Below, in pieces: positions 1 through 41,399 of a stretch of 41,399 bases of DNA (the stretch's first letter is position 1; each line of letters starts with the position of its first letter). The notes below the pieces were generated by a model. The model saw nothing but the letters and a program-made list of their open reading frames with translations, had not been told where the DNA came from and ran no database searches. Origin of the DNA: Methylomonas methanica. Its GTDB lineage: Bacteria > Pseudomonadota > Gammaproteobacteria > Methylococcales > Methylomonadaceae. Position numbers and translations under genes: made by a program. The stretch covers positions 1 to 41,399 of the forward strand of contig LUUF01000096.1 of NCBI GenBank assembly GCA_001644045.1, in the 5' to 3' direction.

Positions 1-12
1 TTTCCAAGATTT

Positions 13-834
13 TCAGCGAGTGAGTATTTTAAAGCTAGTGACCTTGTTGTTTAGTGTTCGCAAAGCCATAGAACCACTAGAATTTTTAGTTTCCCATGAA
101 AAGCCAGAGCCCTTCACCTCCGTCCAAACATCAATAATTGGACTGTCAGGTTGTCGGCGATATTTCTTTAACATTTGCAAATAACTGGAACTGCCAGGCT
201 TACCTTGAGAAATCCAAGTTTCATAGAGCCACTTGTCAATGTCTCTTCTAAATTTATCTCGACTCGAAATTTCGATATTGTTCTTTTGAACGTCATGGGG
301 GTTTTTCAGGAACTTGTCCATGTCTGCCGACATAACCACCATTACACATTCGCTAAGTAAAACGGGGCTGGGATATATGTCGTCAACATTCCCCCCGCGT
401 CGCTGGTAATCGGCCAATTCTTCATAGTGCGGATAATGGTAGCCAGGCCTATCAAGAGAAAAAACCTTATCCCCAACAGACCGACTCCATATGCCTGTAC
501 TTTTATCAAGGTCATAAAAGGCTTTTTCTCTATCGTCAACATTCTCCAACCCATTTACCGTGAGAAGCAACTCATCAGGCTCAATTGATGGCTCAACATT
601 CAAATCTCCAGCCTCGTATTTAAGCAAGCACCTGGGGAGTAATTTTTTATATATTGAGGAATCTGAACTCTCATAATGTTCTTTGCCCATTCTGATAAAA
701 CACCGCACTCGCCAGTTAGCCAGAAGAATGTATATCGGTATCCTACTCCTTGCTCCAAAATGAATTAGATCACCTTCGCTAAGACCAAAGATACCCACTG
801 AATCTTTTAAAGAATAATATTCGCGCTTAATCAC
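13..834 (-). CDS. Conserved island-associated hypothetical protein (HTH-like N-terminus)
   Basis: A 273-residue protein of unknown function. I place the start at GTG 834 because a perfect AGGAGG (838-843) sits four bases upstream; the longer reading from 882 has no ribosome binding site. The N-terminus (YYSLKDSVGIFGLSEGDLIHFG) resembles the small AlpA/MerR-like winged-helix segment seen at the start of many proteins carried next to P4-type integrases. A charged middle region follows. The C-terminal part (KPGSSSYL..., then DSPIIDVW and GFSWETKNSSG) looks like a second conserved module of the same island protein type. There is no signal peptide or membrane segment. It lies 92 bp downstream of the integrase on the same strand. 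Family likeness is from memory of such proteins; the function is unknown. Confidence 0.6.
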   Translation of the reverse strand: MIKREYYSLKDSVGIFGLSEGDLIHFGARSRIPIYILLANWRVRCFIRMGKEHYESSDSSIYKKLLPRCLLKYEAGDLNVEPSIEPDELLLTVNGLENVDDREKAFYDLDKSTGIWSRSVGDKVFSLDRPGYHYPHYEELADYQRRGGNVDDIYPSPVLLSECVMVVMSADMDKFLKNPHDVQKNNIEISSRDKFRRDIDKWLYETWISQGKPGSSSYLQMLKKYRRQPDSPIIDVWTEVKGSGFSWETKNSSGSMALRTLNNKVTSFKILTR

Positions 835-926
835 AACGCCTCCTAAAGCGTTTGCCCTGATAGGAACCAAGCCAACCGGCAAGGAGACCGGCTTTCGCCC
901 CGTCGGGCTAGGCTTGGTTATTCGGT

Positions 927-2180
927 TTAAACGACCCTGCGAAACGGGATCACATCCGCCCCCGCTTTCAGTCCGTCCAGATAATCCGCCCAGGCCTGCA
1001 TCATCCGCCGCCGTTCGTCCAGGTATTGCGCCCGGTTATAAGCCGCCCTCACCTGATCCTTAGGCATGTGGCACAACTGCCGCTCGATTGCATCCGGCGA
1101 CCAGCCTTGCTCATTGAGCAACGTCGACGCGGTGGTTCTAAAACCGTGAGCGCTCATCACGTCCTTTTCGTAGCCTAGTGTTTTCAACGCCGTGCGAATG
1201 GTACCGTCTGACATTGGCCGGCCATCGCCACGACTGGACGGGAACACGTACTGGCCAACACCGGTTAACGGTTTGATGGCTTCCAATATCGCTACCGCCT
1301 GGCGTGACAACGGGACAATGTGTTGCACTTCGGTTTTTGTGACGAAGTATCGCCACTCCATGGCCGCAAGATCGATGTCTTTCCATTCCATTTGCCGAAT
1401 TTCGCCGGGCCGCTGGAACAGATAAGGCGATAGCCTGAGCGCGGTTTGCACAACAAAGGTGCCTTGATAGTCAGTAATATCTCGCAGCAACTGGCCTACT
1501 TCCTTGGGGTCAGTAATCGCGGCGTTATGGGTGACTTTTTGCGCGGGTATTTGGGCGCCCACGGCTTGCGCTGGGTCGTAATCAGTAAAGCCGTGGGCGA
1601 TGGCGTAGGCAAAAGCGCCGCTAATGTCAGAGCGCAGCCTATGCGCGGTTTCCAATTGGTTTTTGATAATCAACGGCCGCACGATGGAAAAAACATCAGG
1701 CGACTTCACCTCGCTAATCGGCATTTGGCCGACTGCCGGGAATACATACAGCTCGAAGCGGCGGAGTTTCTTTTGATGGGTGATGTCGCGGACGGTGTGA
1801 GCGTTTGAGGCTAACCATTCGCGCGTGACGTATTCGAAGCTGTTGATTAGCGGCAGACCGGCATCAACACGCATTTCCTGTTCGATTGCGTCTTTTCTAG
1901 CGACCTTATCGGCTTTGCGGTTATCGCTAGGATCAACGCCATTTGCTACAAGCACTCTGGCCCCGCCCGCTTTACGCCGAGCATCAGCCAAGGTGGTGGA
2001 GGGATAAACACCAAGAGAAATGGTTTTTCGACGGACGTCAACGGAATAATCGAAGCGCCACCATTTGGCGCCGTTGGTCTTAACCAGCAAATATAAACCT
2101 GAACCGTCGTTTAGACGAAGATCTTTGCCGGCTGGTTTGGCATTGCGAACTTAAATGTCTTTAAGCAGTTGTTTTGCCAT
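927..2180 (-). pseudogene. P4-type tyrosine recombinase/integrase with in-frame stop at codon 10
   Basis: Site-specific recombinase of the phage P4 integrase family, which inserts and excises islands at tRNA genes. From ATG 2180 the frame reads MAKQLLKDI, then TAA (2151-2153), then VRNAKPAGKDLRLNDGSG and on without interruption to 927. The piece after the stop is the typical DUF4102 arm-binding start of this family, so the stop replaces what was probably a CAA codon. Downstream, the catalytic core is complete: the first Arg in RPGEIRQMEW, Lys in FVTKTEVQH, the HGFR box (HxxR), and the nucleophile Tyr in RAAYNRAQYLDER. Restart at TTG 2090 would give a 387-residue product lacking about 30 N-terminal residues. 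Either a recent pseudogene or a sequencing error; the rest shows no decay. Confidence 0.8.
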
Positions 2181-2198
2181 TCAAACCCCCGATTTTTA

Positions 2199-2287
2199 CA
2201 GTAACTCAGCAGCGGAAATTCAGTAACTTTTGTTACTGATTTTCGAGTTACTGTAAAAGTTACTGCAAAAAATGCAAGCTGTTACTG
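2199..2287. repeat. Six GTTACTG heptamers upstream of the integrase
   Basis: GTTACTG or its complement occurs at 2199-2205 and 2221-2227 (as CAGTAAC) and at 2232-2238, 2247-2253, 2259-2265 and 2281-2287 (as GTTACTG). Start-to-start distances are 22, 11, 15, 12 and 22 bp, mostly near whole helical turns. The position between int and the tRNA attachment site fits arm-type binding sites for the integrase or an excisionase; that role is inference. Confidence 0.75.
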
Positions 2288-2310
2288 CATTTCGTTGCAC
2301 TTCTTTGGAC

Positions 2311-2348
2311 AAAAAAAAACCCGCTAAGCCAGGCAGCTTGCGGGTTTT
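2311..2348 (-). terminator. Rho-independent terminator downstream of tRNA-Leu
   Basis: On the minus strand the sequence reads ACCCGC-AAGC, a six-base loop, GCTT-A-GCGGGT (one bulged A), then nine T's (2311-2319). The plus-strand reading also ends in TTTTT, so it may work both ways. It lies 32 bp past the tRNA 3' end and would insulate the tRNA transcript from int. Confidence 0.8.
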
Positions 2349-2380
2349 TGTATGTCTTTGTACTTCTCTAAATCTTTCTT

Positions 2381-2465
2381 TGGTACCGAGGGTCGGAATC
2401 GAACCGACACTCCTTTCGGAACCGGATTTTGAATCCGGCGCGTCTACCAGTTTCACCACCCCGGC
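2381..2465 (-). tRNA. tRNA-Leu (anticodon CAA)
   Basis: An 85-base class II tRNA with an encoded CCA end. The acceptor strand GCCGGGG pairs with CCTCGGT (two G-U pairs). The D arm contains GGTAGACGC. The anticodon stem CCGGA/TCCGG holds loop TTCAAAA, giving anticodon CAA for UUG codons. A variable arm and the T arm (GTCGGTTCGATTCCGAC) follow. It is intact even though an island is inserted at its 3' end, as expected when the element restores the tRNA end. Confidence 0.95.
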
Positions 2466-2514
2466 AAAGAAAGCGACATTATACTGAGTTTTTCAGAAAT
2501 GCCAAACATTTTTT

Positions 2515-3369
2515 TTACGCCGCCAATGTCACGGCTGCTTTCAGCTTTTTCATGGCGTTTTGTTCCAACTGCCTGATGCGCTCGGCCGAAACCTGATAAC
2601 GATCGGCCAATTCGTGCAGCGTGGCTTTTTCTTCCACCAGCCAGCGGCTAGCCAGAATATCGCGGCTTCTGTCGTCCAGGCTCGCCATGGCGTCCATCAG
2701 CAATTCTTCCTTGCGGTCTTCCCAGTCGCTGTTCTCCAGCAACAACGCCGGATCCGCTCCGTGTTGCTCCAGATAAGCGATAGGCGCTTGCGCATGATCT
2801 TCGCTGTCGTCGCCACTCGGCTCAAGCCCAATATCGCGACCATCCAAGCGCCGTTCCATTTCGTAAACGGTTTTGACGTCCACATCCAGATTTTCCGCAA
2901 TCGCTTCCGCATCGTCTTGCGAGAGATAGCTCAAGTCTTTTTTGAATTTACGCAGATTAAAAAACAGTTTGCGCTGCGCTTTAGTCGTAGCGACTTTAAC
3001 GATGCGCCAGTTTTTAATCACATATTCGTGGATTTCGGCTTTGATCCAATGCACGGCAAACGACACCAGGCGCACGCCCATGTCGGGGTCGAAACGTTTT
3101 ACCGCTTTCATCAAGCCGATATTGCCTTCCTGCACGATGTCCGCCAACGGCAAACCGTAACCGGCGTAGCCTCTGGCCACATGCGCCACGAAACGCAAAT
3201 TGGACATAACCAGCTCGCGCGCGGCGTTCAGGTCGCCTTCGTCGCGGTAACGCAACGCCAAGTCCTGCTCCTGCTCAACGCTGAGTTTAGGCATTTGGGC
3301 TACTAGGCTTAAATAAGAATCAAAAGTCCCAACCGATAAATTGATCGGTAAAGCCAAGCTGTTGTTCAT
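2515..3369 (-). CDS. rpoH: RNA polymerase sigma factor RpoH (sigma-32)
   Basis: Heat-shock sigma factor that directs RNA polymerase to chaperone and protease promoters. I place the start at ATG 3369 (MNNSLALP), giving 284 residues, the same as E. coli RpoH; GAGG lies five bases upstream, while the longer reading from 3426 would run through the operator. Visible landmarks are region 2.1-2.4 (NLRFVAHVARGYAGYGLPLADIVQEGNIGLM..., then VRLVSFAVHWIKAEIHEYV), the RpoH-specific box QRKLFFNLRKFKK at about 130, and region 4.2 (LHELADRYQVSAERIRQLEQNAMKKLK). The gene is monocistronic, between tRNA-Leu and the divergent glnS. A CIRCE-type palindrome overlaps its probable promoter, which points to HrcA control. 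Confidence 0.97.
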   Translation of the reverse strand: MNNSLALPINLSVGTFDSYLSLVAQMPKLSVEQEQDLALRYRDEGDLNAARELVMSNLRFVAHVARGYAGYGLPLADIVQEGNIGLMKAVKRFDPDMGVRLVSFAVHWIKAEIHEYVIKNWRIVKVATTKAQRKLFFNLRKFKKDLSYLSQDDAEAIAENLDVDVKTVYEMERRLDGRDIGLEPSGDDSEDHAQAPIAYLEQHGADPALLLENSDWEDRKEELLMDAMASLDDRSRDILASRWLVEEKATLHELADRYQVSAERIRQLEQNAMKKLKAAVTLAA

Positions 3370-3409
3370 ATCACCCTCGTTTCCGGTGGAATAAATTAAC
3401 GATGTCCAA

Positions 3410-3439
3410 ATTCTAGCACTCGACAAACAAGAGTGCTAA
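3410..3439 (-). promoter_or_regulatory. Probable rpoH promoter overlapped by the operator
   Basis: On the minus strand TTAGCA (3434-3439) and TAGAAT (3410-3415) are 18 bp apart, which fits a sigma-70 promoter about 35-40 bp upstream of the rpoH ATG. The match to consensus is moderate (4/6 and 5/6). Both hexamers fall within or at the edge of the CIRCE palindrome. Confidence 0.4.
3413..3439. promoter_or_regulatory. CIRCE element (HrcA operator) upstream of rpoH
   Basis: CTAGCACTC (3413-3421), nine bases, GAGTGCTAA (3431-3439). The consensus CIRCE operator is TTAGCACTC-N9-GAGTGCTAA, so 17 of 18 positions match and the spacer is exactly nine. CIRCE is bound by the HrcA repressor, classically at groESL and dnaK operons. 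Its 3' edge is 43 bp upstream of the rpoH start codon, and it points to rpoH rather than to glnS, whose start is 172 bp away on the other side. Confidence 0.9.
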
Positions 3440-3611
3440 TAATTTAGTAAAAATCTTTTAATACAGCCAGTTACACGGTATTTTGCCTTGATTTTAGTAC
3501 AAAATAGGCTATTGTTGCCGCCTTTACGAATTCCGGCCAAACTCGTTAAAATGGCGGCTGACTCAATATTTGCCGCCCACCTCATAAATAACCATAGCCA
3601 TTTACTCGAAC

Positions 3612-5273
3612 ATGTCAGCTTCCGATAGCCCAGTTTCATCCAACTTTATTAGACACATCATTGCAGCCGATCTGGCCGCCAACAAAAACAACGGCAAAGT
3701 CGCCACCCGCTTTCCACCCGAACCAAATGGCTATCTACATATCGGCCACGCCAAATCTATTTGCCTGAATTTCACGCTGGCCGCTGAGAACAACGGTACC
3801 TGCAACTTGCGCTTCGACGACACCAATCCGGAAAAAGAAAGCGTCGAATATATGGAAGCCATCGAGCGCGATGTGCAATGGCTGGGTTTCAAATGGGCCG
3901 GCAAATATCACGCCTCCGACTATTTCGAGCAACTGTATGCCTATGCGGTACAGTTGATCAAACAAGGCGACGCCTATGTCGACAGCTCTACACCAGAACA
4001 AATGCGCGCCGACCGCGGCACCTTGACCGAACCCGGCAAAGAAAGCCCGGACCGCAGCCGTTCCATCGAAGAAAATTTGGATTTGTTTACCCGCATGCGC
4101 GCCGGCGAGTTCGCCGACGGCCAATATGTATTGCGCGCAAAAATCGACATGGCCTCACCCAACATTAACATGCGCGACCCGACCATCTACCGGATTCGCC
4201 GCGTCCATCATCAGCGCACCGGCGATGCTTGGTGTTTGTATCCAATGTACGACTACACCCATTGCATTTCCGACGCGCTGGAAGGCATCACCCATTCGAT
4301 CTGTACCTTGGAGTTTGAAGATCACCGCCCACTCTACGACTGGGTGCTGGACAAATTGCAAACCCCTTGCCATCCGCAACAAATCGAGTTCGCGCGCCTG
4401 CAATTGGAATACACCATCGTCAGCAAACGTAAACTGTTGCAACTGGTTACCGAAAAACACGTCCACGGTTGGGACGATCCGCGCATGCCGACTATTTCCG
4501 GCCTGCGTCGGGCGGGATTTACGCCGGAAGCGATCCGGGATTTCTGCGAGCGCATCGGCGTCACCAAAAACGATTCCTGGATCGAAATGGGTGTGTTGGA
4601 AAACTGCATCCGTGAAGACTTGAACGAACGCGCTCCGCGAGCGATGGCAGTATTAAGACCGTTAAAAGTCGTCATCAGCAACTGGGAAGACGGCAAAACC
4701 GAAACCTATCAAATCGCCAACCATCCGCAAAAACCGGAAATGGGCAGTCGCGAAGTCAGCTTCTCCAAAACCCTCCTGATCGAACAAGACGATTTCATGG
4801 AAAACCCACCCAAAGACTTCAAACGCTTGGTGCCAGGCGGCGAAGTCAGGCTACGCGGCTCCTATGTGATCAAGTGCGAGGAAGCGATCAAAGACGCTGC
4901 TGGTAACGTTATAGAACTGCGTTGCAGCTACGACCCGGCCACCCTGGGCAAAAACCCGGAGGGCCGTAAAGTGAAAGGCGTGATCCATTGGGTATCCGCA
5001 CAACACGCTATCCCAGCCGAACTGCGTCTATACGATAGACTGTTCAGCCACCCCAACCCGGACACGCTGGATAATTTTCTGGACGGTATCAATCCCAATT
5101 CGCTGGAAATATTGAGCGATTGCCGGGTGGAAGTCAGTCTGGCGACCGCCACGCCGGACACCCGCTATCAATTCGAACGCACCGGTTATTTTTGTCTGGA
5201 CTATGCGGACAGCACACCGGAAAAACTGGTGTTTAACCGTACCGTGACATTGCGCGACAGTTGGGCAAAATAG
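3612..5273 (+). CDS. glnS: Glutamine-tRNA ligase (GlnRS)
   Basis: Class I aminoacyl-tRNA synthetase that charges tRNA-Gln with glutamine in the cytoplasm. The 553 residues match the E. coli length (554). The ATP-binding HIGH motif is in [15 protein letters not shown] near residue 40, followed by [12 protein letters not shown]. The KMSKS-type loop reads [11 protein letters not shown] near residue 270, as in other GlnRS. The C-terminal half is the two-barrel anticodon-binding domain. No strong Shine-Dalgarno is visible before ATG 3612. The next gene follows after 14 bp on the same strand, so they are probably cotranscribed. Confidence 0.97.
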
Positions 5274-5287
5274 CCGGTTAATTCAAT

Positions 5288-6172
5288 ATGGCCGCGCTGC
5301 AACCATTAGTTAGCCATCTTCAAACCCAAACCGGCCAATCTTTACACAACCACCGTCTAAGCAGCGTCGGCGGTGGCGACATCAATAGCGCCTACCGGCT
5401 GCAAGCCGCCAACATCGACTGGTTTATCAAATTAAACCGCGCGGACTTGGCGCATATGTTCGTTGCCGAAGCGGCCGGTTTACGCGAGTTGGCCGAGATC
5501 AACGCGGTACGCGTGCCCAAGGTAATTCACTTCGGCGAATTTCAACAACATGCTTATCTGGTGCTGGAATTTATCGAATTGGGTTCGTTACATAGCCGTA
5601 GCGCCAGCCTATTCGGCCAACAACTCGCTTCGCTGCACCAAAGGCCGCAAGCCTATTTTGGTTGGGCCATCGATAACACCATCGGCTCCACTCCGCAGCA
5701 CAACACCAGAGACGACGACTGGGTAAGCTTTTGGCGGCAACAACGCTTGGGCAAGCAATTACAATTTGCCGCCGCTAACGGCTATGCCGGCTCACTGCAA
5801 ACGCAAGGGGAAAAACTGCTGGAAAAAATTGACGGTTTTTTTAGCGATTACCGCCCGCACCCGTCCCTGCTGCACGGCGACTTATGGGGCGGCAACGCTG
5901 CCGCAGATAACCAAGGGCAACCGATAATTTTCGATCCGGCCTGCTATTACGGCGACCGCGAAGCGGATCTGGCCATGACGGAATTGTTCGGCGGCTTCAG
6001 CCGCGATTTTTATGCGGCTTATCAAGCCGAATATCCGCTGGACAGTGGTTACAAAACCCGCAAAACCCTTTACAACCTTTACCACATTCTTAACCATCTA
6101 AACCTGTTTGGCCGTAGCTACTTAAACCAAGCCAACAGTATGATCAGCCAGTTATTGGCCGAATTAAATTAA
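5288..6172 (+). CDS. Fructosamine kinase family protein
   Basis: A 294-residue small-molecule kinase of the fructosamine-3-kinase/YniA family, related to aminoglycoside phosphotransferases. These phosphorylate sugar adducts on amino groups, marking glycated proteins for repair. N-lobe: SVGGGDINSAYRL (family GGxI(S/N) start) and the ATP-binding lysine in WFIKLN. C-lobe: the Brenner-type catalytic box LLHGDLWGGN near residue 196, and the metal-binding Asp in IIFDPACYYGDREADLAMT. Both signatures are intact, so it should be active; the substrate cannot be told from sequence. It follows glnS by 14 bp, a neighbourhood with no obvious shared pathway. Confidence 0.9.
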   Translation: MAALQPLVSHLQTQTGQSLHNHRLSSVGGGDINSAYRLQAANIDWFIKLNRADLAHMFVAEAAGLRELAEINAVRVPKVIHFGEFQQHAYLVLEFIELGSLHSRSASLFGQQLASLHQRPQAYFGWAIDNTIGSTPQHNTRDDDWVSFWRQQRLGKQLQFAAANGYAGSLQTQGEKLLEKIDGFFSDYRPHPSLLHGDLWGGNAAADNQGQPIIFDPACYYGDREADLAMTELFGGFSRDFYAAYQAEYPLDSGYKTRKTLYNLYHILNHLNLFGRSYLNQANSMISQLLAELN

Positions 6173-6235
6173 TCAAGCCCGTCGTCTTCCGGCACGGCCA
6201 AAAATAGTCAGCAATTACGTACTCCCACACCGAAA

Positions 6236-7771
6236 TCACCGATGTCCGTCAGCTTCACTACCGCCAACAAACAGGCGGTAAGCTGGATTACCCGTCTCAT
6301 CCCGATACGCAAGTCCCAAAACCGACAGGCATTGTTCGAAGCGCCGGCGTTGTTCACCGTCGATCTGCAAACCAATCAGCACCTTGCCGAACGCTGCGCC
6401 GTGATTGCGGTAATGAAACAGGCTGATATTCCACTGACTGCCCAGCGACAGTAGAAACTTAAGTAGCGCAGCGGGGCGTTCGGGGAATTGAATACTGTAG
6501 ACGCTTTCCTTCAACTCGAATGGCGCATGCCCGCCGACCATGTAACGGATATGATCCTTGGCCAGCTCGTTGCCGGTCATATCGGTAACCGGAAAGCCAT
6601 CTTCGGCCAGTTGCTCGATGAGATGCTGCCGGTCGTTTTCCGCGCCGCTGCTGCTGATACCGACAAACACCTGCGCCATGCGCGCGTCGAAATAACGGTA
6701 ATTGAACTCGGTGATGCTACGCTTGCCGAGCATTTTGCAAAATCTTAAAAAACTGCCCGGCACCTCCGGTATTTCCACCGCCAGCAGAATTTCCCGATGC
6801 TCGCCTACCAGTGTGCGTTCGGCAACATAGCGCAAGCGGTCGAAATTGATATTGGCGCCGCTGTCGATGGCGATCAGCGTGTGTTGTTGCAGGTGTTGCT
6901 GTTCCGCGTACTTTTTCAATCCCGCCACCGCCAACGCGCCGGCCGGCTCGGCCACCGAGCGAGTATCGTCGAAAATGTCTTTGATGGCCGCGCAAATCTC
7001 GTCGGTACTGACGGTGATGACCTGATCGACGTACTGTTGGGCGATGCGAAACGGTTCTTCGCCAATTTGCTTCACCGCCACGCCGTCGGCGAACAAGCCG
7101 ACTTGTTCCAAAATCACGCGCTGTCCGGCTTTCAAGGCTTGATTCAAGCAATCAGCGTCGTCCGGCTCCACCGCGATAACTTTAATATCCGGGCGCACGA
7201 ATTTAACGTAGGCGGCAATACCGGCCACTAGCCCCCCGCCGCCGACCGGCACGAATATCGCATGAATATCGCCGTTGTGCTGCCGCAGGATTTCCATCCC
7301 CACCGTGCCCTGCCCGGCTATCACTTCCTGATCGTCGTAAGGGTGAATAAAGGTCATGCCTTTTTCCGCGACCAATTCCATGGCATGCGCGTAGGCATCG
7401 TCGTAGGAATCGCCGTGCAGCACGATTTTCGCGCCGCGCGCCTTGACCGACTTGATCTTGATTTCCGGGGTGGTTTTCGGCATCACGATCAGGGCTTTGA
7501 TCCCCAATTTCTTGGCCGCCAACGCCACGCCTTGGGCATGGTTACCGGCGGACGCGGCTATTACGCCGTGAGCAGTTTGCTCGGGTGTTAGGGAGGCGAT
7601 CTTGTTATAGGCGCCGCGCAATTTAAACGAGAACACCGGCTGCAAATCTTCGCGCTTTAGATAGACCTTGTTGTTGATTTTCTCCGACAGCGTCGCGGCA
7701 AAATCCAGCGGGGTTTCCTCGGCAACGTCGTAGACTTTTGCCCGCAATATCTTTTCTATATATTTTTGCAT
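6236..7771 (-). CDS. ilvA: Threonine ammonia-lyase, biosynthetic (IlvA)
   Basis: PLP enzyme that deaminates L-threonine to 2-oxobutanoate, the committed step to isoleucine. I choose ATG 7771 (MQKYIEKILRAKVYDVAEETP), with AGGA five bases upstream, giving 511 residues (E. coli 514); the TTG at 7798 adds nine unconserved residues. The PLP lysine is in SFKLRGAYNK near residue 50, and a glycine-rich phosphate loop appears as VPVGGGGLVAG. Two ACT-like regulatory segments follow (ILLAVEIPEVPGSFLRF and VYSIQFPERPAALLKFL), so isoleucine feedback control is expected, as in the long form. Divergent from rpiA. A short upstream ORF ends on its start codon. Confidence 0.96.
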   Translation of the reverse strand: MQKYIEKILRAKVYDVAEETPLDFAATLSEKINNKVYLKREDLQPVFSFKLRGAYNKIASLTPEQTAHGVIAASAGNHAQGVALAAKKLGIKALIVMPKTTPEIKIKSVKARGAKIVLHGDSYDDAYAHAMELVAEKGMTFIHPYDDQEVIAGQGTVGMEILRQHNGDIHAIFVPVGGGGLVAGIAAYVKFVRPDIKVIAVEPDDADCLNQALKAGQRVILEQVGLFADGVAVKQIGEEPFRIAQQYVDQVITVSTDEICAAIKDIFDDTRSVAEPAGALAVAGLKKYAEQQHLQQHTLIAIDSGANINFDRLRYVAERTLVGEHREILLAVEIPEVPGSFLRFCKMLGKRSITEFNYRYFDARMAQVFVGISSSGAENDRQHLIEQLAEDGFPVTDMTGNELAKDHIRYMVGGHAPFELKESVYSIQFPERPAALLKFLLSLGSQWNISLFHYRNHGAAFGKVLIGLQIDGEQRRRFEQCLSVLGLAYRDETGNPAYRLFVGGSEADGHR

Positions 7772-7809
7772 TATTGTCCTGGGCAACTGCTGACGCAATT
7801 GCCGTCCAT
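7771..7809 (-). CDS. 12-codon upstream ORF overlapping the ilvA start
   Basis: ATG 7809 opens a 12-residue peptide (MDGNCVSSCPGQ) whose TAA shares one base with the ilvA ATG (TAATG at 7773-7769). AAGGA sits seven bases before its ATG. The arrangement suggests translational coupling into ilvA. The peptide has no run of Ile, Leu, Val or Thr codons, so it is not a classical branched-chain attenuator. No conservation data are available; this is a sequence-only proposal. Confidence 0.35.
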   Translation of the reverse strand: MDGNCVSSCPGQ

Positions 7810-7961
7810 GCGTTGGTCCTTGGGCTGTGCAGGCGATGCCACCTGGAGCCTTATCGGCGTAAAAACTGCTGAGAGATCAGCCTTAATCGGTTATTATCCC
7901 ACACAATGACGGGTTAAACGCCGTGTCAGATTTATAAGAGCAATCCATCAGGACCATCACC

Positions 7962-8639
7962 ATGACTCAAGACGAATTAAAAAAACAAGTCGCCCAGGCT
8001 GCCCTGCAATATTTAAAAAACGTACCCATCATCGGCATGGGCACCGGCTCGACCGTTACCCATTTGATCAACCTGCTGGCCGACTGCGATTTCAAAAGAG
8101 ACATCGAAGGCGCGGTATCCAGCTCGGCTAAAACTACCGAACATTTACAGTCCATCGGCATTCGCGTGATCGACCTGAATCAATCCGGCGATTTGGATAT
8201 TTATGTGGACGGCGCCGATGAAGTCACCCCGCATAAAAAAATGCTGAAAGGCGGCGGTGGCGCGTTGACCCGCGAGAAAATCATCGCCGGCGCCAGCAAG
8301 AAATTTGTTTGTATCGTCGACGAAAGCAAATGCGTGGACGTGATGGGCAAATTCCCGTTGCCGGTTGAAGTATTGCCGTTATCGCGCAGCTTCGTGGCTC
8401 GCCAATTGGCTAAATTGGGCGGCCAACCTGAATTGCGCATGAACAAAGACACCGGCGCCAGCTACATCACCGACAACGCTTGCGAGATTCTGGATGTGCA
8501 TAATTTGAGCATTCTGGATCCTGTCGAATTGGAAAAAACCATTAACAACATCCCCGGGGTGATCACCAACGGTCTGTTTGCGATCCGTGCTGCGGATGTC
8601 GTATTGGTCGGTAAAGGTAGCGAAGTTATCACTTACTAG
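7962..8639 (+). CDS. rpiA: Ribose-5-phosphate isomerase A
   Basis: Interconverts ribose 5-phosphate and ribulose 5-phosphate in the non-oxidative pentose phosphate pathway. In a ribulose-monophosphate-cycle methanotroph this also serves regeneration of the formaldehyde acceptor. It has 225 residues (E. coli 219). Family motifs present are GMGTGSTV near residue 26, the active-site loop [25 protein letters not shown] around 84-108, and the Lys/Glu segment [23 protein letters not shown] lies nine bases before ATG 7962. Divergent from ilvA with about 190 bp between; a hairpin terminator follows. Confidence 0.97.
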
Positions 8640-8698
8640 ACTGCGTCACCTGCTGTTGCGACAGGTTGTCCGGCGCGACGACCTGAATCGCCGAGATT

Positions 8699-8735
8699 CC
8701 GGAAGCGGCTTATCAACTAGGCGCTTCCGGCTTTT
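8699..8735 (+). terminator. Terminator after rpiA
   Basis: Perfect nine-base stem CCGGAAGCG/CGCTTCCGG (8699-8707 and 8722-8730) with a 14-base loop, followed by CTTTTCT. It lies 60 bp after rpiA and 113 bp before fhs, so the two genes are likely separate units. Confidence 0.7.
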
Positions 8736-8847
8736 CTCCATTAAATTTCTGGCTGCCCAAGCCGTTGAACTCTACAATATCCGCCCATCGCAGCCGCCGG
8801 CTGCTCTGCTTTATTGCAACGCTTCTCAGAGTATTTTAGGAACTACC

Positions 8848-10521
8848 ATGTCTGACATTGAAATTGCCCAACAGGCAAGCATGCGCCCGATTATCGATTT
8901 GGCCGGCGAAAAATTCGGCATTCCCGCCGAACATCTGGACCCTTACGGTCATTACAAAGCCAAAATCTCCCTGGAATATGTCAACAGCCTAACCGATAAA
9001 ACCGACGGCAAACTGATTTTAGTCACCGCGATCAGCCCCACCCCGGCCGGCGAAGGTAAAACCACCACCACGGTGGGTTTGGGCGATGCATTAAACCGCT
9101 TGGGCAAGAAAACCATTATCTGCCTGCGGGAACCTTCGTTAGGTCCCTGCTTCGGTGTAAAAGGCGGCGCGGCCGGCGGCGGCTATGCGCAAGTGGTGCC
9201 GATGGAAGACATCAATCTGCATTTTACCGGCGACTTTCATGCCGTCGGCGTAGCGCACAATTTATTGTCGGCGTTGATCGACAACCATATCAATCACGGT
9301 AACAAGCTGGACATCGACCCACGCCGCATCCAATGGAAGCGCGTGATCGACATGAACGACCGGGCGTTGCGCAAAATCACCATCGGCCAAGGCGGGCCGG
9401 CCAACGGCTATTTGCGCGAAGACGGCTTCGACATCGTCGTGGCATCGGAAGTGATGGCGATTCTGTGTCTGGCTACCAACCGCGCCGACTTGAAGGAGCG
9501 CTTGGGCCGCATCGTCATAGGCTACAAATCCGATAAAGTCACGCCAGTTTACGCCAGCGACTTGAAAGCCCACGGCGCAATGGCCGCCATCTTGAAAGAC
9601 GCGATCAAACCGAATCTGGTGCAAACCCTGGAAAACAATCTGGCGATTATCCATGGCGGCCCGTTTGCGAATATCGCCCACGGCTGCAATACCGTCACCG
9701 CCACCAAAACCGCGCTGAAACTGGCCGATTATGCGGTGACGGAAGCCGGTTTTGGCGCCGACCTGGGTGCGGAAAAGTTTCTGGACATCAAATGTCGCAT
9801 GTCCGGCTTAAAGCCCTCGGCCGTGGTATTGGTCGCCACGGTGCGGGCGTTGAAATTCCACGGCGGCGTGGCCAAAGACGACTTGAACCAGGAAAACCTG
9901 GCGGCGCTGGAAAAAGGCTTTGCCAATCTGGAGCGCCATCTGCATAACATTACGCAGCATTACGGCCTACCCTGCGTCGTCAGCATCAATCATTTTACTT
10001 TCGACACGGACGCCGAAATCGCCTTGCTGCAGCAGAAATGCGAATCGCTAGGCGTGAAATGCGTGGTCGCCAAACACTGGGCGCACGGCGGTGCCGGCGC
10101 GGAACAGCTGGCTCAGGAAATACTGAACATCGTCGATAATCGCGAACCCGGCTTCAGCTACGTATACGACAGCGAACTGCCGCTGTGGAATAAGATAGAA
10201 GCCATCGCCACCAAGCTGTACGGCGCGGCAAAAATCAGCGCCGGCCCGAAAATCCTTGCGGAGCTGAAGGCGCTACAAGTTAACTACGGTCATTTCCCTA
10301 TCTGTATGGCCAAAACGCAAATGTCGTTTTCCACCAACCCAAACGCCAAGGGCGCACCGTCCGACCATATTGTGGAAATCAATGAAGTACGCCTGGCCAA
10401 TGGCGCCGGCTTCATCGTGGCGATTGCCGGCGATATGATGACCATGCCGGGCTTACCGAAAATCCCGGCCGCGGAACGCATCGATATTAGCGACGACGGA
10501 GTAATCAGCGGTTTGTTCTAA
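8848..10521 (+). CDS. fhs: Formate-tetrahydrofolate ligase
   Basis: Joins formate to tetrahydrofolate with ATP hydrolysis, giving 10-formyl-THF; in C1-using bacteria this feeds formate carbon into serine, purines and methylene-THF. Start at ATG 8848 (MSDIEIAQQ) with AGGA seven bases upstream, giving 557 residues, the normal size; the open frame back to 8578 runs into rpiA and is not coding. The P-loop [18 protein letters not shown] lies near residue 63-80, followed by [22 protein letters not shown]. The C-terminus has [16 protein letters not shown], typical of the family. Presence of this gene fits C1 metabolism but is not exclusive to methylotrophs. Confidence 0.97.
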
Positions 10522-10538
10522 ATATCGATAAGCAAACC

Positions 10539-10575
10539 GGGTCGATTGTTCGAGTTTTTTCGACGCAATCGGCCC
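10539..10575 (+). terminator. Hairpin after fhs
   Basis: GGGTCGATTG (10539-10548) pairs with CAATCGGCCC (10566-10575), ten base pairs including one G-T. The tract that follows is only weakly T-rich (ATTTCCCTCG), so it may be an mRNA 3' stabiliser or a weak terminator. Confidence 0.45.
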
Positions 10576-10654
10576 ATTTCCCTCGACCTTGCACGTAGCA
10601 GGTATAAGCACCCTAGACTATGCTTGAGTATATAAATAGTCGCCGGGAGTGGAC

Positions 10655-12532
10655 ATGCTTGACCTGCACACCGTTAAATTCAGTCACAAAATAGCCGCCC
10701 TATCGCTAATACCCTTAGCGGGTTTACTGCTAATGGCCTCTTTCGTGGTTTACACCCACATACTGGAGATGCAGTCAGCCGCGAAGATTATCTCTCTCGC
10801 CGACTTTTCCGTTTACGCCAGCGACCTGGTACACGAGTTACAAAAAGAACGAGGGCTGTCGGTCGGGCATCTGGGCAGCAACGGCCAAAAGTTCAAACAA
10901 GAACTGGAACAGCAACGTTTAGCCACCGACGGCAAACTGAAACAACTGAATGCTTTCCTCAAAACATTCGATACCAAAGCCACCGCAAGCAATTTAGCAG
11001 CGGGTCTAGTGACGGTAGAGCGGCAAATCGATAAACTCAACGAGACACGCCAGTCTGTCACCGCTTTGCGCGCCAGCGGCGAGACCACCATCAACTACTA
11101 TTCCAATCTGAATGCCGCCTATCTGGCCATCATCGCCCAATTGCCGCAATTGAGCACCAATGTACAAATCAATCACAAGCTGGATGCCTACGCCAATTTC
11201 CTGAAGGGCAAGGAACAAGCGGGCGTGGAGCGGGCGGTATTAGCCAACACCTTTGCCAAGGATGCTTTTGGCCCTGGCATGTATGAAAAACTAGTGACCT
11301 TGATCGCCTTTCAGAATACTTATCTGGATATTTTCGCCTCTGTCGCCCCCCAGCAGTACCTGGATTTTTTACAGCGCACCCTGCGCGGGCAATTCATAGA
11401 CGAAACCGCCGCAATGCGCGGCAGAGCCCTGAGCAATGCCGATAAGGGCGGCTTTGGGGTGGATCCGGCCCACTGGTTTGCGATGCAAACCGGCAAGATC
11501 AATTTGTTGAAGGATGTGGAAAACTATATCGCCAAAGACACGATAGATTCGTCCAAGGCAATCGAAAGCAACGCCAGTCGCCAATTGCTGTTCAACGGAG
11601 TTTTTATTGTTACGGTAGCGGGCTTATCTTTTTTGTTATTTTGGATATTGCGCAAGGATATAGCCAATCAGCTGGGCGGCGAACCGTTACAGGTCAATAA
11701 TCTGGCGGTCAATATCGCGGCCGGCAAACTGGAACGGCGCGGCATGCCGCAAGCGGAGCAACATGTAGGCATTTTTGCCGCGATGCTGACCATGCAAAAG
11801 CGTCTGGCCGACGTCATAGGTACAATCGGCAGTTGTTCCGAGCAAATCGCTCAAGCCTCCAATGAAGTAAACAATGCCGCACAAACGCTCAGTCAAAGCA
11901 GCTGCGAACAAGCAGCCAGCATCGAACAAACCAGCGCCGCGCTGGAACAGTTGACCGGGTCGGTCGAACACAACCATGAGAACGCGCAAACCACGGAAAA
12001 AATAGCGCTTACTGCCGCCGAATCGGCTCAAAGCGGCGAACAGGCGATCAGAGACACCGTGGAGGCGATGAACAAAATCGCCGAAAAAATCGGTTTGATC
12101 GAGGCCATTGCTTATCAAACCAATTTGCTATCGTTAAACGCTTCGATAGTCGCCGCCAAAGCGGGCGAGCACGGCGCGGGCTTCTCGGTAGTAGCAACCG
12201 AGGTAAGAAAGCTGGCGACCCGCAGCCAGGATACGGCCAACGAAATCGGCGAACTAGCCAGCAAGGGCTTGGACATCGCCCAAAACGCCGGTCGTATCTT
12301 TACCCAAATGCTGCCCAGCATTCAAAAAACCGCTACGCTTGTACAGGAAATAGCCACCGCATCCGACGAACAGGCGATCGGCGTCCGCCAAATCAGCCAA
12401 GCGGTAGGACAATTGGATACGGCGATTCAGCATAACGCGGCAGCTTCAGAGCAATTGGCCGCAACTGCTGAAGAATTAAACGATCAAAGCCAAACGCTCA
12501 TGCGGGAAGTTGGCTTTTTTAAGATGCACTAA
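10655..12532 (+). CDS. Methyl-accepting chemotaxis protein with NIT-type sensor domain
   Basis: Membrane chemoreceptor that would control the CheA kinase. Start at ATG 10655, with GGGAG five bases upstream; the GTG at 10649 is the alternative. Order: first membrane helix about 15-35, a helical periplasmic domain with [18 protein letters not shown] near residue 60 (hallmark of the nitrate/nitrite-sensing NIT domain), second membrane helix about 308-328, then a cytoplasmic signalling domain. The hairpin tip reads [20 protein letters not shown], where the usual IEAARAGE has E changed to V and R to K. No C-terminal CheR/CheB tether pentapeptide. It heads a probable three-gene unit with two bacteriohemerythrins (gaps of 23 bp each), linking receptor output to oxygen or nitrogen-oxide chemistry. 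Ligand not known. Confidence 0.9.
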
Positions 12533-12555
12533 CAGAAAAAGATTACGGGAATAAC

Positions 12556-12969
12556 ATGAACGAATTCGTTTGGGAAAATCAATATCTGCTCGGAAACGAA
12601 ACGGTTGACCAGCAGCACAAAGAATTATTCCGTCTAGCGAACCAACTGGTAGCCTCGAAAGATACTCAAGCGCTAGCCGAAAACATCATGTTGCTTTATC
12701 AACATGTCAGGGAACATTTTCACGCTGAAGAAGCCTTTATGAAACAACACGGCTATCCGGAATATCAACATCATGTGCAAACGCATAATCTGATGCTGGA
12801 GAAACTGGTCGAGTTTAGTCGTGGAATCAGTCAGCAAAAACTACAGGAACTTGACCTGCCGGGCTTCATGCGCGACTGGATTAACCATATAGTGGAGGAA
12901 GATGCAGCGATTAATGCTTATTTCAAAATCCACAAAGATCAGAAATCAAACAATTTACTAACCGTTTAA
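12556..12969 (+). CDS. Bacteriohemerythrin (first of tandem pair)
   Basis: Soluble 137-residue single-domain hemerythrin that reversibly binds O2 at a non-haem di-iron centre. All seven expected ligands are visible: His21 (VDQQHKELF), His54 and Glu58 (REHFHAEE), His73 and His77 (HHVQTHN), His111 and Asp116 (WINHIVEED). Size and start (EFVWENQYLLGNETVD) match bacteriohemerythrins of methanotrophs, which have been proposed to carry O2 to the particulate methane monooxygenase. Here the gene follows a chemoreceptor by 23 bp and precedes a paralogue by 23 bp, so a role in O2 sensing, storage or supply to aerotaxis is equally possible. Confidence 0.95.
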   Translation: MNEFVWENQYLLGNETVDQQHKELFRLANQLVASKDTQALAENIMLLYQHVREHFHAEEAFMKQHGYPEYQHHVQTHNLMLEKLVEFSRGISQQKLQELDLPGFMRDWINHIVEEDAAINAYFKIHKDQKSNNLLTV

Positions 12970-12992
12970 TTTAACAACAACGAGGCCTGAAT

Positions 12993-13397
12993 ATGAGCGA
13001 GTTTATCTGGCAAGATGACTACAAAATAGGTCACGCAACGGTGGATGCGCAGCACAGGCAATTGTTCGATCTGGCGAATAGAATTGTTGAAGCCGACTCT
13101 AGCGAAACGTTAACGCATTTGTTTGCACTGTTTTATCAGCACATTCGCGGGCACTTCGAAGCCGAAGAACAATTAATGAAACACCATGGCTATCCGGGTT
13201 ATGCCCAGCACGTAGCAACGCATAACCAAATGTTAGACAGGCTGAACGACATTTCCCAAACCATTTATCATAGACAATGGCAGCCGGCGGACATAAAAGT
13301 ATTTGTCAGCCAGTGGGTGTTAGTACATATCCTTGAAGAGGATAAACTGCTGGGAGAATACCTAAAAAATCTTCCAGCAGAAGCTACATCAATCTAG
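12993..13397 (+). CDS. Bacteriohemerythrin (second of tandem pair)
   Basis: A 134-residue paralogue of the preceding gene with the same layout and all di-iron ligands: His21 (VDAQHRQLF), His54 and Glu58 (RGHFEAEE), His73 and His77 (HVATHN), His112 and Asp117 (LVHILEED). Sequence between the ligand motifs has diverged considerably, so this is an old duplication or the two have different affinities. GAGG lies ten bases before its ATG. Its TAG stop is interlocked with the TAG of the convergent cheW in a single CTAG (13394-13397). Function as above: O2 binding, destination unknown. Confidence 0.95.
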   Translation: MSEFIWQDDYKIGHATVDAQHRQLFDLANRIVEADSSETLTHLFALFYQHIRGHFEAEEQLMKHHGYPGYAQHVATHNQMLDRLNDISQTIYHRQWQPADIKVFVSQWVLVHILEEDKLLGEYLKNLPAEATSI

Positions 13398-13939
13398 TCC
13401 GAAGCTGCGACCAGATGCTCTTGAGATTGCGCCAAATCACTTAGTAGCGATAATTCGTCCAGCGACAGCACCCGGCTAATTGCCAAAAGTATAATAAATA
13501 CGTCATCGACACGCGCCATGGCTTGAATAAAATCGGTACGAATATCGGTGCCGAAATCAGGCGCCGGCTGAATGTTGGCGGGAGGAATTTCCAAAATTTC
13601 CCGGACTTCGTCCACCAGCATACCTATCAGTTGCGAACCCTCGCCCGTTTCCACCGCCACTAACACGATACAACTACGTTTGCTGACTTCGGAGCAATGC
13701 CGGCTTAACCGTGCCGACAAATCTATGACCGGCACCACGCTACCGCGCAAATTAATCACCCCGTGAATATAGTCCGGCGTCAATGGCACCCGCGTGACAT
13801 TGGCAATCTCGATGATCTCCTTAACATCGAGAATGCTAACCGCAAAACTTTCGGTCCCCACTAAAAAGGTCAGGTATTGACCTACCTGTTCCTGAACCGC
13901 CACTACATGGCTGGTTTCTCTGCGAATCAGATTACTCAT
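13394..13939 (-). CDS. cheW: Chemotaxis coupling protein CheW
   Basis: Adaptor that links receptors to the P5 domain of CheA at the membrane array. 181 residues, a single CheW-like SH3-type double barrel: YLTFLVGTESFAVSILDVKEI near the start, then IHGVINLRGSVVPVIDLSARL and IGMLVDEVREILEIPPANI. A short C-terminal tail rich in Leu and Ser extends beyond the domain. It is the last gene of the leftward chemotaxis operon, 17 bp after the receptor gene. Its stop codon overlaps that of the convergent bacteriohemerythrin gene. Confidence 0.95.
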   Translation of the reverse strand: MSNLIRRETSHVVAVQEQVGQYLTFLVGTESFAVSILDVKEIIEIANVTRVPLTPDYIHGVINLRGSVVPVIDLSARLSRHCSEVSKRSCIVLVAVETGEGSQLIGMLVDEVREILEIPPANIQPAPDFGTDIRTDFIQAMARVDDVFIILLAISRVLSLDELSLLSDLAQSQEHLVAASD

Positions 13940-13956
13940 GGTCTGCTCTCCAGAGA

Positions 13957-15990
13957 CTAAAAGCGCTCAAAATCTTGGTCGTTAAAATCCAACGATGTGT
14001 CGGTAGCGCTATTCACTGCCGGTTTTTTAACGTAGTTTTGCGCGGGTCCGCCGCGCGATTGGCGCTTAGCGGCCGGCGGTGTTTTGCCGAATGATTGCGA
14101 TTTTGTGTTATTGGCATCCAGTTTGAAAAACGCTACCGCATGCTGCAACTGGGTTGCCTGACCATTTAACTCCTCGGAAGTAGCGGCTAATTCCTCGGCG
14201 CTAGCGGCATTTTGTTGCGTCGCTTTATCAAGCTGGCGCATTGCGTCATTAATTTGGTTGATCCCGCTGGATTGCTCCATGGACGCCGCGTTGATTTCCT
14301 GCACCAAATCGGCTGTTTTCACAATATTCGGCACCACGGCGCTAATCAAGGTTCCGGCTTTTTCGGCTATCGCTACGCTGTTGGTGGCTAATTCGTTGAT
14401 TTCTTCCGCCGTGACGCGACTACTTTCCGCCAGTTTTCTAACTTCCGCGGCCACGACCGCAAAGCCCTTGCCGTGTTCACCGGCAGAGGCCGCTTCAATC
14501 GCCGCATTTAACGATAGCAAATTGGTTTTGTAGGCAATATCCTCGATCAAGCCAATTTTTTTGGCTATGTTCTTCATGGCCAAGACAGTCTCGTTGACCG
14601 CATCACCGCCGTCGCGTGCTTCCCCAGCCGACTTGGTCGCCATTTGTTCCGTGACATGGGCATTTTCGGTATTTTGCTGTACCGAAGAATTGAGTTGTTC
14701 GATTGATGAGGTCGTTTCCTCTACGCTAGCCGCCTGTTCTGTCGCCATCTGACTCATGGACTGGGCGGTAGCGCTGACTTGTTGGGATGCGCTGGCCAAG
14801 GTATCGGAGTTTGAACGTACTTGCGCAACCACTTGACTGAGTTGATCGCGCATATCGCGCAAAGCCTGCGCTAGTTGACCGATTTCGTCTTTGCCGTTGA
14901 CTTCCAGCTTCGCGGTCAAATCGCCTTCCGACAGCGATTGAGCAAACTTAACACCAATAGTAATTGGCACGGTAATTAGATTAGCCAGGAACATCGCGAT
15001 GATGATACCCAAAACCAACGCGGCAATGATGGTACCGATAATGATTTTGTTGGCCTCATCAACCAACTCTTTAGCCTCGTCCCGCGCAACGCCAAGTTGC
15101 GCGTAGCCCGCTTCTTCAGCCCCTTGCGCCAGCTTGATTACGTTGTCGCCTTCTTCCAGCATCTCCTTGCGGACCGCGTTCAATTGGTCGTCGTTAGCAA
15201 TCCAGGTTTTGGCATCTTGTTGATACTCCCTGGTATTATTACGCGCTTTTTCAATCAACCTTAGCGCTTCTTCGCTGTTAACGATTTTTTGCAGATTGTC
15301 ATAAGCTGTCATCAATTCAGGCAACCAAACTTCCATTTTTTTCCACGCCACCCTATCTCTATAGTTCACCTCTTCCTTCTCGGCTCGCATAATTTCCATG
15401 GCCTTGATATAGATATTGGTCGCCCCGATGTAACGCTGAACATAAGCATCCAACTCCTGGCCGCTGGCACCCTTCTTAATGGCTTCTTGATACAACTTCA
15501 CTTGGCGATCCAAAAAGTCACTGGCGGCATCGGCCACATTGTTGCCATTTTCTACCATTTCTTTGACAGCCAACTTGTTTGCCTTAACCGCAGTTTCGAC
15601 AGCACGAAATTTCTCGTTAAATTTTGTGGTCGCTTCTCGTGCGACTTTAGATTGGCTAAGTAACTCGGTATTGTTATGTTCTTTGGCCACCTGATCCACT
15701 TTATCGAGATAGGCCAATACGCTTTTTATATTCTCCATGACTTTTTCGGAATCCTCATCTTTCCCGGAAATCCGGTAGGTCCTTTGGGCCAATATCGTAT
15801 TGAGCGCCGATCTTTCCACACCGGTCGCATATTCCACCGATTTGCCGTTATTGTCGGTAATACCGAACAAAGCACCGGAAACATCGCCGATGTATATCTT
15901 GGACAATAAACCAAAGCCTATGGTAATGGCCACCAGCAGCATCGCCCCCGTCAGGATTTTTGTTTTTATTTTAAGGTCGTTAATGTTCAT
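13957..15990 (-). CDS. Methyl-accepting chemotaxis protein with large helical periplasmic domain
   Basis: A 677-residue receptor. A first membrane helix at about 12-32 ([21 protein letters not shown]) and a second at about 320-342 ([21 protein letters not shown]) bracket a roughly 280-residue, mostly helical periplasmic region. That size fits a helical bimodular (HBM)-type sensor, so organic acids or similar small molecules are possible ligands. A HAMP linker ([22 protein letters not shown]) and the signalling domain follow. The tip reads [20 protein letters not shown], with Ser in place of the usual Arg of EAARAGE. The C-terminal tail is Ser/Ala/Pro-rich without a tether pentapeptide. GAGGG precedes ATG 15990. 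Between cheA and cheW in the operon. Confidence 0.93.
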
Positions 15991-16037
15991 GCGCTGTTCC
16001 CTCTATTAGGAATTTATAACTATGAAAAATCGTTAAT

Positions 16038-18239
16038 TTACTGAATTCGCTGCGATGTTAAGAATGGTGCCGGTCGGCTTTTATTTTTGATAGCAGCTTG
16101 AATTAAACCTTGTACGTCCAGAATTAGCGCGACGTTACCATCGCCCAACACAGTTGCACCGGTGATCCCGTTTAATCTTTCGAACACTTTGCCGAGCGGC
16201 TTGATCACGGTTTGATGCTCGCCGTGCAATTCATCGACAACAAAGCCGGCTTTGGTCTGCCCGGATTTGACCACGACTACGCTTTCGCGCTTTCTATGGG
16301 TATCGGCGATCTGATTGTGGAAATAATCGCCTAAGCGCAAATACGGCAACACCTGGCCGCGCAAATTGATGTAATGCTGTATTTCATCGATCTCGCACTC
16401 GTTGGCGTTCATCTCGATGCATTCGTCGACCATGCTCAACGGAATGATGTAACGATCCTGACCAGTACCTACCATGAAACCGTCGATAATTGCCAACGTC
16501 AGCGGTAGGCGTATGGAAATGGTCGTGCCTTCACCTTCTATGCTGTCTATCTCCACGGAACCGCGTAAGGCTTCGATATTTTTTTTCACGACATCCATGC
16601 CGACACCGCGCCCGGACAAGTTCGTGGCTTGATCCTTGGTACTGAGCCCGGCGGCAAAGATGAGATTATGGATGTCTTGTTGGGATAAATCGTGATCGGG
16701 CTTGACCAGACCGTTGGCCAAAGCCTTGTCGAGTATTTTCTCGCTATTCAAGCCAGCGCCGTCATCGGCGATTTGAATCACGATATGCCCGGATTCATGA
16801 TAGGCATTGAGCTGCACGGTACCTTGCGCCGGCTTGCCGACAGCGAGCCGCTGCGCGGGACTTTCAATGCCGTGATCAAGGGCGTTGCGGATTAAATGGG
16901 TTAACGGATCGTTGATTTTTTCGACAACAGTTTTATCCAACTCGGTTTCACCGCCGCTGATATATAGTTCGATGTCTTTATTCAGCTCTTTGCTAACGTC
17001 GCGAACCACCCGTTTAAACCGGGAAAACGTTTCGCCGATTTGCACCATGCGCAATTCCAATGCGGTATCGCGAATACTGCTGACCAAGGCATTCATACTG
17101 GCGGCCACATCGCCGGCATCGCTTAGGCCATGCCGTTCGACGATCAAATTCATCGCCGCACTGGAAATCACCAGCTCACCGACCAAATTGATCAAGTGGC
17201 CTAATTTGGTCGCATCGACGCGAATGTAGTTGGCTTCACTCGCCAGCTTTTGCTTGGTCTGTTCCTGTTTCTTCAAGGCTTGGTCGACCAATGGCTGCTG
17301 CACGACGTGCCGCTCGACCAATATCTCGCCCAACGGTTTGCTGGGACCTTGGTTTTCTGATTCAACGATTGCCTGCTGACTTTGCAGGGCATGATCGACA
17401 TCATTCTGAGTCAGCGCGCCGACTTGCACCAACATATCGCCCAAGCGCTTGACATGATTGTCGTCCTGAGCGTTCAGCAGATTGACATATTCCTCGAATT
17501 TGGAATTGGGCGGCAAAATTTTGATGTCGCAATCGTCCGAGGCAAAATCAAACACCGCTTCGATGGTTTGTTTATTCGCATCGCTCTGAAAAGCAATTTT
17601 GAAATGCAAATAGCAATTTTCCGGATCCATGTCGTCGCCGGCCGGTAGTTCCGGAGCCATGGTAAGGATTTGTTTAATTTCACCCAGGGTTCGCAGATAG
17701 CGAATAAACGACAAGGGATCCATACCGTTTCTGAAGGCATCTTTCTGAAACTCCAGTGAAATAAGCCAATTGTCGTCCACGGATATTTCGCCACCGCCTT
17801 CAATTTCCAGCTGCACGCTATCGTCGCTCTGCTGCAGATCGGTGGTTTGCCGTCCGGTCAATTGCCGGATCAAACGCTCGCTTTCCGCCGCCAAGCTTGC
17901 TGGTATTGGCGCTTCCTGCTGTGTCAAACAATGTTCAATCAATTTAGCCGTGTGATCTTTACTATCCAGCAACACGGAGATCAATTCCGCGTCGATACTG
18001 CGTTCACCGTTGCGCACCTTGTCCAGGACCGACTCGGCTTCGTGGGTAAACCCCACCACGGCGCTAAAGCCGAATAACCCGGAAGAGCCTTTGATGGTAT
18101 GCATGGCCCTAAATAGACTATTGATGGTTTCGCTATCGTCCGGTTTAGTCTCCAGAGACAGTAAAGCATCCTCCATATCCGTTAACAGCTCTTCGGCCTC
18201 TTGGGCGAAAACCGTTAAGGCAGCATCTAATTCGCTCAT
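16038..18239 (-). CDS. cheA: Chemotaxis sensor histidine kinase CheA
   Basis: Autophosphorylating kinase that passes phosphate to CheY and CheB. 733 residues. P1/Hpt domain at 1-105 with the phosphorylated His47 in HTIKGSSG. A central stretch of about 150 residues (starting near ISVDDNWLISLEFQKDAFRNGMD) replaces a standard P2 and is of a kind found in longer CheA proteins. P3 dimerisation helices near 340-400 (LGHLINLVGELVISSAAMN). P4 ATPase has the N box HLIRNALDHGIE near 447 and G boxes DDGAGLN and GRGVGMDVVK. P5 CheW-like domain from about 590 (RGQVLPYLRLGDYF, FVVDELHGE). The start overlaps the end of the STAS gene by four bases (ATGA), implying coupling. Confidence 0.97.
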   Translation of the reverse strand: MSELDAALTVFAQEAEELLTDMEDALLSLETKPDDSETINSLFRAMHTIKGSSGLFGFSAVVGFTHEAESVLDKVRNGERSIDAELISVLLDSKDHTAKLIEHCLTQQEAPIPASLAAESERLIRQLTGRQTTDLQQSDDSVQLEIEGGGEISVDDNWLISLEFQKDAFRNGMDPLSFIRYLRTLGEIKQILTMAPELPAGDDMDPENCYLHFKIAFQSDANKQTIEAVFDFASDDCDIKILPPNSKFEEYVNLLNAQDDNHVKRLGDMLVQVGALTQNDVDHALQSQQAIVESENQGPSKPLGEILVERHVVQQPLVDQALKKQEQTKQKLASEANYIRVDATKLGHLINLVGELVISSAAMNLIVERHGLSDAGDVAASMNALVSSIRDTALELRMVQIGETFSRFKRVVRDVSKELNKDIELYISGGETELDKTVVEKINDPLTHLIRNALDHGIESPAQRLAVGKPAQGTVQLNAYHESGHIVIQIADDGAGLNSEKILDKALANGLVKPDHDLSQQDIHNLIFAAGLSTKDQATNLSGRGVGMDVVKKNIEALRGSVEIDSIEGEGTTISIRLPLTLAIIDGFMVGTGQDRYIIPLSMVDECIEMNANECEIDEIQHYINLRGQVLPYLRLGDYFHNQIADTHRKRESVVVVKSGQTKAGFVVDELHGEHQTVIKPLGKVFERLNGITGATVLGDGNVALILDVQGLIQAAIKNKSRPAPFLTSQRIQ

Positions 18240-18568
18240 GATGATTTCCAGTCTGCGGAGATAACGATAGGGTCGCCGAAATGCTTGCTGAGATTTAGCA
18301 GTTCCAGCACTTCAACCACCGCTTCGCTGTGTTGGCTAAGGCTAAAAGTGATACCTCGGCTTACGGCTTCCTGCTTCAGAAACATCAGCAGTTGTAAGCC
18401 GGCGCTGTCTATTTCGGTGACATCAGCAAGATCAATCTGTATATCCTTGGCCGAACTAAGATACGGGGACAATGCCTGTTTATGTTCCAGCACCGAATAA
18501 ATGGTCAATTCACCCTGGATAGCAAGCTGGATAACGCCCTTTTTTTGTTGTTTTAATTCGATAGCCAA
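18236..18568 (-). CDS. STAS-domain protein (anti-sigma-antagonist-like) in chemotaxis operon
   Basis: A 110-residue single STAS domain, the fold of SpoIIAA-type antagonists and of small STAS partners in two-component systems. The phosphorylation-site segment is intact: VTEIDSAGLQLLMFLKQEA, with Ser in the standard DS(A/T)G position. It starts with TTG 18568, supported by GGGGAGG six bases upstream. It overlaps cheA by four bases, so it is made in step with the kinase. STAS proteins recur in chemotaxis operons of this layout, but the partner is not established; no RsbW-like kinase or PP2C phosphatase is visible nearby. Confidence 0.9.
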   Translation of the reverse strand: MAIELKQQKKGVIQLAIQGELTIYSVLEHKQALSPYLSSAKDIQIDLADVTEIDSAGLQLLMFLKQEAVSRGITFSLSQHSEAVVEVLELLNLSKHFGDPIVISADWKSS

Positions 18569-18600
18569 GGTTTTCCTCCCCTTGTGCAGCGGAGTTGTTT

Positions 18601-18969
18601 TTAAGGCAACACCAATTTGGATACCGCGTCGAGTAGCGTTGGAGCCTGGAACGGTTTAGTCAGCCAAGCTTTAGCGCCCGCTGCCTTGCCAGCCTGCTTT
18701 TTGTCGTCGGCGGCTTCGGTAGTCAGCATCATCATCGGGGTGAACTTGTAGGCCGGCAATTTTTTGGCTTCCGTAACGAAGGTTATGCCGTCCATATTCG
18801 GCATATTCACATCGGTGATGATCAAATTAATTTTTTGTCCGGTTAATTTGTTTAGCGCATCCCTGCCGTCGCAAGCTTCGATCACGTCGTAGCCCGCACC
18901 CTTAAGGGCAATACCGACAACCTGCCGAATGGATGCCGAATCATCAACAATCATGATGGTTTTAGCCAT
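18601..18969 (-). CDS. cheY: Response regulator CheY-type, single receiver domain
   Basis: A 122-residue stand-alone receiver, the diffusible output of CheA. All active-site residues are present: acidic pair Asp9/Asp10 (MIVDDSAS), phosphoacceptor Asp53 (LIITDVNMPNMDG), Thr in MLTTEAADD, and Lys in AWLTKPF. AAGGAT lies six bases before ATG 18969. Second gene of the leftward operon, 20 bp after the short receptor and 32 bp before the STAS gene. With no CheZ in the window, dephosphorylation may rely on intrinsic turnover or another factor. Confidence 0.95.
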   Translation of the reverse strand: MAKTIMIVDDSASIRQVVGIALKGAGYDVIEACDGRDALNKLTGQKINLIITDVNMPNMDGITFVTEAKKLPAYKFTPMMMLTTEAADDKKQAGKAAGAKAWLTKPFQAPTLLDAVSKLVLP

Positions 18970-18989
18970 TACTCAATCCTTCAATAAAT

Positions 18990-20198
18990 TTAGAAAAATG
19001 TAATTTCGTCGTTGGCGGAAGTACTTTGGTGACTAACCGCCGCACTAGAAGCGTGATTCAATAATTCTTCCGGCATCGTGTAGCTGAGCTCCATTCTCGA
19101 TAATGTGGCGCCGACATCGAGACTATTCGCTTGGCGTTCGCCGCTATTACGCGTGGCATCGACCGCACTTTGCAGACTATTTAGGTTATGTTCGACATGT
19201 GACAACATTTGGCTGACCCGATCCTGAAACTGGAACGCCGTCAACACCGAGAAAATTTCATCGCGAATTTGCGCGCTGTTTCCGCGCAATTGGTCTGCAT
19301 CGTTTCTGAACATATCTAAGGCTACCCGCAAATCGTCCAATGCGGTGCGAATAGCCTGCTCGGCATCGCGTATCGCTTTGTCGTCCGAAGACCCGGATGC
19401 TTCCGACATTTTTAACGTGGAGGCCATCGCTTTATTAATATCCGCAATCGCGTGGCTGATTTTTTCCCCGGTGGAAGACGAAAATCCGGCGAGTTTACGT
19501 ACTTCGTCGGCTACAACCGCAAAGCCCCGGCCATTTTCACCTGCTCTGGCGGCTTCGATAGCAGCATTAAGCGCCAATAAATTAATCTGTTCAGCAACCT
19601 TGCGCACTTCCTGCGCCATGGTGTCCAACTGGCCGGTGTGCGCGGACAATTTACGCACCTCGTCGACCACCGCGTGTTCAACGTCTTGAATTTGACTCAA
19701 AACCTTTAAAACCGCAGTCAACGCATCCCGGGTTTCACTGAATAACACGTCAACGCTGCGGCCTTGACGGTTCTGCGCACCACCGGAAATCAGCCGTTCC
19801 AATTGACTGACCATCGCAGCAAAACGACTGGTCAGCACGGTGATTTCTTGTTCGGTGTGGGTTCTGGAAGTTTGCACTTGTCTGAGCAGAATAGGCACCA
19901 CTTGCAGAAACAGACGTTCCAACTCAATAGCATAGGCTTCAAGATCTTTCAGTTTTAAGTCTTCGTCGCCACGCCACGCCTTATTAACCTCATTCAGCAC
20001 GGCTTGTTGTTTGTTGTATAAGGTAGACCCGACCAAAACGCCAGCAAAGCCAAGCGCCGCTGTGGCTCCCATGCTGATCAGGCTGAAGCCGGTTTGCACA
20101 CAAGCCAACAAACCACCTATCACGCCCAAGCCAACTGTTAACACATAAAAACCAAGAGGGCCGGGGCTTTTGGCTACGGGATAAGGTTTACTGAGCAT
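18990..20198 (-). CDS. Short methyl-accepting chemotaxis protein without periplasmic sensor
   Basis: A 402-residue receptor with two adjacent membrane helices at about 15-60 and almost no periplasmic loop, so it cannot sense through an ordinary periplasmic domain. The signalling domain has the canonical tip [20 protein letters not shown] near residue 213 and [13 protein letters not shown]. After the coiled coil, the segment [20 protein letters not shown] recalls the FQD-containing helix of CheZ phosphatases. The end (DEITFF) is not a standard tether. First gene of the leftward operon, divergent from cheR. Its input may be the partner proteins of the operon or the membrane state; this is inference. 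Confidence 0.9.
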
Positions 20199-20364
20199 AA
20201 AAATTCCATTTGGGTTTTGGGTACATCAAGGATAGTAGAGAGTTTTACACTTGCATTCAACCCAGTACCATCTTCGGTTTTTCGTTATTGTTAAGTTCAC
20301 AGCAAATCATGTAATTATTTCCTGACATAATTAAATAATGTCCTGACTAACGGAGGAGTACTTT

Positions 20365-21171
20365 ATTAGCATCGCCCCGATAACCCCCGAAGAGTTCGAA
20401 CGCTTCAGATGTCTGATTTACGACCATGCCGGCATCGCGCTTACGCCGGAGAAAAAAGTCATGGTAGCCAGCCGGCTAGCCAAACGTCTGGACTATTACC
20501 AACTGCAGAGTTACGGCGAATACTATCAGCTGGCTATCAGCCCCGATTATCCGCATGAGTTTCAAACATTGGTCAACATTTTGACGACCAATGAAACCTA
20601 TTTTTTTCGGGAACCCAAACATTTCGAATTCTTCCAGCAGCAGATTCTTAAACCTTGGCGCGGCGAACAATTTCGGGTTTGGAGTGCGGCCAGTTCGACG
20701 GGAGAAGAAGCCTATACCTTAGCAATGGTATTGGCAGAAAACCTGGGCATGCGCAATTGGGAGATTTTCGGCTCCGATCTTAGTACCCGCGTCTTGGAGG
20801 TTGCCCGCCATGGCGTGTATCCGCTGGACAGGCTGGATCAGATGGATAAACGCCTACTGGAAAAATATTGTTTGAAGGGCGTCCGCAGCCAGGAAGGTTT
20901 TTTTCGGGTGGAGAGCAAACTGCGCAGCCGAGTGAAGTTCGATCAGGTCAATCTGATGAGCATACTGCCGCCATCACTAGGTAAGTTCGAAGTAATTTTT
21001 CTGCGTAACGTTCTAATATATTTCGATCAGGACACCAAAAAACAGGTAGTCGAACGCCTGATCACCGCATTGAAGCCCGGCGGGCACTTCATCATCAGCC
21101 ATTCGGAAAGTCTGCATCGGGTCACGGACCAGTTACAAATGATCAAACCTTCGATATATCGAAAACCATGA
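20365..21171 (+). CDS. cheR: Chemotaxis protein methyltransferase CheR, probable ATT start
   Basis: Uses S-adenosylmethionine to methylate receptor glutamates. The methyltransferase domain is clear: TNETYFFREPKHFEFF, VWSAASSTGEEAYTLAM (SAM loop) and IFLRNVLIYFD. The first ATG (20461) would cut into the N-terminal CheR domain. Upstream, the same frame encodes SIAPITPEEFERFRCLIYDHAG, a normal CheR beginning. No ATG, GTG or TTG lies between the in-frame TGA at 20344 and that ATG, but ATT at 20365 is placed six bases after a perfect GGAGGAG (20352-20358). That gives 268 residues, the usual length. The end overlaps cheD by four bases (ATGA). Confidence 0.92.
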   Translation: MSIAPITPEEFERFRCLIYDHAGIALTPEKKVMVASRLAKRLDYYQLQSYGEYYQLAISPDYPHEFQTLVNILTTNETYFFREPKHFEFFQQQILKPWRGEQFRVWSAASSTGEEAYTLAMVLAENLGMRNWEIFGSDLSTRVLEVARHGVYPLDRLDQMDKRLLEKYCLKGVRSQEGFFRVESKLRSRVKFDQVNLMSILPPSLGKFEVIFLRNVLIYFDQDTKKQVVERLITALKPGGHFIISHSESLHRVTDQLQMIKPSIYRKP

Positions 21172-21764
21172 AACGCCTGTCATTCAGAGATACCCAACGC
21201 ATCGTTATCGACCCTGGCGAATTCTATGCATCCCGCCAGCCGGAAGTAATCTCGACGCTGCTGGGTTCTTGCGTGGCTGCCTGCCTATACGATCCGATCA
21301 ATCGAGTTTTCGGCATGAATCATTTTCTGCTGGCGTATCGTTCTCACTCACAAAATATGCCCATCATCGAATCCGACGAGGGCCGTTACGGTATTTATGC
21401 GATGGAATTGCTGATCAACGACATGATGAGACTCGGTGCCAACCGGCTCAATCTGCAAGCCAAATGCTTCGGCGGCGGCAACGTTTTAAAGCTGCGAGAA
21501 GACAAAAATCGCAAGCAAACCGTGGGCGATGTGAATGTTTTATTCATTAAAGAGTTTTTAAAAAAAGAAAACATTCCTATGCTTAGTGCCTGTCTTGGCG
21601 GCAATATCGGCAGAAACGTGCATTTCGTCGGCAGCGATTATTCGGTCTTTATCAAAAAAATCGACCACAATCAGCAACAGTCTCTCGAAAACGAAGAGCG
21701 CCGCTATTGGAAGAAAAACATCGACGAACACGAAAAATCCAGAAGCAGCGCCGAATTCTGGTAA
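21168..21764 (+). CDS. cheD: Chemoreceptor glutamine deamidase CheD
   Basis: Deamidates receptor glutamines to methyl-accepting glutamates and can bind CheC. 198 residues. The catalytic Cys is in [13 protein letters not shown] near residue 37, the His in [10 protein letters not shown] near 53, and the third conserved element is KCFGGGNVL near 103. The C-terminal 30 residues are charged and probably disordered ([16 protein letters not shown]). It overlaps cheR by four bases and is followed 38 bp later by cheB. No CheC is seen in the window, so its usual regulator is missing or elsewhere. Confidence 0.95.
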
Positions 21765-21802
21765 ACGATTTAAGACAATTAACTGGCAAACCCAAGGACA
21801 CT

Positions 21803-22897
21803 ATGACAGACACAAAAGTATTTATTGTCGACGACTCTGCGGTGGTCCGGCAGGTTTTGACCGGCTTGCTCGATAGTCTTCCGGGCATCAAAGTAATTGG
21901 TGCCGCGCCGGATCCGATCTTTGCGTTGACCCGCATGGAAAAAGACTGGCCGGATGTAATCATATTGGACATCGAAATGCCCCGCATGGACGGCATCACT
22001 TTCCTGAAAAAGCTGATGCATGAACATCCCACGCCGGTAGTGATCTGCTCTACCCTAACCGCCAAGGGCGCGGAAGTAACGATGCAGGCCATGAGCGCCG
22101 GTGCCGTTGACATCATCACCAAACCCACCGTTAACCTGAAGGGCTTTCTGCAAGACTCAAAAACCCTGCTTGCCGATGCGATCAAAGGTGCATCGCATGC
22201 CAGACTGAAAAAATCGGCGGCCCCGACGGGCAAACCCGTGGACGGCAGTCCGAAATTAACTGCCGACGCGGTACTCTCTCACACCAGCTTAATCACGATG
22301 ACGGAAACCACCGACCGGGTGGTAGCAATCGGCACGTCGACCGGCGGCACCCAGGCCTTGGAGTACGTATTGACTCGGCTACCCCGCACCACACCGGGTA
22401 TCGTCATTGTCCAACACATGCCCGAAGCGTTCACAGCAGCATTCGCCAAACGGCTGGACAGCCTTTGCCAGATCAACGTCAAGGAAGCCGAACAAAACGA
22501 CCGGGTCATTCCCGGCCTAGCCTTGATAGCGCCCGGCGGCAAACACATGCTGTTGCGCCGTAGCGGCGCGCAATACCGGGTGGAAATCAAGGATGGCCCA
22601 TTGGTTAGCCGCCACCGGCCGTCCGTGGATGTGTTGTTCCGCTCCGCCGCTCAAGCTGCCGGTAAAAACGTATTGGGAGTGATTATGACCGGCATGGGCG
22701 ACGACGGCGCGCACGGCATGAAAGAATTGCACGATACCGGCGCCCTCTGTGTAGCTCAAGACGAGGCCAGTTGCGTGGTGTACGGCATGCCCAAGGAAGC
22801 AGTGAAGCTAGGTGGCACTGATGGCGAACTGCCTTTATCGGCTATCCCTAATTTGATCATTCAGTCGCCCAACCGGGCTAAATTCTTGAAAGGTTAA
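21803..22897 (+). CDS. cheB: Protein-glutamate methylesterase CheB
   Basis: Removes methyl groups from receptors when phosphorylated by CheA, and can deamidate glutamines. I start at ATG 21803 ([17 protein letters not shown]) with AAGGA five bases upstream, giving 364 residues; the longer frame from 21707 overlaps cheD. Receiver domain: Asp pair in IVDDSA and phosphoacceptor in [14 protein letters not shown] roughly 50-residue linker follows. The esterase domain has the catalytic triad Ser in [11 protein letters not shown], His in VQHMPEAF and Asp in [10 protein letters not shown]. Last gene of the cheRDB unit; convergent with gluP after 13 bp. Confidence 0.96.
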
Positions 22898-22910
22898 AGG
22901 CCGGTTTTAT

Positions 22911-24170
22911 CTACAACTGGCGACAGCGATAGCCGTAATAGGCGATATATAAGTAGCAAAGCAAAGGGATAAAAAAAGCGTGCTGAATGCCGATACGGTC
23001 GGCAAATGCCCCTTGCAGCAACGGTAAAATAGCGCCGCCGACGATAGCGGCGCAGAGAATGCCGGAGCCTTGGCCGGTATGCCTACCCAAACCGGTCAAA
23101 GCCAGCGAAAAGATGGTGGGAAACATGATGGAATTGCACAAGCCCACCGCCAGGATAGTAAGCATAGCCAGTGTGCCGCTGCCCAACATCGTCGCCAACA
23201 CCAAACCAGCCGCCGCCAAAGCGTTAAACGCCAGTACCTTACCGGGATGGACTTTCTGCATCACCGCCGAACCGATAAATCGGCCGACCATCGCCCCACC
23301 CCAATAAAACGACACATACTTGCCGGCATCTTGCTCAGCCAATCCGGCGATATCGGGCTCGCCGAGAAAGTTAACGAGGAAGCTGCCAATCGACACTTCG
23401 CCGCCCACATAAACAAAAATCGCCACGGCGCCCAATACCAGATGCGAATATTGCCAAGCGCTACTACCGTCATCTACGTGCGTTGTATTCGTTTCGGCTT
23501 GCTGGTTAATCTTCGGCAACTTCAGCATCGCAAAGATCGCGGCCTTTAAAAACAATACCGCCGCGAGAAATAAATACGGATTCTGCACCGCAGCCGCTTC
23601 CGCGGCCTGATACGCAGACAATTGCTCGGCGTCCAGCAGCTTTATTTCCTCGGCGCTTTTAACCGCATTCGACAGGATAAACAACGCGCCGAAATACGGC
23701 GCCAGCGTGGTTCCCAGGGAATTGAAAGCCTGGGTCAAGGTCAAGCGGCTGGATGCGGTGTGCGGATCGCCCAGCACCGTCACGTAAGGATTAGCCGAAA
23801 CCTGCAACAAGGTAATCCCGGAAGCCAGCACAAAAAACGCCCCCAAAAATAAGGGGTAGGAATGCAGTCCCGCCGCAGGATAGAACAGTAGACAGCCGCA
23901 ACCAGCAATCGCCAAGCCGACGATGATGCCGCCCTTGTAATCGATTTTTTCCACCAGATAACCGCTGGGCACCGACATCAGAAAATAAGCGGTAAAGAAA
24001 CAAAACTGGATCAACATCGCTTGGGTATAGCTAAGGGTAAACACCGCCTTCAAATGTGGAATCAGGATGTCGTTAAGACAAGTGATAAAGCCCCAAATGA
24101 AAAACAGCGAGGTCAGAATGCTTAACGAACCCGCGTAAGATGGTTTACCCTGGATTTGTTGATCCGGCAT
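22911..24170 (-). CDS. gluP: Sugar MFS transporter (FucP/GluP type)
   Basis: A 419-residue 12-helix major facilitator of the fucose/glucose-galactose:proton symporter family, in the inner membrane. Family marks: [19 protein letters not shown] in helix 1, [13 protein letters not shown], the segment [16 protein letters not shown], and [20 protein letters not shown]. It follows bglX by 20 bp in the same direction, so the pair probably forms an operon in which glucose released outside the inner membrane is imported. The symbol is by family; fucose cannot be excluded from sequence. Confidence 0.88.
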
Positions 24171-24191
24171 GAGTTAATCCCGTATATTGAT

Positions 24192-26474
24192 TTAGGGTTT
24201 GGCGACCTGGAAACGAGCGGTTTCACTACCGACCATCACCTCAAATTCACCCGGCTCGACGATGCGTTTCATATCCACACCGATAAACGACATATCCTGC
24301 GGCGTTAAGCTAAATTGCAAGGTCTGCTCCGCGCCGGGTTTTAACTCGACTTTTTTAAAGGCCTTCAGCTGTTTCACCGGCCGCGAAACCGACGCAGCGA
24401 CATCGTGTAGATACACCATCACGGTTTCCTTACCGGTAAGCGCGCCGGTATTTTTCACCTTAAACGTCAGATCGATATTCTCGCCCATGGCAATGTTGTC
24501 TTTGCTCAGACGCAGACCGCTGGTTTGGAAGCTCGTGTAACTCAAACCGTGTCCGAAGGGAAACAACGGCCGATACTGATTGCTCTCGAACGCCTCTATC
24601 GGCTTGTGATCGTACATCACCACATCGTTGCTATCGCGCGGATAAGAGATCGGCAATTTACCGCTGGGATTGGTGTCGCCGAACAAAATATCGGCCAGCG
24701 CCGCCCCGCCTTCCATGCCCGGCAAAAAGCCCAACACCACCGCCTGCGCCTTATTGGCCACTTCGGTAATGATGCGCGGCCGACCGCCGAACGTAACTAA
24801 AATCACCGGCTTGCCGATTTCGAATATGGCTCTGGCCAATTGCAACTGCACCGGGTCCAGGTGCAGGGATTCGATATTGCCCTCGGTTTCGGTATAGGTT
24901 TTTTCGCCCAACGCCAAGATCACCACATCGTGCTGCCGCGCCTGGGTTACCGCCTGCTCGATATTGATTTCGTCGCTGAAATTTTTACCGCCCACGTACG
25001 TCACTTTGCCCGTGGTTTTCTGCTGAATGGCTTGTAACAAAGTTGGCTTGTCTTTTGGATACAAATGTTCGGCGGCACCCTGCCAGGTGATGGTCCAGCC
25101 GCCGTTCATCACGCTCAGCAAATTCGCGGTCGGCCCGGTGACCAGAATGCTGGTCTGTTTGCTCAAAGGCAGAATGTTATGGTTGTTTTTCGCCAAAATG
25201 ATCGCTTCCCGCGCGGCTTGCCGATTCGCCGCCACCGCGTCGTCTGTAACAAAATTGCCTTTTACATCTAACGCCGGCTCGTGTCTATCGAACAAACCGC
25301 TTTGATATTTGACGCGCAAAATGCGCGATACCGCTTCATCGATGCGGGTCATCGGCACTTCGCCGGTTTTGGCCAAATCCAGTAGCAAGTCGTAAAACGA
25401 GTAATCGAACGGCACCATGCTCATATCTATGCCGGCCATTACCGCCATCTTCACCGCTTCGCGCGGCGAGGCCGCCAGTTTGTCGCGGGTGTATAAACGG
25501 CTGATGTCGGCCCAATCGGACACGGTGAAACCTTTAAAACCCATCTCGCCGCGCAAAATGGTGTTCAGGTAATGATGATTGATATGGCCGGGAATGCCGT
25601 CCACCTCGGCGGAATTGACCATCACCGTCGGCGTTCCGGCTTTCACGCCGGCCTCGAAACCCGGCAGAAAATATTCGCGCAAGGCCCGTTCGCCTATCCA
25701 GGCCGGGGTACGGTCCTTGCCGTTTAGGGGATAGCTATAGCCGACATAATGTTTCAAGCAAGTCGGCGCTTTGTCCGCTGCCGCAAAGTCGTCGCCGTGA
25801 TGACCATGGATATAGGCGCTGCCCATCGTCACCGCCAGGTGCACGTCCTCGCCGTAAGTTTCCCACAAGCGCGGCCATAGCGGTTGTCGGCCGATGTCCA
25901 TCACCGGCATGAAATTCCAGTCCAAACCGGACGCCTTCACTTCGCGGGCGGTAATTTCGCCTTCCTTGAAAGCCAAGTCGGGATTAAACGTCGCGGCCAT
26001 GCTGATGGCTTGCGGAAACAGCACCGCGTTTTCAGTATAGGTTGCGCCATGAATCGCATCGATACCGTAGAGCACCGGAATTTTCAGCCGGCTTTTCGCG
26101 GCCACCTCGCGTATCGCCTGGGTCATCCGCCGCCATTTTTCGATGGGCTGGGTTTGGTTGTTCGGTGTGGTGGGCGTGTTCAATATCGAACCGATATGCC
26201 GGTTCAATACGGCATCTTCCAACTTGGCCTGATCGATCGGATTTTCGGCCAGCTCGCCGTTGATTACCGAAATCACGCTAAAGTCGATCTGTGTCATCTG
26301 TCCGACTTTTTCTTCCAGGCTCATTTGCGCCAGCAAGGCCTGGACCTGCGCTTCAACATTATCGTTTGTTTCTTGTGCACTCACGCCGGACTCCAACGCC
26401 ACGAATAGGGAAAGAATTAAAAAAGCTGGTTTTGTTTTCAAGAGATTTGCTTGGTTTGAATGATGCCCGCTCAA
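24192..26474 (-). CDS. bglX: Periplasmic beta-glucosidase, glycoside hydrolase family 3 (BglX-like)
   Basis: Retaining glycosidase that cleaves glucose from beta-linked oligosaccharides. The open frame starts with TTG 26474. A second TTG at 26441 gives a cleaner signal peptide (MKTKPAFLILSLFVALESGVSA), and neither has a good ribosome binding site, so the start is uncertain. GH3 N-domain: VLYGIDAIHGATY, LKHYVGYSYPLNGKDR, and the nucleophile Asp in GFTVSDWADI near residue 319. GH3 C-domain: LGEKTYTETEGN and FLPGMEGGAALADILFGDTNPSGKLPISYPR. A C-terminal fibronectin-III-like domain completes the BglX layout (about 760 residues). First gene of an operon with gluP. Confidence 0.94.
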   Translation of the reverse strand: MSGHHSNQANLLKTKPAFLILSLFVALESGVSAQETNDNVEAQVQALLAQMSLEEKVGQMTQIDFSVISVINGELAENPIDQAKLEDAVLNRHIGSILNTPTTPNNQTQPIEKWRRMTQAIREVAAKSRLKIPVLYGIDAIHGATYTENAVLFPQAISMAATFNPDLAFKEGEITAREVKASGLDWNFMPVMDIGRQPLWPRLWETYGEDVHLAVTMGSAYIHGHHGDDFAAADKAPTCLKHYVGYSYPLNGKDRTPAWIGERALREYFLPGFEAGVKAGTPTVMVNSAEVDGIPGHINHHYLNTILRGEMGFKGFTVSDWADISRLYTRDKLAASPREAVKMAVMAGIDMSMVPFDYSFYDLLLDLAKTGEVPMTRIDEAVSRILRVKYQSGLFDRHEPALDVKGNFVTDDAVAANRQAAREAIILAKNNHNILPLSKQTSILVTGPTANLLSVMNGGWTITWQGAAEHLYPKDKPTLLQAIQQKTTGKVTYVGGKNFSDEINIEQAVTQARQHDVVILALGEKTYTETEGNIESLHLDPVQLQLARAIFEIGKPVILVTFGGRPRIITEVANKAQAVVLGFLPGMEGGAALADILFGDTNPSGKLPISYPRDSNDVVMYDHKPIEAFESNQYRPLFPFGHGLSYTSFQTSGLRLSKDNIAMGENIDLTFKVKNTGALTGKETVMVYLHDVAASVSRPVKQLKAFKKVELKPGAEQTLQFSLTPQDMSFIGVDMKRIVEPGEFEVMVGSETARFQVAKP

Positions 26475-26679
26475 TCGATTTGTATGCCTGCCGTCCGCAC
26501 GGCAAAAGTCTGCTCAAAGATAGCAAGGCGCTCACAATTATTGGTAAAAAGAAAGCTATGGTTATGAATTTCGTCACGCTATAGACGCGCGTTAACGAAG
26601 CAGCCGGGATAGTGTATCCAGACCTGACGGCGATGTCCCCTATTTTATGAGCAATCGCGCCACAGACAATGTATCGAAA

Positions 26680-27357
26680 TTAAGCCTGGCTTGGTGTTTT
26701 ACTGGACAGGTGAAACACCTTGTACAGCCCGGCTTCACCAGCCGCAAATGCTTGCGAATCGGCCTCGTCTATGCGTTGCACATGACTCAGCTCAATCACA
26801 AAATCCTTGCCGTATAACGCGATGACTTCGTCGGAAACATCGTCAGTCTCATCGCTAACCGGTTCCAGTTCAAGATCCTCCGCAGTCAACAGCAAAATAG
26901 TCGCCGTATCCGGCACGATTCGCCGTAACTGCGACACATATTGTCCACGAATATCTTCGGGCAATGCGGTTAAGGCCGCGCGGTCGTAAACGGTATCGAT
27001 TTGCCCCAATTCGGCGGCGGTCAACGCAAAATAATCGCCACACAAAATGCTTAATCTGCCGCTACGCCACAGCGTAAATTTACCCAAACGCCGCCGCACC
27101 GGCCGCAGGCGGTTTTCTTTAAAAAATGCCTTTACCGCTACTTCGCTTAATTCGACACCGATAACCTGATGCCCTTGCTCTGCCAGCCAAAGCATATCCA
27201 GACTCTTGCCACACAGCGGCACGAAGACCCGGCTGCCATGGGCCATGTTCAGGCTCGGCCAGAATTGCGCCAACAAACTATTGACGGCAATCTGGTGAAA
27301 ATCGGTACGCCGGTCGCGCCAAAACTGCAACCACAACGCGTTATCGCGCCCGGTCAT
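26680..27357 (-). CDS. tpm: Thiopurine S-methyltransferase family protein
   Basis: A SAM-dependent methyltransferase of the bacterial TPMT family, 225 residues, which methylates thiols and can volatilise selenium or tellurium compounds. Marks: DALWLQFWRDRRTDFHQ at the N-terminus, the SAM loop VFVPLCGKSLDMLWLAEQGH near residue 45, GVELSEVAVKAFF, and YDRAALTALPEDIR. Its start overlaps the end of the upstream methyltransferase gene by four bases, so the two are translated together. The natural substrate is not shown by the sequence. Confidence 0.93.
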   Translation of the reverse strand: MTGRDNALWLQFWRDRRTDFHQIAVNSLLAQFWPSLNMAHGSRVFVPLCGKSLDMLWLAEQGHQVIGVELSEVAVKAFFKENRLRPVRRRLGKFTLWRSGRLSILCGDYFALTAAELGQIDTVYDRAALTALPEDIRGQYVSQLRRIVPDTATILLLTAEDLELEPVSDETDDVSDEVIALYGKDFVIELSHVQRIDEADSQAFAAGEAGLYKVFHLSSKTPSQA

Positions 27358-28025
27358 GCCGCTTCCCCAACTACCGCTTGGCTAAAGGTCAGAAATCGGC
27401 CTTTGTAGCGCTCGCCGTTTTCAGTCAAACGTTCGGCAATCCGGCTGGTACAGCCATAGCCCAAATCGGTCATTTCCCGGCAAAACCCCACGCGATTGCC
27501 GCGATCCGGATCGACAATAATGATTTGTGCATTCGGCGCGGCATGCCGGTCGATGAATTTAGCCAACTGCTCGGGCTGCTGGCGTTCGTAAAGCACATCG
27601 CTGCCGATAATCAGATCGAACTGGCCCAGGCCCGGATTGCGAGTGGACCAATTGCCGGTTTTATATTGCAAGGGCCCTAGTTTATTTAGCAGCAGGTTTT
27701 CGTTAAGAAACGCCTCGCTCAAAGGATGCCAGTCGCTGACGGTAATATCGCCGGCCCGCCGGTGAATCACCAGACTGGCCAAGCCCAAACCAGCGCCAAT
27801 TTCCAGAATGCGCTTCCCCACCAAATCGAAACTATGCATGGCCAAGGCCAGCACGCGCGCGGACGGCCAGACCTTCCCGAACAGCGACCAACTGGCGGAC
27901 GAAATCCCGGCCAATTCGGCCTCGCCGAGCGGATCGGCATATTGCTGCAAATCGGCTAAAGAGCGAATTACATAATCGATACCGGCGACGGTGACGGTCT
28001 CGAATTTGACACGATAATCTGGCAT
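27354..28025 (-). CDS. Class I SAM methyltransferase (protein-lysine methyltransferase-like)
   Basis: A 223-residue Rossmann methyltransferase of the type annotated as Methyltransf_16 / lysine methyltransferase. Motif I is RILEIGAGLGLASLVIHRRAG near residue 75, followed by VSDWHPLSEAFLNENLLLN, and the post-I acidic segment FDLIIGSDVLYE (a D-x-x-Y-like active-site motif). SSASWSLFGKVWPSARVLA before motif I is usual in this family. No obvious Shine-Dalgarno precedes ATG 28025. Coupled to tpm by a four-base overlap. Target protein or small molecule unknown. Confidence 0.82.
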   Translation of the reverse strand: MPDYRVKFETVTVAGIDYVIRSLADLQQYADPLGEAELAGISSASWSLFGKVWPSARVLALAMHSFDLVGKRILEIGAGLGLASLVIHRRAGDITVSDWHPLSEAFLNENLLLNKLGPLQYKTGNWSTRNPGLGQFDLIIGSDVLYERQQPEQLAKFIDRHAAPNAQIIIVDPDRGNRVGFCREMTDLGYGCTSRIAERLTENGERYKGRFLTFSQAVVGEAA

Positions 28026-28297
28026 TGGGGCTTACAGCGACAAGGTTGTGCATCAGGAAAAGGTTCTGATCGAAGGCACAACGCTTACTGAAAAGAGGCA
28101 TGCAGGCCGAAAAGGCACTCGCGGAGTTGCCCAAAAGCGGGCGACTGTTTATGCAGGTTAACACATCGGCTGAGCTAACACGGCGGTAGTTGGACTAATT
28201 GGAGGGTGACTGATTCAAATTTAAACAATTGCGTTACGCTAATCAGTTGTGCTCCCATGCGACAACGCCTCCGTAAAACGGAGTATCGCGCAACCTG

Positions 28298-29200
28298 CTA
28301 TGCGGGAAACAACTTATCCCGCGCATTCTCCAAAATCGCGGTCACGGCCGGATGCTTGAGTTTGCGGCGCATGGTGATGGCATAAAAACGCTCGTGTACC
28401 GAGTCGATGCGGCCGATGGCTTCCACGCCGTATTGGCTTTGGATTTCGGCTTCGACATTGCTCGGCGCGACAAACAAACCCACGCCGCCGCTACCAAAGG
28501 TTTTGATCAACGCGCTGTCTTCAATCTCGGCTTGGATAGCCGGGCTGATGCTTTGCGCATCGAACCATTGATCCAACGAGCGCCGCAACGATGTGTTGGC
28601 GGTAGGCAGCAAGAATGGCGCACCGCTCAAGGAGCGCGGGAAATTTTGCCGGTAAGTCGCCGCCAACCCCGGCGCGCCGAACACGGTAACTCCGCATTCG
28701 CCCAACAGATGAGTAAACGCCTTGGCGCCGCTGGTCGGAGTGAGCGGAGCATCGGACAATACTAAATCCATGCCTTGCACGGCCATGTCGCTCAATAGCC
28801 GCTCGGTTTTATCCTCGTAGCAAAGAATCTGCACCGGTTCCGGCAAACGGAATGCCGGCTCTATCAAGCGGTAAACCACCATTTTCGGTAACGCATCCGC
28901 GACGCCCACCACCAAACGCAAGGCCCGCCCGGTCGGTCGGCCTTTTAAGGTGTTGCTTAACTCTCTGCCCAGTGAAAAAATCTCTTCCGCATAATGAAAC
29001 ACCACCCGGCCGGTGTCGGTTAACGCTAGTTTACGGCCTTGTTTATAAAACAGTTTTTCGCCGATTTGCTGTTCCAGTACCGCTAATTGGCCGCTGATGG
29101 TCGGCTGCGCCAAATGCAGTTTCTCACAAGCACGGGTGATACTTTCCTCGCGGGCGACATTCCAGAAATAGAACAAATGTTGATAGTTGATACGTTCCAC
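28298..29200 (-). CDS. LysR-family transcriptional regulator, NhaR-like
   Basis: 300 residues with a GTG start at 29200. N-terminal winged HTH: NYQHLFYFWNVAREESITRACEKLHLAQPTISGQLAVLEQQIGEKLF, closest in feel to NhaR, the sodium-responsive activator of the nhaA antiporter gene. Effector domain from about 90 (LVVGVADALPKMVVYRLIEPAF). It is divergent from ppc with a 113 bp gap that could hold operators for both, so it may regulate itself and ppc; no nhaA is in the window. That regulatory link is inference from position. Confidence 0.88.
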   Translation of the reverse strand: MERINYQHLFYFWNVAREESITRACEKLHLAQPTISGQLAVLEQQIGEKLFYKQGRKLALTDTGRVVFHYAEEIFSLGRELSNTLKGRPTGRALRLVVGVADALPKMVVYRLIEPAFRLPEPVQILCYEDKTERLLSDMAVQGMDLVLSDAPLTPTSGAKAFTHLLGECGVTVFGAPGLAATYRQNFPRSLSGAPFLLPTANTSLRRSLDQWFDAQSISPAIQAEIEDSALIKTFGSGGVGLFVAPSNVEAEIQSQYGVEAIGRIDSVHERFYAITMRRKLKHPAVTAILENARDKLFPA

Positions 29201-29313
29201 TAGTGCTCAATACATAGGAATTTACGATGCTTTAATTCTAAACATTCTATTTAACAATATCAAAATGCTGCGTTAGGCTATCAAGCAACCGACAATCACC
29301 TTGAGAACTGAAT

Positions 29314-32232
29314 ATGCAAAAGCAAAATGCGTTGCGCGACGACATTGCCCCAAGCGCCGGATCCGAATTAGCGGATTACGACGAATCGGCGTTCGAACTG
29401 GATACCCCCAGCGCCAGCCAAATCCTCAGCGATCGCTTAGCCGATACTCACGGCGACGACAAAGAATTGCGCAGCTCGATACGCTTGCTGGGTTCGATAT
29501 TAACAAAAGTCCTGGCCGCGCAGGCCAAGCCTGAGGTCGCTACCGCCGTCACGCAGTTGCAACGCAAGTTCTCCAGCTTGATGCGAGAAGGCAGCGCCAA
29601 CCGCCGCCGCCAATTCATCAAGATTCTGGAAGATCTGGATGCGGAAGAAATAGGCGAAGTGGTACGGGTGTTTAACGGCTATTTCAGCCTGATCAATATC
29701 GCCGAAGAATCGCATAATCTGAATCTGCGCCGGCAAAATCAGACCGGTCGCTATTGGCCAGGCTCGTTTCACGATACGCTGATCAAATTGCGCGACAGCG
29801 GCGTCAACGCGGACAAACTACAGATTTTGCTGGATGAAATGCTGTATTTGCCGGTGATGACCGCCCACCCCACCGAAGCCAAACGCCGTACCGTGAAAAG
29901 CGCGTTACGTAACGTGTTCCTCAGTCAGGAAGCCCTGGACGATCCGCGCCTCCGCAGCCAACAGCGCGGCGAAGCGCTGGACAAGCTGCAAGCGCAGATT
30001 CAACTGCTATTGAAAACCGACGAAGTCCGCGCCCGCAAACTGGGCGTGGCCGACGAGATCGACGCCGGCCTGTTTTACTTTTCCTTGTCGCTGTTTCAGG
30101 CCACTACCCTGGTTTACCGGAACTTGCAACGCGCGCTCAGCGATGTATTCGGCGCCGACGTCGCCAGTCAAATCAGCGTACCCAGCTTCCTACGTTTCGG
30201 TTCGTGGATAGGCGGCGACCGCGACGGCAATCCGAATGTAAAGCCGGAAACCACCGAACTGGCCTTGCGCATGCAGGCGCAAACCATCATGCAGGAGTAT
30301 CTGGCAAGCCTGGATCAATTACGCGGCCAGTTGTCGCATTCGTATGGCCTTTGTGAATTGGCGACCGAATTCCTTGACAGCCTGTACGCCGACCGCACCA
30401 TGCTGGGCGCGGCGGTAGCGGACTTGGAAAAACCGTATTTGCAGGAACCTTACCGGCACAAACTGATATTGATGAAATACCGCATGCAATGCACCTTGCA
30501 CCGGGTTCAACAACAATTGCGCGGCGAACCGGAACAAGCCAATCGCCACGCTTATGCCAGCGTGGAAGAGTTTTTGCTGGATCTGCGCCTGATCGATGCT
30601 TCCTTGCGCGGCCATGGCGACGCCAACATCGCCGAGTTGGAACTGGCCGATCTGATCCGGCTGGCCGACGTGTTCGACTTTCACTTGATGCAACTCGACG
30701 TCCGGCAAGAATCGACCCGCCACAGCGAAGCCGTCGCGGAAATTCTGACGGCGGCACTGAATATTGACTATCTGGCGCTGGACGAGGCGCAACGCATCGC
30801 ATTACTGGCCGAGGCTATCGCCGCACCGGGCGGTTTGATGTTCGACGCCGCCGCGCTAACGCCGGCCAACCGCGAAACGCTGGAATTATTTACCGTGATG
30901 GCGAAAATGCGCCGGGAAATCGGCCCGAATTGCTTTGGCAAATACGTAATATCCATGACCCATTCCGCCAGCCATGTGCTGGAAGTCTTGCTGCTGGCGG
31001 CGCAAGCCGGCTTGGTCGGCAAGATTGGCGGACATTGGCATTGCCATATCGGCGTCAGCCCCTTGTTCGAAACTATCGACGACTTGAACCGCATTTCCGA
31101 TGTGCTCACCCAACTGTTCGATACCGATTGCTATCGGGAACTGTTGCGAGTCAGCGACGACCGCCAGGAAATCATGCTGGGCTATTCGGATTCCTGCAAG
31201 GACGGCGGTATCCTGGCGTCGGCCTGGGGCTTATCGCGCGCGCAACGGGAAATCATCGCGATCAGCGAGCGTTACGGCTTGAAATGCCGCTTATTTCACG
31301 GCCGTGGCGGCACCGTCGGTCGCGGCGGCGGTCCGACTCACGAAGCGATCCTGGCGCAGCCGCCCGATACCGTGCGCGGCCAGATCAAATTTACCGAGCA
31401 AGGCGAAGTGTTGTTTTACCGGTATAACAATATGGAAACTGCGGTCTACGAATTGACCATGGGCGTCACCGGCTTGCTGAAAGCCAGCGTCAGCCTGGTG
31501 CAAGCCATCCCGGCAGATCGCGCGGAAGATTTGGCGGTGATGGACGAATTGGCGCGGATCGGCGAACAAAGTTACCGCGAGCTGACCGAACGCACACCCG
31601 GCTTTTTGGACTATTTCTACGAAGCCACTCCGGTGGGCGAAATTGGCGGCTTGAATATCGGTTCGCGGCCCTCGCATCGCAAAAAATTGGATCGTTCGAA
31701 AAACTCGGTGCGGGCGATTGCCTGGGTGTTCGCCTGGGCGCAATCACGGCAGACTTTTCCGGCTTGGTACGGCATCGGTTTCAGTCTGGCCAGCTGGTGC
31801 GCCGGCAAACCGGAGCGCCTGGAAACGTTGCGCAGGATGTATAACGACTGGCCGTTTTTCCGCAACCTGCTCAGCAACGCGCAAATGGCGCTGAGTAAAT
31901 CGGACATGAACATTGCCCGCGAATACGCGCAATTGTGCAACGATCCGGAAACCGGCAAACGGGTTTACAACATGATAGCCGGCGAGCATCAGCGTTGCGT
32001 GGAGTGGATCTTGGAGATAACCAACGCCGACCGCTTGCTCGCGGAAAACCCGGCGTTGGCGGCATCCTTGCAACGCCGCGATGCGTATCTGGGTCCGTTG
32101 AATTACCTGCAGGTGTTTTTGATCCGGCGGCTGCGGGAGATTAATGCCGAGAATGCGGCGGAAAGCCCGTGGATGAAACCCTTATTGCGCAGTATCAATG
32201 CGATTGCCGCGGGCATGCGCAATACCGGCTAA
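29314..32232 (+). CDS. ppc: Phosphoenolpyruvate carboxylase
   Basis: Fixes bicarbonate onto PEP to give oxaloacetate, topping up the TCA cycle and, in C1 users, feeding the serine cycle. 972 residues, about 90 longer than E. coli PEPC, with some of the excess in a 50-residue N-terminal leader (through DTHGDDK). Catalytic His185 is in VMTAHPTEAKRR. FGSWIGGDRDGNPNVKPE is the substrate loop, the glycine-rich loop FHGRGGTVGRGGGPTHEAI carries the second catalytic region, and the C-terminus ends in AAGMRNTG as in E. coli. The final glycine and allosteric Arg/Lys regions are present, so acetyl-CoA or aspartate control is plausible. Confidence 0.97.
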   Translation: MQKQNALRDDIAPSAGSELADYDESAFELDTPSASQILSDRLADTHGDDKELRSSIRLLGSILTKVLAAQAKPEVATAVTQLQRKFSSLMREGSANRRRQFIKILEDLDAEEIGEVVRVFNGYFSLINIAEESHNLNLRRQNQTGRYWPGSFHDTLIKLRDSGVNADKLQILLDEMLYLPVMTAHPTEAKRRTVKSALRNVFLSQEALDDPRLRSQQRGEALDKLQAQIQLLLKTDEVRARKLGVADEIDAGLFYFSLSLFQATTLVYRNLQRALSDVFGADVASQISVPSFLRFGSWIGGDRDGNPNVKPETTELALRMQAQTIMQEYLASLDQLRGQLSHSYGLCELATEFLDSLYADRTMLGAAVADLEKPYLQEPYRHKLILMKYRMQCTLHRVQQQLRGEPEQANRHAYASVEEFLLDLRLIDASLRGHGDANIAELELADLIRLADVFDFHLMQLDVRQESTRHSEAVAEILTAALNIDYLALDEAQRIALLAEAIAAPGGLMFDAAALTPANRETLELFTVMAKMRREIGPNCFGKYVISMTHSASHVLEVLLLAAQAGLVGKIGGHWHCHIGVSPLFETIDDLNRISDVLTQLFDTDCYRELLRVSDDRQEIMLGYSDSCKDGGILASAWGLSRAQREIIAISERYGLKCRLFHGRGGTVGRGGGPTHEAILAQPPDTVRGQIKFTEQGEVLFYRYNNMETAVYELTMGVTGLLKASVSLVQAIPADRAEDLAVMDELARIGEQSYRELTERTPGFLDYFYEATPVGEIGGLNIGSRPSHRKKLDRSKNSVRAIAWVFAWAQSRQTFPAWYGIGFSLASWCAGKPERLETLRRMYNDWPFFRNLLSNAQMALSKSDMNIAREYAQLCNDPETGKRVYNMIAGEHQRCVEWILEITNADRLLAENPALAASLQRRDAYLGPLNYLQVFLIRRLREINAENAAESPWMKPLLRSINAIAAGMRNTG

Positions 32233-32254
32233 GGTCTGGAACATAGCCAGACCT
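32232..32254 (+). terminator. Hairpin at the ppc stop codon
   Basis: AGGTCTGG (32232-32239) and CCAGACCT (32247-32254) form a perfect eight-base stem with a seven-base loop, starting on the last base of the ppc TAA. No T tract follows, so it may protect the mRNA end rather than terminate. Confidence 0.4.
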
Positions 32255-32377
32255 AGCGGGAGCGGATTGACGAGTAACTGTCGGATGCTTGATAGATAGA
32301 ACATCGCAAACAGAATGCGCCCTTCTTCAAAAACGGGGAAGGAGCTTTTTCGCCAGACTCTAAAAGGGAGGGGAACT

Positions 32378-32818
32378 ATGCAAAAAGCTTTCGCATTGCC
32401 GAATTGGTTAAGATTTGGCGTGAGCAAAACCTGGTCGCTGCTATTGAAAAATAAGCCGACCATGGCGGCCTTTTCAGCTCTGATCTTGGTCCTTTTTGGG
32501 GACACGCTGCTGCCGTTTCTCTGGCACATCCTGCATCTCGCTATCGAAGTCATAGAGATGATGGCCGAGCATTTTCTGGAGCACGTGTTCGGCGTAACGC
32601 CGCGTCAGGCCGAATTCATCGTGTTTTGGACCGGTCTGACTGCGCTAGGCATTGTGGCTTGGCGTATATCCTATAAAGCGTATCTCATCATCATGAGTAC
32701 CTGCGAAGCGGCCTGGCAAAGCTGGTGCGAGAAAGCCGGACCGGCCAAATTAATCGCCACGCTTAAGCTGACGTTTTTGCTTACCATACTCGGCAAAACC
32801 ATGCTGTTATTCGTTTAA
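32378..32818 (+). CDS. Small membrane protein, first gene of secretion operon
   Basis: 146 residues of unknown function. Start at ATG 32378 with GGGAGGGG directly upstream; the frame from 32315 is not needed. Predicted membrane helices by eye: about 29-52 (PTMAAFSALILVLFGDTLLP and on), 84-102 (FIVFWTGLTALGIVAWRIS) and 131-146 (LTFLLTILGKTMLLFV). An amphipathic segment rich in Glu, His and Met (EVIEMMAEHFLEHVFG) lies between the first two. It precedes the ABC protein by 21 bp on the same strand, so it probably belongs to the same membrane complex. I do not recognise a family. Confidence 0.7.
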   Translation: MQKAFALPNWLRFGVSKTWSLLLKNKPTMAAFSALILVLFGDTLLPFLWHILHLAIEVIEMMAEHFLEHVFGVTPRQAEFIVFWTGLTALGIVAWRISYKAYLIIMSTCEAAWQSWCEKAGPAKLIATLKLTFLLTILGKTMLLFV

Positions 32819-32839
32819 ACCGATAGGATTTCGTTACGT

Positions 32840-34933
32840 ATGAGCACCGCCACCGGATTCAAGGAACACCCACACAGAAAGCAATCGACGCAGACCCTGC
32901 TGACGTTTTTATTCGGTCTGCTGGAAATGCGCAATCAAGCTCAGGGCATTGCGGAGCGCTTGATAGAGTCAACTGGCGACGATAGCCAAGCAACGCTAGT
33001 CGCTATCGGCGACCATTTGGGCTTAAACATGGAGAGCGTGTTGCTCACCCCGACAGCCGCCGCGAATGCCTCCGCACCGCAAACGCCATTGCTGACCAGC
33101 CTGTCCGACGGCTGCGGCTGGATAGTGTTATGCGGCTTTCGCGGCGGCAAAGTCAGAGCGGCCTTGGCCCAGGGCGAGGTCATCGAAGAGCGCTATGTCA
33201 AACCCGCTGACGTCGGCAAATTACTTGGCCGCTCCGATGCTGCCATTAGCGATTGGCTATTGGTGCAAGCCCAAGCGCCGCTTGAGAATGCCGTCAGCCA
33301 CGATCATCACGCGCACATGCCGCCATTCAGGCGCTTACTGGAATTATTGCGCGCCGATCGCAACGACCTCTGGCTGTTGCTGGGTTTGGCCCTGGGCTCG
33401 GGATTGCTGGCGCTGGCTTCGCCGGTCGCGGTACAAGCACTGGTCAATACCGTGGCGATGGGCGGCATGGGCCAGCCTTTATTGGTGTTGGCGACCATCC
33501 TGTTTTTCTTTCTAAGCTTCGCCGGCGCGGTCTATGTGTTGGAGTCCTATCTGGTGGAAATCGTGCAGCGGCGGATTTTCGTGCGTCTGGCTACCGACCT
33601 GGCCTATCGCTTGCCCAGGGTACGCAGCGATGCGTACGACAAGCAACACGGTGCTGAACTGGTGAACCGCTTTTTCGATGTACTGACATTGCAAAAAGCC
33701 GGCTCGTCGTTGCTGCTGGACGGCCTGAGTACGGTGGTGCAAACCTGCGTCGGCCTGATCATGCTGGCCTTCTATCACCCTTTCCTGCTGGCATTCGATG
33801 TGGTTTTGCTGTTGGCTATCAGCGCGATTGTATTTTTATTGGGACGCGGCGCGGTCGCGACGGCGATTCAGGAATCGATCAGCAAATACGCCTTGGTGGC
33901 CTGGCTAGAAAGCGTTGCCGGCAATATCCAGACGTTTAAATTCGGCAACGGCGCGGCGATGGCCGCCAGCCGCACCGACCAACTGGCGCTGGATTATTTA
34001 GCCGCCAAACGCCAGCATTACCGAGTGATATTGGGCCAAGTAATAGGCTCGGTCGCGTTGTATGCCATCGCCAGCACGGCCTTGCTGGCCATCGGCGGCT
34101 ATTTGGTCATAGACGGCCACTTAACCCTGGGACAATTGGTCGCGGCCGAACTGATCGTATCGTCGGCTTTACTGGCATTGATCAAATTCGGTAAACATCT
34201 GGAAGGTTTCTACGACCTGATGGCCGGCACCGACAAAATCGGTCATTTATTGGATTTGCCTCTGGAAGAATCGGCCGAGCTGAATGCTGAATTTAACGGC
34301 CCCGCGTCCTTAGTGGTAAACAAGCTGGAATTTAGCTTCGGCGCGCAGCGGCCATTGTTTTCCAATTTTTCCTTACAAATCCAGCCAGCCGAAAAAGTCG
34401 CGATTTTAGGCGGCCCCGGCAGCGGCAAAACGGCCCTGGCCATGCTAATAAGCGGTATGCGCCAAGCAAAAACGGGACAGATACAAATCAACGGCCAGGA
34501 TTTGGATAGTCTGCGCCTGAGCGTTTTGCGGCAACACATCGCGGTGGCAAGCCGACTTGAGATTTTTCACGACAGCGTATTGGAGAATGTCAGGCTGGGC
34601 GATGCCAACTTGAGCCTTGCCGATGTCGAGCAGGTGCTAGCCAAAGTCGGCTTGACTGAAATAGCGTTGGATACGGTGCTCAGTCCCGGCGGCTCGCCGC
34701 TTGCAAATAGTCAAGCCATACAAGTCATGCTGGCCAGAGCCATCGCCGCCCGGCCAGCCTTGTTGATTGTGGATGGCGTACTCGATGCGTTGGATAACGA
34801 GTTACTACAGCAATTGACGCCGGCTTTATTTGCCAAGGACGCCCCTTGGACGCTGTTACTGCTAACCGGCTCAACCGAGGTAGCCGCACTTTGCCAACGC
34901 ACGATTCGCTTGCCGGGAGCAACCCATGACTGA
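32840..34933 (+). CDS. Type I secretion-like ABC protein with degenerate ATPase site
   Basis: 697 residues. A 150-residue N-terminal domain (with SDGCGWIVLCGFRGGKVRAAL, like a C39-type domain that lost its cysteine protease) precedes a six-helix membrane domain at about 175-460 and a nucleotide-binding domain from about 485. The Walker A is good: GGPGSGKT at 524-531 with Lys530. The other motifs are not: the Q-loop Gln is Ser571 (IAVASRLEIF), the signature LSGGQ is LANSQ (621-625), the Walker B glutamate is Gly646 (LLIVDGVLDALD), and the H-loop His is Gly677 (LLTGSTEV). It may bind but hardly hydrolyse ATP unless it pairs with another subunit. The HlyD gene starts within its last eight bases. 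Confidence 0.9.
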   Translation: MSTATGFKEHPHRKQSTQTLLTFLFGLLEMRNQAQGIAERLIESTGDDSQATLVAIGDHLGLNMESVLLTPTAAANASAPQTPLLTSLSDGCGWIVLCGFRGGKVRAALAQGEVIEERYVKPADVGKLLGRSDAAISDWLLVQAQAPLENAVSHDHHAHMPPFRRLLELLRADRNDLWLLLGLALGSGLLALASPVAVQALVNTVAMGGMGQPLLVLATILFFFLSFAGAVYVLESYLVEIVQRRIFVRLATDLAYRLPRVRSDAYDKQHGAELVNRFFDVLTLQKAGSSLLLDGLSTVVQTCVGLIMLAFYHPFLLAFDVVLLLAISAIVFLLGRGAVATAIQESISKYALVAWLESVAGNIQTFKFGNGAAMAASRTDQLALDYLAAKRQHYRVILGQVIGSVALYAIASTALLAIGGYLVIDGHLTLGQLVAAELIVSSALLALIKFGKHLEGFYDLMAGTDKIGHLLDLPLEESAELNAEFNGPASLVVNKLEFSFGAQRPLFSNFSLQIQPAEKVAILGGPGSGKTALAMLISGMRQAKTGQIQINGQDLDSLRLSVLRQHIAVASRLEIFHDSVLENVRLGDANLSLADVEQVLAKVGLTEIALDTVLSPGGSPLANSQAIQVMLARAIAARPALLIVDGVLDALDNELLQQLTPALFAKDAPWTLLLLTGSTEVAALCQRTIRLPGATHD

Positions 34934-36236
34934 GTTACATATCAGGCTGTCCGCGCTGTCGGCAGCGCACACCCCACGCCTGGTCAGCGGTTTATCCAGA
35001 GCTTGCGTCTGCTTATTCCTGTTAACGCCGCCGGCTCTGCTGTTAACGCCCTGGCAGCAAAACATCAATGGCAGCGGCCGGGTCTCGGCTTTCGCGCCAC
35101 TCGAACGCCAACAGAATATAGATGCTCCGGTTTCCGGTCGCATCGTCAGTTGGAATGCTAAAGAAGGCAGCAAAGTTAAGGCCGGCGATTTGTTGATGGA
35201 AATCACCGACGTCGACCCGGAATTGCTGGAACGCTTGCAACAACAACGTGCGGCGGCTGCCGCTAAATTAGCTGCCAAGGAAGACGAATTGCGGGCTTAC
35301 CGTCTGCAAATCGACAACTTGATCGCCACCCGCGATTTGCAAGTGGCTACCGCGCAATACCGGCAGGATGTAGCCCGGCAACGCGCGCGCTCGGCCAGCG
35401 AAGCCATAGCCTCGGCGCGGGCCACGCTGGAAACCGCCAGTGTGCAAACCCAGCGCCTGCAACGCTTGATCGGCGACGGCCTGGTGTCGCAACGTGACTA
35501 CGAAGTGGCGCAACGCGACGGCATCGTCGCGCAACGCAGTTTAAACAGTGCGCAAGCCAGTCTGGAAGGCGCTTTGGCCGAACAACGCGCCGCCGAAGCG
35601 GAAATCGGCCGGATTCGCGCCGATGCCCAGGCACGCATCGACTCGGCGACGGCCTCGGCCAACAAGACCCAAAGCGAACTGGAAGACAGTCGCAGCAGTT
35701 TGCTGAAAAGCGAAGTGGATGTCTCCCGGCAACAATCGCAACAAATCAAAGCGCCGCGCGACGGCAGCATTCTCAGGCTGCTGGCCAATCCGCAGAGCGA
35801 CATCGTCAGACAAGGCGATCCGCTGCTGGTATTGGTGCCGGACATGGATGTGAAGGCGGTGGAACTGTGGGTGGACGGCAACGATGCAGTATTGATCACC
35901 CCCGGCCGGCATGCGCGTCTGCAATTCGAAGGCTGGCCGGCCCTGCAATTCGCCGGCTGGCCGGAAGTGGCCGTCGGCACCTTCGGCGGTTTGGTGGCCT
36001 TTGTGGATTCCACTGACGACGGCAAGGGTAAATTCCGGGTACTGATCGTGCCCGATCCCAACGACCGGCCCTGGCCGGCCGAACGCTTCGCCCGCCAAGG
36101 CGTGCGGGTGAAAGGCTGGGTCTTGCTGAATCGGGTGACGATGGCTTACGAACTGTGGCGCCAACTGAATGCGTTTCCGCCGCAAATGACCACGGAAGCA
36201 CCGGCTACCGATATTGTCCGGCAAAAATTGAAATAA
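34926..36236 (+). CDS. HlyD-family membrane fusion protein
   Basis: 436-residue periplasmic adaptor that bridges an inner-membrane transporter and a TolC-type channel. N-terminal membrane anchor at about 22-42 (SRACVCLFLLTPPALLLTPW). First half of the lipoyl domain: QQNIDAPVSGRIVSWNAKEGSKVKAGDLLMEI at about 60-95. A long Ala/Gln/Arg-rich coiled-coil hairpin spans about 100-265, then the second lipoyl half (IKAPRDGSILRLLANPQSDIVRQGDPLLVLVP) and a beta-barrel domain. ATG overlaps the ABC gene by eight bases and the TolC-type gene follows after six bases, so the three form one transcript and presumably one complex. Confidence 0.93.
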   Translation: MTELHIRLSALSAAHTPRLVSGLSRACVCLFLLTPPALLLTPWQQNINGSGRVSAFAPLERQQNIDAPVSGRIVSWNAKEGSKVKAGDLLMEITDVDPELLERLQQQRAAAAAKLAAKEDELRAYRLQIDNLIATRDLQVATAQYRQDVARQRARSASEAIASARATLETASVQTQRLQRLIGDGLVSQRDYEVAQRDGIVAQRSLNSAQASLEGALAEQRAAEAEIGRIRADAQARIDSATASANKTQSELEDSRSSLLKSEVDVSRQQSQQIKAPRDGSILRLLANPQSDIVRQGDPLLVLVPDMDVKAVELWVDGNDAVLITPGRHARLQFEGWPALQFAGWPEVAVGTFGGLVAFVDSTDDGKGKFRVLIVPDPNDRPWPAERFARQGVRVKGWVLLNRVTMAYELWRQLNAFPPQMTTEAPATDIVRQKLK

Positions 36237-36242
36237 TCGCTT

Positions 36243-38054
36243 ATGAAACGCTTAGCATCCAGTCAACGCAAATCAGGGACTCCGGCCAAGCAATGGCAAG
36301 CCTGCGGGCGGCGTATTGGCACGATTTTGCTGATACCCTTGCTGGTTAGTTGCGGCCACTATCTTGATACCAGCCCGGACCGCAAGCTGGTGAAGCGCGT
36401 CGAAGAGCGCCTGAAACCCGATGAAGGGTTGCCTCTGCCGGCCATCTCGCAGCTGCCGCCGCAAACCGTAGAGCAGGCCTTACCCAAGTTTAAGGAAGGC
36501 CGGCCCAAATCGGCGACCACCCTGCCCCCACCCAGCGCAACGAAACCGGAATTGCCCAAAGCAGCGCCCGAAGCCAGCAAGCAATTGTCGATCGCGGCGG
36601 TGCGCAGCATGGCGTTGGAAAACAATCTGGATCTGAAAATCGCCCAGGCCGATCCGAAAATTGCCGCCACTGCGGTTAGCGAAGAAGAAGCCAAGTTCGA
36701 CGATTTGATCTTTGCCAAGGCCAAATACGGTAAGAAAAACACCCCGGCGCAAAATCTAGATGTCGTCAGTTTCACCCCGGTCGATCCCAACTCGACGCTA
36801 AAAAACGAAGTCGACAAACTCACCGCCGTACCGCAGGAAACCGAAATTCTGGATATGGAGGCCGGCATCGTGATCCCCTTACGTACCGGCGCAAAAGTGA
36901 CCGTCAGTTCGCCGTTCGACGGCAAGCGCCAGTTTCGCGGCGTCGCGTCAGACCAGTATCAGAATGCGCTGCGGTTTTCCATCAGCCAGCCCTTGCTGCG
37001 CGACGCCGGCATTTCCAACAACGTGGCCGGGATCCGCATCGCCCGCTACGAACAACAAGCCGTAGATGTGAAGACCCGCCTGCAGGCGATTCGCGTGTTG
37101 GCGATGGTGGAGCGGGCGTATTGGAGTTTGTATGTGGCCTGGGGCGAATTGGACATGCGCCGCCAGCAATACGAAAATGCGGCCAATAACCTGAGCATGG
37201 TGAAAAAACGCGTCGCGGAAGGTTTGACCGCCAACGTGGAAATCAACCGCGCCGAAATCGGCGTAGCCGAACGCCTGGAATCGCTGATCATCGCCGAAAC
37301 CAGCTTAAAAACCCGTCAGCGCCAGCTGAAATTATTATTGAACGCCCCCGGTCTGGACCTGGACTCGCAAACCCTGCTGATCCCCGACACCTCGCCAACG
37401 CTGCTGGAGTTTAATCTGGACCGTGAACAACTAGCCCAACGCGCCTTAGACGGCCGTCTGGAGTTGCTGGAGCTGGAATTAAAGCTGGCCGCCGATCTGA
37501 CCAAGATCGATTATCTCAGCAATCAAACGCTGCCGATGTTCATGCTGGATTACAACTACGCCGCGCTGGGCCGGGACACGTCATCCTACGGCGGCGCCTT
37601 CGATCAGACCTTGAGCGGCAATTATTCGGATTGGTCGGTGGGCGTTCGTATGGAAATCCCGCTCAGCAACGAACTGCGCCGGGCGCGTCTAGACCGGGCC
37701 GTGCAAGAGCGTATGCAGCGTCTGACCACGCAACAACTGCGTGAACTGAGCGTGCGCCGGGAAATCTATGATGCCTTGGATCAAATGAGTCAAAACTGGC
37801 AACGCATTTTGGCCACCCGCCAAAACGTGGTGCTGGCCGGCCTGAATTACGATGCCGAACTGAAACAATTTAAGGAAGGCCTGCGCACGATGACCGAAGT
37901 GCTGGAAACCCTAACTCGCCTTGGTGAGGCGCAACTGCGCGAGGTGCGCGCCATCGGCGACTATCAAGTGTCGATGATAGACCTGGCGTTTGCCACTGGG
38001 ACTTTGCTCGGGCACAGTCGAGTCGACTTGGGCCTGAATGCTAACGCTCAGTAA
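36243..38054 (+). CDS. TolC-family outer membrane lipoprotein channel
   Basis: 603 residues of the outer-membrane-factor family, forming the exit duct of tripartite exporters. The N-terminus has a lipoprotein signal: basic start, hydrophobic TILLIPLLV and lipobox LVSC with Cys37. A Pro/Lys-rich stretch of about 70 residues (to TLPPPSATKPELPKAAPE) precedes the usual first repeat (SIAAVRSMALENNLDLKIAQADPKI). Two OEP-type repeats follow (ENAANNLSMVKKRVAEGLTANVEINRAEIGVAE near 325, and FKEGLRTMTEVLETLTRLGEAQL near 560). Six bases after the HlyD gene. A strong hairpin follows the stop. Confidence 0.92.
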   Translation: MKRLASSQRKSGTPAKQWQACGRRIGTILLIPLLVSCGHYLDTSPDRKLVKRVEERLKPDEGLPLPAISQLPPQTVEQALPKFKEGRPKSATTLPPPSATKPELPKAAPEASKQLSIAAVRSMALENNLDLKIAQADPKIAATAVSEEEAKFDDLIFAKAKYGKKNTPAQNLDVVSFTPVDPNSTLKNEVDKLTAVPQETEILDMEAGIVIPLRTGAKVTVSSPFDGKRQFRGVASDQYQNALRFSISQPLLRDAGISNNVAGIRIARYEQQAVDVKTRLQAIRVLAMVERAYWSLYVAWGELDMRRQQYENAANNLSMVKKRVAEGLTANVEINRAEIGVAERLESLIIAETSLKTRQRQLKLLLNAPGLDLDSQTLLIPDTSPTLLEFNLDREQLAQRALDGRLELLELELKLAADLTKIDYLSNQTLPMFMLDYNYAALGRDTSSYGGAFDQTLSGNYSDWSVGVRMEIPLSNELRRARLDRAVQERMQRLTTQQLRELSVRREIYDALDQMSQNWQRILATRQNVVLAGLNYDAELKQFKEGLRTMTEVLETLTRLGEAQLREVRAIGDYQVSMIDLAFATGTLLGHSRVDLGLNANAQ

Positions 38055-38078
38055 GATCGACAGTGAAATGCGGTGGAT

Positions 38079-38111
38079 GTAAGCGATAAAAGTAGCGCGT
38101 TTATCGCTTAC
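38079..38111. terminator. Bidirectional hairpin between convergent genes
   Basis: Perfect 12-base stem GTAAGCGATAAA (38079-38090) / TTTATCGCTTAC (38100-38111) with a nine-base loop, between the convergent TolC-type and slyD-like genes. The T content lies inside the stem in both directions, so termination strength is uncertain, but the placement fits a shared terminator. Confidence 0.6.
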
Positions 38112-38135
38112 TGACTTGCGGCTAAGGACCGGCTA

Positions 38136-38612
38136 CTAGTGATGGCAACCTGAGCCATGGATATGGCCATGCGCGACTTCATCGGCTGTAGCCGGTCTGA
38201 CGTCAATAACCTCCACGTCAAACGTCAAGTCTTCGCCAGCCAAGGGGTGATTGCCGTCGATGGTGACATCGTCGCCGTCTATTTCAACAATGGTGATAAT
38301 GCCTGGGCCGTGGCTCACATCGGCATGAAACTGCATACCAATATCGATATCCATACCGTCGAACATTTTTTTGGAGACAACCTGGATCATTTCTTCGGAC
38401 ACTTCGCCGTAAGCCTGATCGGCGGCTATGGTGACGTTGAATTTATCGCCGGCTTGCTTACCGTGTAAAGCCGCTTCCAAACCCGCAATAATGTTGCCCG
38501 CGCCATGCAAATACAACAAGGGCTCTTCGCCTCTGGAACTATCCAGCTGCTCACCGTCTTGGTTGGTTAAGGTATAATGGATGGAAACAGCCGTTTTGTC
38601 TGTGATTTGCAT
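38136..38612 (-). CDS. FKBP-type peptidyl-prolyl isomerase, SlyD-like
   Basis: Cytoplasmic prolyl isomerase/chaperone of the SlyD group. Start at ATG 38612 (MQITDKTAVSIHYTLTNQDG), giving 158 residues; the longer reading from 38717 crosses the divergent greB promoter. FKBP halves flank an inserted IF chaperone domain: ...EEPLLYLHGAGNIIAGLEAALHGKQAGD, then AYGEVSEEMIQVVSKKMFDGMDIDIGMQFHA, then VTIDGNHPLAGEDLTFDVEVIDVRPAT. The short C-terminus HGHIHGSGCHH is a reduced version of SlyD's metal-binding tail and may bind nickel or zinc. Convergent with the secretion operon and divergent from the broken greB. Confidence 0.93.
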   Translation of the reverse strand: MQITDKTAVSIHYTLTNQDGEQLDSSRGEEPLLYLHGAGNIIAGLEAALHGKQAGDKFNVTIAADQAYGEVSEEMIQVVSKKMFDGMDIDIGMQFHADVSHGPGIITIVEIDGDDVTIDGNHPLAGEDLTFDVEVIDVRPATADEVAHGHIHGSGCHH

Positions 38613-38670
38613 AAGCGTCTTCGCTGGATGAAAAAAAGCCGACATCATATAACCTTTTCCCCGAAAAAAC

Positions 38671-38883
38671 ATGTCACGCTGGCGACCGCCCCGCCCTAAA
38701 TCTTCGCCGTACATCACCGCCGAAGGCTATCGCACCCTGGAAACCGAACTGAAACAGCTTTGGGAACGGCGCAAGGACGTGACCATCGCACTGTCTGCCG
38801 CCGCCGCGGAGGGCGACCGCTCGGAGAATGCCGAATTGCGGAAACAACCCCTCACAATGTACTATATAGTTATAACAAGATGA
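38671..38883 (+). pseudogene. greB: greB fragment, truncated after codon 55
   Basis: The first 55 codons encode a normal GreB start ([19 protein letters not shown] ... [13 protein letters not shown]), the coiled-coil domain of the transcript cleavage factor that rescues backtracked RNA polymerase. GDRSENAE is where the family continues with a Tyr-rich YIYRKKQLREID-like segment. Here, at 38836, the sequence changes to [15 protein letters not shown] and stops, and the DNA becomes AT-rich. The catalytic acidic tip (GDRSENA D/E) is at the very end of the fragment and the C-terminal domain is absent, so this cannot be functional. The break coincides with the edge of the integron-like region. Confidence 0.88.
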
Positions 38884-38946
38884 TACATAAGATATAATAA
38901 TATAGTACACGTACTAAGTAATCATACTATTAATACATATAGTACA
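38858..38946. repeat. AT-rich block with three TGTACTATAT copies
   Basis: TGTACTATAT at 38858-38867, and its complement ATATAGTACA ending at 38909 and at 38946. The first and last copies are inverted to one another across 89 bp. The block begins 22 bp after the greB break. It could be a protein-binding region or a remnant end of a mobile element. No ORF is convincing. Confidence 0.5.
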
Positions 38947-39336
38947 TAACATGCATATCGCGCTTTCCCTTTTTGAGCAAGATTAAGGTTGGATTATTTG
39001 TAAAGTAAGTGTTCAACGGATAGTGGAGGCATAGCCTTGAGTTGACACAATGCGTATTAGGCCGCAAATCAACAACCCGTTGCCATTAGTGTGTGCTACT
39101 CAGATTCATCGCCCAAAAGCAGCCATTGAATTCCGATTTCAGAAAGCAGACAGTCGTCACTGAGTCCAACCGACCCCCTTCCTGCCTGTCGCGTTTCTCT
39201 AAAGCGGCCGTTTGACCAAACATCGTTTTTCAGGTTTCGCTTCTACGAAGCAGTCTTTCGTGGCCTCCGGCAGTCGGCCAAAACCGGACATCTGTCTATG
39301 ATTACGAGAGACAGCAATTGAATGAGTAACCGCCTT
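38884..39336. other. Non-coding stretch at array end with four 16-base repeats
   Basis: No credible gene in this 450 bp. Besides the AT-rich block, four related 16-mers occur on the plus strand: AAAAGCAGCCATTGAA (39115), GAAAGCAGACAGTCGT (39142), TAAAGCGGCCGTTTGA (39200) and CGAAGCAGTCTTTCGT (39246), all sharing AAGC(A/G)GNC. They are irregularly spaced (27, 58, 46 bp). Function unknown; it may be a non-coding terminal cassette or an eroded one. Confidence 0.55.
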
Positions 39337-39495
39337 TCAAACTAGCCATACATGCTTGATTGAAAGACCTGCCCCCGATTTCCCAATGAAAGCCAAAGCG
39401 ATTTTGGATAGCAGGTAACTGACCCAGCCGCTTACTCCCAGCCCGTGAATTGTTTCCAGTACTGATGTAAACAAAAGTTTTCTCTTATTTTGCAT
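39337..39495 (-). CDS. Small cassette-encoded membrane-like protein
   Basis: A 52-residue product from ATG 39495, chosen because GGAGGG lies eight bases upstream. The frame stays open further upstream through a hydrophobic stretch (AVLLLALLALMIVKYFVV) to TTG 39588 and beyond, so a longer two-helix protein is possible. The short form has one likely membrane helix (VSGWVSYLLSKIALAFIG). It is the cassette gene nearest to the distal end and lies left of the attC at 39670-39734. No family recognised. Confidence 0.4.
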   Translation of the reverse strand: MQNKRKLLFTSVLETIHGLGVSGWVSYLLSKIALAFIGKSGAGLSIKHVWLV

Positions 39496-39669
39496 GGTCT
39501 TACCCTCCTTCACAGGTTTAACCGCTGTGCTCGGCATTGCTAACGAAACTACAAAGTACTTCACTATCATCAACGCAAGTAGGGCCAAGAGTAAAACTGC
39601 TGTCGTAGGAGTTGCACCTACGCCACTTCCCGCTAGCCAAAATCGCCTATATGTCTCCTTACTATTTAT

Positions 39670-39734
39670 GCCTAACGAGATAGGTCAGGGACGCTCCGCA
39701 AGCGGCAGCGCCGCTTGCACCCACAATGTTAGGC
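39670..39734 (-). other. attC site 1 (59-base element)
   Basis: On the minus strand the site runs from GCCTAAC (39734-39728) to GTTAGGC (39676-39670), matching RYYYAAC...GTTRRRY, 65 bp. Inside is the strong hairpin CAAGCGGC-AGC-GCCGCTTG. The stop TAA of the upstream ORF (39729-39731) lies in the first core site, a common feature of integron cassettes. Confidence 0.88.
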
Positions 39735-39989
39735 GCATACATCAGAGCTATTGATTGCAATGGGGCTTGTCGCACCTGCACGAATCTTTGTTTCAGCAAT
39801 GGCCTCAAAGGCCGCCTGATTTGCAATAAATTGTTGCTCTGCTGAGTCTTGGGCATTGCTTGGGTCTATATCTTGTAGAGCTTCTGTTGAAACCATACAA
39901 ACGAATCTGCTTCCATCTACATTTGCTTCAAAGTTGATGCCAAAGGTCGTTGGGTTTATTACGTAATTGCCGGTAAATGTAATGTTCAT
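39729..39989 (-). CDS. Small cassette protein, DUF1488-like
   Basis: 86 residues: MNITFTGNYVINPTTFGINFEANVDGSR, then a region with VSTEALQDI. The beginning and the VDG...C.VS.EAL pattern resemble the DUF1488 family of short proteins of unknown function. AAGGAT lies four bases before ATG 39989. The stop codon is inside the attC core. It starts 48 bp after the end of the TIR-domain gene, with no complete attC between, so the two may share a cassette. Confidence 0.65.
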   Translation of the reverse strand: MNITFTGNYVINPTTFGINFEANVDGSRFVCMVSTEALQDIDPSNAQDSAEQQFIANQAAFEAIAETKIRAGATSPIAINSSDVCA

Positions 39990-40019
39990 AGTTATCCTTT
40001 GTCCGAGTGAATTTGCATT

Positions 40020-40043
40020 GTTAGAAACGCCACTAAGTTAGAT
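40020..40043 (-). other. attC remnant between TIR gene and next ORF
   Basis: The TIR gene's TAA lies in ATCTAAC (40043-40037), a valid RYYYAAC core. A second TTCTAAC (40026-40020) follows. No GTTRRRY partner or hairpin is present before the next gene's Shine-Dalgarno, so this looks like a collapsed or partial attC. Confidence 0.45.
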
Positions 40044-40715
40044 AGCTACCAACTCGGCAATTTTGGCCGCGACCACTGCCATTGAATCTTCTGAAGTGTC
40101 CAAGCCGGTTCTGGAGGCGAGCAAGGGGCTGACATTGCGTAGAGCTTCATATGTAGTGTTGTGCACGATGGGAACGAGCTGGTTACCAGCCAGCAATGCC
40201 GAAAGCTCTTTGTCAGCGACACTCTCTTTTGGTAGGCGTTCCAGCATCGCGGGGGTCACCAACACAAGTCCTATTCGAGAATTCGCTAAGCCCTTGTCGA
40301 TAGCGCGCATCATTGGTACGCCGAGTCCAAGGTCCTTCTCGCTGAACCAAATTTTGACACCGGCTGCCTCAAGCAAGTCGTGCAATTCTTTGGCTGGTCC
40401 TTTGCGGTCGTCCCACGCGTGACATAGGAAAGCGTCACGAAGATCAGGTTGCACCACTGCTCGAGTCTCAACAGCTTCTCGGATTGGTGTGAGTGATTGA
40501 ATTTGAGCAGACGTGTAAGACATAGACGAACCTGATCTAGACCAGCGAGGCCTTGCGCTGCTGGTGGGTCTAGCACTACCGCTGCTACTACCGTCATACG
40601 AAGAGTAGGACGAGCCGTAACCACTATAACGACTACTTTTGAAACGGCATGCTGGGCAGGCTGCTGCTGCGGCCGCTGAACTATGTCCGCGTACTGGTGC
40701 AGTGCATCTTGCCAT
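40038..40715 (-). CDS. TIR-domain protein with Cys/His N-terminus and Ser/Tyr/Gly-rich linker
   Basis: 225 residues, ATG 40715 with GAGG eight bases upstream. Residues 1-24 carry Cys4, His11, Cys20 and Cys23 (CPAC), a possible small zinc-binding knuckle. Residues 27-70 are a low-complexity Ser/Tyr/Gly/Arg linker (SGYGSSYSSYDGSSSGSARP). Residues 92-225 are a TIR domain: DAFLCHAWDDRKGPAKELHDLL (box 1), GVKIWFSEKDLGLGVPMMRAID (box 2) and VADKELSALL with Glu170 in the position of the NADase glutamate. TIR domains of bacterial defence degrade NAD+ or make cyclic ADP-ribose-type signals, so phage defence is a reasonable guess. It lies in an integron cassette. Confidence 0.88.
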   Translation of the reverse strand: MARCTAPVRGHSSAAAAAACPACRFKSSRYSGYGSSYSSYDGSSSGSARPTSSARPRWSRSGSSMSYTSAQIQSLTPIREAVETRAVVQPDLRDAFLCHAWDDRKGPAKELHDLLEAAGVKIWFSEKDLGLGVPMMRAIDKGLANSRIGLVLVTPAMLERLPKESVADKELSALLAGNQLVPIVHNTTYEALRNVSPLLASRTGLDTSEDSMAVVAAKIAELVAI

Positions 40716-40744
40716 GTCATTTTCCTCTTTGTTTGATTGAGTAG

Positions 40745-40810
40745 TTCTAATGTGAAGTTGAGGGGCGCGCCACCGCTAGGCGGTGCAGCCCCTCGAACGT
40801 AGTGTTAGGC
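40745..40810 (-). other. attC site 2 (59-base element)
   Basis: Minus strand: GCCTAAC (40810-40804) to ATTAGAA (40751-40745), 66 bp. The second core has A where G is expected at the crossover base. The interior folds into two clear stems, GAGGGGC/GCCCCTC and CACCGC-TAG-GCGGTG. The stop of the right-hand ORF (40805-40807) is within the first core. Confidence 0.85.
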
Positions 40811-41399
40811 ATTGGCAAGCACATATTCAGCAGCAGCAACCCTGGATTTAGTTAGTTCGATCAACTTGAGATATAACGCGATCTCAAGGGCGAAGTACTG
40901 AAGTTGCATTTTTTGCCATAGCTGCATGTATTGTATATGCATAAACTGAAATTGCTTCAGTTGGTTTTCTGCTGAGTCTCGTTGTGCGTTTGCAACTTCT
41001 ATCTTTTGTGACCGTGGGACGTCAAGCGCAAGGAATGCCTCTGAATCGTAATGCCAAGGGTTCTTTTGGACATCTATCTGCCAGAAATAAAGATAGCCAG
41101 ACTCTTGAAATATTCTTGAAATCTCTTGGTCATGTTGAGGGTTTTCCAATAGATATGCGGATACTTGCTCAAACGTTTGAATATCGACTCCACTTAAAGC
41201 CCGTATTTCTCTAAGAATGGAGTTTGTGATCGCCGTTTGTTTATCAAGAGGACTATCCGACTTGGCGAACTCGATTTCCTCAACAGATGCACTTCGGATG
41301 CAGCCTTCAATCTGCACCATTAATGGCGACTCGGCAATATCCTGTGGGTAGCAATAGTCAGGGTTTTTGACAATAGGAATCTGATCCCCACCACCAAAA
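40805..41399 (-). CDS. Cassette-encoded hypothetical protein, 5' end beyond window
   Basis: The frame is open from the stop at 40805 through the Met at 41320 and on to the window edge (upstream codons read GGGDQIPIVKNPDYCYPQDI), so the true start is probably outside. The visible part has about 197 residues. From about residue 110 of the Met-started part it is helical and rich in Gln, Met and Leu (ENQLKQFQFMHIQYMQLWQK), then LEIALYLKLIELTKSRVAAAE. No signal peptide can be judged and I do not recognise a family. Its stop codon is in the core of attC site 2. Confidence 0.7.
   Translation of the reverse strand, partial: FGGGDQIPIVKNPDYCYPQDIAESPLMVQIEGCIRSASVEEIEFAKSDSPLDKQTAITNSILREIRALSGVDIQTFEQVSAYLLENPQHDQEISRIFQESGYLYFWQIDVQKNPWHYDSEAFLALDVPRSQKIEVANAQRDSAENQLKQFQFMHIQYMQLWQKMQLQYFALEIALYLKLIELTKSRVAAAEYVLANA

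What the first reader, a model, noticed from the sequence alone, without database searches (positions are those of the whole stretch)
40038..40715. Cassette-borne TIR protein with a zinc-knuckle-like head and prion-like linker
A compact C-x6-H-x8-CPAC head, a 44-residue Ser/Tyr/Gly/Arg linker similar in composition to phase-separating proteins, and a TIR domain with the catalytic glutamate in place. The head could be a sensor of nucleic acid or phage protein and the linker could drive clustering that activates the NADase. It is a small single-gene defence candidate carried on an integron.
Basis: partly seen in the sequence, partly recalled or inferred. Interest (0 to 1): 0.75.

Follow-up and report, generated by a model that had tools for sequence, protein, structure and literature searches.

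The report
Mobile zinc-headed TIR protein
A small bacterial gene, spread by several kinds of mobile DNA, encodes a likely NAD-cutting immune enzyme joined to a tiny, probably metal-binding head by a floppy linker; it may work alone as a suicide alarm against viruses, but its activity remains to be tested.

Summary
The ORF is real: minus strand 40038-40715, 225 aa, with a head C4-x6-H11-x8-C20-P-A-C23, a Ser/Gly/Tyr/Arg linker and a TIR domain with Glu170. Over two searches the head is intact in 234 of 241 listed proteins and Glu170 in all 241. Cys-to-His swaps at C23 and fusion of the same head and linker to a second TIR class argue for a portable, probably zinc-binding module. The model's TIR is closest to TcpB, PdTIR, BtTir and AbTir; the linker is disordered. 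PADLOC's ThsB model matches end to end, yet ThsA is missing: nothing recurs beside 79 loci except recombinases (at most 10), and the ThsA SLOG domain occurs in 3 of 80 carrier genomes, always on another contig. The gene travels in true integrons, with an ISNCY transposase, on plasmids, in an island and in viral-collection contigs. In this window the integron evidence is partial: one canonical attC, one degenerate site, no integron integrase over cut-off. Best reading: a single-gene, NAD-depleting anti-phage defence whose head senses and whose linker clusters. Sensing, zinc, clustering, NADase activity and protection are inferred, not shown.

The parts
40038..40715 (-). orphan TIR gene, 225 aa
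   Evidence: ORF; PADLOC PDLC00424 'ThsB' 410 bits over 1-225; Pfam TIR_2 E 7.6e-14
40644..40715 (-). residues 1-24: head M-A-R-C-T-A-P-x2-G-H-x8-C-P-x-C, putative CHCC metal site
   Evidence: C4, H11, C20, C23 in 74 of 74 aligned rows, but three of the 12 loci left out of that alignment lack a complete head; C23 replaced by His in 5 of the 121 proteins of the second set
40545..40643 (-). residues 25-57: low-complexity S/G/Y/R linker
   Evidence: model pLDDT under 50 at residues 28-51; S+G+Y+R 79% (sd 8) in 313 linkers
40443..40544 (-). residues 58-91: conserved W-S...S-Y-T motif and helix 69-88 that lead into the TIR
   Evidence: W58 in 74 of 74 rows; model pLDDT 74-90 in these blocks
40041..40442 (-). 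residues 92-225: TIR domain
40206..40208 (-). codon of Glu170, inferred catalytic residue
   Evidence: pairs with the Glu of W-T-N-Y-E in DUF1883-type TIRs; present in 241 of 241 listed homologues, 237 by pattern and 4 by eye
40723..40728 (-). AGAGGA, ribosome-binding-site-like
   Evidence: read from the sequence
39670..39734 (.). canonical attC, 65 bp, after the neighbouring DUF1488 gene; the stop of that gene lies in its first GCCTAAC
40744..40811 (.). degenerate attC-like site between the 171-aa ORF and the TIR gene (GCCTAAC at one end, imperfect other end)
   Evidence: read by eye; DNA fold z -2.96 and -2.72, outer ends unpaired
39729..39989 (-). neighbouring gene, DUF1488, 86 aa
   Evidence: Pfam PF07369 E 4.5e-9
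40805..41320 (-). neighbouring cassette-like ORF, 171 aa, no match in three libraries

Best explanation
This is a stand-alone, mobile, single-gene anti-phage system. The protein is inert in healthy cells. The N-terminal CHCC head (probably zinc-bound) recognises a phage-made or phage-altered molecule; the S/Y/G/R linker tethers the head and brings copies together; the clustered TIR domains form the composite active site typical of TIR enzymes (recalled) and break down NAD+ through Glu170, stopping or killing the infected cell so that the phage cannot spread. Shown here by sequence: architecture, conservation of head, linker composition and glutamate, TIR fold of the model, lack of a recurrent partner gene, repeated carriage on mobile elements. 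Inferred: zinc, sensing, clustering, NADase activity, defence.
Against: No activity data of any kind. The Trp of WxxxE, present in the DUF1883-type relatives, is V166 (Val 67, Ile 7 of 74 rows), so the chemistry may differ. Defence context is mixed: no single PADLOC family matches more than 3 of 150 adjacent genes; 107 families match at least one, but how many genes that makes is not shown. Three of 79 loci lack a complete head (L038, L048, L067). The S/Y/G/R bias could serve solubility, not clustering. STALD occurs in 3 of 80 carrier genomes against 2 of 299 in the background draw, so a minority trans partnership is not excluded.
Confidence: 0.55

Rival explanations
1. It is a Thoeris-type ThsB: the TIR makes a cyclic ADP-ribose signal read by a separate effector encoded elsewhere.
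For: PADLOC ThsB model PDLC00424 matches full length at 410 bits; fold nearest to AbTir and similar TIRs (that some of these make cADPR forms is recalled); STALD in 3 of 80 carriers against 2 of 299 background genomes, one of which (G263) also carries this family.
Against: 77 of 80 carrier genomes and the window's genome lack STALD; all three STALD hits lie on contigs of another length than the TIR's contig; in the one STALD locus read (L091) a SIR2-STALD gene stands next to its own ThsB_TIR gene; no effector among recurrent neighbours. Other effector types were not tested; PF20016 never rang, controls included, so it tells nothing.
Confidence: 0.2
2. It is a host-directed TIR effector that blocks animal or plant immune signalling, spread among bacteria on mobile DNA.
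For: A survey of plant-microbiome integrons reads cassette-borne TIR proteins as host immune regulators (PMC11089894, passages); a TIR protein on an ICE of Yersinia ruckeri is reported to bind MyD88 (PMC6769684, passages; its sequence was not compared).
Against: Carriers include a cyanobacterium and bacteria such as Mariprofundus and Nitrosospira (their free-living habits recalled); no signal-peptide-like start by eye (no predictor run); none of the Pfam families shown in the neighbour tally is a secretion family (25 of 93 shown).
Confidence: 0.1
3. The TIR is a catalytically weak or inactive scaffold and the head-linker part does the work, for example binding nucleic acid or a cell structure.
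For: Trp of WxxxE replaced by Val or Ile; the head is nearly as conserved as the TIR part (77% against 82% mean pairwise identity) and occurs on two TIR classes; one viral-collection protein carries the head without any TIR.
Against: Glu170 kept in 241 of 241 homologues; E126, P134 and H185 invariant in 74 of 74 rows.
Confidence: 0.1

Closest known systems
Thoeris ThsB (PADLOC PDLC00424)
   Same: TIR domain; the model covers this protein full length
   Different: no ThsA among recurrent neighbours and no STALD in 77 of 80 carrier genomes or in the window's genome; metal-site-like head and S/Y/G/R linker
Bacterial TIR proteins TcpB/BtpA, PdTIR, BtTir, AbTir (NADase activity of some recalled; AbTir so named in PDB)
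   Different: different N-terminal part; Val/Ile in place of the Trp of WxxxE (Trp seen for PdTIR and TcpB/BtpA, for the others recalled)
DUF1883-TIR proteins (Pfam PF08980 + PF13676)
   Same: single TIR proteins found on plasmids; three listed members carry this head and linker instead of DUF1883
   Different: another TIR subclass, about 33% identical over the TIR, with WxxxE
SARM1 and MyD88-type TIR assemblies
   Same: TIR activation by clustering is the model borrowed here (recalled)
   Different: clustering there by folded domains, here proposed for a disordered linker; untested
Integron-borne anti-phage cassettes (Darracq, Getz, Kieffer 2025; seen only as references in PMC12444791)
   Same: single-gene defence moved as a cassette
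   Different: whether this family was among those tested was not seen

Membership tests
Bacterial TIR-domain NADase | TIR fold | tested here: met
Bacterial TIR-domain NADase | catalytic glutamate in helix alpha-C | tested here: met
   E170 pairs with the WxxxE Glu; 241 of 241 homologues; lies in helix 168-176 of the model
Bacterial TIR-domain NADase | Trp of WxxxE | tested here: not met
   V166; Val 67 and Ile 7 of 74 rows; not required in all TIR NADases as far as I recall
Bacterial TIR-domain NADase | NAD+ cleavage | not testable with these tools
   needs enzyme assay
Thoeris system | TIR protein matched by a ThsB model | tested here: met
   PDLC00424 E 7.9e-124
Thoeris system | adjacent ThsA (SIR2-SLOG) | tested here: not met
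   no recurrent neighbour of that kind in 79 loci; STALD absent in own genome and in 77 of 80 carriers; the three hits lie on other contigs (contig lengths 133909, 121231, 632259 against 149729, 79920, 224274)
Thoeris system | other effector types (TM-macro, protease) | tested here: inconclusive
   PF20016 found nowhere, controls included; protease type not tested
Integron gene cassette | flanking attC sites | tested here: inconclusive
   one canonical attC one gene away and one degenerate site; none right after this gene
Integron gene cassette | integron integrase in the genome | tested here: not met
   best 82.6 bits against cut-off 265; draft of 115 contigs and the array runs to the contig end
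CCHC zinc knuckle | C-x2-C-x4-H-x4-C spacing (recalled) | tested here: not met
   spacing is C-x6-H-x8-C-x2-C; best Pfam match for the head is Zn_ribbon_19 at 13.3 bits, cut-off 30.8; no PDB match under E 0.27
FUS-like phase-separating linker | S/G/Y/R-rich low complexity, disordered | tested here: met
FUS-like phase-separating linker | condensation | not testable with these tools
   needs microscopy

The most novel reading that the evidence does not exclude
The head plus S/Y/G/R linker is a portable bacterial alarm front end: a zinc mini-domain that detects a conserved phage trait and a condensate-forming linker that switches on whichever TIR enzyme it is fused to. Phages may have captured the head (the L145 protein) as a decoy. 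It would be a one-protein counterpart of Toll adaptor signalling, carried widely by integrons, insertion sequences and plasmids.
Probability: 0.25. Interest if true: 0.85.

Novelty: new variant of a known kind. Interest (0 to 1): 0.55.

Why it matters
It would show that TIR enzymes can be switched on through a low-complexity linker, and it offers a very small testable model: one 675-base coding stretch with four putative metal ligands and one putative catalytic residue.

Tried and rejected
First AlphaFold job on 16 close homologues was poor (pLDDT 49) and is not used. PF20016 as a test for the second ThsA type was uninformative. The strict attC scan beside 79 loci found only 2, one of them AT-rich and probably chance, so it gives no support for the integron claim by itself; the support comes from integrases and from reading three loci by eye. 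No clear terminal inverted repeats were found for the ISNCY-TIR block, so its ends are not defined. No sigma-70-like promoter or terminator in 39950-40900. The head HMM in 299 genomes of the window's own phylum gave 8 strong hits (window included): six are this head-TIR protein, two sit in short frames (L092, 61 aa; L099, 31 aa); the rest (E 7e-4 or weaker) look like chance. In 296 genomes of the phylum of Chitinophaga 3 strong hits, all head-TIR, one of them the centre genome chosen because it carries the gene. A looser head pattern in viral contigs returned the same 20 contigs. The non-TIR head protein of L145 had no relative in viral contigs beyond itself, no PHROG match and no Pfam match over cut-off. 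No PDB sequence match for the head better than E 0.27. Literature: the ten searches were made, in an open-licence library only; no listing or passage that I saw described this head or linker. Most papers listed were not opened. My notebook entry calls both Legionella copies broken; one search shows that only L016 has a stop in the matched stretch and L065 has none, L065 was merely left out of A4.

Rows dropped: alignment A4 uses 68 of 80 loci (left out: L004, L008, L016, L023, L026, L038, L048, L055, L065, L067, L071, L072); of these L038 and L048 lack the front of the head and L067 has Phe for Cys4. The neighbour analysis covers 79 of 80 loci (the gene was not called in L023 by my script, though its frame is open). 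The neighbour family scan used 150 of 155 adjacent genes (dropped: the pairs of L008 and L071 and one of L055). The 313 linkers count six sequences twice (window and five P entries also in A4).

Full report
What is there. The finding's coordinates hold a 225-aa ORF on the minus strand. It reads as four parts: a 24-residue head with C4-x6-H11-x8-C20-P-A-C23; a low-complexity linker (residues 24-62: 15 Ser, 6 Arg, 5 Gly, 4 Tyr of 39); a conserved W58-S...S-Y-T motif plus helix; and a TIR domain (Pfam TIR_2, E 7.6e-14). That it is a gammaproteobacterium is inferred: G263, marked 'same class', has its STALD hit at the same coordinates as G669, the genome of the Frateuria locus L075 (class of Frateuria recalled).

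It is a family and not an accident. A protein search scored only the 8000 candidates that share most words, and all 8000 passed E 0.001; the 120 listed are 74-100% identical over 99-100% of the query. The other hits were not seen and may include other TIRs. A second search from an actinobacterial member (48.6% identical over residues 3-223) again filled its cap and listed proteins named after Rhodococcus, Mycolicibacterium, Pedobacter, Arenibacter and others; 115 of the 121 of that set, query included, have the head pattern. One genome scan gave 448 loci, of which the best 80 were kept: proteobacteria, a cyanobacterium, Bacteroidota, Myxococcota, Desulfobacterota (phyla of the named organisms recalled). 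In a draw of 299 genomes of the window's phylum 8 (window included) have the head at E below 1e-8; in 296 of the phylum of Chitinophaga, 3, one of them the chosen centre. In E. coli 109 of 5426 complete genomes hold a DNA relative of the Klebsiella plasmid version.

The head. The pattern C-x6-H-x8-CPxC is intact in 119 of 120 and 115 of 121 listed proteins and the four residues in 74 of 74 rows of A4. Exceptions: five of the 121 have His for the last Cys, which keeps a metal ligand; one has a shorter spacing (P0090); one lacks the whole front (P0175). Among the 79 loci where the gene was called, L038 and L048 lack the front of the head and L067 has Phe for Cys4. The head and linker also occur on a different class of TIR, the one otherwise fused to DUF1883: P0326, P0346 and P0352. 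A head pattern scan of the viral collection found 20 contigs: 19 encode this TIR protein and one (L145, 69.5-kb contig) encodes a 164-aa protein with the same head, no TIR, and a second pair of CxxC motifs near its end. So the front end looks like a module in its own right. Zinc is an inference from the ligand set; the model gives no metal and its confidence there is moderate (pLDDT 57-73 by blocks). The spacing is not that of a classical CCHC knuckle (spacing recalled), and no solved protein is recognisably related by sequence.

The linker. Over 313 of 315 sequences it is 79% S+G+Y+R (sd 8), 261 have no acidic residue, and [SGP]Y[SGP] occurs 2.6 times against 1.85 in shuffled linkers. Its mean pairwise identity is 48% against 77% in the head and 82% in the TIR part, though gaps make the first figure rough (74 rows). 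Composition kept while sequence drifts suggests selection on composition, as in FUS-like domains (recalled); that it condenses is untested.

Partner or not. PADLOC's ThsB model PDLC00424 matches end to end. PADLOC's paper describes type I Thoeris as ThsA plus ThsB and says that searching for orphan genes of such systems was unproductive (PMC8565338, passages). Here no neighbour is shared by more than 10 of 79 loci, and the two largest groups, 10 and 9 loci, are recombinases (by eye, with NCBIfam naming 5 of 6 tested). Pfam and PADLOC tallies of 150 of 155 adjacent genes show no common partner: the commonest Pfam family is integrase in 6, the commonest PADLOC family is in 3, with 107 PADLOC families matching at least one gene. 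STALD, the SLOG part of ThsA, is present in 1 of 50 and 2 of 30 carrier genomes, against 2 of 299 in the background draw, one of which (G263) also carries this family. The window's genome has none. All three carrier hits lie on contigs of another length than the TIR's contig. In Paraburkholderia the STALD gene is a SIR2-STALD protein beside its own ThsB_TIR gene. I therefore do not file it as Thoeris, while a slight excess of STALD in carriers is noted against that.

Vehicles. (a) Integrons: integrases over the TIGR02249 cut-off lie near the gene in L028, L030, L038 and L045 (six neighbour proteins tested), and attC-like sites follow the TIR stop in L028, L030 and L045 (by eye); my strict automatic scan caught only 2 of 79 loci. 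Cassette-borne TIR proteins are already in print: a survey of plant-microbiome integrons says its largest known-function category, host immune regulation, is predominantly TIR proteins and TAL effectors (PMC11089894, passages); whether they belong to this family was not seen. (b) A block of about 2.5 kb, ISNCY transposase plus TIR, is 91.7% identical between a Klebsiella plasmid and an E. coli chromosome, where it lies beside a truncated hipA and its transposase is annotated as frameshifted; 119 plasmid records hold at least 80% of the block. (c) Plasmids: 347 records match, 143 over at least 80% of the query; the weaker ones are partly other TIRs such as DUF1883 proteins. (d) An E. coli island with YagK/YfjJ and inovirus-like genes. 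In this window the array is weaker: one canonical attC, one degenerate site, no integrase over cut-off, array at the contig end.

How it most likely works. A lone TIR enzyme with its own sensor: head binds a trigger, linker brings copies together, TIRs assemble and consume NAD+. The first two steps are inference from conservation and modularity; the last from fold and glutamate. The lost Trp leaves open which NAD+ product is made.

Verdict.

Noticed in passing
window 38671-38883: A fragment of greB (model positions 2-49, E 4.5e-10) ends abruptly before an AT-rich inverted repeat (38858-38909). Elsewhere in the genome lie a full greB (C48:338967) and a partial match to positions 47-155 with one TGA (C48:333865), so a second greB copy looks split, perhaps by the insertion that brought the cassette array.
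   Followed up: partly
L145 5711-6202: A 164-aa protein in a 69.5-kb viral contig has the same CTAPxxGH...CPxC head without a TIR, and CxxC pairs near its C-terminus: possible decoy or the head's original setting.
   Followed up: partly
P0326, P0346, P0352: Same head and linker on the TIR class that usually carries DUF1883: domain swapping between two orphan TIR families.
   Followed up: partly
L118 6352-8835; L157 7349-9818: ISNCY transposase and TIR gene move as one block; in E. coli A10 it lies beside a truncated hipA. Of 993 plasmid records that match the block, 874 hold under 80% of it; in several listed rows that is the transposase without the TIR.
   Followed up: partly
window 40805-41320: 171-aa cassette-like ORF with no match in Pfam, NCBIfam or PADLOC.
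   Followed up: no
plasmid hits H79-H96: DUF1883-TIR proteins are common among the weaker plasmid matches of Enterobacterales and look like a second large orphan TIR family.
   Followed up: no
window 39337-39646: 83-aa ORF (39337-39588) with an 18-nt inverted repeat pair (39398-39415 and 39629-39646) beyond the canonical attC; possibly another cassette.
   Followed up: no
L016 10001-10690: The copy in Legionella rubrilucens has one stop in the matched stretch; described only.
   Followed up: no
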